Shown: positions 1 to 64,000 of the stretch, piece by piece
How positions within the stretch are numbered: position 1 is the stretch's first letter
How the letters are laid out: each line of letters begins with the position of its first letter
Assembly: GCA_021831035.1 (NCBI GenBank)
Contig: JAKBNL010000001.1
Location: forward strand, 217,642-281,641
DNA: 64,000 nucleotides
Origin: Actinomycetes bacterium
Lineage (GTDB): Bacteria > Actinomycetota > Acidimicrobiia > Acidimicrobiales > RAAP-2
Reading direction: 5' to 3'
Notes under the pieces: generated by a model
Database searches by the model: none
What the model saw: the letters and a program-made list of their open reading frames with translations, nothing else
What the model was told of the DNA's origin: nothing
Translations under genes and position numbers: made by a program

Positions 1-648
1 GCCGTCACCGAGCACGGCGCCGACCTCGGCCTCGCCCTCGACGGCGACGCCGACCGGTTGATCGCCGTCGACGACGAGGGCGCGGTGCGCGACGGGGACG
101 ACCTGCTCGTGCTCTTCGCCCTCGACCGGCGCGCGCACGGCGAGCTCGACGGTGGGATCGCCGTCACCTCGATGAGCAACCTCGGGCTGCACCGGGCCCT
201 CGGGGCGGCCGGGGTCGGCGTGGTCGAGACCGAGGTCGGGGACCGCAACGTGCTGCTCGCCCTCGACGAGCGGGGCTGGACGATCGGCGGCGAGCAGTCG
301 GGTCACCTGATCTTCCGCGACCTCGCCCCGACGGGCGACGGACTCCTCACCGGCCTGCTGCTCGGCGAGCTGGTGTCGCGTCGGGGACCGCTCGGCGCGC
401 TCGCGCGCGCCGCGTGGGTGCGCGTCCCCCAGGCCCTGGTGAGCCTGCCGCGCGGGTCGGTCGACGTCGCCGAGGTCGAGGAGCTCTTCGCCCGCGAGGT
501 CGGCCGCCACGGACTCGCCGAGGGGGAGAGCCGGCTCATCGTGCGCCTGTCGGGGACCGAGCCGGTCGTGCGCGTGATGGTCGAGGCGACCGACGCGGCC
601 CTCGTCGAGGAGTACGTCGCGGCGCTGGCCGCGATCGCCCAGCCCTAG
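1..648 (+). CDS. glmM: Phosphoglucosamine mutase, C-terminal part (cut by window start)
   Basis: This enzyme isomerises glucosamine-6-phosphate to glucosamine-1-phosphate for UDP-GlcNAc and peptidoglycan synthesis in the cytoplasm. The reading frame is open from base 1, so the start lies upstream; 215 residues are visible of a family length near 445. Visible landmarks are the metal-binding loop LDGDADR at the very start, the sugar-binding GGEQSGH near residue 96 and the phosphate-binding RLSGTEPVVRVM near the end. The catalytic serine loop is outside the window. The next gene, glmS, makes its substrate, which supports the call. Confidence 0.95.
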   Translation, partial: AVTEHGADLGLALDGDADRLIAVDDEGAVRDGDDLLVLFALDRRAHGELDGGIAVTSMSNLGLHRALGAAGVGVVETEVGDRNVLLALDERGWTIGGEQSGHLIFRDLAPTGDGLLTGLLLGELVSRRGPLGALARAAWVRVPQALVSLPRGSVDVAEVEELFAREVGRHGLAEGESRLIVRLSGTEPVVRVMVEATDAALVEEYVAALAAIAQP

Positions 649-677
649 CGGCCCGGGGTCCGCCCAGGGCCCCCGGG

Positions 678-683
678 TAGGCT
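678..683 (+). promoter_or_regulatory. -10 box TAGGCT of a likely leaderless glmS transcript
   Basis: TAGGCT fits the actinobacterial TANNNT -10 consensus and ends 6 nt before the glmS ATG, so transcription would begin at or next to the start codon. No good -35 box or separate Shine-Dalgarno sequence is visible. Six or more other genes in the window show the same arrangement. Confidence 0.5.
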
Positions 684-689
684 GGACCC

Positions 690-2540
690 ATGTGCGGGAT
701 CATCGGCGTGGTCGGCACGCCCGACGCGCCCGACGCCCTCGGGGCCCTGCTCGAGGGCCTGGCGCGGCTCGAGTACCGCGGCTACGACTCGGCCGGCGTG
801 GCGCTGGTGCGCCCGGGGGAGACCTGGCGGGCCCGCACCGCCTCGGGCACCGAGTCGGTGCGGGCCCTCGTGGAGGCCTGCGCGCAGGCCCCCTCGGGGT
901 TCGCCTCGGGCATCGGGCACACCCGGTGGGCCACCCACGGCGCCCCCGAGGCCGAGAACGCCCACCCCCACCTCGACTGCACGGGCCACGTCGCGATCAT
1001 CCACAACGGGATCATCGAGAACCACGCCGAGCTGCGCGCCGGCCTCGAGGAGCGGGGTCACGCCTTCTCCTCGCGCACCGACTCCGAGGTGCTCGCCCAT
1101 CTCATCGAGGAGGCCCGTCGCGCCGGGGCCGACCTCGTCGAGGCGATGCGCCGGAGCCTGACGAGCGTGCGCGGCGCCTTCGCCGTGGCCGCCGTCGACG
1201 CGACCGAGCCCGACGTGATCGTCGCCGCCCGCCGGGTCTCGCCGCTCATCGTGGGAACGGCCCCCGGTCGCACCTACCTCGCGAGCGACGTCCCGGCGAT
1301 CCTGGACCGGGCGAGCGCCTTCTACGCCGTCGACGACGACCAGGTCGTGCGGCTCGCTCCGGCCGGCTTCAGCGCCGTCGACCTCGAGGGCGCGCCGGTG
1401 CGGCTGCGCCAGCTGGCCATCGACTGGGACCTCGAGACGGCCGAGAAGGGCGGCTTCGAGGACTTCATGACCAAGGAGATCGAAGAGCAGCCCACCGCCC
1501 TCGCCAACACCCTCTTGGACCGGCGCCGCGGGGACGGGACGATCACCTTCGACGAGCTGCGCGTCACCGACGCCGAGTTGCTCGAGGTACGCCGCGTCGT
1601 CATCGTGGCCACGGGCACCTCGCACCACGCGGCCCTCGTGGCGAAGTACGCGCTCGAGCGCTGGGCCCGGCTCACCACCGAGGTCGACATCGCCAGCGAG
1701 TACCGCTACCGCGACCCCGTGGTCGAGGTCGGCACCCTGGTGATCGGAGTCTCCCAGAGCGGGGAGACGATCGACACGATCCAGGCGGTGCGCGAGGCGC
1801 GCCGTCGCGGGGCGCGGGTGGTGGCCGTCACGAACGTCGTCGACTCCTCGCTGGCGCGCGAGGCCGACGCCGTGCTGTACACCCGTGCCGGGCTCGAGGT
1901 GTCGGTCGCCTCGACCAAGTCCTTCGTCGCCCAGGTGGCCGCCCTCGAGATGCTGGCCCTGCGCCTCGCCCAGCTGCGCGCGACGCTGCCCGCCGCCGAC
2001 GTCGAGGCGCACGTGCGCGGACTGGGTGCGGTGGGGGGCCTCGTGGCCACGGCCCTGGCTCGGCGCGACGCCGTCACCGACGTCGCCAAGCAGCTGGTGG
2101 GCGCGCGCGACTTCTTCTACCTGGGGCGCCACGTCGGCCTGCCCACCGCGATGGAGGGCGCCCTCAAGCTCAAGGAGCTCACCTACGTCCACGCCGAGGG
2201 GTACCCCGGCGGCGAGCTCAAGCACGGCCCGTTGGCGCTCATCGAGCCCGGCGTCGTCGTGGTCGCGGTGGCGACCGACCCCGCGATGTACGACAAGATG
2301 CTCTCCAACCTCGCCGAGGTGAAGGCCCGGGGTGCGACGCTGGTGGTGGTGGCGACCGACGACGACGAGACGATCGGGGCCGTCGCCGACTACGTCGTGC
2401 GCGTGCCGGCGACCGAGCCGCTCTTCTCCCCGATGGTCGACGTCGTGCCCCTGCAGCTCTTCGCCTACGCGATGGCCAGGGGCCTCGGGCGCAACGTGGA
2501 CCGTCCCCGCAACCTGGCCAAGACCGTCACGGTCGAGTAG
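690..2540 (+). CDS. glmS: Glutamine-fructose-6-phosphate aminotransferase (isomerizing)
   Basis: The enzyme forms glucosamine-6-phosphate from fructose-6-phosphate and glutamine, the first step to UDP-GlcNAc. The 616 residues match the family. The N-terminal MCGIIGVVG places the Cys2 nucleophile of the class II glutaminase domain (about residues 1-220). Two SIS sugar-isomerase domains follow (about 290-430 and 460-600), with SQSGETIDT in the first. The C-terminal DRPRNLAKTVTVE is the conserved end that carries the active-site lysine. It lies 41 nt after glmM and its stop overlaps the next start by one base. A TAGGCT -10 box 6 nt upstream suggests its own leaderless promoter. Confidence 0.97.
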   Translation: MCGIIGVVGTPDAPDALGALLEGLARLEYRGYDSAGVALVRPGETWRARTASGTESVRALVEACAQAPSGFASGIGHTRWATHGAPEAENAHPHLDCTGHVAIIHNGIIENHAELRAGLEERGHAFSSRTDSEVLAHLIEEARRAGADLVEAMRRSLTSVRGAFAVAAVDATEPDVIVAARRVSPLIVGTAPGRTYLASDVPAILDRASAFYAVDDDQVVRLAPAGFSAVDLEGAPVRLRQLAIDWDLETAEKGGFEDFMTKEIEEQPTALANTLLDRRRGDGTITFDELRVTDAELLEVRRVVIVATGTSHHAALVAKYALERWARLTTEVDIASEYRYRDPVVEVGTLVIGVSQSGETIDTIQAVREARRRGARVVAVTNVVDSSLAREADAVLYTRAGLEVSVASTKSFVAQVAALEMLALRLAQLRATLPAADVEAHVRGLGAVGGLVATALARRDAVTDVAKQLVGARDFFYLGRHVGLPTAMEGALKLKELTYVHAEGYPGGELKHGPLALIEPGVVVVAVATDPAMYDKMLSNLAEVKARGATLVVVATDDDETIGAVADYVVRVPATEPLFSPMVDVVPLQLFAYAMARGLGRNVDRPRNLAKTVTVE

Positions 2541-2911
2541 TGGCCGCGCGCGGGGTCGGGGTCGACGTCGTGGACGTGGCGCGCTTCGCGCTCGCGCTCC
2601 GCCGGCGTCCGCGCATCGTCGAGCGGCTCTTCACCGAGGGCGAGCAGCGCGACGGCCGGGGCCGCACGGAGCGCCTCGCGGCGCGCTTCGCCGCCAAAGA
2701 GGCCGTGATGAAGAGCCTCGGGGTCGGCCTCGGCTCGGTGCCGTGGCACTCGATCGAGGTGGTGAAGGAGCGCTCCGGCCAGCCCCGCATCGTGCTGCAC
2801 GACGCGGCCGCCGAGCTCGCCCGGCGCCGGGGCGTCGCCGAGGTGCTGGTGTCGCTGACCCACAGCGACCTCTCGGCGATCGCCCTCGCCGTCGCCGAGT
2901 CGGGGGAGTGA
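2540..2911 (+). CDS. acpS: Holo-[acyl-carrier-protein] synthase
   Basis: Transfers 4'-phosphopantetheine from CoA to apo-ACP. The protein is 123 residues, normal for AcpS. GVDVVDVARF near the N terminus holds the magnesium-binding Asp and RFAAKEAVMK holds the second metal ligand Glu. The GTG start shares its first base with the glmS stop (TAGTG); the ORF track shows only a longer, out-of-context frame. Its stop overlaps the alr ATG by one base. The nnrD gene often found beside acpS in actinobacteria is absent here. Confidence 0.9.
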   Translation: MAARGVGVDVVDVARFALALRRRPRIVERLFTEGEQRDGRGRTERLAARFAAKEAVMKSLGVGLGSVPWHSIEVVKERSGQPRIVLHDAAAELARRRGVAEVLVSLTHSDLSAIALAVAESGE

Positions 2912-4059
2912 TGCCGGCCGAGGGCGTCCACCGGCCGGCCTGGGCCGAGATCAGCCGCTCGGCGCTGCGCCACAACGTCGAGGCGCTGCGCGCGGTGCTC
3001 GGCGCGACGCTTCTCTGCGCCGTGGTGAAGGCCAACGGCTACGGCCACGGGGCGACCCTCGTCGGTCCGGCCGCCCTCGAGGCGGGGGCCGATCTGCTCG
3101 CCGTGGCGATCGTCGACGAGGGCCTCGAGCTGCGCCGGGCGGGGGTCACCGCCCCGATCCTGCTGCTCGCCGAGATCCAGCCCGCGGCCCTGGACGCCGC
3201 GATGGCGAACGACCTCACCCTGACGGTGGGCTCGCTCGAGGGCGCCGAGGCGGTCGTCGCGGTGGCGACGCGGCGCGCGGCCCGGGCCCGGGTGCACCTC
3301 AAGGTCGACACCGGCATGCACCGCATGGGGGTCGACCCCGAGGAGGTCGGGCGGGTCGTCGAGGTGCTCGCGAGCCCCTACGTCGACCTCGAGGGCGTCT
3401 ACACCCACTTCCCCGTGGCCGACGGCGAGGGCGGGGACGACCGCGACTTCACCGCCGCCCAGATCGGTCGGCTCGACGACGTGCTGGCCGGGCTCGCCGG
3501 GCGCGGGGTCGTCCCGCGCCAGGTGCACCTGGCCAACTCGGCCGGCGCCCTGGGCTACCCGGCGACGCGGCGCTCCCTCGCGCGCGTCGGCCTCGCCCTC
3601 TACGGCTACCTGCCGGCCCCGTGGCTCGGGGCGTCCCTCGACGAGCGGGGCGTCACGCTCGAGCCGGCCCTCACCCTGCGCGCCCAGGTGGTCGCCCGAC
3701 GGCGCCTGGCGGCCGGGGAGCGACCGAGCTACGGGCGGCGACGGGCGCTGCGTCGCGACTCGAACGTCGTGACCGTGCCCTTCGGCTACGCCGACGGCTA
3801 CCCGCGGCGGCTCTTCGAGGCCGGGGCCGAGGTCCTCATCGGGGGGCGGCGCTATCCGCTGGCCGGGGTCGTGACGATGGACCAGGTCCTCGTCGACGTG
3901 GGCGACGACGAGGTCGGCCTGGGCGAGGACGTGGTGCTGCTCGGGCGCCAGGGTGACGAGGCGATCACCGCCGACGAGTGGGCCGCGCGCGCCGGCACGA
4001 TCAGTTGGGAGATCCTCTGCGGGATCGGGGCGCGCGTCCCGCGGGTCCTGGTCGACTAG
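2911..4059 (+). CDS. alr: Alanine racemase
   Basis: A PLP enzyme interconverting L- and D-alanine for peptidoglycan. It has 382 residues. AVVKANGYGHG near residue 33 contains the PLP-binding lysine, an N-terminal TIM barrel follows, and the C-terminal beta domain has PSYGRRR and the conserved FGYADGYPR, with the tyrosine contributing to catalysis. The ATG start overlaps the acpS stop (TGATG). It is part of the glmS-acpS-alr wall-precursor block and translationally coupled to it. Confidence 0.95.
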   Translation: MPAEGVHRPAWAEISRSALRHNVEALRAVLGATLLCAVVKANGYGHGATLVGPAALEAGADLLAVAIVDEGLELRRAGVTAPILLLAEIQPAALDAAMANDLTLTVGSLEGAEAVVAVATRRAARARVHLKVDTGMHRMGVDPEEVGRVVEVLASPYVDLEGVYTHFPVADGEGGDDRDFTAAQIGRLDDVLAGLAGRGVVPRQVHLANSAGALGYPATRRSLARVGLALYGYLPAPWLGASLDERGVTLEPALTLRAQVVARRRLAAGERPSYGRRRALRRDSNVVTVPFGYADGYPRRLFEAGAEVLIGGRRYPLAGVVTMDQVLVDVGDDEVGLGEDVVLLGRQGDEAITADEWAARAGTISWEILCGIGARVPRVLVD

Positions 4060-4061
4060 CC

Positions 4062-4604
4062 GTGGAGGCGCCGGCCGAACTGCTCGCGTGCGAGCGCTGC
4101 GGCCTCAGCGGCTCGCGCACCCGGGTCGTCGTCGGCTCGGGGCCCGACGAGCCCGAGCTGCTCGTGATCGGCGAGGCCCCCGGGCGCACCGAGGACGAGG
4201 GCGGCCTGCCCTTCATCGGGCGCAGCGGCCAGCTGCTCTTCACCTTGATCGGCGAGGTCATGGGCCTCACCCGGGACCGGTGCTACGTGACCAACGTCGT
4301 CAAGTGCCGCCCGCCGGGCAACCGCACGCCCACCCGCGAGGAGGTCGGGGCCTGCCGGCCCTGGCTGCGCTGGCAGTTCGAGCACGTGTCGCCCCGGGCC
4401 GTCCTCACCCTGGGCCTGGTGGCCGGTCAGTCGGTGCTGGGCTTCTCGGTGGCGATGGGCGCCATGCACGGCCGCCTCGTCACGGTCGCGGGCCGACCGG
4501 GCCTCGGGACCTACCACCCGGCCGCCGCGCTGCGCCAGGGCCCTAGCCTCGTCCAGGTGATGCGGGCGGACCTGGCCACCCTACGCGAGGCGATGGACGC
4601 GTGA
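4062..4604 (+). CDS. Family 4 (Fe-S) uracil-DNA glycosylase
   Basis: Removes uracil from DNA. The 180-residue protein has the family-4 pattern: [12 protein letters not shown] (motif A with the catalytic acidic residue), the HP-containing TYHPAAAL (motif 3), and four cysteines placed for a 4Fe-4S cluster (two in LLACERCGL near the N terminus, two in the [22 protein letters not shown] segment). The GTG start is 2 nt after the alr stop; the longer ORF-track start would run back into alr. Its stop overlaps tsaE. A repair enzyme inside a wall/tRNA-modification operon probably reflects co-transcription rather than shared function. Confidence 0.9.
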
Positions 4605-5074
4605 TCGCCCGGCACTGCGCGAGCGCCGCGCAGACCCGGGCGGCCGGCGAGGCGTTCGCCGCCCTCCTGCGCCCGGGCGACGTCGTCCTGCTCTCGGGCC
4701 GGCTGGGGGCCGGCAAGACCACCTTCGCCCAGGGCGTCGCCCGGGGGCTCGGGGTGAGTGAGCGGGTCACCAGCCCCACCTTCACCCTGGTGCGGCCCCA
4801 CGCGTGCGCGAACGCCCACGGGATCGCGACGCTGTACCACGCCGACGTGTACCGCGCCGGCTCGCTCGCCGAGGTGATCGACCTCGACCTCACCGAACTG
4901 ATCGAAGAGAGCGCCGTCGCCCTCGTCGAGTGGGGCGAGACGGCGGCCCCCGTCTTCGGCGAGGTCCTCACGGTCACCCTGCGCGACGACGACGCCGGCG
5001 GTCGGGACCTGCTCGTGGGGGGCGCGCTCGTGGCCACGCGCGAGCCCGCGCTCGCGGCCTGGGCGGCGGCGTGA
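4601..5074 (+). CDS. tsaE: tRNA threonylcarbamoyladenosine biosynthesis ATPase TsaE
   Basis: ATPase partner of TsaB-TsaD in making t6A37 in ANN-decoding tRNAs. It is 157 residues long, with a Walker A motif GRLGAGKTT near residue 33 and the conserved SPTFTLV and LVEWGE segments. The GTG start overlaps the preceding stop by 4 nt (GTGA), and its own stop overlaps tsaB the same way. The C-terminal tail after residue 130 is less conserved. Confidence 0.93.
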
Positions 5075-5730
5075 TCGCCCTGGCGATCGAGACGGCGACC
5101 CCCGCGTGCGCCGTGGCCCTGGAGGTCGACGGCGAGGTCACCGAGGCGGTCCTCGACCGCGAGCGCCGCCACACCGAGGTCCTCGCCCCCGGCGTGGGCC
5201 GCCTCCTCGCGGCGGCGGGACTGGCGCCCGGGGAGCTCGAGCGGGTCGTCGTCGACCGCGGTCCCGGCCTCTACACCGGGCTGAGGGTCGGGATCGCGAC
5301 CGCGCTCGGCCTGGCGCTCGCGACCGGGGCGGCCCTCGTCGAGGTGACCTCGCTCGAGGTGCTGGCCGCGGCCGCGGCGCGCGCCGGCGCGCGCGGGGAG
5401 CTGGTGGCCCTCGTCGACGCCCGCCGCGGCGAGGTCTTCGCCCAGCGCTTCTCCCTCGAGCCCCTGGCGGCGCTCGACGCGCCGCGGGTGCTGCGCCCCG
5501 AGGCGCTCGTCTCGGAGCTCGGGGCGCGCCCGGCCGGCCTCGGCGGTGACGGCGCCGCGCGCTACCGCGCGGTGTTCGCCGGCGCCGAGGTGCTCGACCT
5601 CGCGGTCCCGCCGCCGTCGGTGGCGCTGGCGCTGGCGCGCCGACGCGAACCGGTCGAGGCGGTCGTGCCCTTGTACCTGCGCGAGGCCGACGCCGTGGCG
5701 AACTTCACGACCCGGACCCGCGCGAGGTGA
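5071..5730 (+). CDS. tsaB: tRNA threonylcarbamoyladenosine biosynthesis protein TsaB
   Basis: A catalytically inactive TsaD paralogue that scaffolds the t6A complex. The 219-residue protein begins (V)[16 protein letters not shown], the ASKHA phosphate loop. [17 protein letters not shown] corresponds to the family GPGSFTGLR signature. The GTG start overlaps the tsaE stop by 4 nt and the frame ends 4 nt into rimI. The ORF-track start at 4804 is in the tsaE region and is not used. Confidence 0.93.
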
Positions 5731-6197
5731 GCGACTGGACCATCCGCGCGGCCGAACGGCGCGACGTGCCGGCCCTCGTGCGCATCGAGGACGAGGCCTT
5801 CCCCGAGCCCTGGTCGCGGGCGATGCTGCTCGACGAGATCGCCCGGCTCGAGAGCCGCCGCTACAGCGTGGCCGTCGAGGCCGGGCGGATCGTCGGCTAC
5901 CTCGGGCTGATGTTCGTGGCCGACGAGGTGCACGTCAACACGATCGCGACCGCCCCGGGCGAGGAGGGCCGGGGCATCGCCACGAGCCTGCTGGAGGAGG
6001 CCCTGGCGGCCGCGCGCGAACGCGGCGCGCGACGCGCCACGCTCGAGGTCGCCGTCTCCAACCTCCGCGCCCAGGCCCTCTACCGGCGCTTCGGCTTCGC
6101 GCCGGTCGGGGTGCGCAAGCGCTACTACGAGCGCACCGGCGAGGACGCCCTGGTGCTCTGGGCCGACCTGGCGGGCCCCGGGCCGGACCTACGCTGA
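5727..6197 (+). CDS. rimI: Ribosomal-protein-alanine N-acetyltransferase (GNAT)
   Basis: A GNAT acetyltransferase of 156 residues. The acetyl-CoA loop reads EEGRGIAT near residue 75 and the C-terminal [18 protein letters not shown] is typical of RimI. The position between tsaB and tsaD is the standard actinobacterial arrangement and is the main reason to prefer RimI over another GNAT. The GTG start overlaps the tsaB stop (GTGA). Confidence 0.88.
6190..6195 (+). promoter_or_regulatory. Possible internal -10 box TACGCT before tsaD
   Basis: TACGCT lies at the end of rimI and ends 6 nt before the tsaD GTG, the same geometry as other leaderless-type starts in the window. Being inside coding sequence it could be chance. 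Confidence 0.3.
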
Positions 6198-6201
6198 GCC
6201 C

Positions 6202-7209
6202 GTGGAGAGCGTGCTCGGGATCGAGACGAGCTGTGACGAGACGGCCGCGGCGGTCGTGCGCCGCGACCTCGTGACCCTGAGCTCGGTCGTCGAGTCCTCG
6301 ATCGACCAGCACCGCGACTTCGGCGGGGTGGTGCCCGAACTCGCCGGGCGGGCCCACGTGGCCACGATCCGCCCGGTCGTCGAGCGGGCCCTGCGCGAGG
6401 CCGGCCTCGACCCCCGGCGCCCGGGGATCGCCGGGATCGCCGTCACCGCCGGGCCGGGTCTCGTGGGCTCGTTGCTCGTGGGGCTCTCCTTCGCCAAGGC
6501 CCTGGCGCTCGCCTGGGACCTCCCCTACGTCGGGGTGAACCACCTCGAGGGCCACCTCTTCGCGCCCCGGCTCGAGGCGCCCGGGCTCGAGTGGCCCCTC
6601 ATGACCCTGCTGGTCTCGGGCGGCCACTCGATGATCGTCTACCAGCGCGGGCCCGGCGAGCACGAGGTCCTGGGCGAGACGGTCGACGACGCGGCCGGCG
6701 AGGCCTACGACAAGGTCGCGCGCTGGCTCGGCCTGGGCTACCCCGGGGGGCCGGTCCTCGACCGGCTGGCCCGCGAGGGCTCGCCCGCGCGCCTCCCCCT
6801 GCCGCGCGGGATGCTCGGCGAGGGTCTCGACCTCTCCTTCTCGGGGCTGAAGACGGCCGTGGTGCGCGCGACCGAGGGGCGTGACGACCTGGCCCTCGCC
6901 GACGTCGCCGCGGCCTTCCAGGCGACGCTGGCCGAGCAGCTCCTGCGCAAGCTGCGCGCGGCGCTCGCGCGCCACGACGCGCGCTCGGTGGCCCTCGCCG
7001 GTGGGGTGGCCGCGAACTCGGCGCTGCGCGAGGGGGTGGCGGCGCTCGCCGCCGAGCTCGGGGTCGCGGCCCACCTGCCGGCCCTCGCGATGTGCACCGA
7101 CAACGCGGCGATGATCGCCGCCGCCGGCCTCTACCGGCTCGCCCACGACGGGGCGAGCCCGCTCGACCTCTCGGCCCGGCCGAACTGGGACCTGCGCGAG
7201 GTCGCGTGA
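6202..7209 (+). CDS. tsaD: tRNA N6-adenosine threonylcarbamoyltransferase
   Basis: Transfers the threonylcarbamoyl group to A37 of tRNA. The 335-residue ASKHA protein has the metal-binding HLEGH motif (NHLEGHLFAP near residue 114), the nucleotide-binding LVSGGHS, and the C-terminal CTDNAAMIA with the third metal ligand Asp. The GTG start is 4 nt after the rimI stop. With tsaE and tsaB it completes the complex except for TsaC, which is not in this window. Confidence 0.96.
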   Translation: MESVLGIETSCDETAAAVVRRDLVTLSSVVESSIDQHRDFGGVVPELAGRAHVATIRPVVERALREAGLDPRRPGIAGIAVTAGPGLVGSLLVGLSFAKALALAWDLPYVGVNHLEGHLFAPRLEAPGLEWPLMTLLVSGGHSMIVYQRGPGEHEVLGETVDDAAGEAYDKVARWLGLGYPGGPVLDRLAREGSPARLPLPRGMLGEGLDLSFSGLKTAVVRATEGRDDLALADVAAAFQATLAEQLLRKLRAALARHDARSVALAGGVAANSALREGVAALAAELGVAAHLPALAMCTDNAAMIAAAGLYRLAHDGASPLDLSARPNWDLREVA

Positions 7210-7829
7210 GCGGCCCGGGCGAGCGCTGGGTGCCCCTCGAGGTCGCCGACTGCGACCCCGACCCACTCGTCCAGTTCGCCCGCTGGTACGAGGAGGCGAG
7301 GGGTCTGCTCCCCGAGCCCGACGCGGTCTGCCTGGCGACGGCCTCGGCGCGGGGGGTGCCGAGCGCGCGCATGGTGCTGTTGCGTCACCGCGGCCCCGAC
7401 GCCGTCGGGTGGTACACGAACTACGGGTCGCGCAAGGGCGCCGACCTCGCCGAGAACCCGGTGGCCGCCGTCACCTGGTACGCCGAGCCGCTCGGCCGCT
7501 CGGTGCGCCTCGAGGGTCCAGTCACGGTGATGGCCCCCGCGCTCTCCGACGCCTACTTCGCCGGCCGCCCCCGGGGCAGCCAGATCGGCGCCCACGCGTC
7601 GGCCCAGTCGACCCCGCTCGACAGCCGCGCCGAGCTCGAGGCCCGCGTCGCCGCCGTCGAGGCCCGCTTCGCCGGGCGCGCGGTGCCCCGGCCCGAGCAC
7701 TGGGGCGGCTACCTGCTGTGCCCGACGCGCGTCGAGTTCTGGCAGCACCGCGAGAGCCGCCTGCACGACCGGGTCGTCTACAGCCCCGACGCCTCGGGCG
7801 GCTGGGAGCGCACCCGGTACTCGCCCTGA
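7206..7829 (+). CDS. pdxH: Pyridoxamine 5'-phosphate oxidase
   Basis: FMN enzyme oxidising pyridoxamine/pyridoxine 5'-phosphate to PLP, the cofactor used by Alr in the same operon. It has 207 residues. The family blocks are YTNYGSRKGADL, GRPRGSQIGAHAS and the C-terminal WGGYLLCPTRVEFWQ followed by RLHDR; the last residues are RYSP where most members have RLAP. The GTG start overlaps the tsaD stop by 4 nt. The last 52 nt overlap the 3' end of the convergent MFS gene. Confidence 0.9.
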   Translation: MSGPGERWVPLEVADCDPDPLVQFARWYEEARGLLPEPDAVCLATASARGVPSARMVLLRHRGPDAVGWYTNYGSRKGADLAENPVAAVTWYAEPLGRSVRLEGPVTVMAPALSDAYFAGRPRGSQIGAHASAQSTPLDSRAELEARVAAVEARFAGRAVPRPEHWGGYLLCPTRVEFWQHRESRLHDRVVYSPDASGGWERTRYSP

Positions 7830-9019
7830 GCGTGCCCGTAGCGACGCTCGAGGGGGATGACCGCGGCGACCGTCACCGTGGCGACGGCCCCGGCCAGCAC
7901 GAAGATCGCCCGCGGAGAGAGCACCGAGAGCAGCGCCCCACCGAGCACCATCGAGCCCATCTGGCCCGTCGTGAAGACGCCCGTCGCCGCGGCGAAGACC
8001 CGTCCGCGCACCTCGGGTGGGGCCTCGAGCGAGAAGAGCACCGAGAACAGCACGTTCACTAGGCCGACGAGGACCCCCGTCGCGAGCAGGACGACCCAGA
8101 GCATCACGATGTCGACCGAGAGCCCGGCGAGCAGCAGCATCACCCCGAGCGCGGCGATGATCGCGAGCGATCCGCGCAGGAGACGCGCGGGCTCGTGGGG
8201 GGCTCGCCCGCCCGCCAGCGCCCCGGCGATCGAGCCGACCCCGAAGGCGGCGCCCGCCACACCGTAGCCCAGCGCGCTGGCGTGCAGCGTCACGGTCGTG
8301 AAGAAGACCTCGCTCACGTTGATCGCCCCGAGCGAGAGCATGAGGACGCCCACCGTGACGACGACGGGTCGCAGGGTGGGGCTCGTCACGATGAAGCGCG
8401 CCCCGGCGAGCATCGCCCCGCGCTCGCGCGCGGCGTCGGCGTGGGTGGGGGCCCGCTCGCCGCGCAGCAGCGCGGTGAGGGCGGCCGCGACGGCGAAGCT
8501 CGCGGCGTCGAGGTAGAGCGGCCCGCTCTGACCGATGGTGCCCACGAGCAGCCCGCCGAGGGCCGGGCCGGCGGCCAGGGCGAGCGAGCCCCCGGCCTGC
8601 AGCCCCGACTGGGCCGGCGCCACGTTCTCCAGGCCCACCAGCGAGGGCAGGAGGGCCGAGTAGCCGGGTCGGCTGAAGGCGACGGCCGACGACAGGAGGG
8701 CCATCAACAGGACGGTCACGACGTCGCTGTGCCAGTAGCCGAGCCCGGCCGCGACGAGCGCCTCGACGACCCCGAGCGCGACCAGCAGCGGCCGGGCCCG
8801 GACCCGGTCGACGACGAGCCCGGCCGGGCCGGCGAGCGCGACGAAGGGCAGCGCCCCGGCGATCGAGAGGGCCGCAACGAGCCAGCCGTGGCTCGCGACC
8901 CCGCCGCGGGCCACCCGCAGCAGCAGGGTGATGAGGGCCACCTCGTCCCCGAGGGCCGAGACCGTGGCCAGCACCACGAGAAGTCGCAGGTCACGCCGGG
9001 CGCCGGGCGCTAGGGCCAT
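7778..9019 (-). CDS. MFS transporter (drug-efflux type)
   Basis: A 413-residue integral membrane protein with about 12 predicted hydrophobic segments in two bundles. It resembles the MFS_3/enterobactin-exporter-like group (early SALGDEVALITLLLRVA, a LVVDRVRARPLL loop between helices 2 and 3, RGRVFAAATGVFTTGQMGS in the second half). The substrate cannot be read from the sequence. It is monocistronic, converges on pdxH with a 52-nt overlap, and diverges from groES, so its promoter region abuts the groESL control region. Confidence 0.85.
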   Translation of the reverse strand: MALAPGARRDLRLLVVLATVSALGDEVALITLLLRVARGGVASHGWLVAALSIAGALPFVALAGPAGLVVDRVRARPLLVALGVVEALVAAGLGYWHSDVVTVLLMALLSSAVAFSRPGYSALLPSLVGLENVAPAQSGLQAGGSLALAAGPALGGLLVGTIGQSGPLYLDAASFAVAAALTALLRGERAPTHADAARERGAMLAGARFIVTSPTLRPVVVTVGVLMLSLGAINVSEVFFTTVTLHASALGYGVAGAAFGVGSIAGALAGGRAPHEPARLLRGSLAIIAALGVMLLLAGLSVDIVMLWVVLLATGVLVGLVNVLFSVLFSLEAPPEVRGRVFAAATGVFTTGQMGSMVLGGALLSVLSPRAIFVLAGAVATVTVAAVIPLERRYGHAQGEYRVRSQPPEASGL

Positions 9020-9037
9020 GCGCCAGGGTACCCGGCG

Positions 9038-9067
9038 TTGGCACTCGGGGGAGGTGGCTGCTAAGTT
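9038..9067 (+). promoter_or_regulatory. groESL promoter (-35 TTGGCA, -10 TAAGTT)
   Basis: TTGGCA at 9038-9043 and TAAGTT at 9062-9067 are 18 nt apart and lie directly before the CIRCE element, the normal layout of an HrcA-repressed promoter. The -35 box is part of TTGGCACTC, which itself looks like a CIRCE half-site. Confidence 0.55.
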
Positions 9068-9092
9068 GGCAGTCGGAAAGTTCGAGTGCTAA
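9066..9092 (+). promoter_or_regulatory. CIRCE operator (HrcA-binding inverted repeat)
   Basis: TTGGCAGTC, 9 nt, GAGTGCTAA. The right arm matches the CIRCE consensus exactly and the left arm differs from TTAGCACTC at two positions; the 9-nt spacer is canonical. Its place between the promoter and the groES ribosome-binding site implies heat-shock control by HrcA, whose gene is not in the window. Confidence 0.85.
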
Positions 9093-9112
9093 CCGCTCAG
9101 GAGGCAATCACC

Positions 9113-11061
<1,949 letters not shown>

Positions 11062-11080
11062 GTCGCTCGAGTCGACGCGC

Positions 11081-11114
11081 ACGAGACCCCCGGGCAACGC
11101 CCCGGGGGTCTCGT
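11081..11114 (+). terminator. Hairpin terminator after groEL
   Basis: ACGAGACCCCCGGG and CCCGGGGGTCTCGT form a perfect 14-bp stem with a 6-nt loop (CAACGC), 20 nt after the stop. There is no long T tract, as is common for GC-rich actinobacteria. Confidence 0.75.
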
Positions 11115-11986
11115 GTTGGTGGGGGCGGTGTCGCGCGTCGTGGGGCTCCGCGGACGTCGTCCGGGAGTCGACGCCGAGGCCCGCCGCACCGTGCGGGCCC
11201 GTCGATCCTCGAATGACACGTGCGTAGTTTGAGCCCGACTCTCGTCGTGCGCGACGACGTGAGCACGACGAGCGTGATCGAGATGAGGGGCTCGGGGCGA
11301 GCGATCGCGTCAGGGGCACGACGCCGGCTGACACCGAGAGGCCAACGCACGTCCGCGATATGAGCTCGCGACGGGTGGGGCGGATGTTGACGCAGGACAC
11401 TCGAACGTGGTGACGCGTCGTGGTGCTCCCTCACGCGCCGTGGGAAAAAAAGTGTTTTACGCGACCCCGCACGAGTCCCAACGACGTCACAACCATTTGA
11501 CAACGACGTCGCACCCTGGGAGGGTGGCCGGGCGAGGGCGGAGAGGGATGCGATGTCGGTTTGCTTCGCCGAGTGGCACGACGCCCTGGTTCCGGACCCA
11601 CAGCGGTGCACCTCGTTGCCGTACGCGGTGACGGGGGACCCTGACCGAGAGCGGGCGTCGTCCTCGCCAGCCCCCGCGTGGGGGACGGTGGGTGACCACT
11701 CGCGTGGCGGGTCGACGTGTGTCCGTTGTGACCTCGTGTGCGCCGTGCCGGTTCACCGGACTCGGCGTCGCTACGCGAGGGGAGGTGTGGCGATGGCGGA
11801 TCCCCGTGTTGGGTCGCCCGTCGTCGCTTCATGGGGCGTCTCGCGCGTCGAGCGTCCCGATAGTGAGGGTGGCGTGATGACCCCCGGCCCGTACGTGGTC
11901 GCCTCGGCCGGGGCGAGCGAGCGGCGAACCCGACGCCCTGCCTGGACCCTCAAGTGGGGGGTCCATCCATCAACAAGGAGCAGTGC
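11115..11986 (+). other. Long non-coding leader upstream of an exported-protein gene
   Basis: About 870 nt with no convincing gene. The ORFs here lack homology-like features and consistent start signals. It holds an AT-rich island (GGGAAAAAAAGTGTTTTAC, 11442-11460), a TTGACA at 11497-11502 without a good -10 partner, and a 7-bp hairpin (TGGACCC/GGGTCCA, 11943-11965) just before the AAGGAG ribosome-binding site at 11975-11980. It may hold a long 5' UTR or regulatory region for the exported protein that follows. Confidence 0.5.
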
Positions 11987-12868
11987 ATGAAGCGCTTCAT
12001 CAGTAAGAAGGTCGCGATTGTCGGCGGCGCTGCCGCCCTCATCGTCGCGTTGAGCGGGGCCGCGTACGCCTACTTCACGGCCACGGGGACCGGGACGGGT
12101 ACGGCCCAGGTGGGCTACGCGACCAACTGGAAGATCACCAGCACGCCGGGGTCCGGGACGCTCTACCCGGACGCGTCGATCGGCGGCGCCAACCAAGAGT
12201 CCGTCGGGTTCTCGGTCACGAACGAGGGCCAGGGCGACCAGAACCTGTCCGCGCTCTACGTGCTCGTGGCGAACTCCGACGGGTCGCCGTGGTCCTACCA
12301 GCCCAACCCGAACGAGCCCGCCTGCACCGGCGCGGACTTCTCGGTGGGCGGCGCACCGGTGGGCACCCCGTACGAGATCACCTCGGGCGGCGGTATCGGG
12401 ACGTACACACCCGGACAGACGGCGAACGGATCGGTTTCGGTCGAGATGATCGACAACGGAGCCAACCAGGACAACTGCCAGGGGCTCTCGGTCCCGCTGT
12501 ACTTCTCGACGAACCCGGCGCTGTCCATCGACGCTCACCCGAGCCCGGCCTCGGTCTCCGTGGGGAGCAACGTGTCGATCACGACCGACGCGTTCCAGAA
12601 CTACAACGAGAACTCGACCGGTAGCGAGGCGTTCACGTTCAACAACACCTACCTGTCGTTCGTGTCGGCCGGTGACGGTACGTGCACGGCGAACACTTCG
12701 GGCGTCAACACGACCGAGACGTGCACCATGACGGACATGGCTCACTCGATCAAGTCCGACTCGTTCACGTTCACGGCGCTACAGGCCGGCTCGACCACGG
12801 TCAACGTGGTGATCTCGATCCAGGGCTCGGGATCGGCGACCACCACCTTCACGGTGAACGCGAGCTGA
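11987..12868 (+). CDS. Exported surface protein with SipW-like signal and C-terminal beta domain
   Basis: I do not recognise a characterised family. The 293-residue protein has a basic N terminus, a hydrophobic stretch and AYAYFTATGTGTGT, which resembles SipW-dependent (TasA/camelysin-like) signal peptides. Residues about 36-165 form a domain with LYPD, VTNEG and NGANQDNCQG that recurs in the next two small exported proteins; residues about 175-293 look like an Ig-like beta domain. It is rich in Asn, Ser and Thr and visibly lower in GC than its neighbours. The start at 11987 follows AAGGAG; the longer ORF-track start is rejected. Two perfect hairpins follow, so it is probably monocistronic. 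Role inferred: cell-surface or matrix protein. Confidence 0.7.
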   Translation: MKRFISKKVAIVGGAAALIVALSGAAYAYFTATGTGTGTAQVGYATNWKITSTPGSGTLYPDASIGGANQESVGFSVTNEGQGDQNLSALYVLVANSDGSPWSYQPNPNEPACTGADFSVGGAPVGTPYEITSGGGIGTYTPGQTANGSVSVEMIDNGANQDNCQGLSVPLYFSTNPALSIDAHPSPASVSVGSNVSITTDAFQNYNENSTGSEAFTFNNTYLSFVSAGDGTCTANTSGVNTTETCTMTDMAHSIKSDSFTFTALQAGSTTVNVVISIQGSGSATTTFTVNAS

Positions 12869-12880
12869 CAGAACCCGTGA

Positions 12881-12907
12881 CCCGTCAGGCGCCAACCGCC
12901 TGACGGG
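12881..12907 (+). terminator. First of two tandem hairpins
   Basis: CCCGTCAGGCG and CGCCTGACGGG form a perfect 11-bp stem with a CCAAC loop, 12 nt after the stop of the exported-protein gene. Confidence 0.65.
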
Positions 12908-12946
12908 CACCGCGGGCCCCGGGGCTCGACCCCGGGGCCCGCGGTG
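12908..12946 (+). terminator. Second tandem hairpin, 17-bp perfect stem
   Basis: CACCGCGGGCCCCGGGG pairs perfectly with CCCCGGGGCCCGCGGTG around a CTCGA loop. It starts at the base after the first hairpin ends. No T tract follows. The pair could act as a strong terminator or protect the upstream mRNA from 3' decay. Confidence 0.65.
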
Positions 12947-13001
12947 AGACGGCGTCGGCGTACCGTTCGGTCGATCGGACCAGGGATTCGAGGAGAGCGC
13001 A

Positions 13002-13958
13002 GTGGAGATGTGGCGACGGGGTGGGGTGATGACGGTGGCGCTGGCCGCGGTCACGATCGCGCTCTCCTTAGGGGTCGCGAGCGCCCTCGGTCACCCCAGT
13101 CCCCACGACCAACGGAGCGAGACGCCGGCCTTCACCATCACGAGCGTCGTGTACGACTCCGCTTCGGGACCCTTCCCGGCGGCCTCGTGCTCTGGTCCGG
13201 GGGCCCTCCTCTATCCCGGGCTCACCCGCTGTCTCATCTTCACGGTCCAGAACCTCCGTCACCACCCGATCACGGTGACCCAGATCACGGCGTCCCTCGA
13301 CCCCGCGTACCCAAGCCCGCCCCCCCAGTGCGCGGGCAACAATCTCGAGCTGCCCGCCTTCAGCGGCAGTCTCGTCGTTGCGGCGATGTCCTCGGCCTCG
13401 ACGCCCGGCGAGCCGCTGACGCTGAAGGACAGCGGGACCAACCAAGACGCGTGTGAGAACTTCCTCTACCACTTCAGCTACGTGGGCGACGCGACCTCAC
13501 CGGCTCGCACCCACCTCGACCTCGACGGGGCGCCCAATCCGGTCGACGTGGGTGCCCTCGTCACCCTTGACGCGCACGTCTCGTCCGATTACCGCGACGC
13601 CACGGGCGTTCCCCAGGGCGCGGTCACCTTCTATCTGTGCGCCACCGACGCGTGCGCGGAGACGACCGAACTGGGAGTCGTCGCCGTTGACCCCGGGGGC
13701 GACGCCGTCTACTCAACGTCCTCGCTCGCGCAGGGGGCTAACCGCGTCTACGCCGTCTTCACCCCTTCGTCCGACCTCTGGTCGGGCACCCAGTCGTCGG
13801 CGCTGACCGAAGTGGTGGGGCCAACCGGCGACCACGACCACGACCACGGGGACGGCGACGACGCCGACGCGGTCGCGAGCGTTCACGGTGAGGGGCACCA
13901 CGACACGGGTTCGGTGTGCGGTCCGTCGGACGGTTCCGCGTGCAAAGGAGTGCGATGA
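13002..13958 (+). CDS. Exported protein with Ig-like domain and His/Asp-rich tail
   Basis: No family name is supported. The protein (318 residues) has a signal peptide (about residues 1-32). A domain of about 125 residues follows, with LLYPG, FTVQN and SGTNQDACEN, related to its neighbours. Next comes an Ig-like (Big_3/5-like) domain near residues 165-270, and then a tail with HDHDHGDGDD and HGEGHHD that could bind metal. The start is uncertain: GTG 13002 lies 5 nt after AGGAGA, ATG 13008 lies 11 nt after it. TACCGT at 12961-12966 may be its -10 box. The stop overlaps the next start (ATGA), so it leads a three-gene operon. Confidence 0.65.
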   Translation: MEMWRRGGVMTVALAAVTIALSLGVASALGHPSPHDQRSETPAFTITSVVYDSASGPFPAASCSGPGALLYPGLTRCLIFTVQNLRHHPITVTQITASLDPAYPSPPPQCAGNNLELPAFSGSLVVAAMSSASTPGEPLTLKDSGTNQDACENFLYHFSYVGDATSPARTHLDLDGAPNPVDVGALVTLDAHVSSDYRDATGVPQGAVTFYLCATDACAETTELGVVAVDPGGDAVYSTSSLAQGANRVYAVFTPSSDLWSGTQSSALTEVVGPTGDHDHDHGDGDDADAVASVHGEGHHDTGSVCGPSDGSACKGVR

Positions 13959-14431
13959 CCAAGGGTCGCAAAGTCGTGCTGTGGTTCGGCGTCGTCGGGG
14001 TCGCGTGCGCCCTCTCGGGGGCCGCCTTCGCCTACTACTCGGGCAGCGCGTCGTCCTCGACGGTTGTCAACGTGGGCCGCGTCCAGCCGGTCACCGTCAT
14101 GATCGCCACCGGGACGCCCACGACGCCCCTCTACCCCGGTGGCGTGGGGGACGTCTCGCTGACGTTGAACAACCCGAATGACTTCCCCCTGCGGGTCACC
14201 GCTCTCGCTCCCTCGCCGACGGCGCCGGTCACCGCGAACGGTGGGGTCGGACCGTGCACGGTCACCGGGGTCACGGTCTCGTCGCTCACGGGACTCGACC
14301 TCACGATCGCCCCGGGAGACGGTGAGGTCATCGACATCCCCAACGCCGTGTCGATGGGCATGAACTCCCAGAGCGGCTGTCAGGGAGCGACGTTCAGCGT
14401 TCCCGTGTCGCTCACGGTGGAGAAGCCGTGA
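13955..14431 (+). CDS. Small exported protein with SipW-like signal peptide
   Basis: A 158-residue protein with an N-terminal hydrophobic segment ending GAAFAYYSGSASSS, very like the signal of the exported protein at 11987. The mature part is the shared small domain: LYPGGVGDVSLTLNNPN, a central cysteine (GPCTVTGV) and GCQGATFSVPV near the C terminus, so two cysteines may form a disulphide. The ATG at 13955 follows AAAGGAG and overlaps the previous stop (ATGA); the ORF-track start upstream is rejected. Similar single-domain proteins are common in actinobacteria but, to my knowledge, uncharacterised. Confidence 0.65.
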   Translation: MTKGRKVVLWFGVVGVACALSGAAFAYYSGSASSSTVVNVGRVQPVTVMIATGTPTTPLYPGGVGDVSLTLNNPNDFPLRVTALAPSPTAPVTANGGVGPCTVTGVTVSSLTGLDLTIAPGDGEVIDIPNAVSMGMNSQSGCQGATFSVPVSLTVEKP

Positions 14432-15384
14432 ACCGCCGCCCGCGACCCTCACTGGCCACGACCGTGCGCCGTGTCCTCGTGCGCGTTCTCCTGGTGACCG
14501 GGGGAATCGCGGTGGCCGGGGCGCTGGCCGCGTCGGCCTTCTGGCTCGTTCGCGTGGAGTACTCGGGAGCGGCGGTCGCCTCGGGTGCGGTCCTACCGGC
14601 GCCGCACTCCGTGGTGGTCAGTGAGGCGGGCGCGAGCACGGTCGACGTGTCGTGGTCGGTCACCTCGACGCCGTTGCCCGGTCAGACCTTCGAGGTCGTC
14701 CGCGATCCCGGGCCGACGCAGGTTGTCGTCTGCGACACCACTACGTCACCGTGCGTGGACGCGGGTCTCGTCGCAGGCACCTCCTACACCTACAGCGTGG
14801 AGAGCGTGCTCGGCGACTGGCACTCGACACCCGACCCGACCTCGTTCACCGCGCTCGGCGTCCTGTCGACGTCGCCACCGAACGGCACGTACGGCACCCC
14901 GTACCAGTGGACCCTCGCCGCGGTGGGAGGCGACGGGCCCTACACGTGGTCCCTCGCTCCCGGGTCGGCGCCGTTGCCCGACGGTCTCGTCCTCCAGGGT
15001 AACCAGGTGCAGGGGACACCGACGGCGGTGGGCCAGACACGGGGTATCGTCCTCACGGCCACCGACGCGTCGGGCGCGACGGTGGAGACGCCGCCCTACG
15101 CCCTCACCGTCGATCCGGCCCCCCTGACGGTCACCGCCTCGCCGACCGTCTCGGACTACGGCACCGCCCCGACGGTCACCCCGATCTACAGCGGCTTCAA
15201 GAACGGGGACACCGCGAGTGTGGTGGTGACGAACGCGCCCCTGTGCACCAGCTCGGTCCTCGCCACGACCGGGGTGGGCACCTACCCCGACGCCAACACG
15301 TGCTCGGGTGGCGCCGCCACCAACTACACGCTGGTCGAGGTGGCCTCGACCGCCACCGTCGATCCGGCCCCCTCGACGTCGTAG
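14428..15384 (+). CDS. Membrane-anchored protein with FN3, putative-Ig and MBG-like domains
   Basis: A 318-residue protein with an uncleaved-looking N-terminal membrane segment (about residues 18-42). An FN3-like domain follows (about 57-145, with SYTYSVESV), then a He_PIG-like putative Ig domain (about 148-230, with GTYGTPYQWTLAAVGGDGPYTW) and an MBG-like domain (about 232-318, starting VDPAPLTVTASP). The protein ends directly after a second VDPAP, the usual start of another MBG unit, so it may be truncated. The GTG start overlaps the previous stop by 4 nt. The role is inferred to be extracellular adhesion or structure. Confidence 0.6.
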   Translation: MNRRPRPSLATTVRRVLVRVLLVTGGIAVAGALAASAFWLVRVEYSGAAVASGAVLPAPHSVVVSEAGASTVDVSWSVTSTPLPGQTFEVVRDPGPTQVVVCDTTTSPCVDAGLVAGTSYTYSVESVLGDWHSTPDPTSFTALGVLSTSPPNGTYGTPYQWTLAAVGGDGPYTWSLAPGSAPLPDGLVLQGNQVQGTPTAVGQTRGIVLTATDASGATVETPPYALTVDPAPLTVTASPTVSDYGTAPTVTPIYSGFKNGDTASVVVTNAPLCTSSVLATTGVGTYPDANTCSGGAATNYTLVEVASTATVDPAPSTS

Positions 15385-15674
15385 GGCACGATCGTCGACG
15401 GGTGTCTCTCGTGACGGGGAGACGTCATCGTGAGGTACGCGAGAAAGTCGATACGACGTCGGAAAACATTTTCGCGCCCCTGATCGACTGAGATGTGTAC
15501 GGAGCACTCCCGCACGTCGTCGAGGTGATTCGACGCACGCGCGCCGATCGAGGCGACGGTGTCATTGCGCAGCCCTCCATCAGGTGCTACGAGTGGTACG
15601 CGCCGTGACGCCATCGCAGGGGGCGGCGCAATCACGAGACGCCGCGTGGACGACGGCGGGACGGGAGCGTTCGC
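15385..15674 (+). other. Intergenic region with AT-rich island
   Basis: About 290 nt with no gene. GGAAAACATTTTCGCG at 15461-15476 contains the near-palindrome GAAAA-CA-TTTTC and resembles the AT-rich island at 11442-11460 upstream of the first exported protein. It is a candidate promoter or regulator-binding site for the large repeat gene. Confidence 0.35.
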
Positions 15675-18600
15675 ATGACGAGGAGTGGAGTCGATCGAGT
15701 GCGTGGGAGCCGAGCGCGCGCGTGGGCGGCGCGAGCGATCGTGGCGACGTGCGTCGCGCTGGGAGCCACCGTGCTGGCGCAGGCGGCGGCCTCGGCGTCG
15801 TCGGTCTCGGGCGTGAGCGTCGGGACGACGAGCTCGAAGGGCAACGCGGCGGTGACCTGGACCGTGACCTTCACGACGTCGGCCTCCGGGTCGCTCGCCG
15901 GCGGGGGCACGATCACCCTCACCTACCCGAGTGCCTACGTCGTGGCGGCGAGCCCGACGGTCACCTTCTCGACGGGCTTCAGTGGCTGCACCACGGCGAC
16001 GGGATCGGTCGGGTCGGGCTCGCTCACCGTCACCCTTCCCACGGGCTGCACCCTGGCGGCGAGCACCCAGGGCGTCTTTAGCGTCCCGGTCGCCAACCCG
16101 CCGGCGCCGCAGACCTTCTCGGCCAGCCAGTACACCCTCGCGACCAGCGCGGACACGACGGCCCTCGGCGCGACCAACGCCCCGACGACGATCTCCGCCT
16201 CGGGCACCGTCGTGGCGAGCCTCTCGGTCACCGGGCCCGCAACGGCCAACACGGCGGCCTCGCTGACCTACACCTTCACGACCTCGGCGAGCGGCGCGCT
16301 CGCCGCGGGCGACACCGTGAGCGCCTACGTGCCCGCGGGCTACACGGTCGAGAGTGGGCTCAACGCGACCCTCGGCGGTGCGTTCTCCTGCGCCGGGGCC
16401 TCGGTAGCCATCACCTACGCCGCCGGTCCCCCCCAGAGCGTCACCGTCACCGTGCCGTCCGGCTGCTCGCTCGCCGACGCCGCGTCGGGCTCGATCCTGT
16501 TCTCGGACGTCACCCCGCCCGCGACGGCGACGCTGACGGCGAGCGACTACGCCCTCGATACGTCCGAGGACCCGGCGCCGTTCGCCGCGACGAGCGCCCC
16601 GACCAGTTTCGCGCCGTCGGGCTCGTCGGTCACCTCGGTGAGCGCCTCCTCCGCCTCGCTCACGGCCAACGCCGCGACCACCTGGACGATCGGCTTCACC
16701 GACTCCTTGACGGGCACCCTCCAGGCCGGCGACACGGTGACCGCCAACCTCCCACTCTCTCTCACGGGCATCTCGGCGACGCCGACCGTCTCTCTGGCGT
16801 CGGGGTTCTCGTGCGCCCCGACCCCGGCGTCGGCGACCTACTCGGGCGGGTCCCTCGTGGTGAGCGTCCCCGCGGGCTGCACCCTCGGGGGCTCGACCGC
16901 GGCCACGTTCACCTTCGCGGCCACGAACCCGCCGGCGAGCGTGACGCTGAACACCTCTCAGTTCTCGGTGGAGACCTCGGAGGACGCGAGCGGGGCGGTG
17001 ACCGCCTCGTCGGTGACCCCGACGACCTTCGGGGCCTCGGGATCGGCCGTGACGGGGGTGTCCTTCGCCCCCACCCCCTCGACCGCCAACCGGTCGGCCT
17101 CGATGGACGTGAGGTTCACGACCTCGAGCAGCGGTGCTCTCGCCCCCCAGGACTACGTGACGATCCAGCTGCCCGCCGACGTGGTCCTCAGCCCCTCGAC
17201 GTCGGTGGTGACCTCGTCGAGCCTCGGGGGGAGCTGCTCGAGCCCGTTGAGCAGTGTCGTCTCGACCAACGCGGTCACGGCCTATCTGGGGCCGAACTGC
17301 GCCCTGGGGGACAGCGCGACGGCCACCCTCACGATCTCGAACGTGCAGAACCCTCCCGCCACCTCCCACGACGGCACCGCCTCGTACCACGTCCTCACCT
17401 CGGAGGACCCGACCGCGGTCTCACCCGCGACGGCCCCGACCTTCCAGCCCTCGGGCTCGGCGGTGTCCGGGGTCACGGTGAGCCCGGGCAGCACCCTCCA
17501 GAACACCTCGTCGACCTGGACGGTGGGCTTCATGTCCTCGGGCTCGGGGAACCTCGTCGCGGGCGATACCGTGACGTTCCGCTACCCCAACACGCTGTCA
17601 CCCGGCGGGGGCCTCCAGGTGACCTTCGCCGGGGCGTTCTCCTGCGCGGGTACGGCCGTGGCGGGCGTCGTCACCCCGAACGTGGCGTCCGGCGAGAGTG
17701 AGATCACCGCCACCCTCCCCGCCGGGTGCGCGCTCGCCGCCAGCGCGGAGGGGATGATCACCCTCTCGATCACCGCGCCCGCCGCGGGGTCGATCGCCGC
17801 CGCGAGCTTCGCCGTCGCCACGTCCGAGGACCCGACCCTGGTGCCGCCCGCGTCGGGCGTGACGATCGTGCTGCCCAGCGCGACCTTCCACCTCTCGATC
17901 AGCGATTCGACCTCGGGCAGCTCGACCTACACCTACGGCGACTCGATCACGCTCACGGTCGCCGACTCGACCGACAGCCCGACGCCGACCGGTACCGGGG
18001 CGATCCTCTACTCGTCCGACGGGGGCGCCACCTGGGTGTCGCTCCCGGCGTGCTCGGGGCTGAACCTCGCGAGCGGGGCGATGCACTGCACGACGACCGA
18101 CCTACCGGCGGCGTCGCTGCTCGTCGCCTACACCTACTCGGGCAACGCGGACTACGCGCCGGTGCTCGCCTCCCCCACGGTCCTCGGCGGTGCGACCGTC
18201 CACCCGGCGATCCTCACGCTCACGGTCAACGACGCGGTCGACGCCGTGGGGACGCCCTACGCGCTGACGGCGACGCTCTCGGGACTGGTCAACGGCGACA
18301 CGGCCGGGTACGTCTGCACGCCCTACTTCCAGGGGATCAACGGGACGACGTACCCCGGGTCCTCGACGCCGCCCACGCTGGTCGGGTCGTACCGGGTGAC
18401 CTGCGCGCCCCCGGCGTCCGTCTCGATCACGCCGCCGAGTGACCAGGGCGACTACGTCACCGCCTTCGTCGGGGGCACCCTCACGATCTTCGCGCTCCCC
18501 TCGGGCGGTGGCTCGGGCGCCTCGGGGGGCACGACGCCCCAGGTGACCCTCTCGGTCGCGCTGTCGAGCACCCAGGTGGTCGTGGGGAACTCGCTCGACC

Positions 18601-19088
18601 TCTCGAGCGTGGGTGGCTCGGGCTCGGGCGCCGTCACCTACAGCGTCGTGGGCGGGACGGCCCCGGGCTGCGCGATCAGCGGCACGACCCTCAGCGCGAC
18701 CGGTCCGGGGACCTGTGTCGTCGAGGCCACCAAGGCCGGTGACGCCACCTACGCCGCGGTGACCTCGGCCCCGGTGACGGTGACCTTCGTCGCCGCGAAG
18801 GTCGTCACCCACCGACCGGTCGTGACGCCCCGCCCGGTGAGCGTCGGCTTCGCCCCGGGCTCGTCCGCCCTCACCCCGGCCGCGCGCCGGGCGCTCGTCG
18901 CCCTGGTGCGGCGCCTGCACCCCGGGGCCACGCTCACCCTCACCGCGACCGGCGCCCCGCGCGCCCTGGCGTTCGCCCGGGCGAGGGCCGTCGAGGCGTT
19001 CCTCACCCACTACCGCCACCTGCACGTGCGCGTCGTGGCCGTCCTCGGCGCGGCCGCCCGGGTCCGGGTGGTGACCGTCCGCCAGTGA
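15675..19088 (+). CDS. Large exported repeat protein with OmpA-like C-terminal domain
   Basis: A 1137-residue secreted protein of unknown function. A twin-Arg-free signal peptide (to about residue 40) is followed by five repeats starting near residues 43, 179, 317, 457 and 595, each about 138 residues. They share WTV.FT.S.SG.L..GDT, FSC, VPAGC.L, NPPA and TSED elements. Then come an Ig-like domain (about 736-837), an MBG-like domain (840-942), a Gly/Ser linker, another Ig-like domain (955-1038) and a derived OmpA-like domain (1054-1137, FAPGSSALTPAARRAL and FARARAVEAFL). ATG 15675 is chosen because a signal peptide follows at once; GGGAGCG precedes it. A 14-bp hairpin follows the gene. Confidence 0.7.
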   Translation: MTRSGVDRVRGSRARAWAARAIVATCVALGATVLAQAAASASSVSGVSVGTTSSKGNAAVTWTVTFTTSASGSLAGGGTITLTYPSAYVVAASPTVTFSTGFSGCTTATGSVGSGSLTVTLPTGCTLAASTQGVFSVPVANPPAPQTFSASQYTLATSADTTALGATNAPTTISASGTVVASLSVTGPATANTAASLTYTFTTSASGALAAGDTVSAYVPAGYTVESGLNATLGGAFSCAGASVAITYAAGPPQSVTVTVPSGCSLADAASGSILFSDVTPPATATLTASDYALDTSEDPAPFAATSAPTSFAPSGSSVTSVSASSASLTANAATTWTIGFTDSLTGTLQAGDTVTANLPLSLTGISATPTVSLASGFSCAPTPASATYSGGSLVVSVPAGCTLGGSTAATFTFAATNPPASVTLNTSQFSVETSEDASGAVTASSVTPTTFGASGSAVTGVSFAPTPSTANRSASMDVRFTTSSSGALAPQDYVTIQLPADVVLSPSTSVVTSSSLGGSCSSPLSSVVSTNAVTAYLGPNCALGDSATATLTISNVQNPPATSHDGTASYHVLTSEDPTAVSPATAPTFQPSGSAVSGVTVSPGSTLQNTSSTWTVGFMSSGSGNLVAGDTVTFRYPNTLSPGGGLQVTFAGAFSCAGTAVAGVVTPNVASGESEITATLPAGCALAASAEGMITLSITAPAAGSIAAASFAVATSEDPTLVPPASGVTIVLPSATFHLSISDSTSGSSTYTYGDSITLTVADSTDSPTPTGTGAILYSSDGGATWVSLPACSGLNLASGAMHCTTTDLPAASLLVAYTYSGNADYAPVLASPTVLGGATVHPAILTLTVNDAVDAVGTPYALTATLSGLVNGDTAGYVCTPYFQGINGTTYPGSSTPPTLVGSYRVTCAPPASVSITPPSDQGDYVTAFVGGTLTIFALPSGGGSGASGGTTPQVTLSVALSSTQVVVGNSLDLSSVGGSGSGAVTYSVVGGTAPGCAISGTTLSATGPGTCVVEATKAGDATYAAVTSAPVTVTFVAAKVVTHRPVVTPRPVSVGFAPGSSALTPAARRALVALVRRLHPGATLTLTATGAPRALAFARARAVEAFLTHYRHLHVRVVAVLGAAARVRVVTVRQ
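15801..17870 (+). repeat. Five in-frame repeats of about 138 codons
   Basis: Five tandem coding repeats start near 15801, 16209, 16626, 17046 and 17459, a spacing of about 414 nt. They are diverged at DNA level but aligned by a conserved cysteine pair (FSC...PAGC), the NPPA or equivalent turn and the (A/D/E)TSED or ATSAD element before each boundary. Confidence 0.7.
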
Positions 19089-19094
19089 CCCGAC

Positions 19095-19126
19095 GGTGGC
19101 GGGGCGGGGACGCCCGCCCCGCCACC
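19095..19126 (+). terminator. Hairpin terminator after the repeat protein
   Basis: GGTGGCGGGGCGGG and CCCGCCCCGCCACC form a perfect 14-bp stem with a GACG loop, 6 nt after the stop. Confidence 0.7.
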
Positions 19127-19202
19127 GCCCGCTCGCGGCAAGGCGATCCGGGGCGCGGCCGCGGTCGGGGGGCGCCGGGTTAGGGTCGACCAGGGAGGCG
19201 AC

Positions 19203-19892
19203 ATGGGTCACGGGCACGCCGCGAGGAGCAGACGCTCGGTGCTCGCGGGCCTCGGCGCGACCGTCCTCGTGGTGGTGACGACGGTCGTCCCGGCCGTCGC
19301 GGGCGCCGACGCGCGTCCCGGCCCGCGGTCGGGGACGGGGACCGTGCCCCAGGCCACCCTGAGCGTGCGGGTCTCGCTCGACCGGGTCGCGGTCGGGGAC
19401 CGCGTCCTGCTCTCGACCCAGGGCGGGTCGGGCACCGGCGCGGTGACCTTCGCGGTGGTGGGCGGGACGTCGACGGGCTGCGCCCTCTCGGGCGACGTCC
19501 TCACGTCGACCTCGGCGGGGACGTGCGCCGTGCGGGCGACCAAGGCCGCCGACGCGACCTACGCGGCCGCGGCGTCGGCGCCGGTCACGGTCTCGTTCGT
19601 CCCGACGGTCTACGACCCCGTCTACCCTCCGGGACCGGTGACGGTCCGCTTCGGGCCGCGTGGGTCGTCACTGGGCCCCGGCGACCGCGAAGTCCTCGCG
19701 CGCCTGGCGCGCGAGCTGCGCTCCGGCGCCGTCGTCCGCCTGGTCGCGCGCGGGCCCGGGGGCGCCTCCGCCCTGCTCGCGCGGGCGGTCGCGGTCCGTC
19801 GCTACCTCGTGACGCGCACGAGCCTCCGCGTGCGGATCGTGCTGCGCGCGGGCGGTCCGGCCGCGGTCGAGGTGGTCACGGCGCGGCCGTGA
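19203..19892 (+). CDS. Short exported paralogue: Ig-like plus OmpA-like domain
   Basis: A 229-residue exported protein matching the C-terminal third of the preceding repeat protein. After a signal peptide (about 1-37) it has one Ig-like domain (about 48-135; AVVGGTSTGCALSG and ATKAADATYAA closely match the large protein) and a derived OmpA-like domain (about 145-229; FGPRGSSLGPGDREVLARL). The start follows GGGAGGCGAC, and TAGGGT at 19181-19186 may be its -10 box. It probably arose by tandem partial duplication of the upstream gene. Function unknown; an envelope role is inferred. Confidence 0.65.
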   Translation: MGHGHAARSRRSVLAGLGATVLVVVTTVVPAVAGADARPGPRSGTGTVPQATLSVRVSLDRVAVGDRVLLSTQGGSGTGAVTFAVVGGTSTGCALSGDVLTSTSAGTCAVRATKAADATYAAAASAPVTVSFVPTVYDPVYPPGPVTVRFGPRGSSLGPGDREVLARLARELRSGAVVRLVARGPGGASALLARAVAVRRYLVTRTSLRVRIVLRAGGPAAVEVVTARP

Positions 19893-19917
19893 GCGACGAC
19901 GACCCGACGGGGGCGAC

Positions 19918-20931
19918 CTACGCGTCGCGCCGCGTGAGCAGGATCGCGCCGACCACGTTGACCCCCAGCGCGTAGAGGGCGAGCACCCCGAGCCCGACCC
20001 ACGGCGAGAAGGCGAAGGGGTTGTGGGGACCGGTGGTGGTGAGGATGGTCGCCCCGATCCGGTCGGGGAGGAACCGGCGGATGTCCTGGCTGAGCGTGGT
20101 GGGTAGCGCCTGGACGATCAGGGGGGCGACGAGGAGGATCCCGACGAAGGTGCTGAGGGCCGCCGCGGTGAAGCGCATCATCGTCGCGAGCCCCAGGGCG
20201 AGCAGGCCGAGGGCCGCGACGAAGAGGCCGCTCCCCACGACCGCGCGCAGCGCCCCCGGGCTCGAGAGGGTCGCGTGGGTGGCCGGGCTCGTGAGGAGGG
20301 CCTGGCCGAGGAAGAACGACGCGAAGGCGACGACCTCGGCGAAGACCACGGCGAGCAGGCCGAAGACGAGGAGCTTGGCCGCGAGGACCCGCAGTCGGCT
20401 CGGCGCCGCGCTGAAGGTGGCCCGGATCGTCCCCGAGGAGTACTCGCCGCTCATCGCGAGCACGCCCAGCGCGCCGACCGCGAACTGGGCGACGAAGATC
20501 CCGATCAGGCTGGTGGCCGTCGGGTCGAACCCGACGTGCTGGAACGACGGCGTCGAGGCCCAGTGCGAGCGCGTCTCGGCCGTCGCGATCGCCGAGATCC
20601 CGAGTCCCAGGGCGACCGTGACGAGGAGGGTCCAGGTGGTCGAGCGCACGGTGCGCAGCTTCGTCCACTCCGCGCGCACCAGGTCGGTGAAGTGGTAGCG
20701 ACCGGGCGGGATCGGCTCGCCGAGGCCGACGGTGGCGAGCGCCGGCCCGGCGCCCGAGGCGGTGGGGGAGGCGACCTCCATCGTCGTGCGGTCCCGGCGG
20801 CGCTGGCGCTGGATGAGCACGACGACGACCACGATCACCACGACCACGACCAGCAGCCCGAGACGCAGACCGTGGCCGGGACCGGCGTGGCGCACGAGGC
20901 CGGCGTGCGCGGCGGCGAGGAGGCCGGTCAC
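19918..20931 (-). CDS. ABC-2 type transporter permease
   Basis: A 337-residue membrane protein. The ABC-2 permease core begins around residue 83 (DLVRAEWTKLRTVRST) and contains six hydrophobic segments with the family element GEYSSGTIRATFSAAPSR. Unusually, an extra Val-rich membrane segment (residues about 23-40) and a charged linker precede the core. The GTG start overlaps the ATPase stop by 4 nt, which supports the long N terminus. It pairs with the upstream ATPase; the substrate is not readable. Confidence 0.85.
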   Translation of the reverse strand: MTGLLAAAHAGLVRHAGPGHGLRLGLLVVVVVIVVVVVLIQRQRRRDRTTMEVASPTASGAGPALATVGLGEPIPPGRYHFTDLVRAEWTKLRTVRSTTWTLLVTVALGLGISAIATAETRSHWASTPSFQHVGFDPTATSLIGIFVAQFAVGALGVLAMSGEYSSGTIRATFSAAPSRLRVLAAKLLVFGLLAVVFAEVVAFASFFLGQALLTSPATHATLSSPGALRAVVGSGLFVAALGLLALGLATMMRFTAAALSTFVGILLVAPLIVQALPTTLSQDIRRFLPDRIGATILTTTGPHNPFAFSPWVGLGVLALYALGVNVVGAILLTRRDA

Positions 20932-21863
20932 GGCGCCGCCGCCGGGTGGGGGCCGTCGGTGGCCGCGCCGCGGTACTCGATGCTGGCGTCGGTGAGCTCC
21001 ATGAAGGCCTCCTCGAGGGACGCGCTCTGGGTGGAGAGCTCGTGCAGGGTCGCGCCGAGCGCGGCGGCGACGTCACCCACGTCCGGTGCGTCGAGCCCGC
21101 GGACGCTGAGCGACCCGTCGTCCTCGACGGTGAGCGTGGCGCCCTCGCGCTCCAGGGCCGGGGCCAGCGCCGCCGCCTGGGGGCTGCGCACGCGCACGAA
21201 CTGGTGCGCACTGCGCGCGAGCAGGTCCTCGATGGTGGTCTGCTCGATGAGCCGGCCCCGACCGATGATGACGACCTCGTCGGCCGTGAGGGACATCTCG
21301 CTCATGAGGTGGCTCGAGACGAAGACGGTCCGGCCCTCGCCCGCGAGGCCGCGCAGCAGGTGGCGCACCCAGCGGATCCCGTCGGGGTCGAGGCCGTTGA
21401 CGGGCTCGTCGAAGAGCAGGACGCCCGGGTCACCGAGCAGGGCCGCGGCGATCCCGAGGCGCTGGCCCATGCCGAGGGAGAACTTGCCGGCCCGCTGGTC
21501 GGCGACGGCCGAGAGGCCGACCAGCTCGAGCAGGTCGTCGACGCGGTGCGCGGGCAGGCGGTTGGTCTGGGCGAGCATGGTGAGGTGGGCGCGGGCGGTC
21601 CGGCCGGGGTGGAAGGCCCGCGCCTCGAGCAGCGCCCCCACCTCGCGTAGCGGCCAGCGCAGGTCGCCGAACCGCTGGCCGTTCACGGTGACCGAGCCCC
21701 TCGTGGGGGCGTCCAGGCCCATGATCATGCGCATGGTCGTCGACTTGCCCGAGCCGTTGGGCCCGAGGAAGCCGGTCACGACCCCGGGGCGCACGTCGAA
21801 GGTGAGCCCGTCGACGGCGACCTTCGCGCCGTAGTGCTTGGTCAGTCCGCGGGCCTCGATCAC
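20928..21863 (-). CDS. ABC transporter ATP-binding protein
   Basis: The nucleotide-binding subunit of an ABC-2 exporter, 311 residues. Walker A is GPNGSGKST, the signature is FSLGMGQRLGI (LGMGQ in place of LSGGQ, usual for this subfamily), Walker B is VLLFDEP and the H-loop is SSHLMSEM. The C-terminal 90 residues are the accessory region found in CcmA/DrrA-like ATPases. The GTG start has GAGGAGG 7 nt upstream. The pair is a multidrug/lipid-type exporter by family resemblance only. Confidence 0.9.
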   Translation of the reverse strand: MIEARGLTKHYGAKVAVDGLTFDVRPGVVTGFLGPNGSGKSTTMRMIMGLDAPTRGSVTVNGQRFGDLRWPLREVGALLEARAFHPGRTARAHLTMLAQTNRLPAHRVDDLLELVGLSAVADQRAGKFSLGMGQRLGIAAALLGDPGVLLFDEPVNGLDPDGIRWVRHLLRGLAGEGRTVFVSSHLMSEMSLTADEVVIIGRGRLIEQTTIEDLLARSAHQFVRVRSPQAAALAPALEREGATLTVEDDGSLSVRGLDAPDVGDVAAALGATLHELSTQSASLEEAFMELTDASIEYRGAATDGPHPAAAP

Positions 21864-21882
21864 CGGACACCTCCTCGGCGCA

Positions 21883-21888
21883 AGCCTA
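21883..21888 (-). promoter_or_regulatory. -10 box TAGGCT of the ABC operon
   Basis: Read on the minus strand, TAGGCT lies about 20 nt before the ATPase start, with a GAGGAG Shine-Dalgarno between them, giving a short conventional leader. Confidence 0.4.
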
Positions 21889-21957
21889 GGAACCCCCGGC
21901 CGGCGCCTCTATGGGGGATAACCCTGACGTCCGTCGGCGCGGTCCCGCCCCTGACCG

Positions 21958-24135
21958 TCACTCTTCGGTCGCCTCGACGGCGACGTGGGGGACGATCCGC
22001 TCGAGCCAGCGCGGCATCCACCAGTTCGCCCGGCCGATGTAGTGCATCAGCGACGGCACGAGCACGGTGCGGATGATGAAGGCGTCGATGACGACGGCCC
22101 CACCGAGGCCGATGCCGAACTCGGCGATGATGCGCTGGCCGCCGAAGGCGAAGGAGAAGAAGACCGAGACCATCACCAGGGCCGCCGCGGTGATGACCCG
22201 CCCGGTGTTGGCCTGGCCGCGCACGATCGCCTCCTCGTTCGAGCCGGTGTTGAGCCACTCCTCGTGCATGCGCGACACCAAGAAGACCTGGTAGTCCATG
22301 GAGAGGCCGAAGAGGATCGCGATCATGATGATCGGCAGGAACGACTCGACCGGCCCGGTGCCCGCGCGAATCAGCGAGGAGCCCCAGCCCCACTGGAAGA
22401 CCGCCACGACGAGGCCGAAGGAGGCGCCGACGGCGAGCAGGTTCATGATCGCGGCGACGAGGGGGATCAGCAGGCTGCGGAAGGCGACCATGAGGAGCAG
22501 GCAGCCCAAGAGCACGATCACCCCCACGAAGAGGGGCAGCTTCGAGCCGAGCACCTGGGCGAAGTCGGCGAAGATCGCGGTGATGCCGCCGACGTAGATC
22601 GCGGTGTGGCTGGCGTGGGTGGCCCGGGGGATGTAGTGGTCGCGCAGCCGGTTGATGAGGTCGGTCGTCTGGATCGACTGGGGGCTCGTCGTGGGCACGA
22701 CGGTGATGATGCCCACGGTGTGGCTGGGGTTCTCGTAGAGGGGGAGCACCGAGGCGACGCCGGGGTCGTGGGCGAGTCGTCGGTCGAGCGCCGTCATGGC
22801 GGCCGTGTCCTGGGGCCCGCGGATCGCCCCCACGACGCTGAGCGGCCCGTTGAAGCCCGGCCCGAATCCCCGGGCGAGCAGGTCGTAGGCCTGGCGGGTC
22901 GTCGAGCCCACCGGGTCCGTCCCCTGGTCCGAGCTGCCCAGGCGCAGCGAGAAGAAGGGCACGACGAAGAGGACGATGAGCCCCAGGGCGAGGGCGCTCA
23001 GCACCCGGGGGTGGTTCGAGACGAAGCGAGACCAGCGCTGCCAGGGCCCGCTGGGCAGGGCCGGCTCGGGGCCGTGCTCGGCGAGGTGCCGGCGCTCGCG
23101 CCGGCTGAGCACGCGGCGTCCGATGATCGCGACGAGCGCGGGCAGGAGGGTCACCGAGGCGAGCATGGTGACGAGCACGGCGAGGGTGGCCATCACGGCG
23201 ACGCCGTTCAAGAACGAGAGGCGCAAGATGAGCATGCCCAACAACGCGACGCACACCGTCGAGCCGGCGAAGAGCACCGCCCGCCCCGAGGTGTTGATCG
23301 CGGTCACGATCGCGTCCTCGGCGTCCGCGCCGCGCTTGAACTCTTGACGGGCGCGGGTGATGATGAACAGCGCGTAGTCGATGCCGACGCCGAGGCCGAT
23401 CAGCGAGCCCAGGATCGGGGCGAACTGGGCGATGGCGACGCCGTGGCTCAGCAGCTCGCCCGCGGCGAGCGCCACCCCGAGGGCGAAGAGCGCCACCCCG
23501 AGGGGGAGCAGCATCGCGAGGAACGAGCCGAAGGCGAGCACCAGCACGACGGCGGTGAGCGCGAGGCCGATCACCTCGCCCTTGCTCGACGACGGCGAGG
23601 AGGCCTGGCCGAAGGCGTTGCCCCCGAAGTAGACCCCGAGGTGGGGCGATCTCATCGTGAGGGCCTGGGCCTCGATCGCCTGGATCTGGGCGGTGCGCAG
23701 CTTGAAGCCGGGCAGCGCGAAGTGGACGACGGCGTAGGCGATCGTGCCGTCCTTCGAGACCTGGGTCGCGCCGGCGCACGCCCCCGAGGGGAGCCGCTCG
23801 CCCGCGAAGGGGGCGCTACAGAAGGGCGAGACGACGCTCGCCACCACCGGCTGGCGGGCGACGGCGGCCAGCGCGGCCTGGACGGCGCGCTCGTGGTCGG
23901 CGACGGTGCCCCTCGTCGCGTGGATCACGATCTGGTCGGTGTCGCCGGCCTGGCCCGGGAAGGCCGTCTTCAACAGGTCGAGCGCGTGGGTCGAGTTGGT
24001 CCCGGGCAGGGTGAAGGTGTTGGCGTAGGCCGAGCCCGCCGCGCGGGCCGCGGCGTTGGTCCCGACGAAGAGCAGCACCCAGACGAGCAGGACGACCCAA
24101 CGGTGGCGGACGCAGAGGCGGGCGAGGTTCTTCAC
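21958..24135 (-). CDS. MMPL-family RND transporter
   Basis: A 725-residue membrane protein of the MMPL/RND type: one N-terminal helix, a periplasm-side-type loop, five helices, then the same arrangement repeated. The two proton-relay Asp-Tyr pairs are visible in GLGVGIDYALFI and LFGLSMDYQVFL. The GTG at 24135 (VKNLARLCVRHRWVVLL) is preceded by GAGAAGG; the ORF-track start 690 nt further upstream would cross the Nudix gene and is rejected. Related proteins export lipids, or drugs; the cargo here is unknown, although it neighbours an ABC exporter. Confidence 0.88.
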   Translation of the reverse strand: MKNLARLCVRHRWVVLLVWVLLFVGTNAAARAAGSAYANTFTLPGTNSTHALDLLKTAFPGQAGDTDQIVIHATRGTVADHERAVQAALAAVARQPVVASVVSPFCSAPFAGERLPSGACAGATQVSKDGTIAYAVVHFALPGFKLRTAQIQAIEAQALTMRSPHLGVYFGGNAFGQASSPSSSKGEVIGLALTAVVLVLAFGSFLAMLLPLGVALFALGVALAAGELLSHGVAIAQFAPILGSLIGLGVGIDYALFIITRARQEFKRGADAEDAIVTAINTSGRAVLFAGSTVCVALLGMLILRLSFLNGVAVMATLAVLVTMLASVTLLPALVAIIGRRVLSRRERRHLAEHGPEPALPSGPWQRWSRFVSNHPRVLSALALGLIVLFVVPFFSLRLGSSDQGTDPVGSTTRQAYDLLARGFGPGFNGPLSVVGAIRGPQDTAAMTALDRRLAHDPGVASVLPLYENPSHTVGIITVVPTTSPQSIQTTDLINRLRDHYIPRATHASHTAIYVGGITAIFADFAQVLGSKLPLFVGVIVLLGCLLLMVAFRSLLIPLVAAIMNLLAVGASFGLVVAVFQWGWGSSLIRAGTGPVESFLPIIMIAILFGLSMDYQVFLVSRMHEEWLNTGSNEEAIVRGQANTGRVITAAALVMVSVFFSFAFGGQRIIAEFGIGLGGAVVIDAFIIRTVLVPSLMHYIGRANWWMPRWLERIVPHVAVEATEE

Positions 24136-24161
24136 GAGGCCTTCTCGGGGGGACGGACCGG

Positions 24162-24167
24162 TACGGT
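24162..24167 (+). promoter_or_regulatory. Possible -10 box TACGGT of the Nudix gene
   Basis: TACGGT ends 8 nt before the ATG at 24176 in the 40-nt gap between divergent genes, so the transcript would be leaderless or nearly so. Confidence 0.3.
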
Positions 24168-24175
24168 GGAGGAAG

Positions 24176-24946
24176 ATGAAGTCTAGGGGTGAGAGGGCGG
24201 GTCGGACGGAGGACGGACGCCACCGCTTTCCCGGCCACGAGTACCCCCAGGTGATACCCGAGCCCGACGAGGTGCGTCCCGGGGGGCGCCCCCCCTGGGC
24301 CGACCTCGATCCGGCGGCTCGGCGGGGACTGACGGTGGAGCGGGTGGCCCACGCCCTCGCCCGGCGGGGCCAGGACGGCGCCCCGCCCGAGCCCGCCGCG
24401 CCCCGCGCGTCGGTCCTCGTGGCGCTCTTCGACGAGGGCGGTGAGGCCCAGGTCGTGCTCACGCGCCGGGCCCGGAACCTGCGGGCCCATCGCGGCGAGG
24501 TGGCCCTGCCGGGGGGGCGCCGCGAGGTCGGGGAGTCACCCTGGGAGACGGCGCTGCGCGAGGCGGAAGAGGAGGTCGGCCTCGATCCCGCGGCCGTGCG
24601 CCCCCTGGGCTGGCTCGCCCCCCTCTCGACCCGGGTGGCGTCGGGGGCGATCGTGCCGCTGGTGGGGGCGCTCGCGAGCCGACCCTCGCTCGAGGCCCAG
24701 CCCGACGAGGTCGAGCGCGTCTTCACCGTCGCCCTGACCGACCTGCTCGCCGAGGGCGCGTTCTTGGAGGAGCGCTGGCGCCGTGAGGGGCTGGCCGGCC
24801 TCGACGACGAGGGCTTCGTCCCCATCTACTTCTACCGCGTGCCGGGGGACCTGCTCTGGGGGGCGACGGCCCGGGTCCTGACCGACCTGCTCTCGATGGT
24901 CGTGGAGGACCTCGCGCTCGGCGACCCGCGACGGACCGGCGGGTAG
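24176..24946 (+). CDS. Nudix hydrolase, CoA-pyrophosphatase-like
   Basis: Hydrolyses a nucleoside diphosphate linked to another moiety. The Nudix box is complete: GRREVGE followed by REAEEEVGL fits GX5EX7REUXEEXGU. The preceding LTRRARNLRAHRGEVALPGG resembles the CoA-pyrophosphatase (NudL) signature, which is why that substrate is suggested. The protein has 256 residues with an N-terminal extension of about 75 residues. The ATG is preceded at 3 nt by GGAGG. Divergent from the MMPL gene. Confidence 0.8.
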   Translation: MKSRGERAGRTEDGRHRFPGHEYPQVIPEPDEVRPGGRPPWADLDPAARRGLTVERVAHALARRGQDGAPPEPAAPRASVLVALFDEGGEAQVVLTRRARNLRAHRGEVALPGGRREVGESPWETALREAEEEVGLDPAAVRPLGWLAPLSTRVASGAIVPLVGALASRPSLEAQPDEVERVFTVALTDLLAEGAFLEERWRREGLAGLDDEGFVPIYFYRVPGDLLWGATARVLTDLLSMVVEDLALGDPRRTGG

Positions 24947-24986
24947 ATTGGGGCCCACGCCCCTATCCACGACAGGCGGAGGACCC

Positions 24987-26146
24987 ATGGCGGAAGTGGA
25001 GATCGGCATCTTCAAGACGGCGCGTCAGGCCTACGGCTTCGACGACATCGCGATCGTGCCCAGCCGGCGCACGCGCGACCCCGAGGACGTCGACATCTCC
25101 TGGCAGATCGACGCCTACAAGTTCGAGATCCCCGTGCTCGGCTCGGCGATGGACGGCGCGATCTCGCCCACGACGGCGATCGAGCTCGGCCGGCTCGGCG
25201 GGCTCGGCGTCTTGAACCTCGAGGGCCTGTGGACGCGCTACGAGGACCCGACCCCCCTGTTCGAGGAGATCGCCGAGCTCGACGACGACAAGGCCACCGC
25301 CCGCATGCAGCAGATGTACCTGGAGCCGGTGAAGCTCGAGCTCGTCGCCGAGCGGATCCGCCAGCTCAAGGAGGCCGGCATCGTGACCTCAGCCTCGGTG
25401 ACCCCCGCCAAGACCGACTGGATGTCGAAGACCATCATCGACGCGGGCCTCGACATCCTGGTCATCCAGGGCACCGTCGTCTCGGCCGAGCACGTGTCGA
25501 AGTCGGGCGAGCCGCTCAACCTGAAGAAGTTCATCCGCGAGTTCGAGATCCCCGTGATCGTGGGGGGCTGTGCCAGCTACCAGGCCGCCCTGCACCTGAT
25601 GCGCACCGGCGCGGCCGGTGTGCTCGTGGGGGTCGGGCCGGGCAACGCCTGCACCAGCCGGGGCGTGCTCGGGATCGGCGTGCCCCAGGCCACGGCCATC
25701 GCCGACGTCGCGGGCGCGCGGATGCGCCACCTCGACGAGACCGGCGTCTACGTCCACGTCATCGCCGACGGCGGCATGAGCAAGGGCGGCGACATCGCCA
25801 AGGCCATCGCCTGCGGGGCCGACGCGGTGATGATCGGCTCGCCGCTCACCAGCGCCGTCGAGGCCCCGGCCCGCGGCTACCACTGGGGGATGGCCACCTT
25901 CCACCCGACGCTCCCGCGCGGGACGCGGGTGCGCACCCAGGTCCGCGGGACGCTAAAGGAGATCCTGCTCGGCCCGGCCCACGAGAACGACGGGCGGCTC
26001 AACCTGATGGGGGCGCTGCGCACCTCGATGGCCACCTGCGGCTACGAGAGCCTGAAGGAGTTCCAGAAGGCCGAGATCATGCTGGCCCCGGCCCTGCAGA
26101 CCGAGGGCAAGGCGCTCCAGCGCTCCCAGGGCGTGGGCATGGGGCA

Positions 26147-26150
<4 letters not shown>
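24987..26150 (+). CDS. guaB3: GuaB3 family IMP dehydrogenase-related protein
   Basis: A TIM-barrel nucleotide enzyme of 387 residues lacking the CBS domains of true IMP dehydrogenase. The active-site loop [15 protein letters not shown] retains the catalytic cysteine, and [24 protein letters not shown] is the IMP-phosphate-binding segment. It matches the actinobacterial/cyanobacterial GuaB3 group; a cyanobacterial member has been reported to act as GMP reductase, so IMP dehydrogenase activity should not be assumed. The ATG at 24987 follows GGCGGAGGACC. It overlaps guaA by 4 nt. Confidence 0.9.
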
Positions 26151-27684
<1,534 letters not shown>

Positions 27685-27688
<4 letters not shown>

Positions 27689-29955
27689 GCGGCGGCCGGT
27701 TCAGCGACGCCGGGCTGTGGGGCGACCCCGCGCCGGCCGGGCGCCCCGATCCGGCGACGCTCCTCGAGGGGCTGACGGCGCCCCAGCGCGCGGCCGTGAC
27801 CCACCGGGGCGGGCCCCTGCTCGTCGTCGCCGGCGCCGGGTCGGGCAAGACCCGGGTCCTCACCCGGCGCATCGCCCACCTGCTCGCCACCGGCGACGCC
27901 GAGCCCCACCAGGTCATGGCGATCACCTTCACCAACAAGGCGGCCGACGAGATGCGCCGACGCGTGGTCGAGCTCGTCGGCGCCGACGTCGAGCGGATGT
28001 GGGTCTCGACCTTCCACTCGGCCTGTCTGCGCATGCTGCGCAGCCACGCCGACGTGCTCGGCTACGAGCGGGGGTTCACGATCTACGACGCGGGTGACGC
28101 GCAGACCGCCGTCGAGCTCATCATGCGCGAGCGGGGACTCGATACCAAGCGCCTCGCCCCGCGCAGCGTCGCGGCGGGCATCTCCGCGGCGAAGAACGAG
28201 ATGGTCTCGCCCGAGCGCTACGCGGCCGTCTACGGCGACGACCCCGTGCGCCGGCGCATCGCCGAGGTCTACCAGCTCTACGTCGAGCGGTTGCGCCGGG
28301 CGAACGCCATGGACTTCGACGACCTCCTGGTCAACGCCGTGGCGATGCTGGCGCGCGACGAGCACGTGCGCCGCGCCTACCAGCACCGCTTCACCCACCT
28401 GCTGGTGGACGAGTTCCAGGACACCAACGGGGTGCAGAACGAGCTCGTGATGACCCTCGCGGCCGAGCACCGGAACCTGTGCGTGGTCGGTGACTCGGAC
28501 CAGTCGATCTACCGCTTCCGCGCGGCCGACGTGCGCAACATCCTGCTGTTCGAGTCCCGCTTCCCCGACGCGACGGTCGTCGTGCTCGAGCAGAACTTCC
28601 GCTCGACCCAGGTGATCCTCGACGCCGCCAACGCCGTCATCGCGAGGAACCCCAGCCGTCACCCCAAGAACCTCTTCACCGACGGGGACGCCGGCGAGCG
28701 GATCCGCCTCTACCGGGCGGCCGACGAGTACGACGAGGGCCGCTTCATCGCGAGCGAGCTGCGCCGGCTGCGCGCCGCGGCCGGGCTCGACTGGCGCGAG
28801 ATGGCCGTCTTCTACCGGACCAACGCCCAGAGTCGCGTGCTCGAAGAGGAGCTCCTGCGCGCGAGCGTCCCCTACCGGGTCATCGCCGGCACCCGCTTCT
28901 ACGACCGCAAGGAGGTGAAGACGGCGCTCGCCTACGCGCGCCTCGTGGTCAACCCCCGCGACGAGGCCTCGGCCCGGCGGGTCGTCAACGAGCCGCGCCG
29001 GGGCGTCGGCGACGCCGCCCAGGCGAAGATCGGCGCCTACGCCGCCGAGCACGGCCTCTCCTTCGCCGAGGCGACCGCCCGCGGGGCGGCCGCGGGTCTC
29101 ACCGGCCGGGCGCTCGCGGGCTGCGACCGCTTCGCCTTCATGCTCGATGAGCTGCGGGCCCTCGCCAACGACCTCTCCCCGCGCGAGATGATCGACGCCA
29201 TCGTGCGCGAGTCGGGCCTGGGCGACGCCCTGCGCGCCGAGGGGTCCGACGAGGCCTACTCGCGCCTGGAGAACCTCGGGGAGCTCGCGAGCGCGGCCGC
29301 GCAGTACGAGTCGCTGCTCGACTTCGTCGAGCGCGTCGCCCTGGTGGCCGACTCCGACCAGCTCGGCGCGGGGGAGGGCGCGGTCTCCTTGATGACCCTG
29401 CACGTCGCCAAGGGGCTCGAGTTCCCCGCCGTCGTCATCGCCGGCCTCGAGGAGACGATCTTCCCCCACGCCCGGGCCCTCGCCGACGACGCCGAGCTCG
29501 AAGAGGAGCGCCGGCTCTGCTACGTGGGCCTGACCCGGGCGATGCGCCACCTCACCCTCACCCACGCCTGGACCCGCACCATGTGGGGTCGGCTCACCGA
29601 GGCCATCCCGAGCCGGTTCCTCCAGGAGGTGCCGCCCGAGCTCGTGACCGACCTCTCGAGCGTGGCGCCCACGCGCCGGTCGAGCTTCGCCCTCGACGAG
29701 GACGGCTTCGCCGGACGCCAGAGCGAGTTCGCCCAGGGCCGGGCCTTCGGCGCGGGCGCCGCGCCGCCGGTGCGCTCCACCGGGGCCGAGACGCTCGGGC
29801 TGGCCGTCGGCGAGCGCGTCGTGCACGAGCGCTACGGCCCCGGGGTCGTCACCGCGACCGAGGGGGAGGGCCGACACGCGCGGGCGACCGTCGCCTTCGA
29901 GTCGCACGGGGTGAAGCACCTGGTTCTCGCGATGACGCCGCTGCGTCGCGCCTGA
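27685..29955 (+). CDS. pcrA: ATP-dependent DNA helicase PcrA/UvrD
   Basis: A superfamily 1A 3'-5' helicase for DNA repair and plasmid/replication restart, 756 residues. Motifs: AGAGSGKT (Walker A), [11 protein letters not shown] (Ia), [10 protein letters not shown] (II), [14 protein letters not shown] (III), [13 protein letters not shown] (V) and VGLTRAM (VI). The C-terminal 50 residues ([14 protein letters not shown]) form the Tudor-like RNA-polymerase-binding fold of PcrA. The GTG start overlaps the guaA stop by 4 nt; the ORF-track start is inside guaA. Confidence 0.94.
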
Positions 29956-29959
29956 TGGG

Positions 29960-29975
29960 ATAAGTCCTCGCTAAG
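29960..29975 (+). promoter_or_regulatory. Candidate OmpR-type operator: direct repeat of (C/A)TAAG with 11-nt period
   Basis: ATAAG-TCCTCG-CTAAG lies between the pcrA stop and the next gene. A near-identical element, CTAAG-ACCTCG-CTAAG, sits 30 kb away upstream of the Rieske/two-component operon. The 11-nt period is typical of OmpR-family binding sites. Confidence 0.45.
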
Positions 29976-30027
29976 AATTCCCGATGGCCCGCGTAGACCC
30001 CCGCGCGGTCCTGGGAGAATGGCGAGC

Positions 30028-31320
30028 GTGTCTAGCGCTCCCCCGACGCAGCGACCCTCCCGAGCCGGCTACAGCGTCCCCTCGCGGCGCCGGCCCCCGG
30101 CCGGCCGGGGCCGCTACCGCCGGCGCCGACCGCCCTACGTCTACTGGATCCGCCGAGCCTTCGTCGTGGTGAGCGTGCTGATCCTGATCGTCGTGCTCTA
30201 CCTCGGGGTCACCCTGGTCCAGGCGCTCGGCAACCCCTCGCTCGGCGTCTCCTACCTCGCCCGCGCGGCCGAGTGGAGCCGTAGCCACGGGCTCGGCCCC
30301 GTGGTGCTCTGGGCCGAGAAGGAGTACTACGCCCTCAACCCGCCCAAGGTCGGTGGTGCGCCCGCGGCGAACGCCTTCGGCAACTCGGCGACCAAGTCGG
30401 GCGGTACCACCACCCGGGTGACGGCCCACGGCGAGACGTACCTGCCCGCCCCGGCGCGCATGACCTCCCCGGCCGGCACGTGGCTGCCCGGCGAGGGCGT
30501 CTGGCACCCGGTGGGCCGGCGCAGCGCCGACGGGATCCCGGCTATCTACGAGGCCTTCGTGCGCCCCAACAAGGTCAACACGAGCTACGTGGTCGGCGTC
30601 GCCTGGATGGACCCGAAGCTCCTCAAGGCGCAGCTCTACTCGGGCTCCTACATCCCCGGCGGCGGGCCCTACAAGTACAGCGCGCCCATCTCGGCCAGGG
30701 CCTCCGAGAGCCTGGTGGCCGCCTTCAACGCGGGCTTTCGCATGCAGGACGCCCAGGGTGGCTACTTCACCCAGGGCAAGACGATCATCCCGCTGCGCAC
30801 CGGCGCGGCCTCGGTCGTCGTGTACAAGAACGGCGACATGACCGTGGGCTCGTGGAACCGCGACGTCCACATGACCAAGCAGGTCGCCTCGGTGCGCCAG
30901 AACCTCCGGCTGATCGTGATCAACGGCCGACCGGTGCCGGGGCTCGACAACGCCAACTACATCAACTGGGGGGCGACCCTCGGTGGCTCCTACGCGGTGT
31001 GGCGCTCGGGGCTCGGGGTGACCAAGGACGGGGCCCTCGTCTACGTCGGCGGGCCGAGCCTGTCGATCTCGGACCTGGCGAACGTGCTGGTGCACGCCGG
31101 GGCGGTGCGCGCGATGGAGCTGGACATCAACACCGACTGGGTCCAGTTCTCCTCCTACCAGGGACCCCTCGGCAAGCCGATCAACGGCGGGAACGGGACC
31201 GACCTGCTGAGCTCGATGAACGGCGACCCGTCACGGTTCTTCGCCAGCTGGTGGAACCGGGACTTCTACACGATGTCGCTGCGCCCCTCGGACATGGTCG
31301 TCCAGGCGAAGAAGAAGTAG
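30028..31320 (+). CDS. Membrane-anchored phosphodiester glycosidase-like (NAGPA/DUF2233) protein
   Basis: A 430-residue protein with a basic cytoplasmic N terminus, one membrane segment (about residues 43-65) and a large external domain. The C-terminal half (about 205-420) resembles the phosphodiester glycosidase/NAGPA domain: VAAFNAGFRMQDAQGGYF, GVTKDGALVYVGG and the acidic ELDINTDW. The substrate is unknown; family members act on phosphate-linked sugars in cell-surface polymers. The start is uncertain: GTG 30028 follows GAGAAT by 7 nt (leaderless pattern); ATG 30019 is in frame. A 16-nt direct-repeat element lies about 55-70 nt upstream. A short hairpin follows the gene. Confidence 0.7.
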   Translation: MSSAPPTQRPSRAGYSVPSRRRPPAGRGRYRRRRPPYVYWIRRAFVVVSVLILIVVLYLGVTLVQALGNPSLGVSYLARAAEWSRSHGLGPVVLWAEKEYYALNPPKVGGAPAANAFGNSATKSGGTTTRVTAHGETYLPAPARMTSPAGTWLPGEGVWHPVGRRSADGIPAIYEAFVRPNKVNTSYVVGVAWMDPKLLKAQLYSGSYIPGGGPYKYSAPISARASESLVAAFNAGFRMQDAQGGYFTQGKTIIPLRTGAASVVVYKNGDMTVGSWNRDVHMTKQVASVRQNLRLIVINGRPVPGLDNANYINWGATLGGSYAVWRSGLGVTKDGALVYVGGPSLSISDLANVLVHAGAVRAMELDINTDWVQFSSYQGPLGKPINGGNGTDLLSSMNGDPSRFFASWWNRDFYTMSLRPSDMVVQAKKK

Positions 31321-31330
31321 ACCGCTCGAG

Positions 31331-31347
31331 GCACCGGCGCCCGGTGC
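31331..31347 (+). terminator. Short hairpin after the glycosidase-like gene
   Basis: GCACCGG-CGC-CCGGTGC, a 7-bp stem starting 11 nt after the stop, in the 250-nt gap between convergent genes. No T tract. Confidence 0.4.
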
Positions 31348-31569
31348 GCGGAGACCGGGGGGGGCGCCGACGCGTCTCGGGGGACCGCCCACGAGGGCGC
31401 CACGGCGGGGACGGCTCCTCGCGGACCGCGGACGATCCGGCGCCCGACGGTGGCGCGGGCCCTCACCCCGACCGAGCGCCTCGAGGGCCCCGTCGCGGGG
31501 GCGCCCCTCGTCGCCACGGACCGGTCACCGCGCGGCGGCCAGCCGAGCCCCGGCGGACCGGTGGGGCGA

Positions 31570-32508
31570 CTACTTCTTCACGACCGCCTCGACGGTCTGG
31601 GCCAGGAGGGCCTGACCGGCGACGCTCGGGTGGACGCCGCACCCGGTGAACGTCGTGCCCGAGAAGAGTCGGGTGAGCAGGCCCGCGGCGCAGCTGTCGC
31701 CGGCGGAGTACTGCGCGGCCTGCTCGAAGGCGCCGTAGCCGTCGGCGATCTCCACGCTGAAGCCCGCACCGCCGGCGTCGAGGGCCTTGTTGAGGTAGGT
31801 GCTGGCGACGCTGTCGAGGGGGTTGGCGTAGCTCGTGGCGTAGTAGTTGACCAGGACGATCTGGCCCGTGTAGTGGGCGGTGACCCGCAGCGCCCGCACG
31901 ATGGTGTGCACGTTGGCCGTGACCGTCGAGAGCACCGGGGCGAGCTCGGACGCGGACACGCACTGGTCCGCCGTCGTCTCTTGACAGATGAAGCCGTCGT
32001 TGGCACCGATCATGAGGGTGACCAGGGTGGTGCGCGGGTGCGTGCGCAGGTACGCCAGCGCGAAGGCCATCTGGCTGCCCGCGTAGCTCACGTGGAGCGG
32101 GTAGAGCGTCCGGTAGCCGCCGGGTTGGAGGGTCCCGGTCGCGCTGGGGTGATTCTCGCACCCGTTGCTCAAGGCGCTCGCGTTCAAGAAGCTCGACGAG
32201 GTCTCACCCGGGCAGGCGGCGTTGGCCAGGTGGAGGCCGAGGGCGCTCGCGACGAACTCGGGGAAGCCGACGAAGTTGGCCGCGGAGCTGTAGTCGGGCG
32301 CGGGCACGGTCGTCGACTCGCGGTAGCCGAAGGACACCGAGTCGCCGAGCGCCAGGTAGTCGCTCCCGGGCGTCACGACGTTGACCGGGAAGTGGTGTCG
32401 CCCGCCCCGGGCACTCGACGCCCCCGCTGACGCCCCGGTGAGGAGGGTCGCGGCGAGCACCACCGCCGCCACGGCACGACGCGACACGATCCACGCAGAG
32501 ACTCTCAC
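31570..32508 (-). CDS. Secreted SGNH/GDSL hydrolase
   Basis: A 312-residue exported esterase/lipase-like protein. A signal peptide (about 1-30) precedes block I ALGDSVSFGY (nucleophile Ser), GETSSS with the block II region, LMIGANDG (block III, oxyanion Asn) and CGVHPSVAGQ (block V His). The position three before the His, usually Asp, is Cys here, so a Ser-His dyad or disulphide-braced site is likely, as in some streptomycete esterases. Several other cysteines suggest disulphides. GTG start with AGGAGGGACC upstream. Confidence 0.85.
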   Translation of the reverse strand: MRVSAWIVSRRAVAAVVLAATLLTGASAGASSARGGRHHFPVNVVTPGSDYLALGDSVSFGYRESTTVPAPDYSSAANFVGFPEFVASALGLHLANAACPGETSSSFLNASALSNGCENHPSATGTLQPGGYRTLYPLHVSYAGSQMAFALAYLRTHPRTTLVTLMIGANDGFICQETTADQCVSASELAPVLSTVTANVHTIVRALRVTAHYTGQIVLVNYYATSYANPLDSVASTYLNKALDAGGAGFSVEIADGYGAFEQAAQYSAGDSCAAGLLTRLFSGTTFTGCGVHPSVAGQALLAQTVEAVVKK

Positions 32509-32585
32509 GAGGTCCCTCCTTAGCTAGTCACCCCAGACTAACGAGCGGGGGGTGTCGGCTCCGGGCGGCCGGCGGTCCCGACCCC

Positions 32586-33470
32586 CTAGTCGGTGCTGGC
32601 CGCGGGGGGGAGGACCTCGGGCACGAGGGTCTCCGGCACCGACGAGGTCATGACGACCACGCCCACGCCCATCGCCACCGCGGCGACGCCGGCCACCACG
32701 AGGACGAGCCCGCCCGAGGCCAGCCGCTCGTGGAAGAGCCCGAGGCCGTAGAGCACGCTCACGAGCGGGTCGACGATGACGATCAGCGGCTGGGAGACGC
32801 GCAGGGGGCCCTCGCGCAGCGCGAACTGCTCGGTCGTGAGGCCGCCGAGGCCCGCGACGACGAGCGCGTAGAGCGGCCACGAGGTGAGGAGGGCGCCGAC
32901 GCCACCGGCGACCAGGACGTCGGTGGCGCTCTTGATGAAGGTGGCCTCCAGGGCCCACAGCACGGCGGTCGCCGTCGCGAAGCTCGCGGCGCGACGCCCG
33001 GGTCCCGCCCCGCGCGCGACGACCAGAAGGACGAGGACCGCGATCGCCGACGCGACGATCGTCGTCACCCACGCGGTCCTCGTCGGCGTGCGGGCCACGC
33101 CGTGGGGGTCCAAGACGACGAGCACGGTCGCCAGGGACAGCGTCGTCACCGCGGCGCTCGTCCAGGCCGGGCGCGACAGCCGCTGGCGCCGCCAGAGTCG
33201 TCGCAGTACGAGGGCGATCACGAGCTCGCTGACCAGCAGGGGTTGGACGAGGGACATCGGGCCCGCGTGCAGGGCGACCGCCTGGAACACCAGGGAGCCG
33301 GCCATGGCGACCCAGCCCAGCAGCCACAGGGGGTGGCGCACGACGTGGCGCACCCACGGCCACCCCCGTCGACCCCCGGCGGTCGAGGCCACGTGCTGCA
33401 TCATCACCGCGGCGGCGTTGGCGAGGGCCGTCAACAGCCCGAAGGTGACGGCCACCGCGGTCGAGGTCAC
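32586..33470 (-). CDS. DMT/EamA-family membrane transporter (NIPA-like)
   Basis: A 294-residue protein with about nine or ten hydrophobic segments in the drug/metabolite-transporter fold, with loop motifs such as GPMSLVQPLLVSELVIALVLRR and GPLRVSQPLIVIVDPLVSVLYG in the two halves. The pattern is closest to the actinobacterial NIPA/DMT-like permeases. The substrate cannot be inferred. The GTG start lies 10 nt downstream of an 8-bp hairpin. Confidence 0.75.
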   Translation of the reverse strand: MTSTAVAVTFGLLTALANAAAVMMQHVASTAGGRRGWPWVRHVVRHPLWLLGWVAMAGSLVFQAVALHAGPMSLVQPLLVSELVIALVLRRLWRRQRLSRPAWTSAAVTTLSLATVLVVLDPHGVARTPTRTAWVTTIVASAIAVLVLLVVARGAGPGRRAASFATATAVLWALEATFIKSATDVLVAGGVGALLTSWPLYALVVAGLGGLTTEQFALREGPLRVSQPLIVIVDPLVSVLYGLGLFHERLASGGLVLVVAGVAAVAMGVGVVVMTSSVPETLVPEVLPPAASTD

Positions 33471-33791
33471 CGGGGTCTCGCTCGAGGGGGGACCTCGAGC
33501 CCCGCCGGCGAGCCCCGCCGCACCAGGCCCGCTACCACGGTCTCGCGCGGGGCCGCGACGACGGGGGACATCTCACCCCCGCTCGGCCCACGCACGGGGC
33601 GTCACGACTCTCGACGTCGCTCGCCCATGGGCCGAACCTACCGCGCGGGGCGTCACGAGCCGAACGGGGTGGGCCGGCGAGTCGGCGGGACGTGGCCGTG
33701 CGCGCTACCGATTACGCAGCCCGCGCGCCACGAATCGTGGCCGGTGCCCCGGGTCGACGGGCCACGCGCGGCACCGACCGGACCGGCCGGG
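33471..33791. other. Non-coding gap upstream of the DMT gene
   Basis: About 320 nt without a gene, between the DMT start and the 3' end of the dprE2-like gene. It contains the hairpin GCTCGAGG-GGGGA-CCTCGAGC (33480-33500) next to the DMT start, and an odd-centred palindrome CCACGAATCGTGG (33728-33740) about 50 nt past the dprE2 stop that may aid termination. Confidence 0.4.
33480..33500 (-). promoter_or_regulatory. 5'-proximal hairpin before the DMT gene
   Basis: GCTCGAGG and CCTCGAGC form an 8-bp stem with a GGGGA (plus strand) loop, 10 nt from the GTG start, where a ribosome-binding site would lie. It could influence translation. Confidence 0.3.
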
Positions 33792-34559
33792 CTAGAGGTC
33801 GGCGACCCTGCGCCAGAGGGCGGCCGGCAGGTGGCGCACGACCACGAACAGGTAACGCAGCACCGGGGGACTCCAGATGACCGGGGCGTTGGTCGACAGA
33901 CCCCGCACGACGTACTCGGCGACCTCGTTCGGACCCGTGGTGAAGGGGGCCTCCTTCTGGCCACCCGTCATCTTGGTGCGCACGAAGCCCGGACGCACGA
34001 GCTGGAGTCGCACGCCGGTGCCCACCAGGGAGTCGCTCATCCCCTGGCAGAGCCGGTCGAGCCCGGCCTTGGCCCCGGCGTAGAGGTACATCGAGCGCCG
34101 CACCCGCACCGCGGCGACCGAGGTGATTACGAGGACCCGCCCGTGGCCCTGGGCGAGGAGCCGGGTGCGCACCGCGGTGAGCGCGGCGACCGGCCAGGTC
34201 ATGTTCACCGTGATCATCCGGGCGGCCTCGGCGGGGTCGTCTTCGAAGTCGGACTGGTCACCGAGCGCGCCCACCGCCACGATCACCAGGTCGACCGGTC
34301 CGCCGATCGCGTCGAAGGCGGCGGCCACGGCCGGGCCGGCGCTCGCGGGGTCCGCGGCGTCGACCAAGACGACCTCGGTGCGGGTCGCGCCGTACTCCTC
34401 GGCCTCGCGGGCCGCCTCGGCGAGGCGGCCCGGGTCACGTCCGGCGAGCACCACGACCTCGGCCCGCGCGGCGCAGAGCTTGCGCACGACCGCCCGGGCG
34501 ATGTCCGAGGTGCCCCCGAGCACGACGACGCTCTGGGGCTGGCCGAAGGCGTTCTCCAC
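33792..34559 (-). CDS. dprE2: Decaprenylphospho-ribose 2-ketoreductase (DprE2-like SDR)
   Basis: An NAD(P)H short-chain reductase of 255 residues that would reduce the 2-keto intermediate to decaprenylphosphoryl-arabinose. It has the cofactor motif VVLGGTSDIA near the N terminus, VNMTWPVAA, catalytic Ser in ITSVAAVR and YAGAKAG (YxxxK). The GTG at 34559 follows GGGAGG by 6 nt and lies 2 nt after the dprE1 stop, so the much longer ORF-track start is rejected. The call rests on the neighbouring dprE1 and ubiA genes as well as on sequence. Confidence 0.85.
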   Translation of the reverse strand: MENAFGQPQSVVVLGGTSDIARAVVRKLCAARAEVVVLAGRDPGRLAEAAREAEEYGATRTEVVLVDAADPASAGPAVAAAFDAIGGPVDLVIVAVGALGDQSDFEDDPAEAARMITVNMTWPVAALTAVRTRLLAQGHGRVLVITSVAAVRVRRSMYLYAGAKAGLDRLCQGMSDSLVGTGVRLQLVRPGFVRTKMTGGQKEAPFTTGPNEVAEYVVRGLSTNAPVIWSPPVLRYLFVVVRHLPAALWRRVADL

Positions 34560-34561
34560 GT

Positions 34562-35878
34562 CTACCTCCCTACCAGATGGAGCCGGCGGGCGAGGTCGCT
34601 CACGAGCACCCCCTCGGGGTCGACCCGGGCGCGCACCGCGCGCCACTCCTCGAGCCGCGGGTACATCGCGGCGACCTTGGCCGGGGCGAGACGGGCGTCC
34701 TTGGCGAGGTAGACCCGCCCGCCGGCGCGCAGCACGAGCTCGTCGAGGGCGTCGAGCTCGGCGGGCAGCGAGTCCGCACCCACGGGCAGGTCGAGGGCGA
34801 GGGTCCAGCCGGCCATCGGGAACGAGAGGGGACCGGGGTCGCCCGGGCCGAAGCGCTTCAAGACGGCGAGGAAGCTCACCAGGCCCGAGCGGGCGAGGCG
34901 CTCGACCACGTGGCGCACGGTGTCGCCGGCGGCGTCGGGCACGACGAACTGGTACTGCACGAAGCCGCGCGGGCCGTAGAGCCGGTTCCAGTCGGCGACC
35001 CCGTCGAGGGGGTGGAAGAAGGCGCCGAGGGAGTGGGGCTCCTCGAGCGCGTGGCGCGGCGCCCGCCGGAACCACGCCTCGTTGAACGCCCGCACGCTGA
35101 GCCGGTTCAACAGCCCCGGCGGCGCGACGACGGGCACCCCGAGGCGCCCGGCGCGCGGGGCCCGCGGGGGCGTCGCCCCCGCGGGCGCGTGGTCGCCCCG
35201 GGTCAGCACGGCCCGGCCGGTGCGCGCGCCCCGAGCCGTGCAGTCGACCCAGGCCACCGAGTAGCGGTAGCGCTCGTCGCCCTCGACCATGGCGGCCATG
35301 ACGGCGTCGAGGTCGTCGTAGCGGTCGGTGTCGACGAGCACCACGTCGCTCTCGACGCGCAAGAGCCGAAGGCGCACCCGGGTGAGGACCCCGGTGAGGC
35401 CCATGCCCCCCACGGTCGCCCAGAAGAGGTCGGGGTCGACCGCGGCCGAGAGGTCGAACACCCCCCGCGGGGTGGCGAGGCGCAGGCCGTCGACGTGGGC
35501 CGCGAAGGATCCGTCGCGGTGGTGGTTCTTGCCGTGCACGTCGGCGGCGACGGCGCCGCCCAGGGTGACCTGGCGGGTCCCGGGGGTGACGGGCACGAAC
35601 CAGCCCTGGGGCAGCGACACGGCGAGCAGCGCGTCGATGCTCGCCCCGGCGCCCAGGGTGACCCCGCCCGACTCGTCGATCGGTCCGATCTCGTCGAGGC
35701 CGGTGAGGTCGGCCACCGTGCCGCCGGCCAGCTGGGCCGCGTCGCCGTAGCTGCGCCCGAGCCCGCGCGCACAGAGCGGGCCGCGCGCGAGGAGCTCGAC
35801 GACCTCGTCCTCGCTCGCGGGCGCGACGACGCTCGCGGTGGCCGCCGGCGTGCGGCCCCAGCCGGCGAGCCGCGTCAC
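34562..35878 (-). CDS. dprE1: Decaprenylphosphoryl-beta-D-ribose 2-oxidase (DprE1-like)
   Basis: FAD oxidase of the VAO fold, 438 residues, making the 2-keto form of decaprenylphosphoryl-ribose at the membrane. FAD-binding elements GRSYGDAAQ, HGKNHHRDGSF and GGMGLTG match DprE1, as do FLAVLKRFGPGDPGPLSFP and YLAKDAR with the active-site lysine near residue 393. The position equivalent to M. tuberculosis Cys387, the covalent target of benzothiazinones, is Ala (GWTLALDLP, about residue 361). The GTG start overlaps the ubiA stop by 4 nt. Confidence 0.88.
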   Translation of the reverse strand: MTRLAGWGRTPAATASVVAPASEDEVVELLARGPLCARGLGRSYGDAAQLAGGTVADLTGLDEIGPIDESGGVTLGAGASIDALLAVSLPQGWFVPVTPGTRQVTLGGAVAADVHGKNHHRDGSFAAHVDGLRLATPRGVFDLSAAVDPDLFWATVGGMGLTGVLTRVRLRLLRVESDVVLVDTDRYDDLDAVMAAMVEGDERYRYSVAWVDCTARGARTGRAVLTRGDHAPAGATPPRAPRAGRLGVPVVAPPGLLNRLSVRAFNEAWFRRAPRHALEEPHSLGAFFHPLDGVADWNRLYGPRGFVQYQFVVPDAAGDTVRHVVERLARSGLVSFLAVLKRFGPGDPGPLSFPMAGWTLALDLPVGADSLPAELDALDELVLRAGGRVYLAKDARLAPAKVAAMYPRLEEWRAVRARVDPEGVLVSDLARRLHLVGR

Positions 35879-36780
35879 CGGTAGACCGCCCAGGCGAGCA
35901 GGAGCGCCCAGGCGAGGCCGAGGGCCTGGACGACCCGGTTGTGCAGGATCAGGTGCTCGGGCGTCTCGCCCTCACCGGCGAGCGCCCCGCGCAGGATGTA
36001 CAAGACGGCGACGACGACCGGGATCACCGAGAGGTGGACGGGGAGGGCGTCGTTGCGCAGCGTCGAGAGCCCCTGGGCCGAGGTGTCGAACGCCCAGAGG
36101 CAGTACCCGGCCACCGCCACCGAGGCCGCCAGGGTGAGGGTGGACTCGAGGAACCGGGCGGTGTACTCCGAGAGCACCCTGCGGGTGGCCCCGGAGGTCT
36201 CGGTGCCGAGCTCGGCGGCCCGCTTGCCCGCGACGAGGAAGAGCGCCCCGAAGGAGATGACGACGAGGAACCACTTGGAGACCGCCAGGTGGCTGGCCGC
36301 CGCGCCCGCCAGGGCGCGCAGGAAGAAGCCGCTCGCCACGATGGCGAGCTCGATCACCGGGACCTGCTTGAGGCGCAGGCTGTAGGCCACGGTGAGGACG
36401 GCGTAGGTGGCGAGGGTCCACTCGAGCTCGCCCGGTGAGGGCAGGACGAGGGGGAGCGCGAAGGCGAGGGCCCCGAGGGCGAGCGCCGCCACGAGCGCCG
36501 CGGCCGGGGCCAGGTCGCCTGCGGCGATGGCCCGAGCGCGCTTGGTGGGGTGCGCCCGGTCGGCCTCGACGTCGCGCAGGTCGTTCGTGATGTAGAGCGC
36601 CGAGGCGAGCAGGCTGAAGGCACCGAAGGCCACGGCCGTGTGGCCCACCACGTCGTGGTGGGTGAGCACGCCGGCCGCGGCCGGGGCGACCACCACGATG
36701 AGGTTCTTCACCCACTGACTGGGGCGCATCGCCGAGAGGAGGGCGCGCACGGGCCCGCGGGCGGTCGTCACCCGACTCAC
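35875..36780 (-). CDS. Decaprenyl-phosphate phosphoribosyltransferase (UbiA family)
   Basis: An integral membrane prenyltransferase-fold enzyme, 301 residues with about nine helices, joining decaprenyl phosphate and PRPP (Rv3806c type). The two acidic motifs are [23 protein letters not shown] (NDxxDxxxD) and the [15 protein letters not shown] region. RPSQWVKNL near the N terminus is characteristic of this subgroup. It is the first gene of the three-gene decaprenylphospho-arabinose operon and diverges from the B12-binding gene. The partner phosphatase (Rv3807c type) is not present here. Confidence 0.88.
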
Positions 36781-36838
36781 GCTACTGGCCGACGCCCGGG
36801 CGCCTCGAGCGGCGAAAAGTCCCGTTTTTCAAGCCAAC

Positions 36839-36844
36839 TATGCT
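36839..36844 (+). promoter_or_regulatory. -10 box TATGCT of a likely leaderless transcript
   Basis: TATGCT is an excellent actinobacterial -10 and ends 7 nt before the ATG at 36852, implying a leaderless transcript from the divergent ubiA/B12 promoter region. It contains the alternative ATG at 36840, which would then be untranscribed. Confidence 0.5.
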
Positions 36845-36851
36845 GAACGCG

Positions 36852-37265
36852 ATGGAGCGCACCTACCGCGTCGTGGTCGCCAAGCCCGGACTCGACGGGC
36901 ACGACCGGGGCGCGAAGGTCATCGCCCGGACCCTGCGCGACGCCGGCTTCGAGGTCGTCTACACCGGACTGCACCAGACCCCCGAGCAGGTCGTCCAGGC
37001 GGTGGTGGACGAGGACGCCGACGCCCTGGGGCTCTCGCTGCTCTCGGGGGCGCACCTGGTCCTCGTGCCCCGCGTCGTCGAGCTGCTGGCCGCCGCCGGG
37101 CGAGCCGACGTGCTCGTCGTGGTGGGCGGGATCATCCCCGAGGGCGACGTGGCGGCCCTGCGGGCGGCGGGCGTCGCGCGGGTCTTCACCCCGGGCTCGT
37201 CGCTCGAGGAGATCGGCGCCTGGCTCGAGGCGACCCTCGACGCGCGCGAGCTCCAGCACCACTGA
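36852..37265 (+). CDS. Cobalamin-binding domain protein (methylmalonyl-CoA mutase small/C-terminal subunit type)
   Basis: A 137-residue stand-alone B12-binding domain. [18 protein letters not shown] contains the DxHxxG cobalt-ligating histidine motif; LSLLSGAH and [10 protein letters not shown] are the other cofactor loops. By family it pairs with a separately encoded acyl-CoA mutase catalytic subunit, not present in the window. Downstream sucCD would process the succinyl-CoA produced by methylmalonyl-CoA mutase, which suits the context. I prefer the ATG at 36852 (no Shine-Dalgarno at either; TATGCT 7 nt upstream) over the ORF-track ATG at 36840. Confidence 0.82.
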
Positions 37266-37282
37266 GTCGGCGAAAGGACGTC

Positions 37283-38422
37283 ATGGACCTCTTCGAGTAC
37301 CAAGGCAAGCAGTACTTCGCGCGCTACGGGATCCCCGTCTCGCCCGGCGGGGTGGCCGACACCGTCGAGGAGGCCCTCGGGGTCGCCGAGCGGGTGGGCT
37401 TCCCGGTGGTCGTGAAGGCCCAGGTCAAGGTGGGCGGGCGCGGCAAGGCCGGGGGCGTGAAGCTCGCGACCACCCCCGACGAGGTCCGCACCCACGCCCG
37501 GGGCATCCTCGGGCTCGACATCAAGGGCCACGTCGTCCAGCGCCTGTGGGTCGAGCACGCGAGCGAGATCGCCAAGGAGTACTACGCCTCGTTCACCCTC
37601 GACCGGCCGAACAAGGCCCACCTGGGCATGCTGAGCGCCCAGGGTGGGGTGGAGATCGAGGTCGTCGCCGCCGAGAACCCCGAGGCGATCGCGATGCTCC
37701 CGATCGACCCGGTGCGCGGGCTCGACGTCGCCACGGCTCGGCGTTGGGTGGCCGACGCCGGACTGGACGAGGCGGCCCGGGCGCAGGCGGCCGACCTGCT
37801 CGTCGCGCTCTATCGCTGCTACACCGAGGGCGACTGCGACCTGGCCGAGATCAACCCGTTGATCCTCACCCCCGGGGGCGAGGTCCACGCGCTCGACGCG
37901 AAGGTCACCCTGGACGACAACGCGGCCTTCCGTCACCCCGAGTGGGACGAGTTCCGAGGGGACGAGTTCGAGGACCCGCGCGAGCGGCGCGCCCGGGAGA
38001 AGGGCCTCAACTACATCGGCCTCGACGGCTCGGTGGGCATCATCGCCAACGGCGCGGGACTGGCGATGTCGACCCTCGACGTCGTGAACCAGGTCGGGGG
38101 CTCGGCCGCGAACTTCCTCGACATCGGCGGCGGCGCCAACGCCGACGTGATGGCCGCGGCCCTCGAGGTCATCAACGCCGACCCCAAGGTGCGCAGCATC
38201 TTCGTCAACATCTTCGGCGGCATCACGCGGGTCGACGAGGTCGCCCAGGGCGTCCTCGAGGCGCTGGCGCGCGTCGAGATCGCCTCGCCGATCGTGCTGC
38301 GCCTGGACGGCACCAACGCCGTCGAGGGCCGCGCGATCCTCGCGCCGCACCTCAACGACCGGCTCGTCACCGAACCCACCATGTTGGAGGCCGCGCGCCG
38401 CGCCGTGGCCCTGGCCCGATAG
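37283..38422 (+). CDS. sucC: Succinate-CoA ligase [ADP-forming] beta subunit
   Basis: TCA-cycle enzyme subunit, 379 residues, ATP-grasp fold. It begins MDLFEYQGKQYFARYGIPV, has VKAQVKVGGRGKAGGVK for nucleotide binding, and the C-terminal CoA-ligase domain with FLDIGGGAN and FVNIFGGITRVDEVA. GAAAGG precedes the ATG. It is separated from sucD by 7 nt. Confidence 0.96.
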   Translation: MDLFEYQGKQYFARYGIPVSPGGVADTVEEALGVAERVGFPVVVKAQVKVGGRGKAGGVKLATTPDEVRTHARGILGLDIKGHVVQRLWVEHASEIAKEYYASFTLDRPNKAHLGMLSAQGGVEIEVVAAENPEAIAMLPIDPVRGLDVATARRWVADAGLDEAARAQAADLLVALYRCYTEGDCDLAEINPLILTPGGEVHALDAKVTLDDNAAFRHPEWDEFRGDEFEDPRERRAREKGLNYIGLDGSVGIIANGAGLAMSTLDVVNQVGGSAANFLDIGGGANADVMAAALEVINADPKVRSIFVNIFGGITRVDEVAQGVLEALARVEIASPIVLRLDGTNAVEGRAILAPHLNDRLVTEPTMLEAARRAVALAR

Positions 38423-38429
38423 GAGCGCC

Positions 38430-39314
38430 GTGAGCATCTTCGTCGACGAGAGCACCACCGTCATCGTCCAGGGACTCACGGGGTCCCAGGGCCGGTTCCA
38501 CGGCCTGCGCAACCGCGCCTACGGCACCCGGGTCGTGGGCGGGGTCACCCCGGGCAAGGGTGGCACCGACGTGGAGGGCATCCCCGTCTTCGACTCGGTG
38601 CGCGAGGCCGTCGCGACGACCGGCGCCACCGCGAGCTTCATCGCCGTGCCGCCGCGCTTCGCCCCGGCGGCCATCCTCGAGGCCGCCGAGGGCGGGATCG
38701 AGTTCATCGTGTGCATCACCGAGGGCATCCCGGCCCAGGACGAGGCGCTCACCTACAACCGGCTGGTGGAAGAGCACCCCGGGGTGCGCCTGCTCGGGCC
38801 GAACTGCCCGGGCATCATCAGCCCGGGCAAGTGCAACATCGGGATCACCTCGGGCGACATCGCCCTCCCGGGCGGTCCGGTCGGGATCGTCTCGCGCTCG
38901 GGGACCCTCACGTACCAGGCGCTCTACGAGCTGAGTCAGAAGGGCGTGGGCCAGACGACGTGCGTGGGCATCGGCGGCGACCCGGTGCCCGGCACCAACT
39001 TCATCGACTGCCTGGAGGCCTTCCAGGCCGACCCCGAGACCCGGGCCGTGATGATGATCGGCGAGATCGGCGGCTCGGAGGAGGAGCGGGCCGCGCAGTG
39101 GATCGCCCAGAACATGGACAAGCCCGTCGTCGCCTACGTCGCGGGCGTCACCGCCCCCCCGGGTCGCAAGATGGGTCACGCCGGGGCGATCATCTCGGGC
39201 TCGAAGGGGACGGCCCAGGCCAAGATGGCCGCCCTGGCCGACGCCGGCGTGCGGGTCTGCCAGAACCCCACCGAGGCCGGCGAGGCGATGGTCGAGATCG
39301 TCCGGGCGCTCTAG
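38430..39314 (+). CDS. sucD: Succinate-CoA ligase alpha subunit
   Basis: Partner of SucC, 294 residues. The CoA-binding N-terminal Rossmann domain has [12 protein letters not shown], and the phosphorylated active-site histidine is in [15 protein letters not shown] near residue 250. GTG start after AGGAGCGCC. The normal substrate-level phosphorylation step in the cycle, coupled here to purine and folate genes downstream. Confidence 0.96.
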
Positions 39315-39316
39315 CC

Positions 39317-39934
39317 GTGCCCGTCGCCCTCGGGGTGCTGGTCTCGGGCTCGGGGACGATCCTCGAGGCCTTCCTCGCCGCGGGCCTCGTCCCTCGGGTG
39401 GTGGCGAGCGACCGGGCGTGCCGCGGCCTGGAGGTCGCGCGCGCCGCCGGCGTCGAGGCGCTGCTGGTGGAGCGGGCCGCCTACGGGGGGTTCGCCGGGG
39501 GATTCGAGCGCGAGCGCTACAGCGCCGAGCTCGCCGCGGCCCTCGCCGCGCGCGACGTCGGGCTCGTCGCCATGGCCGGCTTCGGCACCGTGCTCGCCCC
39601 GTCGTTCTTCGCCGCGTTCCCCGGCCGCGTCCTCAACACCCACCCGAGCCTGCTGCCCGCCTTCAAGGGGTGGCACGCGGTCAGCGCCACCCTCGCGGCC
39701 GGGGCCACCGAGACCGGCTGCACGGTGCACGTCGCCACCGAGGCCCTCGACGACGGTCCGATCCTCGCCCAGCGGCGGGTCCCGGTCCTCGAGGGCGACG
39801 ACGAGGCCCGACTGCACGAGCGGATCAAGGCCGTCGAGCGTGCGCTCTACCCCGAGGTCGTCGCGCGCGCGCTGGCCCGGCTCGCGGCCGGTCGCGAGCC
39901 GGCCGACCTCGCCCTCGAGCGGGAGCCGGCGTGA
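39317..39934 (+). CDS. purN: Phosphoribosylglycinamide formyltransferase (GART)
   Basis: Third step of purine synthesis, using 10-formyl-THF; 205 residues. Visible: LVSGSGTILEAF at the N terminus, NTHPSLLPAFKGWHAV with the catalytic Asn and His, and TGCTVHVATEALDDGPIL with the catalytic Asp. The GTG at 39317 is 2 nt after the sucD stop; the ORF-track start is inside sucD. It overlaps purH by 4 nt. Confidence 0.93.
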   Translation: MPVALGVLVSGSGTILEAFLAAGLVPRVVASDRACRGLEVARAAGVEALLVERAAYGGFAGGFERERYSAELAAALAARDVGLVAMAGFGTVLAPSFFAAFPGRVLNTHPSLLPAFKGWHAVSATLAAGATETGCTVHVATEALDDGPILAQRRVPVLEGDDEARLHERIKAVERALYPEVVARALARLAAGREPADLALEREPA

Positions 39935-41439
39935 GGGCGCTGCTCAGCGTCTACGACAAGTCCGGGCTCGTCGAGTTCGCCCGGGGACTCGCCGGGCTGG
40001 GCTGTCAGCTCGTCGCCTCGGGCCAGACGGCCGCCGCGCTGGCCGAGGCGGGCCTCGCGCCGCTCGAGGTGGCCGAACTCACGGGCTTTCCCGAGGTGCT
40101 CGACGGCCGGGTGAAGACCCTGCACCCGCGGGTCCACGCCGGGATCCTCGCCGACCTCGACCGGCCCGAGCACCGCGCCCAGCTCGAGGCGCACGCGATC
40201 GACCCGATCGACCTCGTGGTGGTGAACCTCTACCCCTTCGCCGCCGACCCCTCGGTCGAGCTGATCGACGTGGGCGGCCCGACCCTGGTGCGCGCCGCGG
40301 CGAAGAACCACGCCCACGTCACCGTCGTCACCGACCCGGGCCAGTACGGGTCGGTGCTCGCCGAGCTGCGCGAGCGCGGCGCCACCTCGCCCGAGACGCG
40401 CCGCCGCCTGGCCCGGGCGGCCTTCGCGACGACGGCCGCCTACGACGCGCGGATCGCCGCCTGGCTCGCCGACGACGGGGCGCTGCCCGAGCGGCTCGTG
40501 CTCGACCTCGAGCGCGTCGCGCCCACCCGCTACGGCGAGAACCCCCACCAGCACGCCGCGCGCTACCGGCGCGCCGGCACGCACCCGTGGTGGGACGCCG
40601 TGACCCAGCACGCCGGGTCGACCCTGTCGTACCTGAACTACCTCGACGCCGACGCCGCCTGGCGCCTCGTGCACGAGCTCGCCGGTGACGTGCCCGGTGC
40701 GCGGGCCGCGGCCATTATCAAGCACGCCAACGCCTCGGGGGCCGCGGTGGCCGAGACCCTGGGCGACGCCTTCGACCGGGCCCTCGCCGCCGACCCCCAG
40801 AGCGCCTTCGGCGGGGTCGTGGCGATCGGCGGCGACGTCGACGACGACCTGGCCGCGGCCATCGCCGCCGGGCCCCAGGCCGACGTGATCGTCGCGACCG
40901 GCTTCAGCCCCGGGGCGATCGAGGCCCTCGTCGCCCGGCGCCGGGCCACGCGGTTGCTCGCCGCCCCCGCCCCGGAGCCACTGGGGCTAACGGTGCGCAC
41001 CCTGGGTGACACCGCCCTCGTCCAGAGCGCCGACGAGCTGGTGGCCGCGGCCGCGACGTGGACCTGCGCCACGACGGCCGTCCCGACGCCGGCCCAGATG
41101 GTGGACCTGGTCGTCGCCTGGCGGGTCGGTGCGCGCACGACCTCCAACGCGGTCGTCATCGCGAGGGACGGCGTCGCGGTGGGCGTGGGCGCCGGTCAGC
41201 AGTCCCGGGTCGTCGCGGCCGAACTCGCCGTCGCCAAGGCCGGTGAGCGGGCCCGTGGGGCGTCGGCGGCCTCCGACGCGTTCTTCCCCTTTCCCGACGG
41301 GCTCGAGCGACTGGTCGAGGCCGGGGTCGTCGCCGTCGTCCAGCCGGGCGGCTCGGTGCGCGACGCCGAGGTCATCGCGGCCGCCGACGCGGCCGGGGTC
41401 GCGATGATGATGACCGGCGAGCGCCACTTCCGCCACTAG
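39931..41439 (+). CDS. purH: Bifunctional AICAR formyltransferase / IMP cyclohydrolase
   Basis: Final two steps of IMP synthesis, 502 residues. The N-terminal MGS-fold cyclohydrolase (1-190) includes [22 protein letters not shown] and VVNLYPF. The C-terminal transformylase includes the KH pair in [12 protein letters not shown] near residue 267, [10 protein letters not shown] and [12 protein letters not shown] start overlaps the purN stop (GTGA). It uses the 10-formyl-THF that folD, 13 nt downstream, can make. Confidence 0.95.
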
Positions 41440-41452
41440 GCCGAGGAGGACC

Positions 41453-42304
41453 ATGGCACAGCTACTCGACGGCGAACGGGTCGCCGCGGGGGTGAAGATG
41501 CAGCTCTCCGAGCGCGTCGCTCGCCTCGTCGCGACCGGGGTGACCCCCGGGCTCGGGACGCTCCTCGTGGGCGAGGACCCCTCGAGCGCCCGCTACGTCG
41601 CCATGAAGGTGGCCGAGTGCGCCGAGATCGGCGTGCGCTCCTTCGACGTGCGCCTGCCCGCCGACGCGAGCCAGTCCGACATCGAGGCGGTCGTCGAGCG
41701 CTTCAACGAGGACCCGGCCGTCCACTCGATCCTCGTCCAGCTCCCGTTGCCCGAGGGCGTGGACGAGACGGCCGTCTTGATGCGGGTCCGCCCCGAGAAG
41801 GACGTCGACGGGCTCCACCCGGTGAACCTCGGTCGGCTCGTCATGGGCACCCCGGGGCCGCTGCCCTGCACGCCCCAGGGGATCGTGGAGCTCCTCGCCG
41901 CCTTCGACGTGCCGGTCGAGGGGCGTCACGTCGTGGTGATCGGTCGGGGACTCACCATCGGCCGTCCCCTCGCGCTCCTGCTCGCGATGAAGCGGCCCCA
42001 CTGCAACGCCGCGGTCACGGTCGTGCACACCGGCGTGGACGACTTCGCCGACCTCGTGCGCACCGGCGACGTCGTCGTCTCGGCGGCCGGACGGGCGGGC
42101 CTGGTGAGAGCCGACATGATCCGGCCCGGCGCGGCCGTCGTCGGGGCGGGCACCTCCTTCGAGGGCCGCCGCCTGCTCTCGGACCTCGCCGACGACGTCG
42201 CCGAGGTCGCCGGGTGGGTCACGCCGCGCCTGGGTGGTGTGGGTCCCATGACCCGTGCCATGCTGTTGCGCAACGCCGTGCTGGCCGCCGAGAGGACACG
42301 ATGA
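41453..42304 (+). CDS. folD: Methylenetetrahydrofolate dehydrogenase/cyclohydrolase
   Basis: Interconverts methylene-, methenyl- and 10-formyl-THF; 283 residues. The catalytic tyrosine and lysine are in SARYVAMK near residue 50, followed by VQLPLP, KDVDGLHP and the NADP loop VIGRGLTIGRP. AGGAGGACC precedes the ATG. It supplies purN and purH upstream and metF downstream, a coherent one-carbon unit. Its stop overlaps the next ATG by 4 nt. Confidence 0.96.
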   Translation: MAQLLDGERVAAGVKMQLSERVARLVATGVTPGLGTLLVGEDPSSARYVAMKVAECAEIGVRSFDVRLPADASQSDIEAVVERFNEDPAVHSILVQLPLPEGVDETAVLMRVRPEKDVDGLHPVNLGRLVMGTPGPLPCTPQGIVELLAAFDVPVEGRHVVVIGRGLTIGRPLALLLAMKRPHCNAAVTVVHTGVDDFADLVRTGDVVVSAAGRAGLVRADMIRPGAAVVGAGTSFEGRRLLSDLADDVAEVAGWVTPRLGGVGPMTRAMLLRNAVLAAERTR

Positions 42305-42687
42305 CCACGACCGACGACGCCCACCACGACGAACGTGGTCGAGAGCTCGACTACCGGCCCTGGGGCGCCTTCTGGGTGCTCGACGACGAGCGCGGCGACC
42401 ACAAGGTGAAGCGGCTCGTGGTCGAGCCCGGGAAGCGGTTGAGCTATCAGCGCCACCGCCGGCGCGCCGAGCACTGGTTCGTGGTGGCCGGCGTCGCGAC
42501 GGTGGTGCTCGACGGCGAGGAGTTCACCCTCGGGCCGGGCCAGAGCACCGACATCGCGGTCGGCCAGGCGCACCGGTGCGAGAACCGCGGCACCGAGCCG
42601 GTGACCCTCGTCGAGGTCCAGACCGGCACCTATTTCGGCGAGGACGACATCGAGCGCCTCGAGGACGACTTCGGTCGCGCCGGCTAG
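42301..42687 (+). CDS. Stand-alone cupin of the type II phosphomannose isomerase family
   Basis: A 128-residue single cupin domain. RPWGAFWVL, VKRLVVEPGKRLSYQRH, RAEHWFVVAGVATV, GQAHRCENRG and EVQTGTYFGEDDIERLEDDFGR follow the C-terminal domain of bifunctional mannose-1-phosphate guanylyltransferase/mannose-6-phosphate isomerase almost step by step. Activity (isomerase or sugar-phosphate binding) is inferred. ATG overlaps the folD stop (ATGA). No mannose gene is adjacent, so its place among folate genes is unexplained. Confidence 0.8.
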   Translation: MTTTDDAHHDERGRELDYRPWGAFWVLDDERGDHKVKRLVVEPGKRLSYQRHRRRAEHWFVVAGVATVVLDGEEFTLGPGQSTDIAVGQAHRCENRGTEPVTLVEVQTGTYFGEDDIERLEDDFGRAG

Positions 42688-42691
42688 GCCC

Positions 42692-43537
42692 GTGCGCGTC
42701 GACGAGCTGGTCGCCCGCGGGCGGACCCGATCCTTCGAGTTCTTCCCGCCCAAGGGCGAGGAGGAGCGTCTCGTCCTCGAGACGACCCTCGTCGAGCTCG
42801 AGGGGCTCGCGCCCTCCTTCGTGTCGGTGACCTACCGGGGGGGCGAGGCCAGTCGCCAGCGGACCTTCGACCTCGTGACCTCGATCGAGGCCAAGGGGCT
42901 CACGGCCATGGCCCACCTGATCTGCGTGGGCAACGGCCGAGCCGAGATGCGCGAGCTGCTCGCGCGCTACGTCGAGGCCGGGGTGGAGAACGTGATGGCC
43001 CTGGGCGGGGACACCCCCTCGGGCGAGGCCCCGTCGGGCGAACTGCGCTACGCGAGCGAGCTCATCGAACTCGTTCGCGAGGCCGGACCCCTCTGCGTGG
43101 GGGTGGGGGCCCACCCCCAGGGGCACCCCCGCTCGCCCGACCGGGCGAGCGACCGGCGGCGCCTCGCCGACAAGCTGCGCCTCGCCGACTTCGCGGTGAC
43201 CCAGTTCTTCTTCGAGCCCGAGGAGTGGACCCGCCTGGTGCTCGAACTGGCCGAGCTCGGGGTCGACAAGCCCGTCCTCGCCGGGATCATGCCCGTGACG
43301 ACCCTGTCGGGGATCGCCCGCATGGCCCAGATGGGGGCGGCCGTGCCCGACTGGCTCGTCGAGCGCCTCGAGGCGGCCCACGCGCGCGGCGGACCGGGGG
43401 CGGTGCGGGCCGAGGGGGTGCGCGCGGCCACCGAGCTGTGCGAGGCGCTGCTCGACGAGGACGTCCCGGGGCTGCACTTCTACACGCTCAATCGCTCCAG
43501 CGCGACCCGAGAGATCCACCGGGCCCTCTTCCCCTAG
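42692..43537 (+). CDS. metF: Methylenetetrahydrofolate reductase
   Basis: FAD TIM-barrel enzyme reducing methylene-THF to 5-methyl-THF for methionine synthesis; 281 residues. Landmarks are SFEFFPPKGEEE at the N terminus, FVSVTYRGG, ALGGDTPSGE and VTQFFFEPEEW. GTG start 4 nt after the cupin stop. It ends the mutase-sucCD-pur-fol run; its stop codon lies within the left arm of a perfect hairpin. Confidence 0.95.
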   Translation: MRVDELVARGRTRSFEFFPPKGEEERLVLETTLVELEGLAPSFVSVTYRGGEASRQRTFDLVTSIEAKGLTAMAHLICVGNGRAEMRELLARYVEAGVENVMALGGDTPSGEAPSGELRYASELIELVREAGPLCVGVGAHPQGHPRSPDRASDRRRLADKLRLADFAVTQFFFEPEEWTRLVLELAELGVDKPVLAGIMPVTTLSGIARMAQMGAAVPDWLVERLEAAHARGGPGAVRAEGVRAATELCEALLDEDVPGLHFYTLNRSSATREIHRALFP

Positions 43538-43556
43538 GGACCGAGGTCCCTAGGGG
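43531..43556 (+). terminator. Hairpin spanning the metF stop codon
   Basis: CCCCTAGGGAC-CGAG-GTCCCTAGGGG, a perfect 11-bp stem; the TAG of metF (43535-43537) lies in the left arm. The position suggests a terminator of the long operon before icd. Confidence 0.6.
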
Positions 43557-43575
43557 ACCCCTCGAGGGCCGGTCC

Positions 43576-43581
43576 TAGGAT
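43576..43581 (+). promoter_or_regulatory. -10 box TAGGAT of a likely leaderless icd transcript
   Basis: TAGGAT ends 7 nt before the ATG at 43589 and includes the alternative ATG at 43580, so the downstream start is preferred. Confidence 0.45.
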
Positions 43582-43588
43582 GGGCGCC

Positions 43589-44785
43589 ATGGCCCAGAAG
43601 ATCACCGTGGACGCCTCGGGCGCCCTGAACGTACCCGACGACCCGATCATCCCCTACGTCGAGGGGGACGGCACGGGCGTCGACATCTGGCCGGCCGCCC
43701 AGCTCGTGATGGACGCGGCCGCGACCAAGCACGGCAAGACCATCCACTGGAAGGAGGTCCTGGCCGGGGAGAAGGCCTACAACCGGACCAAGGACTGGCT
43801 GCCGGCCGAGACGGTCGAGGCCTTCCGGGAGTACCTGATCGGCATCAAGGGCCCCCTCACCACCCCGATCGGCGGCGGGTTCCGCTCGCTCAACGTGGCG
43901 CTGCGCCAGATCCTCGACCTCTACGTCTGCCTGCGCCCGGTGCGCTGGTTCAGCGGCGTCCCCTCGCCGGTCAAGCGGCCCGAGGACGTCGACATGGTCA
44001 TCTTCCGTGAGAACACCGAGGACGTCTACGCCGGGCTCGAGCTCGAGGCCGGCACCGCCGAGGCCGAGAAGTTGCGCGCCTTCGTGAAGGAGTCCTTCGG
44101 CTGGGACGTGCGCGAGGGCAGCGGCCTCGGGCTCAAGCCCATCTCGCGCTTCGGCTCGGAGCGGCTCGTCCGGGCCGCCCTCAACTACGCGGTGGCCCGC
44201 AAGCGCGACTCGGTGACCCTGGTGCACAAGGGCAACATCCAGAAGTTCACCGAGGGCGCCTTCCGCAAGTGGGGTTACGAGCTGGTGCGCGAGGAGTTCG
44301 CCGACGTCGCCGTCGGCTGGGACGACTGCAACGGCGAGCCCGGCGGCAAGATCCTCGTGAAGGACGTCATCGCCGACATCGCCCTCCAGCAGGTCCTGAC
44401 CCGCCCCCGCGAGTTCAGCGTGATCGCCACGACGAACCTCAACGGCGACTACCTCTCCGACGCGTTGGCCGCCCAGGTGGGTGGGATCGGCATCGCGCCG
44501 GGCGCCAACATCAACTACGTCACTGGCCACGGAATCTTCGAGGCCACCCACGGCACGGCGCCCAAGTACGCCGGCCAGGACAAGGTCAACCCCGGCTCGG
44601 TCCTGCTGTCGGGCGTGCTCATGTTCGAGCACCTCGGCTGGCAGTCCGCGGCCGACGATATCGTGCGGGCCCTCGAGGCGACCATCGCCGAGAAGATCGT
44701 CACCTACGACTTCGCCCGCCTGACCGAGGGTGCCCACGAGGTCAAGTGCTCGGAGTTCGCCCAGGCCATCGTCGACCGTCTCTAG
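43589..44785 (+). CDS. icd: Isocitrate dehydrogenase (NADP+), homodimeric type
   Basis: TCA-cycle oxidative decarboxylation; 398 residues. The substrate loop [17 protein letters not shown] carries the serine phosphorylated in E. coli Icd, and [18 protein letters not shown] contains the Lys-Tyr pair that confers NADP specificity in E. coli. Many actinobacteria instead use the unrelated monomeric enzyme. ATG 43589 is chosen over 43580 because TAGGAT, 7 nt upstream, would make the transcript leaderless. mdh follows 16 nt downstream. Confidence 0.94.
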
Positions 44786-44801
44786 TCACCGAGGAGGAGA
44801 G

Positions 44802-45788
44802 ATGCCCCCCGTCACCGTCACCGTGACCGGCGCCGCCGGTCAGATCGGCTACGCCCTCTTGTTCCGGATCGCCTCGGGTGCCCTCTTCGGGCCCGAGACG
44901 CCCGTGGCGCTGCGCCTGCTCGAGATCGAGCCCGCGATGAAGGCGCTCGAGGGCGTCGTCATGGAGCTCGACGACTGCGCCTTCCCCCTGCTCACCTCGA
45001 TCGAGGCGACGAGCGACCTCGCGACGGCCTTCGACGGGACGAACTGGGCCCTGCTGGTGGGCTCCATCCCGCGCAAGGCCGGCATGGAGCGCGGCGACCT
45101 GCTCAGCGTGAACGGTGGCATCTTCAAGCCCCAGGGCCAGGCGATCGCGGCGCACGCCGCCGGTGACGTGCGGGTGCTGGTGGTGGGCAACCCCTGCAAC
45201 ACCAACTGTCTGATCGCCCGCTCGGCCGCCCCCGAGGTGCCCGCGGAGCGCTGGTTCGCCATGACCCGCCTCGACCAGAACCGGGCCGAGACCCAGCTGG
45301 CCACCCGGGCCGGCGTGCCGGTCGCCGAGGTCAAGAACCTCGCGATCTGGGGCAACCACTCCTCGACCCAGTTCCCCGACGTCGCCAACGCGACCATCGC
45401 CGGCCGCCCGGCCCCCGAGGTGATCGCCGACGACGCCTGGCTGCGCGGGGAGTTCCTCACGACGGTCCAGAAGCGCGGGGCGGCCATCATCGAGGCCCGC
45501 GGGCTCTCCTCGGCCGCCTCGGCGGCGAACGCCGCGATCGACACCGTGGTCTCGCTCACGACGCCCACACCCCCGGACGACTGCGCCTCGGTCGCGGTGA
45601 CGACCCGTGGCGAGTACGGGGTGCCCGAGGGTCTCACCTTCGGCCTGCCGATCGTCGCCGACGGGCGGGGCGGCTACTCGGTGAAAGAGGGCTTCGCCCA
45701 CGACGCGTTCGCCCGCGAGCGGGTCGCCGCCACGACCGCCGAGCTCCTGGGCGAGCGCGACGAGGTCCGTGCGCTCGGGCTGATCTAG
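44802..45788 (+). CDS. mdh: Malate dehydrogenase
   Basis: NAD-dependent malate/oxaloacetate interconversion; 328 residues, type 2 (cytosolic-like) MDH. Visible are the NAD loop [28 protein letters not shown] with substrate-binding Arg, GNPCNTN, and the catalytic His in [24 protein letters not shown] precedes the ATG at 44802; the ORF-track start lies inside icd. Together with icd it forms a two-gene TCA operon. Confidence 0.96.
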
Positions 45789-45804
45789 ACCCACCCCGCC
45801 GGGC

Positions 45805-45822
45805 CGACCGGGCCCCCGGTCG
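45805..45822 (+). terminator. Short hairpin after mdh
   Basis: CGACCGG-GCCC-CCGGTCG, 7-bp stem, 17 nt after the stop. Confidence 0.4.
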
Positions 45823-45877
45823 ACGACCCGTCGCCTCGGCCGGCGTCGCCGTGGTGTAGACAGTGTGTTCGCCGTGC

Positions 45878-45904
45878 GTCGGCGGCGTCGGCGGCGTCGG
45901 CGGC
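45878..45904 (+). repeat. Three tandem copies of GTCGGCGGC
   Basis: Three perfect 9-nt units in the 130-nt gap upstream of the exported paralogue, close to its ribosome-binding site GGGAGGG. Possible slippage-prone spacer. Confidence 0.6.
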
Positions 45905-45920
45905 GGGTCGGGAGGGCACG

Positions 45921-47048
45921 GTGATTCCACGGGCGCGTGACGGGTCTCGCGTCACCCGGCGGGGCCGCGCGCGACCGATCACGGCGATGATCGCGCTCGG
46001 CGCGACCCTGGTCGCCCCCCTGGCGGGAGGGGCGTGCGCCGGTGCCGGTGGCGCGACCCTCGCCCACGAGAACGTGGTCGCGGGGGGCGTGTCCTCGCCG
46101 GCCGGCGTTGCGGCGCGCGGGGCGAGGCTCGTCGCCGACGGCGGCGGCTCGGGCGCCGCGGGGCGGTTCTCCCCCCTCACGGGGGTGCGCACGCCCACCA
46201 CGATCTCGCTGCGCGCCCAGACCACGAGCGCCGTCTACGCCGCCGTCGACGTCCTGAGTGCGACGGTCTCGGCGGCGGGGACGGTCACCTTCTTCGCCGA
46301 CGGCGCGGCGATCGCGGGCTGCTCGGACGTCGTCACCGCGACGACGGCCACCTGTGCGTGGTCGCCCTCGTCGGTGGGTGCGGTGACCGTCACGGCCTCG
46401 CTGCGCCCGGGGGACGCCACCGACGCGCCCTCGTCCTCCGCGCCGGTCGTCGTGTCGGTCCGGCCGGCCGCCTCGACGGTCCGGCTGACGGTCACCGGCC
46501 CGGGCGTCGCCGCGGTCAGCGGGGCGAGGCTCACCGCGACGGCGACGGTCTCGGTGCCCGGCACGGTGACCTTCAGCGCCAACGGACGGACGGTCCCGGG
46601 CTGTCTCGGGGTGCCCGCGCCGGCGACGACCGCCACGTGCCACCTGCGCGCGGGGTCCGCGGGGCGCCTCACGGTGACGGCGTCGCTCGCCCCGGCGAGC
46701 CCGGACGACGCACCGTCGAGCCAGGGGGTGACCTTCGGGGTCGTGGCGCCGCGTCGCGCGACCCGGATCGGCCCCTTCGCGATCGGCGGCGCGACCCTCA
46801 CCCCGTCGCTGGCTCGCCAGGTGGCCCTCGCGGCGACGGCGATCGCGCGCGACGGCTACCGCGTCGTGGGGGTGCTCGGCCACGAACGACCGGGCTCGGC
46901 GGACGGGGGCGGGGCCCTCGCGCGCGCCCGCGCGGTGGCGGCCCGGCTGCGTTCCGACCTCGCGGCCCGTGGCGCGGGGTCGGTCCGCGTCGTGGTCGCG
47001 GTGGGGACGAGCGGCGCCCCGTCGGTGACGGTGACGATGGCGATCTGA
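45921..47048 (+). CDS. Exported protein with two Ig-like domains and OmpA-like C-terminal domain
   Basis: A 375-residue secreted protein: signal region (about 1-42), a low-complexity Ala/Gly stretch, two related Ig-like (Big_3-like) domains (about 92-180 and 183-272; AGTVTFFADG and PGTVTFSANG mark equivalent strands), then an OmpA-like domain (about 283-375) with GGATLTPSLARQVALAA, VLGHERPGS and ALARARAVAARL. The GHxxxxGS element is closer to canonical OmpA than in the two paralogues at 15675 and 19203. GTG start after GGGAGGG. It is 26 kb from those paralogues and has no envelope neighbour. Confidence 0.65.
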   Translation: MIPRARDGSRVTRRGRARPITAMIALGATLVAPLAGGACAGAGGATLAHENVVAGGVSSPAGVAARGARLVADGGGSGAAGRFSPLTGVRTPTTISLRAQTTSAVYAAVDVLSATVSAAGTVTFFADGAAIAGCSDVVTATTATCAWSPSSVGAVTVTASLRPGDATDAPSSSAPVVVSVRPAASTVRLTVTGPGVAAVSGARLTATATVSVPGTVTFSANGRTVPGCLGVPAPATTATCHLRAGSAGRLTVTASLAPASPDDAPSSQGVTFGVVAPRRATRIGPFAIGGATLTPSLARQVALAATAIARDGYRVVGVLGHERPGSADGGGALARARAVAARLRSDLAARGAGSVRVVVAVGTSGAPSVTVTMAI

Positions 47049-47121
47049 GGTCGGGCCAGCGCGACGGCGTCGCTCGTCCGGGGCCGGTCGGTGGGGCCTA
47101 CCGTGGGCGCGGGGGGGCGAC

Positions 47122-47766
47122 GTGTTCGACAAGCGCAAGGAGAAGGAGGCGGCCGCGGCCCAGGGCGCGGCCCTCGCCGAGTGGAACGCCCAGCTGAGTG
47201 AGCTCGAGACGTTGCTCGCGATCGCCCGGGGGACCCTGAGCGTGACCCTGGGGCATCTCATGGTGGCCCCGGGGGAGCGCGCCGTCGGCGAGGTCACCAA
47301 CGTCGGCCTCGTCCAAGAGCGCCGCGGGGCGGGCCACTACGAGGGCGCGAGTCAGGGGGTCTCCTTCCCCATCGGCCACGTCGCCGGCCGCTCCGTGCGC
47401 TACCGCGTCGGGGCGACCCGGGGCCACTACGTCCAGGGGGCGCCCCAGCCCACCGCCGTCGACACCGGCACGATGTCGATCACCGACCGCCGGCTCGTCT
47501 ACCAGGGGGCCCAGCACACCAGCGAGTGCGACTTCGCCCGTCTCGTCGGCATCGACCACCAGCCCGGCCAGATCACCGTCAGCGTCTCGAACCGCGCGCA
47601 CCCCACCGTCCTGCACTACGGCACGGCGATCGACGAGTGGGTGGAGAGTCGGCTCACCCTGGCCCTCGCCCTCTTCAAGGGCCAGGCCGACCAGGTCGTC
47701 GAGGGGCTCAACGCCCAGATCGCCGAGCTGCACGCGACGCGCCCCGGCGGGACCCCTCCGGGCTAG
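47122..47766 (+). CDS. Protein of unknown function with PH-like/GRAM-like beta region
   Basis: A 214-residue soluble protein I cannot name. It starts with a charged helix (FDKRKEKEAAAA). The central part contains TGTMSITDRRLVYQG followed by FARLVGIDHQPGQITVSVSNR, a pattern seen in small PH-like or GRAM-like bacterial domains in which a "used to read a cellular value" strand pair follows TDRRL. No signal peptide or membrane segment. GTG start after GGGGGGGCGAC; TACCGT at 47099-47104 may be its -10 box. Monocistronic, followed by a hairpin. Confidence 0.55.
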   Translation: MFDKRKEKEAAAAQGAALAEWNAQLSELETLLAIARGTLSVTLGHLMVAPGERAVGEVTNVGLVQERRGAGHYEGASQGVSFPIGHVAGRSVRYRVGATRGHYVQGAPQPTAVDTGTMSITDRRLVYQGAQHTSECDFARLVGIDHQPGQITVSVSNRAHPTVLHYGTAIDEWVESRLTLALALFKGQADQVVEGLNAQIAELHATRPGGTPPG

Positions 47767-47784
47767 CCCGGGCCGGGCCCGGGC
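47766..47784 (+). terminator. Hairpin after the unknown gene
   Basis: GCCCGGGC-CGG-GCCCGGGC, an 8-bp stem that begins at the last base of the stop codon. Confidence 0.4.
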
Positions 47785-47796
47785 CGGTCGCGACCC

Positions 47797-47802
47797 TAGA
47801 CT
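47797..47802 (+). promoter_or_regulatory. -10 box TAGACT of a likely leaderless GNAT transcript
   Basis: TAGACT ends 6 nt before the GTG at 47809, matching the leaderless pattern at glmS. Confidence 0.45.
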
Positions 47803-47808
47803 GCCCCG

Positions 47809-48438
47809 GTGCCCGGGGCCGTGACGATCGACGAGGGGCCCCTCGATCGGGCGACCCTGCGCGCGTGCGGGGAGCTGTGCGCCGCCGCCTTCGCCGACGC
47901 GGAGATGTTCGGGCGCTTCTTCCCCTCGCCGCGGCGTCGCGCGCGCTCGATCGCCACCTTGCACCGGGCGGCCCTCGCCCACCTCGGACCGGCCGGGCGC
48001 TGCGCGGTGGCCCGGGGCCACGACGGCCGGGTCCTCGGCGTCGCGGCCTGGTTGGCCCCCGGGGGCTTCCCCCCACCGGTGCGCGCGCAGCTGGTCCGCC
48101 TGCCCTTCGTGCTCGCCGCGTTCGCGCCCCACCTCGGTGCCCTGCGGGTCGCGGCGCGCGCCGAGGCGGCGACGCTCTCCCTGCACCCGCGCGAGCCCCA
48201 CTGGTACCTCCAGCTGCTCGCGGTCGACCCCTCGTGCCAGCGCGCCGGGATCGGGTCGGCCCTGCTCGCCCCGGCGCTCGAGCGCGTCGACGCCGAGGGC
48301 GCGATGGCGTACCTCGAGACCCAGGACGAGGCCAACCTCGACTACTACGCGCGCGTGGGCTTCGTCCTCGACCGGCGCGTGGAGGTGGGCCCCGGCCTGC
48401 CCGGCCTCTTCACGATGCGCCGCGCGCCCCGGTCCTAG
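47809..48438 (+). CDS. GNAT family N-acetyltransferase
   Basis: A 209-residue acetyltransferase. LQLLAVDPSCQRAGIGSALL is the acetyl-CoA-binding A motif (QRAGIG), and YLETQDEANLDYYARVGF is motif B, typical of the group found next to diverse metabolic genes. The substrate is unknown. Its stop overlaps the convergent nucleoside phosphorylase stop by 4 nt (CTAG). Confidence 0.85.
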   Translation: MPGAVTIDEGPLDRATLRACGELCAAAFADAEMFGRFFPSPRRRARSIATLHRAALAHLGPAGRCAVARGHDGRVLGVAAWLAPGGFPPPVRAQLVRLPFVLAAFAPHLGALRVAARAEAATLSLHPREPHWYLQLLAVDPSCQRAGIGSALLAPALERVDAEGAMAYLETQDEANLDYYARVGFVLDRRVEVGPGLPGLFTMRRAPRS

Positions 48439-49235
48439 CCGTCGCCGACGCGGGCGGGGCCGTCGCCCGGCGCGTCGGAGAGGGCGAGGGCCACGCGCGC
48501 CGCGGCGCGCAGGAGCCCCTCGCGCACGTCGCCGGCGTGGACCCACCGGCGCGGGTCCCAGCTCTCCCCGGTCAGCGAGTCGCCGGCGTAGAGGAGCTGG
48601 GCGAAGCGCACCCGGAGGTAGCGGGTCGCGGCGATGAAGGCCGAGGACTCCATGTCGACCATCGCGCAGCCCTCGGCGACGCGCCGGGCGATGCGCGAGG
48701 GCGTCTCGCGAAAGAGCGCGTCGGTCGTCCAGGTCCGGCCGACCTCGTAGGCGACGCCGAGGCGCTCGAGGGTCTCGGTGGCGAGGCGCACCCCGAGGGG
48801 GTCGGCGTCGATCACCCGGGAGGGTGCGGCGTAGTGGAAGCTGGTGCCCTCGTCGCGCAGCGCCGAGTCGACGACCATCACGTGGCCGAGCTCGCGCTCC
48901 ACCAGCGCCCCGGCGCCCCCGCAGGCGACGAGCGTCGTCACCCCGAGGCCCACCAGCTCCTCGGTGAAGCCGACCGCGAGGGGAGCGCCCACCCCGGGGT
49001 GGGTCACGGTGACCGCGCGGCCCCCGACGTCCATGACGTAGACCGGGTTCACGCCGAACTCGCTGCGCAGCCGGTAGCGCTCGACCAGCTCACCCGACGC
49101 GGCGAGCCGGTCGAGCACCTCGTGGAAGAAGCACAGCACGGCCACGGCGGGCAGGTCGGCGCCGCGCCGGTGCATGTCGCGCCCACGGATCAGGCCTCCC
49201 TCGGCGAGGTCGTCCTCGAAGAGGGGGAAGGTCAC
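48435..49235 (-). CDS. Nucleoside phosphorylase (PNP/UDP superfamily)
   Basis: A 266-residue enzyme of the purine nucleoside/uridine phosphorylase superfamily. Phosphate and nucleoside site elements include PGVGAPLAVGFTEEL, CGGAGAL, RDEGTSFHY and VDMESSAFIAA with the ribose-binding Glu. Purine or pyrimidine preference cannot be decided. The GTG start overlaps the SCP2 stop by 4 nt, placing it at the end of the sdh operon, with no obvious metabolic link. Confidence 0.8.
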   Translation of the reverse strand: MTFPLFEDDLAEGGLIRGRDMHRRGADLPAVAVLCFFHEVLDRLAASGELVERYRLRSEFGVNPVYVMDVGGRAVTVTHPGVGAPLAVGFTEELVGLGVTTLVACGGAGALVERELGHVMVVDSALRDEGTSFHYAAPSRVIDADPLGVRLATETLERLGVAYEVGRTWTTDALFRETPSRIARRVAEGCAMVDMESSAFIAATRYLRVRFAQLLYAGDSLTGESWDPRRWVHAGDVREGLLRAAARVALALSDAPGDGPARVGDG

Positions 49236-49579
49236 GCCTCGCCGGTCAGCCAGGCCGTCACCGGGACGAGGGTGGCGGCGTTGCCGCGCACCGTGAGCCG
49301 ACCCGCGCGCAGCGCCGCCGTCGAGGTGAGGCGACCCTCGACGAGTGACGCGGCGTCGTTCTCCGACAGGGTCACGACGACGTCGCAGACCCCGGGGTCG
49401 CCCGGCTCGAGCCGGCCGCCCTCGGGCTCGAGGACGAGGGTGAGCGCCCCGGGTGCGCCCGACGGCGCGTCGGTGAGGACCAGGGCGACGCGCAGCGTCG
49501 CCGCCACCCCGGTCGGGCCGCGGCGCGCGAGGGCGGCGTTGCGCTCGGCGAACCAGGCACCGCTCAGGAAGTCGGCCAC
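49232..49579 (-). CDS. SCP2 sterol-binding-domain protein
   Basis: A 115-residue single SCP2-like lipid-binding domain: CDVVVTLSENDAASLVEGRLTSTAALRAGRLTVRG fits the conserved C-terminal half. No signal peptide. Likely a cytosolic carrier for fatty acyl or similar ligands, by family. GTG start 1 nt after the sdhB stop region, and overlap with the phosphorylase. Confidence 0.75.
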   Translation of the reverse strand: MADFLSGAWFAERNAALARRGPTGVAATLRVALVLTDAPSGAPGALTLVLEPEGGRLEPGDPGVCDVVVTLSENDAASLVEGRLTSTAALRAGRLTVRGNAATLVPVTAWLTGEA

Positions 49580-49580
49580 G

Positions 49581-50360
49581 CTAGGGGGTCGGCTGGACGG
49601 CCGCGTCGGCGGCCGAGGCCTTCTTCTTGCGTCGGATGGCCCGACCGAGCCAGGCGATGGGGTCGTAGTGGGCGTCGACGACGCGCTCCTTCAGCGGGAT
49701 GATCGCGTTGTCGGTGATCTTGATGTGCTCGGGGCAGACCTCGGTGCAGCACTTGGTGATGTTGCAGTAGCCCAGCCCCATCTCCTCGCGCACGTACTCG
49801 CGTCGGTCGTTCTGGTCGAGCGGGTGCATCTCGAGCTCGGCGTAGCGGATGAAGAAGCGCGGGCCGGCGTAGTGGCGCTTGTTGTCCTCGTGGTCGCGGA
49901 TCACGTGGCAGACGTCCTGGCACATGAAGCACTCGATGCACTTGCGGAACTCCTGGCCGCGCTCGACGTCCTCTTGGAACATCACGTAGCCGCCCTCGGG
50001 CATCGGCGGGGGCAGGAGGGCGGGCACCTGCTGGGCCCGCACGAAGTTGAACGAGACGTCGGTCACCAGGTCCCGGACGATCGGGAAGGTCCGCATCGGG
50101 GCGACGGTGACCGGCCCCTCGGGCAGCGAGTCCATCCGGGTCATGCACATGAGCCGGGGCTTGCCGTTGATCTCGGCCGAGCACGAGCCGCACTTGCCGG
50201 CCTTGCAGTTCCACCGGCAGGCGAGGTCCGGGGCCTCGGTGGCCTGGATCCGGTGGACCACGTCGAGGACGACCTCGCCCTCGTTCTGGGCGAGCGTGTA
50301 GGCGGCGAACTCCCCGCCCGACGCGTCGCCGCGCCAGATCCGCATCGTCACCTCAGCCAT
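49581..50360 (-). CDS. sdhB: Succinate dehydrogenase iron-sulfur subunit
   Basis: Electron-transfer subunit of complex II; 259 residues. 2Fe-2S ligands are in CRWNCKAGKCGSC near residue 48. The two C-terminal clusters are bound by CIECFMCQDVC and by CNITKCCTEVCPEHI. A basic C-terminal tail (RAIRRKKKAS) follows. Its ATG shares one base with the sdhA stop. Confidence 0.95.
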   Translation of the reverse strand: MAEVTMRIWRGDASGGEFAAYTLAQNEGEVVLDVVHRIQATEAPDLACRWNCKAGKCGSCSAEINGKPRLMCMTRMDSLPEGPVTVAPMRTFPIVRDLVTDVSFNFVRAQQVPALLPPPMPEGGYVMFQEDVERGQEFRKCIECFMCQDVCHVIRDHEDNKRHYAGPRFFIRYAELEMHPLDQNDRREYVREEMGLGYCNITKCCTEVCPEHIKITDNAIIPLKERVVDAHYDPIAWLGRAIRRKKKASAADAAVQPTP

Positions 50361-52174
50361 CAGTGCGCCTCCTCCAGTAGGGCCTTCAACTCCGCCGGCA
50401 TCGCGAGCAACGGCGACTCCTCGATCCGGTACTCCCCGTCCCAGGTCCCGTCGGGGCAGCTCTGGGCGAAGTTCAGCGTGCCGAGCCGCTCGTCGGCGGT
50501 GGGGAAGTCCTCACGGGTGTGGCCCCCGCGCGACTCGGTGCGCCGGCGCGCCCCCTCGGTCACGCAGCGGCTGACCGTGATCATGCTCGGCAGGTCGGTG
50601 GCCAGGTTCCAGCCGGGGTTGTAGGCCCGTCCGCCGGTCACCCGGACCCGGGCCACCCGCTCGGCCAGCTCGACCAGGCGCTCTTTGGCCTCGTCGAGCT
50701 CGGACTGGGTGCGGATGATGCCGACGTTGGCCTGCATCATCTCCTGGAGGTCGTGGTGGACGTCGTAGGGGTTCTCGCCCGACTCGCGCTCGAAGGGGGC
50801 CAGCGCGGCCGCGACGGCCGCCTCGACCTCGCTCGAGTCCATCGAGGTCGCGGCCTCGCCCGACTCGACCCAGTCGGCCGCGCCCATCCCGGCGCGTCGG
50901 CCGAAGACGACGAGGTCGCTGAGCGAGTTCCCGCCGAGCCGGTTGGCGCCGTGCATGCCGCCGGCCACCTCGCCGGCGGCGAAGAGGCCCGGCACGGCCG
51001 TCGCGGCGCTGTCGGCGTCGACCTGGACCCCGCCCATGAAGTAGTGGCAGGTCGGGCCGATCTCCATCGCCTCGCGGGTGATGTCCACCCCGGCCAGCTC
51101 CATGAACTGGTGGTACATCGAGGGCAGCCGCCGGCGGATGAACTCGGGTGTGCGCCGGCTGGCGATGTCGAGGAAGACCCCGCCGTGGGGGCTGCCCCGG
51201 CCGGCCTTGACCTCGGTGTTGATGGCCCGGGCGACCTCGTCGCGCGGCAGCAGCTCGGGTGGGCGCCGACCGGCGCTGTGGTCCTCGTACCAGCGGTCGC
51301 CCTCGTCCTCGGACTCGGCCGTCTCGGCCCGGAACATCGGGGCGACGTAGTCGAACATGAAGCGCTTGCCCTCGGCGTTGCGCAGCACCCCGCCGTCGCC
51401 GCGCACGCCCTCGGTCACGAGCAGGCCGCGCACGCTGAGGGGCCAGACCATGCCGGTGGGGTGGAACTGGACGCACTCCATGTCGATGAGCCGCGCCCCC
51501 GCCCACAGGGCCATGGCGTGGCCGTCACCGGTGCACTCCCAGGAGTTCGAGGTGAACTTCCAGGACTTGCCGGCCCCGCCGGTCGCGAGCACCACCGCCT
51601 TGGCGGCGAAGGTGACGAACTCGCCCGTGGCGCGCCAGTAGGCGACGGCCCCGGCGGCCTTGCCCGAGGCGTCGTGGACGAGGCGCAGCACCTTGCACTC
51701 CATGAAGACGTCGGTGCCCATCGAGACGACCTTCTGCTGGAGGGTGCGGATGAGCTCGAGGCCCGTGCGGTCGCCCACGTGGGCGAGGCGGGCGTAGCGG
51801 TGGCCGCCGAAGTCGCGCTGGAGGATCTTGCCGCTCGGGGTGCGGTCGAAGAGCGCCCCCCACTGCTCGAGCTCCAAGACCCGGTCGGGTGCCTCCTTGG
51901 CGTGCAGCTCGGCCATGCGGTAGTTGTTGAGGTACTTGCCCCCGCGCATCGTGTCGCGGAAGTGGACCTGCCAGTTGTCCTCCGGGTAGACGTTCCCGAG
52001 GGCCGCCGCCATGCCGCCCTCGGCCATGACGGTGTGGGCCTTGCCCAGGAGGGACTTGGTCACGAGGGCGACCGAGAGTCCGCGCTGCTTGGCCTCGATG
52101 GCGGCCCGCAGGCCCGCCCCGCCGGCCCCGATGATCAGGACGTCGTAGTCGTGGTGCTCGTAGGTGTCGGTCAC
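50360..52174 (-). CDS. sdhA: Succinate dehydrogenase flavoprotein subunit
   Basis: FAD-bearing catalytic subunit; 604 residues. The dinucleotide-binding LIIGAGGAGLRAAIEA is near the N terminus, the covalent-FAD histidine is in KAHTVMAEGG, and the active site includes FHPTGMVW and HGANRLGGNSLSDLVV. GTG 52174 follows AAGGACCGAC; the ORF-track start 741 nt upstream lies in sdhC and is rejected. The Lys-Ala-His FAD motif instead of Ser-His-Ser/Thr is like the Sdh1-type enzymes of mycobacteria. Confidence 0.94.
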   Translation of the reverse strand: MTDTYEHHDYDVLIIGAGGAGLRAAIEAKQRGLSVALVTKSLLGKAHTVMAEGGMAAALGNVYPEDNWQVHFRDTMRGGKYLNNYRMAELHAKEAPDRVLELEQWGALFDRTPSGKILQRDFGGHRYARLAHVGDRTGLELIRTLQQKVVSMGTDVFMECKVLRLVHDASGKAAGAVAYWRATGEFVTFAAKAVVLATGGAGKSWKFTSNSWECTGDGHAMALWAGARLIDMECVQFHPTGMVWPLSVRGLLVTEGVRGDGGVLRNAEGKRFMFDYVAPMFRAETAESEDEGDRWYEDHSAGRRPPELLPRDEVARAINTEVKAGRGSPHGGVFLDIASRRTPEFIRRRLPSMYHQFMELAGVDITREAMEIGPTCHYFMGGVQVDADSAATAVPGLFAAGEVAGGMHGANRLGGNSLSDLVVFGRRAGMGAADWVESGEAATSMDSSEVEAAVAAALAPFERESGENPYDVHHDLQEMMQANVGIIRTQSELDEAKERLVELAERVARVRVTGGRAYNPGWNLATDLPSMITVSRCVTEGARRRTESRGGHTREDFPTADERLGTLNFAQSCPDGTWDGEYRIEESPLLAMPAELKALLEEAH

Positions 52175-52182
52175 GTCGGTCC

Positions 52183-52998
52183 TTAGAAGAGGCGGTAGTC
52201 GGTCAGGACGCCCGACGCGACCAGGCGCACGTAGACGTCGGTCAGCGCCACGAAGATGAGCGACGCCCAGGCGAAGTTCATGTGGTGCGCGTTGAGCGGG
52301 GTGAGTGCCTTCCAGATCCGGTGGCGGATCGGGTGGGCGTGGAAGCTCTTGACTCCGCCCCCGCAGAGGTGGCGACAGGCGTGGCAGCTGATCGAGTAGA
52401 GCCACAGCAGCACGGCGTTCACCACCAGCACGAGCGTGCCGACGGTCACCCCCCAGCCGATCCCGGGCTGGTGGAAGGCGCGCACCGCGTCGTAGGTCAG
52501 CATGACGTTGAAGAGCAGGCCGAAGTAGAAGAAGTACCGGTGCACGTTCTGCATGATCAGCGGGAAGCGCGTCTCGCCGGAGTAGCTCTTGTGGCCGTCG
52601 GCCACCGCGCAGGCCGGCGGCGACCACCAGAAGGCCCGGTAGTAGGCCTTGCGGTAGTAGTAGCACGAGAGGCGAAAGCCCAGCGGGAAGATCAGGATGA
52701 GCAGGGCCGGCGAGAGGGTCCAGCCGCTGAGGACGAACCCGTGGGTCGAGCCCGCGACGCAGCTGCTGGCGATGCAGGGTGAGTAGAACGGGCTGATCAG
52801 GTCGCGGTGGGCGTTCGCCCCGACGTAGTAGTTGGCGTTCTGGAAGGCCGCCCACGTCGAGTAGATGACGAACGCGGTGAGCACCGAGACCGTCACCACC
52901 GGTTGGACCCACCATCGGTCCTGGCGCAGCGTCGGCTGGTCCGGGCCGCCCTTCCTCCCGCCCAGCTGTACCTTCGTCGAGCTCTCCAGGGCCGTCAC
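52183..52998 (-). CDS. Succinate dehydrogenase membrane anchor (cytochrome b-type) subunit
   Basis: A 271-residue membrane protein with five or six hydrophobic segments. The distinctive pieces are SPFYSPCIASSCVAGSTHGF, SCYYYRKAYYRAFWWSPPACAV and QNVHRYFFYFGLLFN, which match the single-subunit anchor of actinobacterial Sdh1 (Rv0249c type). Several histidines in the helices could bind haem, but I cannot assign them. GTG start with AAGGAGG upstream; first gene of the sdh operon. Confidence 0.85.
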   Translation of the reverse strand: MTALESSTKVQLGGRKGGPDQPTLRQDRWWVQPVVTVSVLTAFVIYSTWAAFQNANYYVGANAHRDLISPFYSPCIASSCVAGSTHGFVLSGWTLSPALLILIFPLGFRLSCYYYRKAYYRAFWWSPPACAVADGHKSYSGETRFPLIMQNVHRYFFYFGLLFNVMLTYDAVRAFHQPGIGWGVTVGTLVLVVNAVLLWLYSISCHACRHLCGGGVKSFHAHPIRHRIWKALTPLNAHHMNFAWASLIFVALTDVYVRLVASGVLTDYRLF

Positions 52999-53013
52999 GT
53001 GACCTCCTTACGC

Positions 53014-53032
53014 GGTCTGCGCGCCGCGGACC
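53014..53032 (-). terminator. Hairpin between ctaF and the sdh operon
   Basis: GGTCTGCG-CGC-CGCGGACC (one G-T pair) lies 37 nt past the ctaF stop and just before the sdh Shine-Dalgarno. It could end cta transcription or sit in the sdh leader; TATGGT (minus strand, about 53031-53036) is a candidate sdh -10 box. Confidence 0.4.
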
Positions 53033-53068
53033 ATACTTAGCACGGGCAGTGGGTGCCCTCGAGATGGC

Positions 53069-53461
53069 TCAGTGCTGTCCGCCACGCCGGCTCTCGCCCG
53101 TCGCGCCGATCACGGCCCAGAACATGAGTCCCAGGCCGGGCACGATGAGCCACACGCCGAACACCAGCGCGAGGACCATCACGAACGACGCCATCCCGAG
53201 CGTGAAGGGCCAGATCGAGGTGCCGGGGAAGGTTCCCACGACACCGGCGCCCTGGGCGGGCTCGGCGTGCGGGTCGTCCTCGGGACGGGGCCGCATACGC
53301 CTGCTCCACCAGTAGTAGTAGAGGCCCGGCAGGAAGCAGAGCAGCGTCCCGGCGATGATCATCACGCCGCCGGCGTCCTCCTTCGACCAGACCCAGTAGA
53401 CCGCGTCCATGATCGCGAAGAAGACGCCCAGGCTCAGCAGGACGCGCGCCTCGGTCCTCAC
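53069..53461 (-). CDS. ctaF: Cytochrome c oxidase subunit IV (actinobacterial type)
   Basis: A 130-residue membrane protein with four hydrophobic segments that begins (V)RTEARVLLSLGVFFAIMDAVYW, followed by GGVMIIAGTLLCFLPGLYYYWWSRR; this matches the actinobacterial aa3-oxidase subunit IV family. The GTG start overlaps the ctaD stop by 4 nt; the ORF track joins it to an out-of-context upstream frame. Confidence 0.85.
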   Translation of the reverse strand: MRTEARVLLSLGVFFAIMDAVYWVWSKEDAGGVMIIAGTLLCFLPGLYYYWWSRRMRPRPEDDPHAEPAQGAGVVGTFPGTSIWPFTLGMASFVMVLALVFGVWLIVPGLGLMFWAVIGATGESRRGGQH

Positions 53462-55143
53462 CGCGCGCCCCCGTCGGTCGCCGGCTCGGCGTGACCGTGC
53501 TCGAGCGCCCGGTGCTCGGGGTGGTTGTAGTCCCAGGTCGGGCGCTCCGAGCGGATGGGGGGCAGCCGGTAGAAGTTGTGGTGGGGCGGCGGCGAGGTGG
53601 TGAACCACTCCAGGGTGTGGCCGTCCCACGGGTTGTCCCCGGCCGGGTAGCGCTTCCAGCTGTAGACGACGTTGACGACGAACAGGATCGTCGAGACGCC
53701 GATCAAGACGGCGCCGACGGTGGCCCAGTCGTTGAGGTACTTCCACGAGGGGTGCTCGGGGTAGATCGCCATGCGTCGCGGCATGCCCCGCAGTCCCAGC
53801 AGGTACATCGGCAGGGTGAAGACCTGGGTGCCGATGAAGAGGAACCAGAACTGGGCCTTGCCGATGCGCTCGTTGAGCATGTAGCCGGTGATCTTCGGGC
53901 CCCAGTAGTACAGGCCGCCCATCGCGCCGAGCACGAGGGCCATCACCACCGAGTGGAAGTGGGCGACGACGAAGTAGGTGTCGTGGGTGAAGAAGTCGAG
54001 GGGCGGGCTCGCGAGGTAGATCCCCGTGATGCCGCCCACGAGGAAGGTGATGAGGAACCCGATCGCCATCAGCATCGCCGTCGAGAACCAGATCTGGCCG
54101 CGCCACATCGTGCCGATCCAGTTGAACATCTTGATGCCGGTGGGCACCGCGATGAGCAGGCTCATGATCGAGAAGAACGGCAAGAGCACGGTGCCGGTGG
54201 TGAACATGTGGTGCGCCCACACCCCCAGGCTCAGCGCGCCGATGGTGAGCGTGGCGAAGATCATGCCCTTGTAGCCGAAGACCGGCTTGCGCGAGAAGAC
54301 GGCGATGATCTCGGTCACCATCCCGAAGAACGGCAGGGCGAGGATGTAGACCTCCGGATGGCCCCAGAACCAGAAGATGTTCTGCCACAGGACCGGCACA
54401 CCCCCGCCGGCCACCGAGAAGATGTGGGTCCCGAAGTGGCGGTCGGCGTAGAGCATGATCAGCCCGGCCGTGAGCACCGGGAAGGCCAGCAGGATGAGGA
54501 TCGCCGTCACGAGCAGGTTCCAGGTGAAGATCGGCATGCGGAACATCGTCATGCCCGGGGCGCGCAGGTAGAAGACGGTGGCGCAGAGGTTGACCCCGGT
54601 GAAGATGGCCGAGAACCCCGTGAGCAGCAGCCCCCCGATCCACAGGTCGGCGCCCGAGCCGGGGGTCGCCACCGAGCTCGACAGCGGCGCGTAGGCCACC
54701 CAGCCGAAGTTGGCCGCCCCGCCGGCGACGAAGAAGCCCGAGAGCATCGTGATCGAGCCGGTGAGGTAGAGCCAGTACGACAGGGCGTTGAGGCGCGGGA
54801 AGGCCATGTCGGGCGCGCCGATCTGGATGGGCACGATGATGTTGGCGAGTGCCCCGAAGGCGAAGGGGCCGGCGAAGAGGTAGATCATCACCGAGCCGTG
54901 CATCGTGAAGAGTTCGTTGTACTGCGCCAGCGACACCAGCGTCCCGTTGGGACTGGAGAGCTGGGCGCGGATGATCTCAGCGAAGGCGCCGCCGATGACC
55001 ATCATCACGACCGCCGTCACCGTGTAGCTGAGGCCGATCACCTTGTGGTCGGTCGTGGTGAGCCACTTGAGGATGCCGGTCGGGCCGTGCTCCTCGTGGC
55101 CGTGACCCTCGGCGGGGGCGGGGCGCTCGAGCACGTCGGTCAT
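53458..55143 (-). CDS. ctaD: Cytochrome c oxidase subunit I (aa3-type)
   Basis: The haem-copper catalytic subunit, 561 residues with twelve helices. GHPEVYILALPFFG holds a CuB His, the cross-linked Tyr and the proton-relay Glu; HHMF holds the other CuB histidines; HDTYFVVAHFH holds the haem a3 and a ligands. QIGAPDMAFPRLN carries the D-channel Asp. ATG start 4 nt after the ctaC stop. With ctaC and ctaF it forms the terminal oxidase operon; ctaE is not in the window. Confidence 0.96.
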   Translation of the reverse strand: MTDVLERPAPAEGHGHEEHGPTGILKWLTTTDHKVIGLSYTVTAVVMMVIGGAFAEIIRAQLSSPNGTLVSLAQYNELFTMHGSVMIYLFAGPFAFGALANIIVPIQIGAPDMAFPRLNALSYWLYLTGSITMLSGFFVAGGAANFGWVAYAPLSSSVATPGSGADLWIGGLLLTGFSAIFTGVNLCATVFYLRAPGMTMFRMPIFTWNLLVTAILILLAFPVLTAGLIMLYADRHFGTHIFSVAGGGVPVLWQNIFWFWGHPEVYILALPFFGMVTEIIAVFSRKPVFGYKGMIFATLTIGALSLGVWAHHMFTTGTVLLPFFSIMSLLIAVPTGIKMFNWIGTMWRGQIWFSTAMLMAIGFLITFLVGGITGIYLASPPLDFFTHDTYFVVAHFHSVVMALVLGAMGGLYYWGPKITGYMLNERIGKAQFWFLFIGTQVFTLPMYLLGLRGMPRRMAIYPEHPSWKYLNDWATVGAVLIGVSTILFVVNVVYSWKRYPAGDNPWDGHTLEWFTTSPPPHHNFYRLPPIRSERPTWDYNHPEHRALEHGHAEPATDGGAR

Positions 55144-55147
55144 GGCA

Positions 55148-55987
55148 CTAACCCTTCGTCGGCTTGGTCGGGACGATGGAGGAGATCTGCTGGCTCGTCG
55201 CCGACTGGGCCGCCTGGGCGGCCGCGGCGTTCGCCTGGCTGGCGAGCCACGACTGGTACTGGCCGGCCGTGACCACCCGGACCCTGAAGAACATCAACGA
55301 GTGGTAGAGGCCGCACAGCTGGGTGCACTGGCCGTTGAACAGACCGGTTGAGGTGGCCCGCAGGGTGAACTGGTTCAGCACCCCCGGCAGGGCGTAGCGG
55401 CTGAAGTTGAAAGCGTGGACGTAGAAGCCGTGCACGACGTCCGACGAGGTCAGGTTGATCCGCACGTTCTCGTCGACCGGCATGACCATCGTCGGGTCCT
55501 GGGTGGTCTGGCCGACGACCACCACGTCGTGGCCGGGGTAGGTGAACTTCCAGCCCCACTGGAAGGCGTTGACGTCGATGACGACGTTCGTCTTGGGGTT
55601 GGCGACCTCCTTGTTCTCCACGACCATGGTGGCCGCGAAGAGCCCGAGCACGATGAGGATGGGGATGATCGTGTAGGTCAGCTCGAGAGGGATGTGGTAC
55701 TGGGTCTGGCGGGGGATCGCCTCGGAGCGACGGCGGTGGAAGACGACCGACCAGGCGATGAGCACGACGACGAGGGTCCCGATGACGGCCGCGCCGATCG
55801 AGAAGCCCTGCCAGAGGTGGAAGACCGACGTCGAGCTGGTCGTCGCCCCGGGCGAGGCCCCGAAGCGCGGCACCGTGCAGCCGGCCAGCGTCAGGGCGGC
55901 CAGGGGGAGGATGAGCAGCGTGCGCAGGCGTCCCCGACGTCGCGGCCGCTCCGGTCCTCCCTGGGGGGGCAGGGCGGAGGGTTCCAC
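55148..55987 (-). CDS. ctaC: Cytochrome c oxidase subunit II
   Basis: CuA-bearing subunit, 279 residues. A lipoprotein signal with lipobox LAGC near residue 37, two membrane segments (about 58-82 and 99-122), and a cupredoxin domain with the CuA site GQCTQLCGLYHSLM (both Cys, His and Met) plus the earlier VHGFYVHAF. GTG start. Signal and anchor indicate an exported, membrane-tethered domain. Confidence 0.95.
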   Translation of the reverse strand: MEPSALPPQGGPERPRRRGRLRTLLILPLAALTLAGCTVPRFGASPGATTSSTSVFHLWQGFSIGAAVIGTLVVVLIAWSVVFHRRRSEAIPRQTQYHIPLELTYTIIPILIVLGLFAATMVVENKEVANPKTNVVIDVNAFQWGWKFTYPGHDVVVVGQTTQDPTMVMPVDENVRINLTSSDVVHGFYVHAFNFSRYALPGVLNQFTLRATSTGLFNGQCTQLCGLYHSLMFFRVRVVTAGQYQSWLASQANAAAAQAAQSATSQQISSIVPTKPTKG

Positions 55988-56009
55988 GACCAGAGACCTT
56001 AGTCAGTTT

Positions 56010-57287
56010 CTACGGCCGTCCCGAATCGCCCGAGGCCCTCGCGGCCTCGCGCGCGGCGTGGGCGAAGACCCCGCGCGACATGGTCGAGGTGGCCCGCTCG
56101 GCGAGCGTGCTGAAGACCCGCCGGCGCGTCTCGGCGATCCCCGGGTCGTCGGGGGCGGCCAGCCACGCGGTCTCGGCCAGGTGACCGGCCAGGCGGCCCG
56201 TCGTCTCGTCGCCCGCCTCGAGCAGGGCGAGCGCCCGCTCGGCGAGCGCCCCCGGTCCGCCGGCCAGGTCGCAGAGCTCCTCGGCCAGGCGCCGCTCGGG
56301 CGCCGGGCGCAGGTGGGACGGATTGCCGTCCCACCACCCGCCGTAGAGGCGCCAGACGTTGCGCACGATGAACTCGGGCTCGTCGTAGTAGGGCTGCAGG
56401 TAGGGGCGCGTGGCGAGGTGCGCCGGCGGACGCACCTCGTGGAGGGCCTCGTCCAGGCGACCCCCGGCGTTCATCACCTCGAGGGTCGCGGCGACCAGGT
56501 GCTCGAGGTACTCGGCCGTCTCGCTGAGGGCCTGGCGCACCCGTGCGGCGCCCAGGACGGGCAGGCCGTGGCCCGGCAGGAGGGTCTCGGCCCCGAGGTC
56601 GGCCATGCGCCGGAGCGCCTCGGCCCACTCCTTGGGGTAGCGCTGGACCTTCTGGGGGTTGCCCGCGTTGGGACTGTTCCAGATGAAGAGGTCCCCCGTG
56701 AAGAGGACCCGTCGTCTTGGGAGCCACGTGACCGTGGCGTCGTCGGTCTCGCCCTTCTCGTGGCGTAACTCGAAGCGGTCGTCGCCGACCGCGAAGGAGG
56801 TGGTCGACTCGTAGGTCTCGTCGGGGTAGCGGTACTCGACGGGCCACTCGAGGCCCTCCACGCCGAACTGGCGGCGGTTGATCACGGCGTTGTAGCCCGC
56901 GGTGAGGACGTAGCGCTCGAAGCGCCGGGGCAGGTGCGCGTGGGCGACGACGGTGGGCCGCGGCCAGCCCCGCTGGAGCGACTCCTCGTCGAAGGGGCTC
57001 ACCCCGAAGACGTGGTCGATGTGGCCGTGGCTGAAGACGGCGTGACTCAGGCGCGCGCCGCGCCAGGCGCGCACCTCGGAGAAGACGCGCTCGGCGGTGA
57101 GCGGCGAGCCCGTGTCCACCATGACCAGGCCGTCACCGGTGTCGACGATCGAGCAGTTGGCGAAGTTAGGGAGGAAGGCGACGCCGTCGGCCACCTCGCC
57201 CAGCGGCGCGCCCGGCCCGAGGGGGGCGGTGGCGTGGCCGGGGTCCTCGCCGCGCCAGAGGCGTTCGGCGAGCTCGACGAGCTCCAC
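56010..57287 (-). CDS. Metallo-beta-lactamase-fold hydrolase with alkylsulfatase-type dimerisation domain
   Basis: A 425-residue protein. The N-terminal metallo-hydrolase domain has SHGHIDHVFG (HxHxDH), a later His/Asp pair including FTGDLF and LLPGHG. Residues about 295-380 (YDEPEFIVRNVWRLYGGWWDGNPSHLRPAP) match the alkylsulfatase dimerisation domain, but the third, SCP-like domain is absent or replaced by a shorter helical tail. Substrate unknown, possibly a sulfate or other ester. It lies between tatA and ctaC with 15-22 nt gaps. No signal peptide is seen. Confidence 0.8.
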   Translation of the reverse strand: MELVELAERLWRGEDPGHATAPLGPGAPLGEVADGVAFLPNFANCSIVDTGDGLVMVDTGSPLTAERVFSEVRAWRGARLSHAVFSHGHIDHVFGVSPFDEESLQRGWPRPTVVAHAHLPRRFERYVLTAGYNAVINRRQFGVEGLEWPVEYRYPDETYESTTSFAVGDDRFELRHEKGETDDATVTWLPRRRVLFTGDLFIWNSPNAGNPQKVQRYPKEWAEALRRMADLGAETLLPGHGLPVLGAARVRQALSETAEYLEHLVAATLEVMNAGGRLDEALHEVRPPAHLATRPYLQPYYDEPEFIVRNVWRLYGGWWDGNPSHLRPAPERRLAEELCDLAGGPGALAERALALLEAGDETTGRLAGHLAETAWLAAPDDPGIAETRRRVFSTLAERATSTMSRGVFAHAAREAARASGDSGRP

Positions 57288-57302
57288 GGCCCCGGCTCGG
57301 GG

Positions 57303-57512
57303 CTACTTGGTCTCGGAGTCGGAGGTCGCCTCGGTCGTCTCGGACGCCGAGGCCTTGGCGTCCTTCACGCCCTTCACGCCCTTCTCGAACTCGCTCTTCG
57401 CGCTCCCGAGGTTGCGGGCCAGGCGGGGGATGGCCGAGCCACCGAAGACCAGTACCGCGACGACGATCACGACGATCAGCAGGTCCGGTCCGAAAATCTC
57501 ACCAAAGAACAC
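57303..57512 (-). CDS. tatA: Twin-arginine translocase subunit TatA
   Basis: A 69-residue protein with one N-terminal helix (LLIVVIVVAVLVFG), the hinge GGSAIPRLARNLGSAKSEF with the amphipathic helix, and a charged tail. Forms the translocation pore for folded proteins. The tail ends in Glu/Asp/Ser-rich sequence. GTG start after AAAGGAGAAGG. tatBC are not nearby. Confidence 0.92.
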   Translation of the reverse strand: MFFGEIFGPDLLIVVIVVAVLVFGGSAIPRLARNLGSAKSEFEKGVKGVKDAKASASETTEATSDSETK

Positions 57513-57732
57513 GGCCTTCTCCTTTGTCGTGCTACCCGAAGCGTACAGCCGCCGGGGCCCGAACGCACCGGCGAGGGGTATTCGGCGCCCGGCCCGGCCC
57601 GGATGGCGTGGATGCGCTCGCGCGGGTCACCCGTTGGTCCTGGTCGTCTCGCACGGGCGTGGTCGGCCCTCGCGGCGCGGGTCGCGCGGGCCCGAACCCC
57701 GCGTGAGGGCGCCCGGGTCGCCCGCGGGTCGC

Positions 57733-58161
57733 TCAGCCGGCCAGGGCGACTCCGAGCACCAGGGCGGCGACCGTCGCGAGCGTCCCCACCCCGGCGGCGA
57801 CGCCGCGCCGCGACGGCGTGGTGGCGCGCTGGTGCGCGAGGGTGCCGGCGCCGGCGACGACCACGAGGACCATCTTCAGTGCGAACACCGCGCTCCAGGC
57901 CGACGACGCCTGGCTCGCGCGCACGGCGGCGACGTTCCAGATCCCGGTGACGATCAACAGCGCGTAGGCCGGCCAGGCGAGCCGGGCGAAGGCGCGCGCC
58001 ACGCTCGCGAGGGACCCGGGGGCCTCGCGGCGCAGGGTCCCCACGAGCCCGCCGAGGGTCACCTGACCCCCGACCCAGACGCAGGCCGCGAACACGTGCA
58101 GCGAGAGCCGCACGATCGTGAGGGCGTCGGCGAGGTGGGGGCCCGGGTGGGCGAGGGTCAC
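57733..58161 (-). CDS. CopD-like integral membrane protein
   Basis: A 142-residue protein with four membrane segments. LHVFAACVWVGGQVTLGGL and WPAYALLIVTGIWNV match the CopD/copper-resistance D domain group (VWVGG is a frequent element). The metal role is inferred only. The GTG start overlaps the crotonase stop by 4 nt; the ORF-track start is far inside that gene. The 220-nt gap up to tatA contains no gene. Confidence 0.7.
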   Translation of the reverse strand: MTLAHPGPHLADALTIVRLSLHVFAACVWVGGQVTLGGLVGTLRREAPGSLASVARAFARLAWPAYALLIVTGIWNVAAVRASQASSAWSAVFALKMVLVVVAGAGTLAHQRATTPSRRGVAAGVGTLATVAALVLGVALAG

Positions 58162-58922
58162 CGGCCCTGCCAGTTCGGCTCGCGCCGCTCGGCGAAGGCC
58201 ACGGCGCCCTCGAGCGCGTCGGCGCTGCGCCCGATCGCCCCGAAGGCCTCGTCGCTCACCGTCCAGGACTCCTCCTCGGTGAGCTCGAGCGACCGACGCA
58301 TCACCGACTTCGAGGCGCGCAGCGCGAGGGGGGCGTTCTTCGCGACGCGCTCGCCGAGCGCCACGGCCACCTCGAGCAGTTCGGCGGCCGGCACGACGCG
58401 GTTCACGAGGCCGAGTTCGTAGGCGCGAGCCGCGCCGATCGGGTCGGCGGTGAGGGCCATCTCGTAGGCGACGGCCAGCGGCACCCGTCGGGGCAGGCGG
58501 ATCAAGCCGCCCCCGCCGGCGATGAGCCCGCGCTGGGCCTCGGGGATGCCGAAGACGGCGTGCTCGGCCGCCACGACCATGTCGCAGCTGATGAGGATCT
58601 CGAAGCCACCCGCGAGGGCCGCGCCGTTGGCCGCGGCGATGAGCGGCTTGTCGAAGACGCGCTTGGTGATCCCGGCGAAGCCGTGCTCGGTGATGGGCAC
58701 CTCGCCGGCGGCGAACGCCTTGAGGTCCATGCCGGCCGAGAAGGCCTTGTCGCCGGCCCCGGTGAGCACGACCACGCTCACCGCGTCGTCGCTCGCGCAC
58801 TCGTCGAGCGCGTCCGAGAGCGCCCGGGCGGTCGCCAGGTTGATGGCGTTGCGCGCCTCGGGCCGGTTGATCGTGAGCAGCGCGACGCGGCCGCGCCGCT
58901 CGCTCAGCACCTCGTCGGCCAT
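58158..58922 (-). CDS. Enoyl-CoA hydratase/isomerase (crotonase family)
   Basis: A 254-residue crotonase-fold enzyme. The oxyanion-hole segments KAFSAGMDLKAF and ANGAALAGG are intact. Both catalytic glutamates of classical enoyl-CoA hydratase are present, in FGIPEAQRG and in YEMALTAD. The CoA-specific substrate is unknown; beta-oxidation or a related route is plausible. ATG start with GGAGG upstream; co-transcribed with the CopD-like gene. Confidence 0.85.
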   Translation of the reverse strand: MADEVLSERRGRVALLTINRPEARNAINLATARALSDALDECASDDAVSVVVLTGAGDKAFSAGMDLKAFAAGEVPITEHGFAGITKRVFDKPLIAAANGAALAGGFEILISCDMVVAAEHAVFGIPEAQRGLIAGGGGLIRLPRRVPLAVAYEMALTADPIGAARAYELGLVNRVVPAAELLEVAVALGERVAKNAPLALRASKSVMRRSLELTEEESWTVSDEAFGAIGRSADALEGAVAFAERREPNWQGR

Positions 58923-58984
58923 CGGTCCTCCTTCGACGGCCCGACGCTAGCGCCGGTCCCGCGCACCCGTGGGAGACTGGGGCG

Positions 58985-59770
58985 ATGGCCACGACGCTGC
59001 TCGCCCTCGACGGCTACGCCGTCGAGGGCGGCCTCGACGGGCGGGGCCGGCCGGCCACCTGCTACGCCCCGACGATCGCGCTCGGGCGCCACGCGGGCCC
59101 CGGCGAGGCCGTGGGGCTGTGGGCGCGCTACGAAGAGGTCCTCGACGCGTCGGCCGAGCTCGGCCTGACCGGCGTCGCGCTCTCGGTCGAGTGGGCCCGC
59201 GTGGAGCCCCACCCCGGCGAGGTCGACGAGACGGCCCTCGCGCGCTACCGCGCGGTCGTCGAGCACGCGCGCTCGCGGGGGCTCCGGGTGACGGTGCGCC
59301 TGGTCACCTCGGCCTGGCCCTCGTGGCTTGGCCCCGAGGCGTGGATCCTGCCCTGGGTCGTGCCCCACGCCCTCGCCCACGCCGCCCGGGTGGCCGACGC
59401 CCTCGGCGACGCGCCCACGGGCTGGGTGGTCTTCGCCGACCCGGCGGGGCTCGTCGCGGGCGGTTACCTCGAGGGGACCCGTCCCCCCTGGCGCCGTCGC
59501 GCGGGCGTCGAGGCGGCCCTCGCCCGACGCCAGCTGGCCCGGATCGCGACGACGGTCGCCGAGTCGACCACGATCGGCTCGCGACTGGTCGAGGCCCGCC
59601 TCGTCGAGCTCGACCCGGTCGCCCTCGGCCGGGCGAGGGGGGCCCGCGGGGAGATCCACGTGCGCTCCCTCGTGCGCGGTGCCGGGCCCAGCGCGAGCGC
59701 GCGGGGGCTGCTCGAGCCCGACGGGCGCGGCTGGCGGGTCGAGGAGTCGGGGCTCGCGCTAGTGCGCTGA
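58985..59770 (+). CDS. Degenerate glycoside hydrolase family 1-like protein
   Basis: A 261-residue protein with half of a GH1 barrel: LWARYEEVLDASAELGLTGVALSVEWARVEP, LRVTVRLVTSAWPSWLGP and VVFADPAGLVAGGYLEGTRPP align with the DxxxMxxLGxxxxRFSxxWxRxxP, GxxPxVTLxHWDxPxWL and NEPxxxxxxGYxxGxxPP blocks. The acid/base Glu of NEP is replaced (ADP) and the C-terminal half with the nucleophile is missing, so it should not be a classical glycosidase. ATG follows GAGACT by 6 nt. Its 3' end overlaps DedA by 12 nt. It may be a pseudo-enzyme or decayed gene. Confidence 0.65.
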   Translation: MATTLLALDGYAVEGGLDGRGRPATCYAPTIALGRHAGPGEAVGLWARYEEVLDASAELGLTGVALSVEWARVEPHPGEVDETALARYRAVVEHARSRGLRVTVRLVTSAWPSWLGPEAWILPWVVPHALAHAARVADALGDAPTGWVVFADPAGLVAGGYLEGTRPPWRRRAGVEAALARRQLARIATTVAESTTIGSRLVEARLVELDPVALGRARGARGEIHVRSLVRGAGPSASARGLLEPDGRGWRVEESGLALVR

Positions 59771-60397
59771 GCGCTCGCGCTCGCGCGCGCGCGCGCGACG
59801 GCGCAGGTGCACGACCACGACGGCGGCGACGACGAGCACGAGCACGGCCAGGGCGAACCAGCTCGACCAGCGCTCGATGGTCGTGAGGGCGTTGCCGGCG
59901 AAGTAGCCGAGCAGGGTGAAGGCGACGCCCCAGATGAGCCCCCCGGCGGCGTTGGCGAGGAGGAACCGGCGATACGCCATCCCCGAGAGCCCGGCGAGCC
60001 CCGGGGTGACCGCGCGCAAGAACGCGGTGAAGCGCCCGACGAAGACGAAGGTGAGCCCGCGCTTCTCCAGGGCCGCGAGGGCCCGCTCCAGCGCGGCCCG
60101 TCGCCGCTCGAAGACCCGCAGCTCGAGCAGGCGCGGCCCGAAGTGGCGGCCGATCTCGTAGCCGACGGTGTCGCCCACCACGGCCGCGGCGACGACCACC
60201 GCGCACAAGAGCCCCACGTTCAGCCGGCCCTGGCTCGCGACGACCCCGGCCACGATCACCGAGGTCTCCCCGGGCAGGACGAAGCCGATGAAGAGGGCCG
60301 CCTCGCCGAAGACCAGCAGCGCGACCACCGCGATCACGAGGCCCGGGCTCAGGCGGTGGAGCTCGTTCGTCACGGACGAGACGATCGAGGCGAGCAT
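59759..60397 (-). CDS. DedA family membrane protein
   Basis: A 212-residue membrane protein of the DedA/SNARE-associated family. The family hairpin GEAALFIGFVLPGETSVIVAG, the VVGDTVGYEIGRHFG segment and FVGRFTAFLRAVTPGLAGLSGM (RF..FLR...PxxAG) are present. It ends in a poly-Arg tail. Related proteins are thought to flip lipid carriers or contribute to envelope homeostasis. ATG start; its 3' end overlaps the convergent GH1-like gene. Confidence 0.88.
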   Translation of the reverse strand: MLASIVSSVTNELHRLSPGLVIAVVALLVFGEAALFIGFVLPGETSVIVAGVVASQGRLNVGLLCAVVVAAAVVGDTVGYEIGRHFGPRLLELRVFERRRAALERALAALEKRGLTFVFVGRFTAFLRAVTPGLAGLSGMAYRRFLLANAAGGLIWGVAFTLLGYFAGNALTTIERWSSWFALAVLVLVVAAVVVVHLRRRARARERERSAH

Positions 60398-60440
60398 CCG
60401 TCCATTCTGGTGGCCGGCCGGGTCGCCGTGCCCGGACCCA

Positions 60441-60456
60441 CTAAGACCTCGCTAAG
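60441..60456 (+). promoter_or_regulatory. Candidate OmpR-type operator CTAAG-N6-CTAAG
   Basis: CTAAG-ACCTCG-CTAAG is a perfect direct repeat with 11-nt period, centred about 52 nt before the start codon of the Rieske/two-component operon. A near-identical element is at 29960-29975. The reverse complement resembles the CTTAA-N6-CTTAA boxes of PmrA/QseB-type regulators. Confidence 0.5.
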
Positions 60457-60488
60457 AGTGCCTCGGGGGACGGACGGAACCGCACCCC

Positions 60489-60494
60489 TACCAT
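60489..60494 (+). promoter_or_regulatory. -10 box TACCAT of a leaderless-type promoter
   Basis: TACCAT ends 6 nt before the GTG at 60501. No -35 box is recognisable, which fits activation from the direct repeat upstream. Confidence 0.45.
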
Positions 60495-60500
60495 GACCGG

Positions 60501-61781
60501 GTGACCAACCCGGACGCCCCCCGCCCGCGACGCTCGTCCACCGGGGCGCACCGGACGCGGCGCCTGCCCCTGCACGCCCCCCAGCGCGCCTGGGCGATGT
60601 CGGAGTGGGCGCTCCTGCCGCTGCGGCTCTTCCTCGGGGTGACCTTCGTCTACGCCGGGTTGCAGAAGCTGGCCAACCCCGCCTTCACCGACCCGGCGAG
60701 CTCGATCTCGATCCAGCGCCAGATGGCCTTCGCCGTCACGACCAGCCCGATCGGTGGGTTGCTCGCCCACCTGGTCGGTGCGGCCCGTCTGATCGGCATC
60801 GTCCTCGCCTTCGGCGAGCTCCTGGTGGGCCTGGGCACGGTGCTCGGGCTGTGGACCCGGGTCGCGGCCGCGGGCGGGCTCCTCATCTCGCTGAGCCTCT
60901 TTCTCACGGTGAGCTTCCACACGAGCCCGTACTTCACCGGCAGCGACATCGTCTTCTTCTTCGCCTGGATCCCCCTCGTCGTCGCCGGTGGCGGCTCGCG
61001 GCTGAGCGTCGACGCGAAGCTCGCCCAGATCGCCGCCCGCCAGCAGGGGGCGCCGCCGCCGACGCTGGTGCCGATCGCCTTTGCGACCGTGCAGTCGGTC
61101 TGTGGGCACTACGACGACGGACGCTGTCGGGCGCTGCGCGCGCTGTGCGGCCCCGCGCACTGCCCGGTGCTCGCCGGCGAGCGCCCCTCCCTCTACGACC
61201 GGCGACACCTCGACGCGGTGGACCGGCGCACGCTCATCGCCGGCACCAGCGCGGTGGTCGGGGGGATCGCGGGGGCCCTCGCGATCGGCGCGATCGCGGC
61301 CGAGGGCGGCAAGCTGCTCTCCTCTCCCTCGGGCGGCACCGGGCGCACGCTCCACCCGACGGCCACGACGGGTGGCCCCACGACCACGACGAGCGCGCCC
61401 ACGACCGCGACGAGCGCGAGCGCCGCGCCGACCACGACCACGTCGGGCCCCTCGACCACCTCCACCCACCACCGGGGCACCCTGCTCGGCAGCGCGAGCC
61501 AGGTGCCCACCAACCAGGCCGCGAGCTTCACCATCCCGAGCAACGGCGACCCCGGCATCGTCGTGCACACCCAGCAGGGTGCCTTCGTCGCCTACGACGC
61601 CGTCTGCCCGCACCTGGGCTGCACGGTCGGCTACGCCCCGTCGATGCAGCTGATCGTCTGCCCCTGCCACGGCTCGGAGTTCGAGGTACTCACCGGCGAC
61701 GTCGTCAGCGGGCCGGCGCCCCACGGGCTGACCAAGCTCGACCTCGTCGAAGAGGGCAACGGTAACCTCTACCTGCAATGA
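60501..61781 (+). CDS. DoxX-type membrane domain fused to Rieske iron-sulfur domain
   Basis: A 426-residue fusion. The N-terminal half (about 33-165) is a four-helix DoxX/DoxD-like domain (LPLRLFLGVTFVYAGLQKL). A cysteine-containing linker (CGHYDDGRCRALRALCGPAHC), another membrane segment (about 248-270) and a Thr/Ser/Pro linker lead to a C-terminal Rieske domain with CPHLGC and CPCHGSEF, the 2Fe-2S ligands plus two cysteines for the bc1-type disulphide. A redox role at the membrane, perhaps passing electrons from quinol or thiosulfate, is inferred. ATGA overlap with the response regulator couples them. Confidence 0.75.
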   Translation: MTNPDAPRPRRSSTGAHRTRRLPLHAPQRAWAMSEWALLPLRLFLGVTFVYAGLQKLANPAFTDPASSISIQRQMAFAVTTSPIGGLLAHLVGAARLIGIVLAFGELLVGLGTVLGLWTRVAAAGGLLISLSLFLTVSFHTSPYFTGSDIVFFFAWIPLVVAGGGSRLSVDAKLAQIAARQQGAPPPTLVPIAFATVQSVCGHYDDGRCRALRALCGPAHCPVLAGERPSLYDRRHLDAVDRRTLIAGTSAVVGGIAGALAIGAIAAEGGKLLSSPSGGTGRTLHPTATTGGPTTTTSAPTTATSASAAPTTTTSGPSTTSTHHRGTLLGSASQVPTNQAASFTIPSNGDPGIVVHTQQGAFVAYDAVCPHLGCTVGYAPSMQLIVCPCHGSEFEVLTGDVVSGPAPHGLTKLDLVEEGNGNLYLQ

Positions 61782-62464
61782 GCGACGGACCCCGGCGGGT
61801 GCTGATCGTCGAGGACGACCCGGACCAGGCGGCGGCGGTGGCGGGACTGCTCGCCGACGACGGCTTCGAGGCCGTGGTGCGCCACGACGGTGACAGCGGG
61901 CTCGAAGAGGGGCTCCGCGGCGACTACGACGTCATCGTGCTCGACATCATGCTGCCCAAGCGCAGCGGCTTTCGGGTCTGTCAGGACCTGCGCGCCGCCG
62001 GGGTGGCGACCCCGCTGCTGATGCTCACGGCCAAAGAGGGCGAGTGGGACGAGGTCGAGGGCCTCGACGTGGGCGCCGACGACTTCTTGCGCAAGCCCTA
62101 CGAGCGCACCGTGCTCATGGCGCGGGTCCACGCCCTCCTGCGCCGCCAGGAGCGGGGTCGTCCCCCGAGCATCACCGTCGGCGCGGTCAGCCTCAACCCG
62201 GTGACCCACCAGGTGGTCGCCCACGGCCGACCGGTGTCGCTCACCCCCCGCGAGTTCAGCCTGCTCGAGTTCCTGCTCAGCCACCCCCGTGAGGTCCTCT
62301 CCAAGGGCGAGATCCTCGACGCGGTGTGGGGCGACGACTTCGACGGCGACCAGAACATCGTCGAGGTCTACGTCGGCTACCTGCGCCGCAAGGTCGACCT
62401 CGCCGGTCGCCCCTCGCTGGTGCGCACCGTGCGCGGCCTCGGCTACAGCGTCCGCGAGGCCTGA
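61778..62464 (+). CDS. OmpR/PhoB-family response regulator
   Basis: A 228-residue two-component regulator. The receiver domain (1-120) has the acidic pair VEDD, phospho-acceptor Asp in VIVLDIMLPKRSG, Thr in MLTAKE and Lys in RKPYE. The winged-helix DNA-binding domain has LTPREFSLLEFLLSHP and VRGLGYSVRE. ATG overlaps the Rieske stop and its stop overlaps the kinase ATG by one base. The 11-nt direct repeats upstream of the operon are its most likely target, by inference. Confidence 0.93.
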   Translation: MSDGPRRVLIVEDDPDQAAAVAGLLADDGFEAVVRHDGDSGLEEGLRGDYDVIVLDIMLPKRSGFRVCQDLRAAGVATPLLMLTAKEGEWDEVEGLDVGADDFLRKPYERTVLMARVHALLRRQERGRPPSITVGAVSLNPVTHQVVAHGRPVSLTPREFSLLEFLLSHPREVLSKGEILDAVWGDDFDGDQNIVEVYVGYLRRKVDLAGRPSLVRTVRGLGYSVREA

Positions 62465-63879
62465 TGCGCCGCCCGGCGCCCCTGTCGATCAGGGTGCGCC
62501 TGACGATCATCTTCGTCGTGGCGATCGCGGTCATCCTGTCCTTCACCGGTCTGGCGTTGAACGACCTGGTGCACCGGGCCCTGGTGAACCAGGCGACCAA
62601 CCAGGTCGACGCCGTGATGCAGCAGACCCAGGAGCGCTTCGCCCTGGCGAGCCGGCCGATCACCAAGCGGCTCACCCTCACCGACGTGGGCGACGTCGTC
62701 GTCCAGGTCACGAACCGCGCGGGCACCCGGGTGCTCGCCGCCAGCGCCGCCATCGCCAGCGCGCCGGTGCTCGCCACGGCGCGCATCGACCCGGCCCAGC
62801 CGAGCGGGCTCGCGGTGCACTACGTGCGCGACCAGTACACCCAGGCCTACCTCGACGTGCTCTCCTCGGGCCAGGCCGCCCTCATCGCGACGCCCGAGGG
62901 CATCGGCCTGGTCTACGCCTTCCTCTACCACGCGCCGATCGCCCACAGCGAGGGGACGCTGCTGTTGAGCCTGGGCGTCTCCTTCCCCCTCCTGCTCGTG
63001 CTCTCGGGGGCGATCATCTGGCTCGGCCTGGGTCTCGCGCTCGCGCCGGTGGAGAGCATCCGCCGGCGGGTCGACCAGATCGCGGCGCGCGACCTCTCCG
63101 AGCGGGTGCCGGTCATCGGGGGCGACGACGAGATCGCCCGGCTCAGCCGGACGGTGAACGCGATGCTCGCGCGCCTGGAGTCGGCGTCGCGGTTCCAACA
63201 GGAGTTCGTCTCCAACGCCAGCCACGAGCTGCGCAGCCCCCTCACCACCCTGCTCGCGACGACCCAGCGCGCCGCGGCCGACCCCGAGCGCGCCGACTGG
63301 CAGGGCGTCGCCGACACCGTGGTGCGCGAGGGGCGACGCCTGGACGCGCTCATCTCACGCCTCTTCTGGTTGGCGCGTAGCGACGAGGACCAGCTCGAGG
63401 TCCACCCGGTCGAGGTCGACCTCGATGACCTGCTCTTCGACGAGGCCTCCCGGGTGCGCGCCATGACCGCGCTCGCCGTCGACACGACGATGGTCCAGCC
63501 CACCCGGGTCATCGGGGACGAGACGATGTTGCGCCACCTCGTGCGCAACGTCGTCGACAACGCGCTGCGCTACACCCAGGCCGAGCTGCGCCTGGCGGTG
63601 CGCGCCGAGGGCGACGAGGCCGTCGTCACGGTGGCCGACGACGGCGAGGGCGTGGACCTCGCCACGAGTGACCGGCTCTTCGAGCGCTTCACCCGGGCCG
63701 ACTCGGCTCGCAGCCGCGACCGCGGCGGGACGGGCCTGGGGCTGGCCATCGTGGCCGAGATCGCCCGGCGCCACGGGGGCTCGGCCCGCTTCGTCGCCGC
63801 CGAGCGCGGGGCCACGGTCGAGCTGCGGGTGCGCCGCGACGGGGCGACCCTCGCGTCGGGCGGCCCGCCGACTCCCTAG
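62464..63879 (+). CDS. Sensor histidine kinase (HAMP-HisKA-HATPase)
   Basis: A 471-residue membrane kinase paired with the regulator. Two membrane segments (about 15-35 and 170-195) flank an extracellular sensor of about 130 residues without obvious family. HAMP follows, then the H box FVSNASHELRSPLTT, N box NVVDNALRYT, and G/F boxes DDGEGVD, FERF and GGTGLGLAI. The ATG at 62464 fits the TGATG overlap; the ORF-track start is inside the regulator gene. Confidence 0.92.
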   Translation: MRRPAPLSIRVRLTIIFVVAIAVILSFTGLALNDLVHRALVNQATNQVDAVMQQTQERFALASRPITKRLTLTDVGDVVVQVTNRAGTRVLAASAAIASAPVLATARIDPAQPSGLAVHYVRDQYTQAYLDVLSSGQAALIATPEGIGLVYAFLYHAPIAHSEGTLLLSLGVSFPLLLVLSGAIIWLGLGLALAPVESIRRRVDQIAARDLSERVPVIGGDDEIARLSRTVNAMLARLESASRFQQEFVSNASHELRSPLTTLLATTQRAAADPERADWQGVADTVVREGRRLDALISRLFWLARSDEDQLEVHPVEVDLDDLLFDEASRVRAMTALAVDTTMVQPTRVIGDETMLRHLVRNVVDNALRYTQAELRLAVRAEGDEAVVTVADDGEGVDLATSDRLFERFTRADSARSRDRGGTGLGLAIVAEIARRHGGSARFVAAERGATVELRVRRDGATLASGGPPTP

Positions 63880-63886
63880 GAGCCCG

Positions 63887-63915
63887 TTGAACAACGTGTC
63901 GTGAGGACGTATCTT
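63887..63915 (+). promoter_or_regulatory. Sigma70-like promoter (TTGAAC, 17 nt, TATCTT)
   Basis: TTGAAC at 63887-63892 and TATCTT at 63910-63915 are separated by 17 nt, the best -35/-10 pair seen in the window, shortly after the kinase stop and before a new start codon. Confidence 0.5.
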
Positions 63916-63934
63916 CCGTGGTGCACGCCCGGAG

Positions 63935-64000
63935 ATGACTGAGCCGAAGAGCTGGCGCGAAGAGGGGGCGAGTCAGCCACCCAGAAGGGGTCGATTCCCG
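63935..64000 (+). CDS. Start of a truncated gene (22 codons visible)
   Basis: An ATG at 63935 opens MTEPKSWREEGASQPP, a hydrophilic, charged N terminus that runs off the window end. GGAG lies immediately upstream. In many actinobacteria a kinase of this type is followed by a membrane-anchored HtrA-like protease with such a cytoplasmic N terminus, but nothing visible proves it. Confidence 0.45.
   Translation, partial: MTEPKSWREEGASQPPRRGRFP

Follow-up and report, generated by a model that had tools for sequence, protein, structure and literature searches.

A conserved direct repeat of predicted OmpR/PhoB operator type at NAGPA and DoxD-Rieske promoters in an Acidimicrobiia genus, and its probable reading by an MprA-like regulator

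Several described two-component regulators recognize DNA elements resembling the one reported here. The MprAB systems of Corynebacterium glutamicum (cg0996-cg0997) and of the mycobacteria combine an OmpR-family regulator with a TAAGAA half-site, autoregulation and envelope-stress targets (PMC12113857). In C. glutamicum the MprA motif is TKTTAAGAAM, the regulator's own site at mprA is TTTTAAGAGA, and autoregulation is positive (PMC12113857). The PmrA/BasR box of the Enterobacteriaceae consists of head-to-tail CTTAAG, CTTAAT or CCTAAG half-sites with 5 bp between them, which gives an 11-bp period (PMC3973317). CutR of Streptomyces uses an A/T-rich TAWATAAA site, from which it activates at -62/-69 and represses at -17 (PMC12802291).

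The element studied here has features of each of these systems. It shares the OmpR-family context, the TAAGAA half-site, predicted autoregulation and candidate envelope-stress targets with MprAB; however, the motif published for C. glutamicum comprises one 10-bp half-site, whereas the Acidimicrobiia element is a clear 11-bp direct repeat, and the targets (NAGPA, DoxD-Rieske and FMN_bind/ApbE genes) differ from those of MprAB. The head-to-tail arrangement and the 11-bp period are those of the PmrA/BasR box, but regulator clade and organism are different, and the half-site is TAAGA/TAAR, with no requirement for a leading CT. CutR is likewise an OmpR-family actinobacterial regulator, and its activating position of about -62 is near that seen here; its site is unlike ours in sequence, and no 11-bp repeat has been defined for it.

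The window analyzed in this study is a 64,000-nucleotide stretch of a 1.9-Mb Acidimicrobiia genome, which contains two copies of the element in the following settings.

29960..29976, + strand: direct-repeat operator 1, ATAAG-TCCTCG-CTAAGA, 11-bp period, assigned from sequence, spacing and conservation upstream of NAGPA orthologues
30015..30020, + strand: putative -10 hexamer, GAGAAT here and CAGAAT in most relatives, 39 nt beyond operator 1, from sequence and conservation
30028..31320, + strand: gene for P0002, a phosphodiester-glycosidase-like (NAGPA, PF09992) membrane-anchored protein, with a likely leaderless GTG start at 30028
59759..60397, - strand: divergent DedA/VTT-domain membrane protein gene
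60441..60457, + strand: direct-repeat operator 2, CTAAG-ACCTCG-CTAAGA, assigned from sequence, spacing and conservation upstream of DoxD-Rieske orthologues
60489..60494, + strand: putative -10 hexamer, TACCAT here and CAnnAT in relatives, separated from operator 2 by 32 nt (by 38-39 nt in relatives), from sequence and conservation
60501..61781, + strand: gene for P0003, a DoxD/DoxX-Rieske fusion protein, first gene of the operon
61778..62464, + strand: gene for P0001, an OmpR-family response regulator with recognition helix NIVEVYVGYLRRK
62464..63879, + strand: gene for P0004, a HAMP/HisKA/HATPase sensor histidine kinase, with a predicted ATG start at 62464

The sequence TAAGWCCTCGCTAAGA is found at positions 29961-29976 and 60442-60457 and has no third copy in the whole genome. 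Copy 1 reads ATAAGTCCTCGCTAAG at 29960-29975, followed by A at 29976, and copy 2 reads CTAAGACCTCGCTAAGA at 60441-60457. As the original prediction had it, the two 16-nt elements are nearly identical (one base of 16 differs), and each lies in a short intergenic gap. The claimed distance of 52-68 nt to the start codon is correct for copy 1 (GTG at 30028) but is 44-60 nt for copy 2 (GTG at 60501). Similarly, the OmpR-type gene said to lie directly downstream of copy 2 does belong to the same operon but is its second gene, the DoxD-Rieske fusion gene (60501-61781) intervening.

Genome-wide counts were made by pattern searches. The 16-mer family, with up to three mismatches allowed, has three matches in the window against 0.38 expected, and across the whole genome the full element has two relatives with one mismatch and two with two mismatches. 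A whole-genome scan for TAAG-N(0-30)-TAAG pairs (31 spacings) recovered 20 pairs: nine at spacing 7 (an 11-bp period), three at spacing 18 (a 22-bp period) and eight over the remaining 29 spacings. The excess at spacing 7 has a P value of about 1e-7 after correction for 31 spacings. The genome-wide search that had been called for placed the full element at two positions only, and its spacing-7 sites include some at envelope genes. The feared abundance of matches inside coding regions was not seen: all nine spacing-7 sites in this genome are intergenic or lie across a stop codon. In a high-GC genome, however, TAAG tends to fall between genes in any case, because it includes the stop triplet TAA. 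When TAARN7TAAGA was counted across the genus, no excess over the reversed control was obtained, since real sites are few per genome and the control is unequal; the regulon must therefore be small.

Judged by its sequence, the repeated element is a conserved, predicted operator of OmpR/PhoB type, because it has two head-to-tail half-sites with an 11-bp period (in the spacing spectrum and in relatives), a location in intergenic DNA or across a stop codon (all nine sites in this genome), a fixed distance from the -10 of target promoters, conservation at both promoters and a position usually near -59. The original assignment of an 11-nt-period OmpR-family operator to both promoters is therefore supported.

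Operator 1 begins 5 nt past the stop codon of the upstream open reading frame (27442-29955). An ATG at 30019 is in frame with the GTG at 30028 and overlaps the putative -10. The NAGPA gene is present in 89 of 99 genus mates, and its operator was found in 41 of 47 genus mates, compared with a mean of 4.0 and a maximum of 8 in Markov-resampled sequence; the consensus of the site is TAAATCGTTCGTAAGAAT. In one genome (G063) the site overlaps the end of the preceding open reading frame. At six NAGPA promoters (L056, L062, L063, L066, L067 and L069) the operator points the other way with respect to the gene but keeps its distance to the -10, which suggests orientation-tolerant activation. A second NAGPA gene (NAGPA2) is preceded by half-site doublets or triplets in most genomes examined. 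In the window's own genome (G000), the gap on contig C10 between this gene and a divergently transcribed membrane protein gene (L078:16139-18018) holds two operators, each facing one of the genes.

Operator 2 lies between the divergent DedA/VTT gene and the operon for the DoxD-Rieske protein, P0001 and the kinase. Most of the 99 genus mates retain this operon. A match to P0001 at E <= 1e-60 was obtained in 79 and was absent from 20; G024, in which P0001 is cut at a contig end, was scored positive. In G111 (L230:2487-3179), only a remnant of the two-component system is left, in which the beginning of the response regulator is joined to the kinase's end through an internal deletion. The DoxD-Rieske operator, with the consensus ATAAATNTTNNNTAAGAG, was found in 26 of 44 genus mates, against a mean of 2.9 and a maximum of 7 in Markov-resampled sequence. 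In relatives, just 4-5 nt separate operator 2 from the divergent DedA gene's own putative -10, and the same site could therefore repress DedA; the window's clade has about 27 extra nt between the two (60397-60441 in the window).

The start codon comes only 6-8 nt after a -10-like hexamer at either promoter, which makes both transcripts look leaderless. The operator is centered at about -59 for NAGPA and about -51 for the DoxD-Rieske operon of the window, and at about -59 for both in most relatives. Its distance to the -10 is 38-43 nt in most relatives; a strictly constant helical phase was considered and set aside, since the relatives mostly fit but operator 2 of the window's own clade, at 32 nt, departs from it. 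Because the operator is centered some 50-60 bp ahead of what looks like a leaderless start, just upstream of the expected -35 position, it most likely activates transcription. Such activation from about -59 would be akin to that by CutR at -62/-69.

A candidate for the binding protein is P0006, an MprA-like OmpR-family regulator encoded on contig C9 of the same genome and universal in the genus. Of the OmpR-family regulators that were read in this genome, only P0001 and P0006 have a VYxGYLRRK recognition helix (in L241 the corresponding sequence is YISYVRRK). P0006 is more conserved than P0001, and of the 20 genomes in which P0001 had no full-length match, 18 contain P0006, the exceptions being assemblies that are 73-75% complete. 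It is 57-60% identical to homologues from Mycobacterium, Streptomyces and Corynebacterium, and in a tree it groups with actinobacterial MprA-type proteins, whereas P0001 forms a separate, long-stemmed group. The named homologues are presumably true MprA orthologues, as judged from sequence and from the gene names in PMC12113857. An MtrA-like identity for P0006 was rejected, as no MtrA model matched at cut-off and the named homologues and the helix favor the MprA type.

The P0006 promoter itself carries CTAAGAATCTnnGAAGAT-like TAAGAA sites in 22 of 22 genomes, compared with a null mean of 3.7 and a maximum of 8; an MprA-like regulator thus has the operator at its own promoter. The half-sites are TAAGAA(T) at the NAGPA and P0006 promoters and TAAGAG at DoxD-Rieske, and the TTAAGAA/TAAGAA form agrees with both TKTTAAGAAM and the C. 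glutamicum mprA site. MprA-like promoters from Ilumatobacteraceae and other actinobacterial metagenome-assembled genomes contain GTAAGAA-N5-CAAGAAC; those that were examined from mycobacteria and streptomycetes lack the direct repeat. The NAGPA and DoxD-Rieske sites (TAAAT.NTT...TAAGAR) are closer to each other than to the P0006 site TAAGAATCTnnGAAGAT, and this dissimilarity could mean different readers. On balance, we think it likely that the element is an MprA-type envelope-stress operator for which P0006 would most likely be the main reader, with P0001 overlapping in specificity.

The original prediction was that P0001 controls its own operon and the NAGPA gene. In the exclusive form of this idea, P0001 alone would bind both operators, autoregulate the operon and control the NAGPA gene, which we regard as unlikely even though P0001 is encoded behind operator 2, has a suitable helix and would account for the resemblance between the NAGPA and DoxD-Rieske sites. 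Operator presence does track P0001: in hand tallies that ignore kinship, the NAGPA operator was found in 31 of 32 genomes with P0001 versus 9 of 16 without it (Fisher p = 0.001), and the DoxD-Rieske operator in 26 of 44 versus 3 of 12 (Fisher p = 0.05). Neither P0001 nor the NAGPA operator is present in G013, G016, G081, G122, G061 and G117, and in several of these P0001-lacking lineages (G013, G016, G122 and G117) both operators are missing. Loss of the operator together with P0001, as expected under autoregulation, did not always occur, however, since sites persist in G012, G014, G071, G030, G006 and G111. All six keep the NAGPA operator, G111 with only a broken regulator-kinase remnant and the others without P0001; G112 and G018 also keep it without P0001, but these assemblies are only 70-75% complete, so P0001 may be unassembled. 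In G014 the DoxD-Rieske gene retains an intact operator, ATAAATCTTGACTAAGAG, while the operon has lost regulator and kinase, since unrelated genes come next on that contig. The operator has stayed in G012 and G014 although its flanks differ between the two, and NAGPA2 sites persist in G030 and G012. P0001 is therefore associated with the operators but needless for their upkeep. The original prediction was right about the type of element and its place at both promoters, but probably wrong or incomplete about its owner; P0001 may bind the operators too.

It is considerably less probable that another OmpR-family system reads the operators, for example TCS2 (regulator P0005) on contig C10, downstream of which a gene for a secreted protein carries a triple half-site. 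That contig holds four of the nine spacing-7 sites, one of them immediately after the TCS2 kinase gene; nevertheless, TCS2 was set aside as the reader on account of its different recognition helix (IDVHVAALRKK) and its own promoter, which lacks the repeat. Least probable of all, and in our view very hard to sustain, is that the likeness of the copies reflects chance or selection for a role unrelated to a regulator, such as a promoter element or mRNA structure. The intergenic bias of TAAG and the fact that single two-copy matches often arise by chance would favor this explanation, but the sharp preference for 11- and 22-bp periods would not, and neither an mRNA element nor a core promoter box is easily reconciled with a conserved site that keeps a fixed distance from the -10 and is flipped in certain lineages.

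The reading that we prefer, with P0006 as main reader, can be set out as follows; the anatomy of the operator, its spacing, conservation and list of targets and its persistence where P0001 is missing are observed, and from these we infer the binding protein, activation, start sites and signal. A phosphorylated response-regulator dimer of MprA type would occupy two TAAGA/TAAR half-sites, spaced 11 bp apart, in a head-to-tail arrangement. P0006 appears to bind its own promoter too. Its diverged paralogue P0001 shares the recognition-helix core and would probably overlap with P0006 in specificity, particularly at its own DoxD-Rieske operon. More tentatively, it is possible that two paralogous regulators, one universal and MprA-like and the other diverged, lineage-specific and encoded within a target operon, use a single operator code in common. 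The operon-borne system would then be a dispensable overlay, because the operators outlive the repeated loss of the specific regulator, on an ancestral envelope and redox stress regulon, through which MprA signaling would be connected with NAGPA-domain proteins and with electron transfer by DoxD-Rieske or flavin.

The candidate regulon is an envelope and extracytoplasmic redox stress set, as expected of an MprA-type system. Its candidate targets are the mprAB-like operon, pspA, the two NAGPA-domain genes, the DoxD-Rieske gene with its two-component system, a Ferric_reduct/FMN_bind/ApbE operon and secreted proteins. A site precedes pspA (PF04012), an envelope-stress gene of the kind expected, like sigE and htrA/pepD, in an MprA-type regulon, in 20 of 30 genomes, against a null mean of 3.6 and a maximum of 8. 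In the window's own genome, sites were also found in the gap between GH15 and GH3 genes and before small secreted proteins. On contig C10, an operon with Ferric_reduct/FAD-binding, FMN_bind and ApbE genes (L079:5276-8067), which is a predicted flavin-based extracytoplasmic electron-transfer module, has TAAG-N7-TAAG upstream at C10:25111. Elsewhere on that contig, three half-sites, CTACG-N6-CTAAG-N6-CTAAG (L079, C10:37099-37125), stand before a small secreted protein without a Pfam match, directly after the TCS2 kinase gene. In G030 (L144:368-2157), genes for ApbE and for a ferric-reductase-like membrane protein come after the MprA-like two-component system.

In conclusion, this analysis provides a defined operator and a testable regulon for an Acidimicrobiia genus whose assemblies used here are mostly fragmented. 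It would extend the MprA-type TAAGAA operator outside the Corynebacteriales and connect envelope stress with NAGPA-domain proteins, a DoxD-Rieske fusion and a Ferric_reduct/FMN_bind/ApbE module. The genomes that lack P0001 are natural knock-outs, in which the sharing and later loss of an operator code by a duplicated two-component system may be studied.
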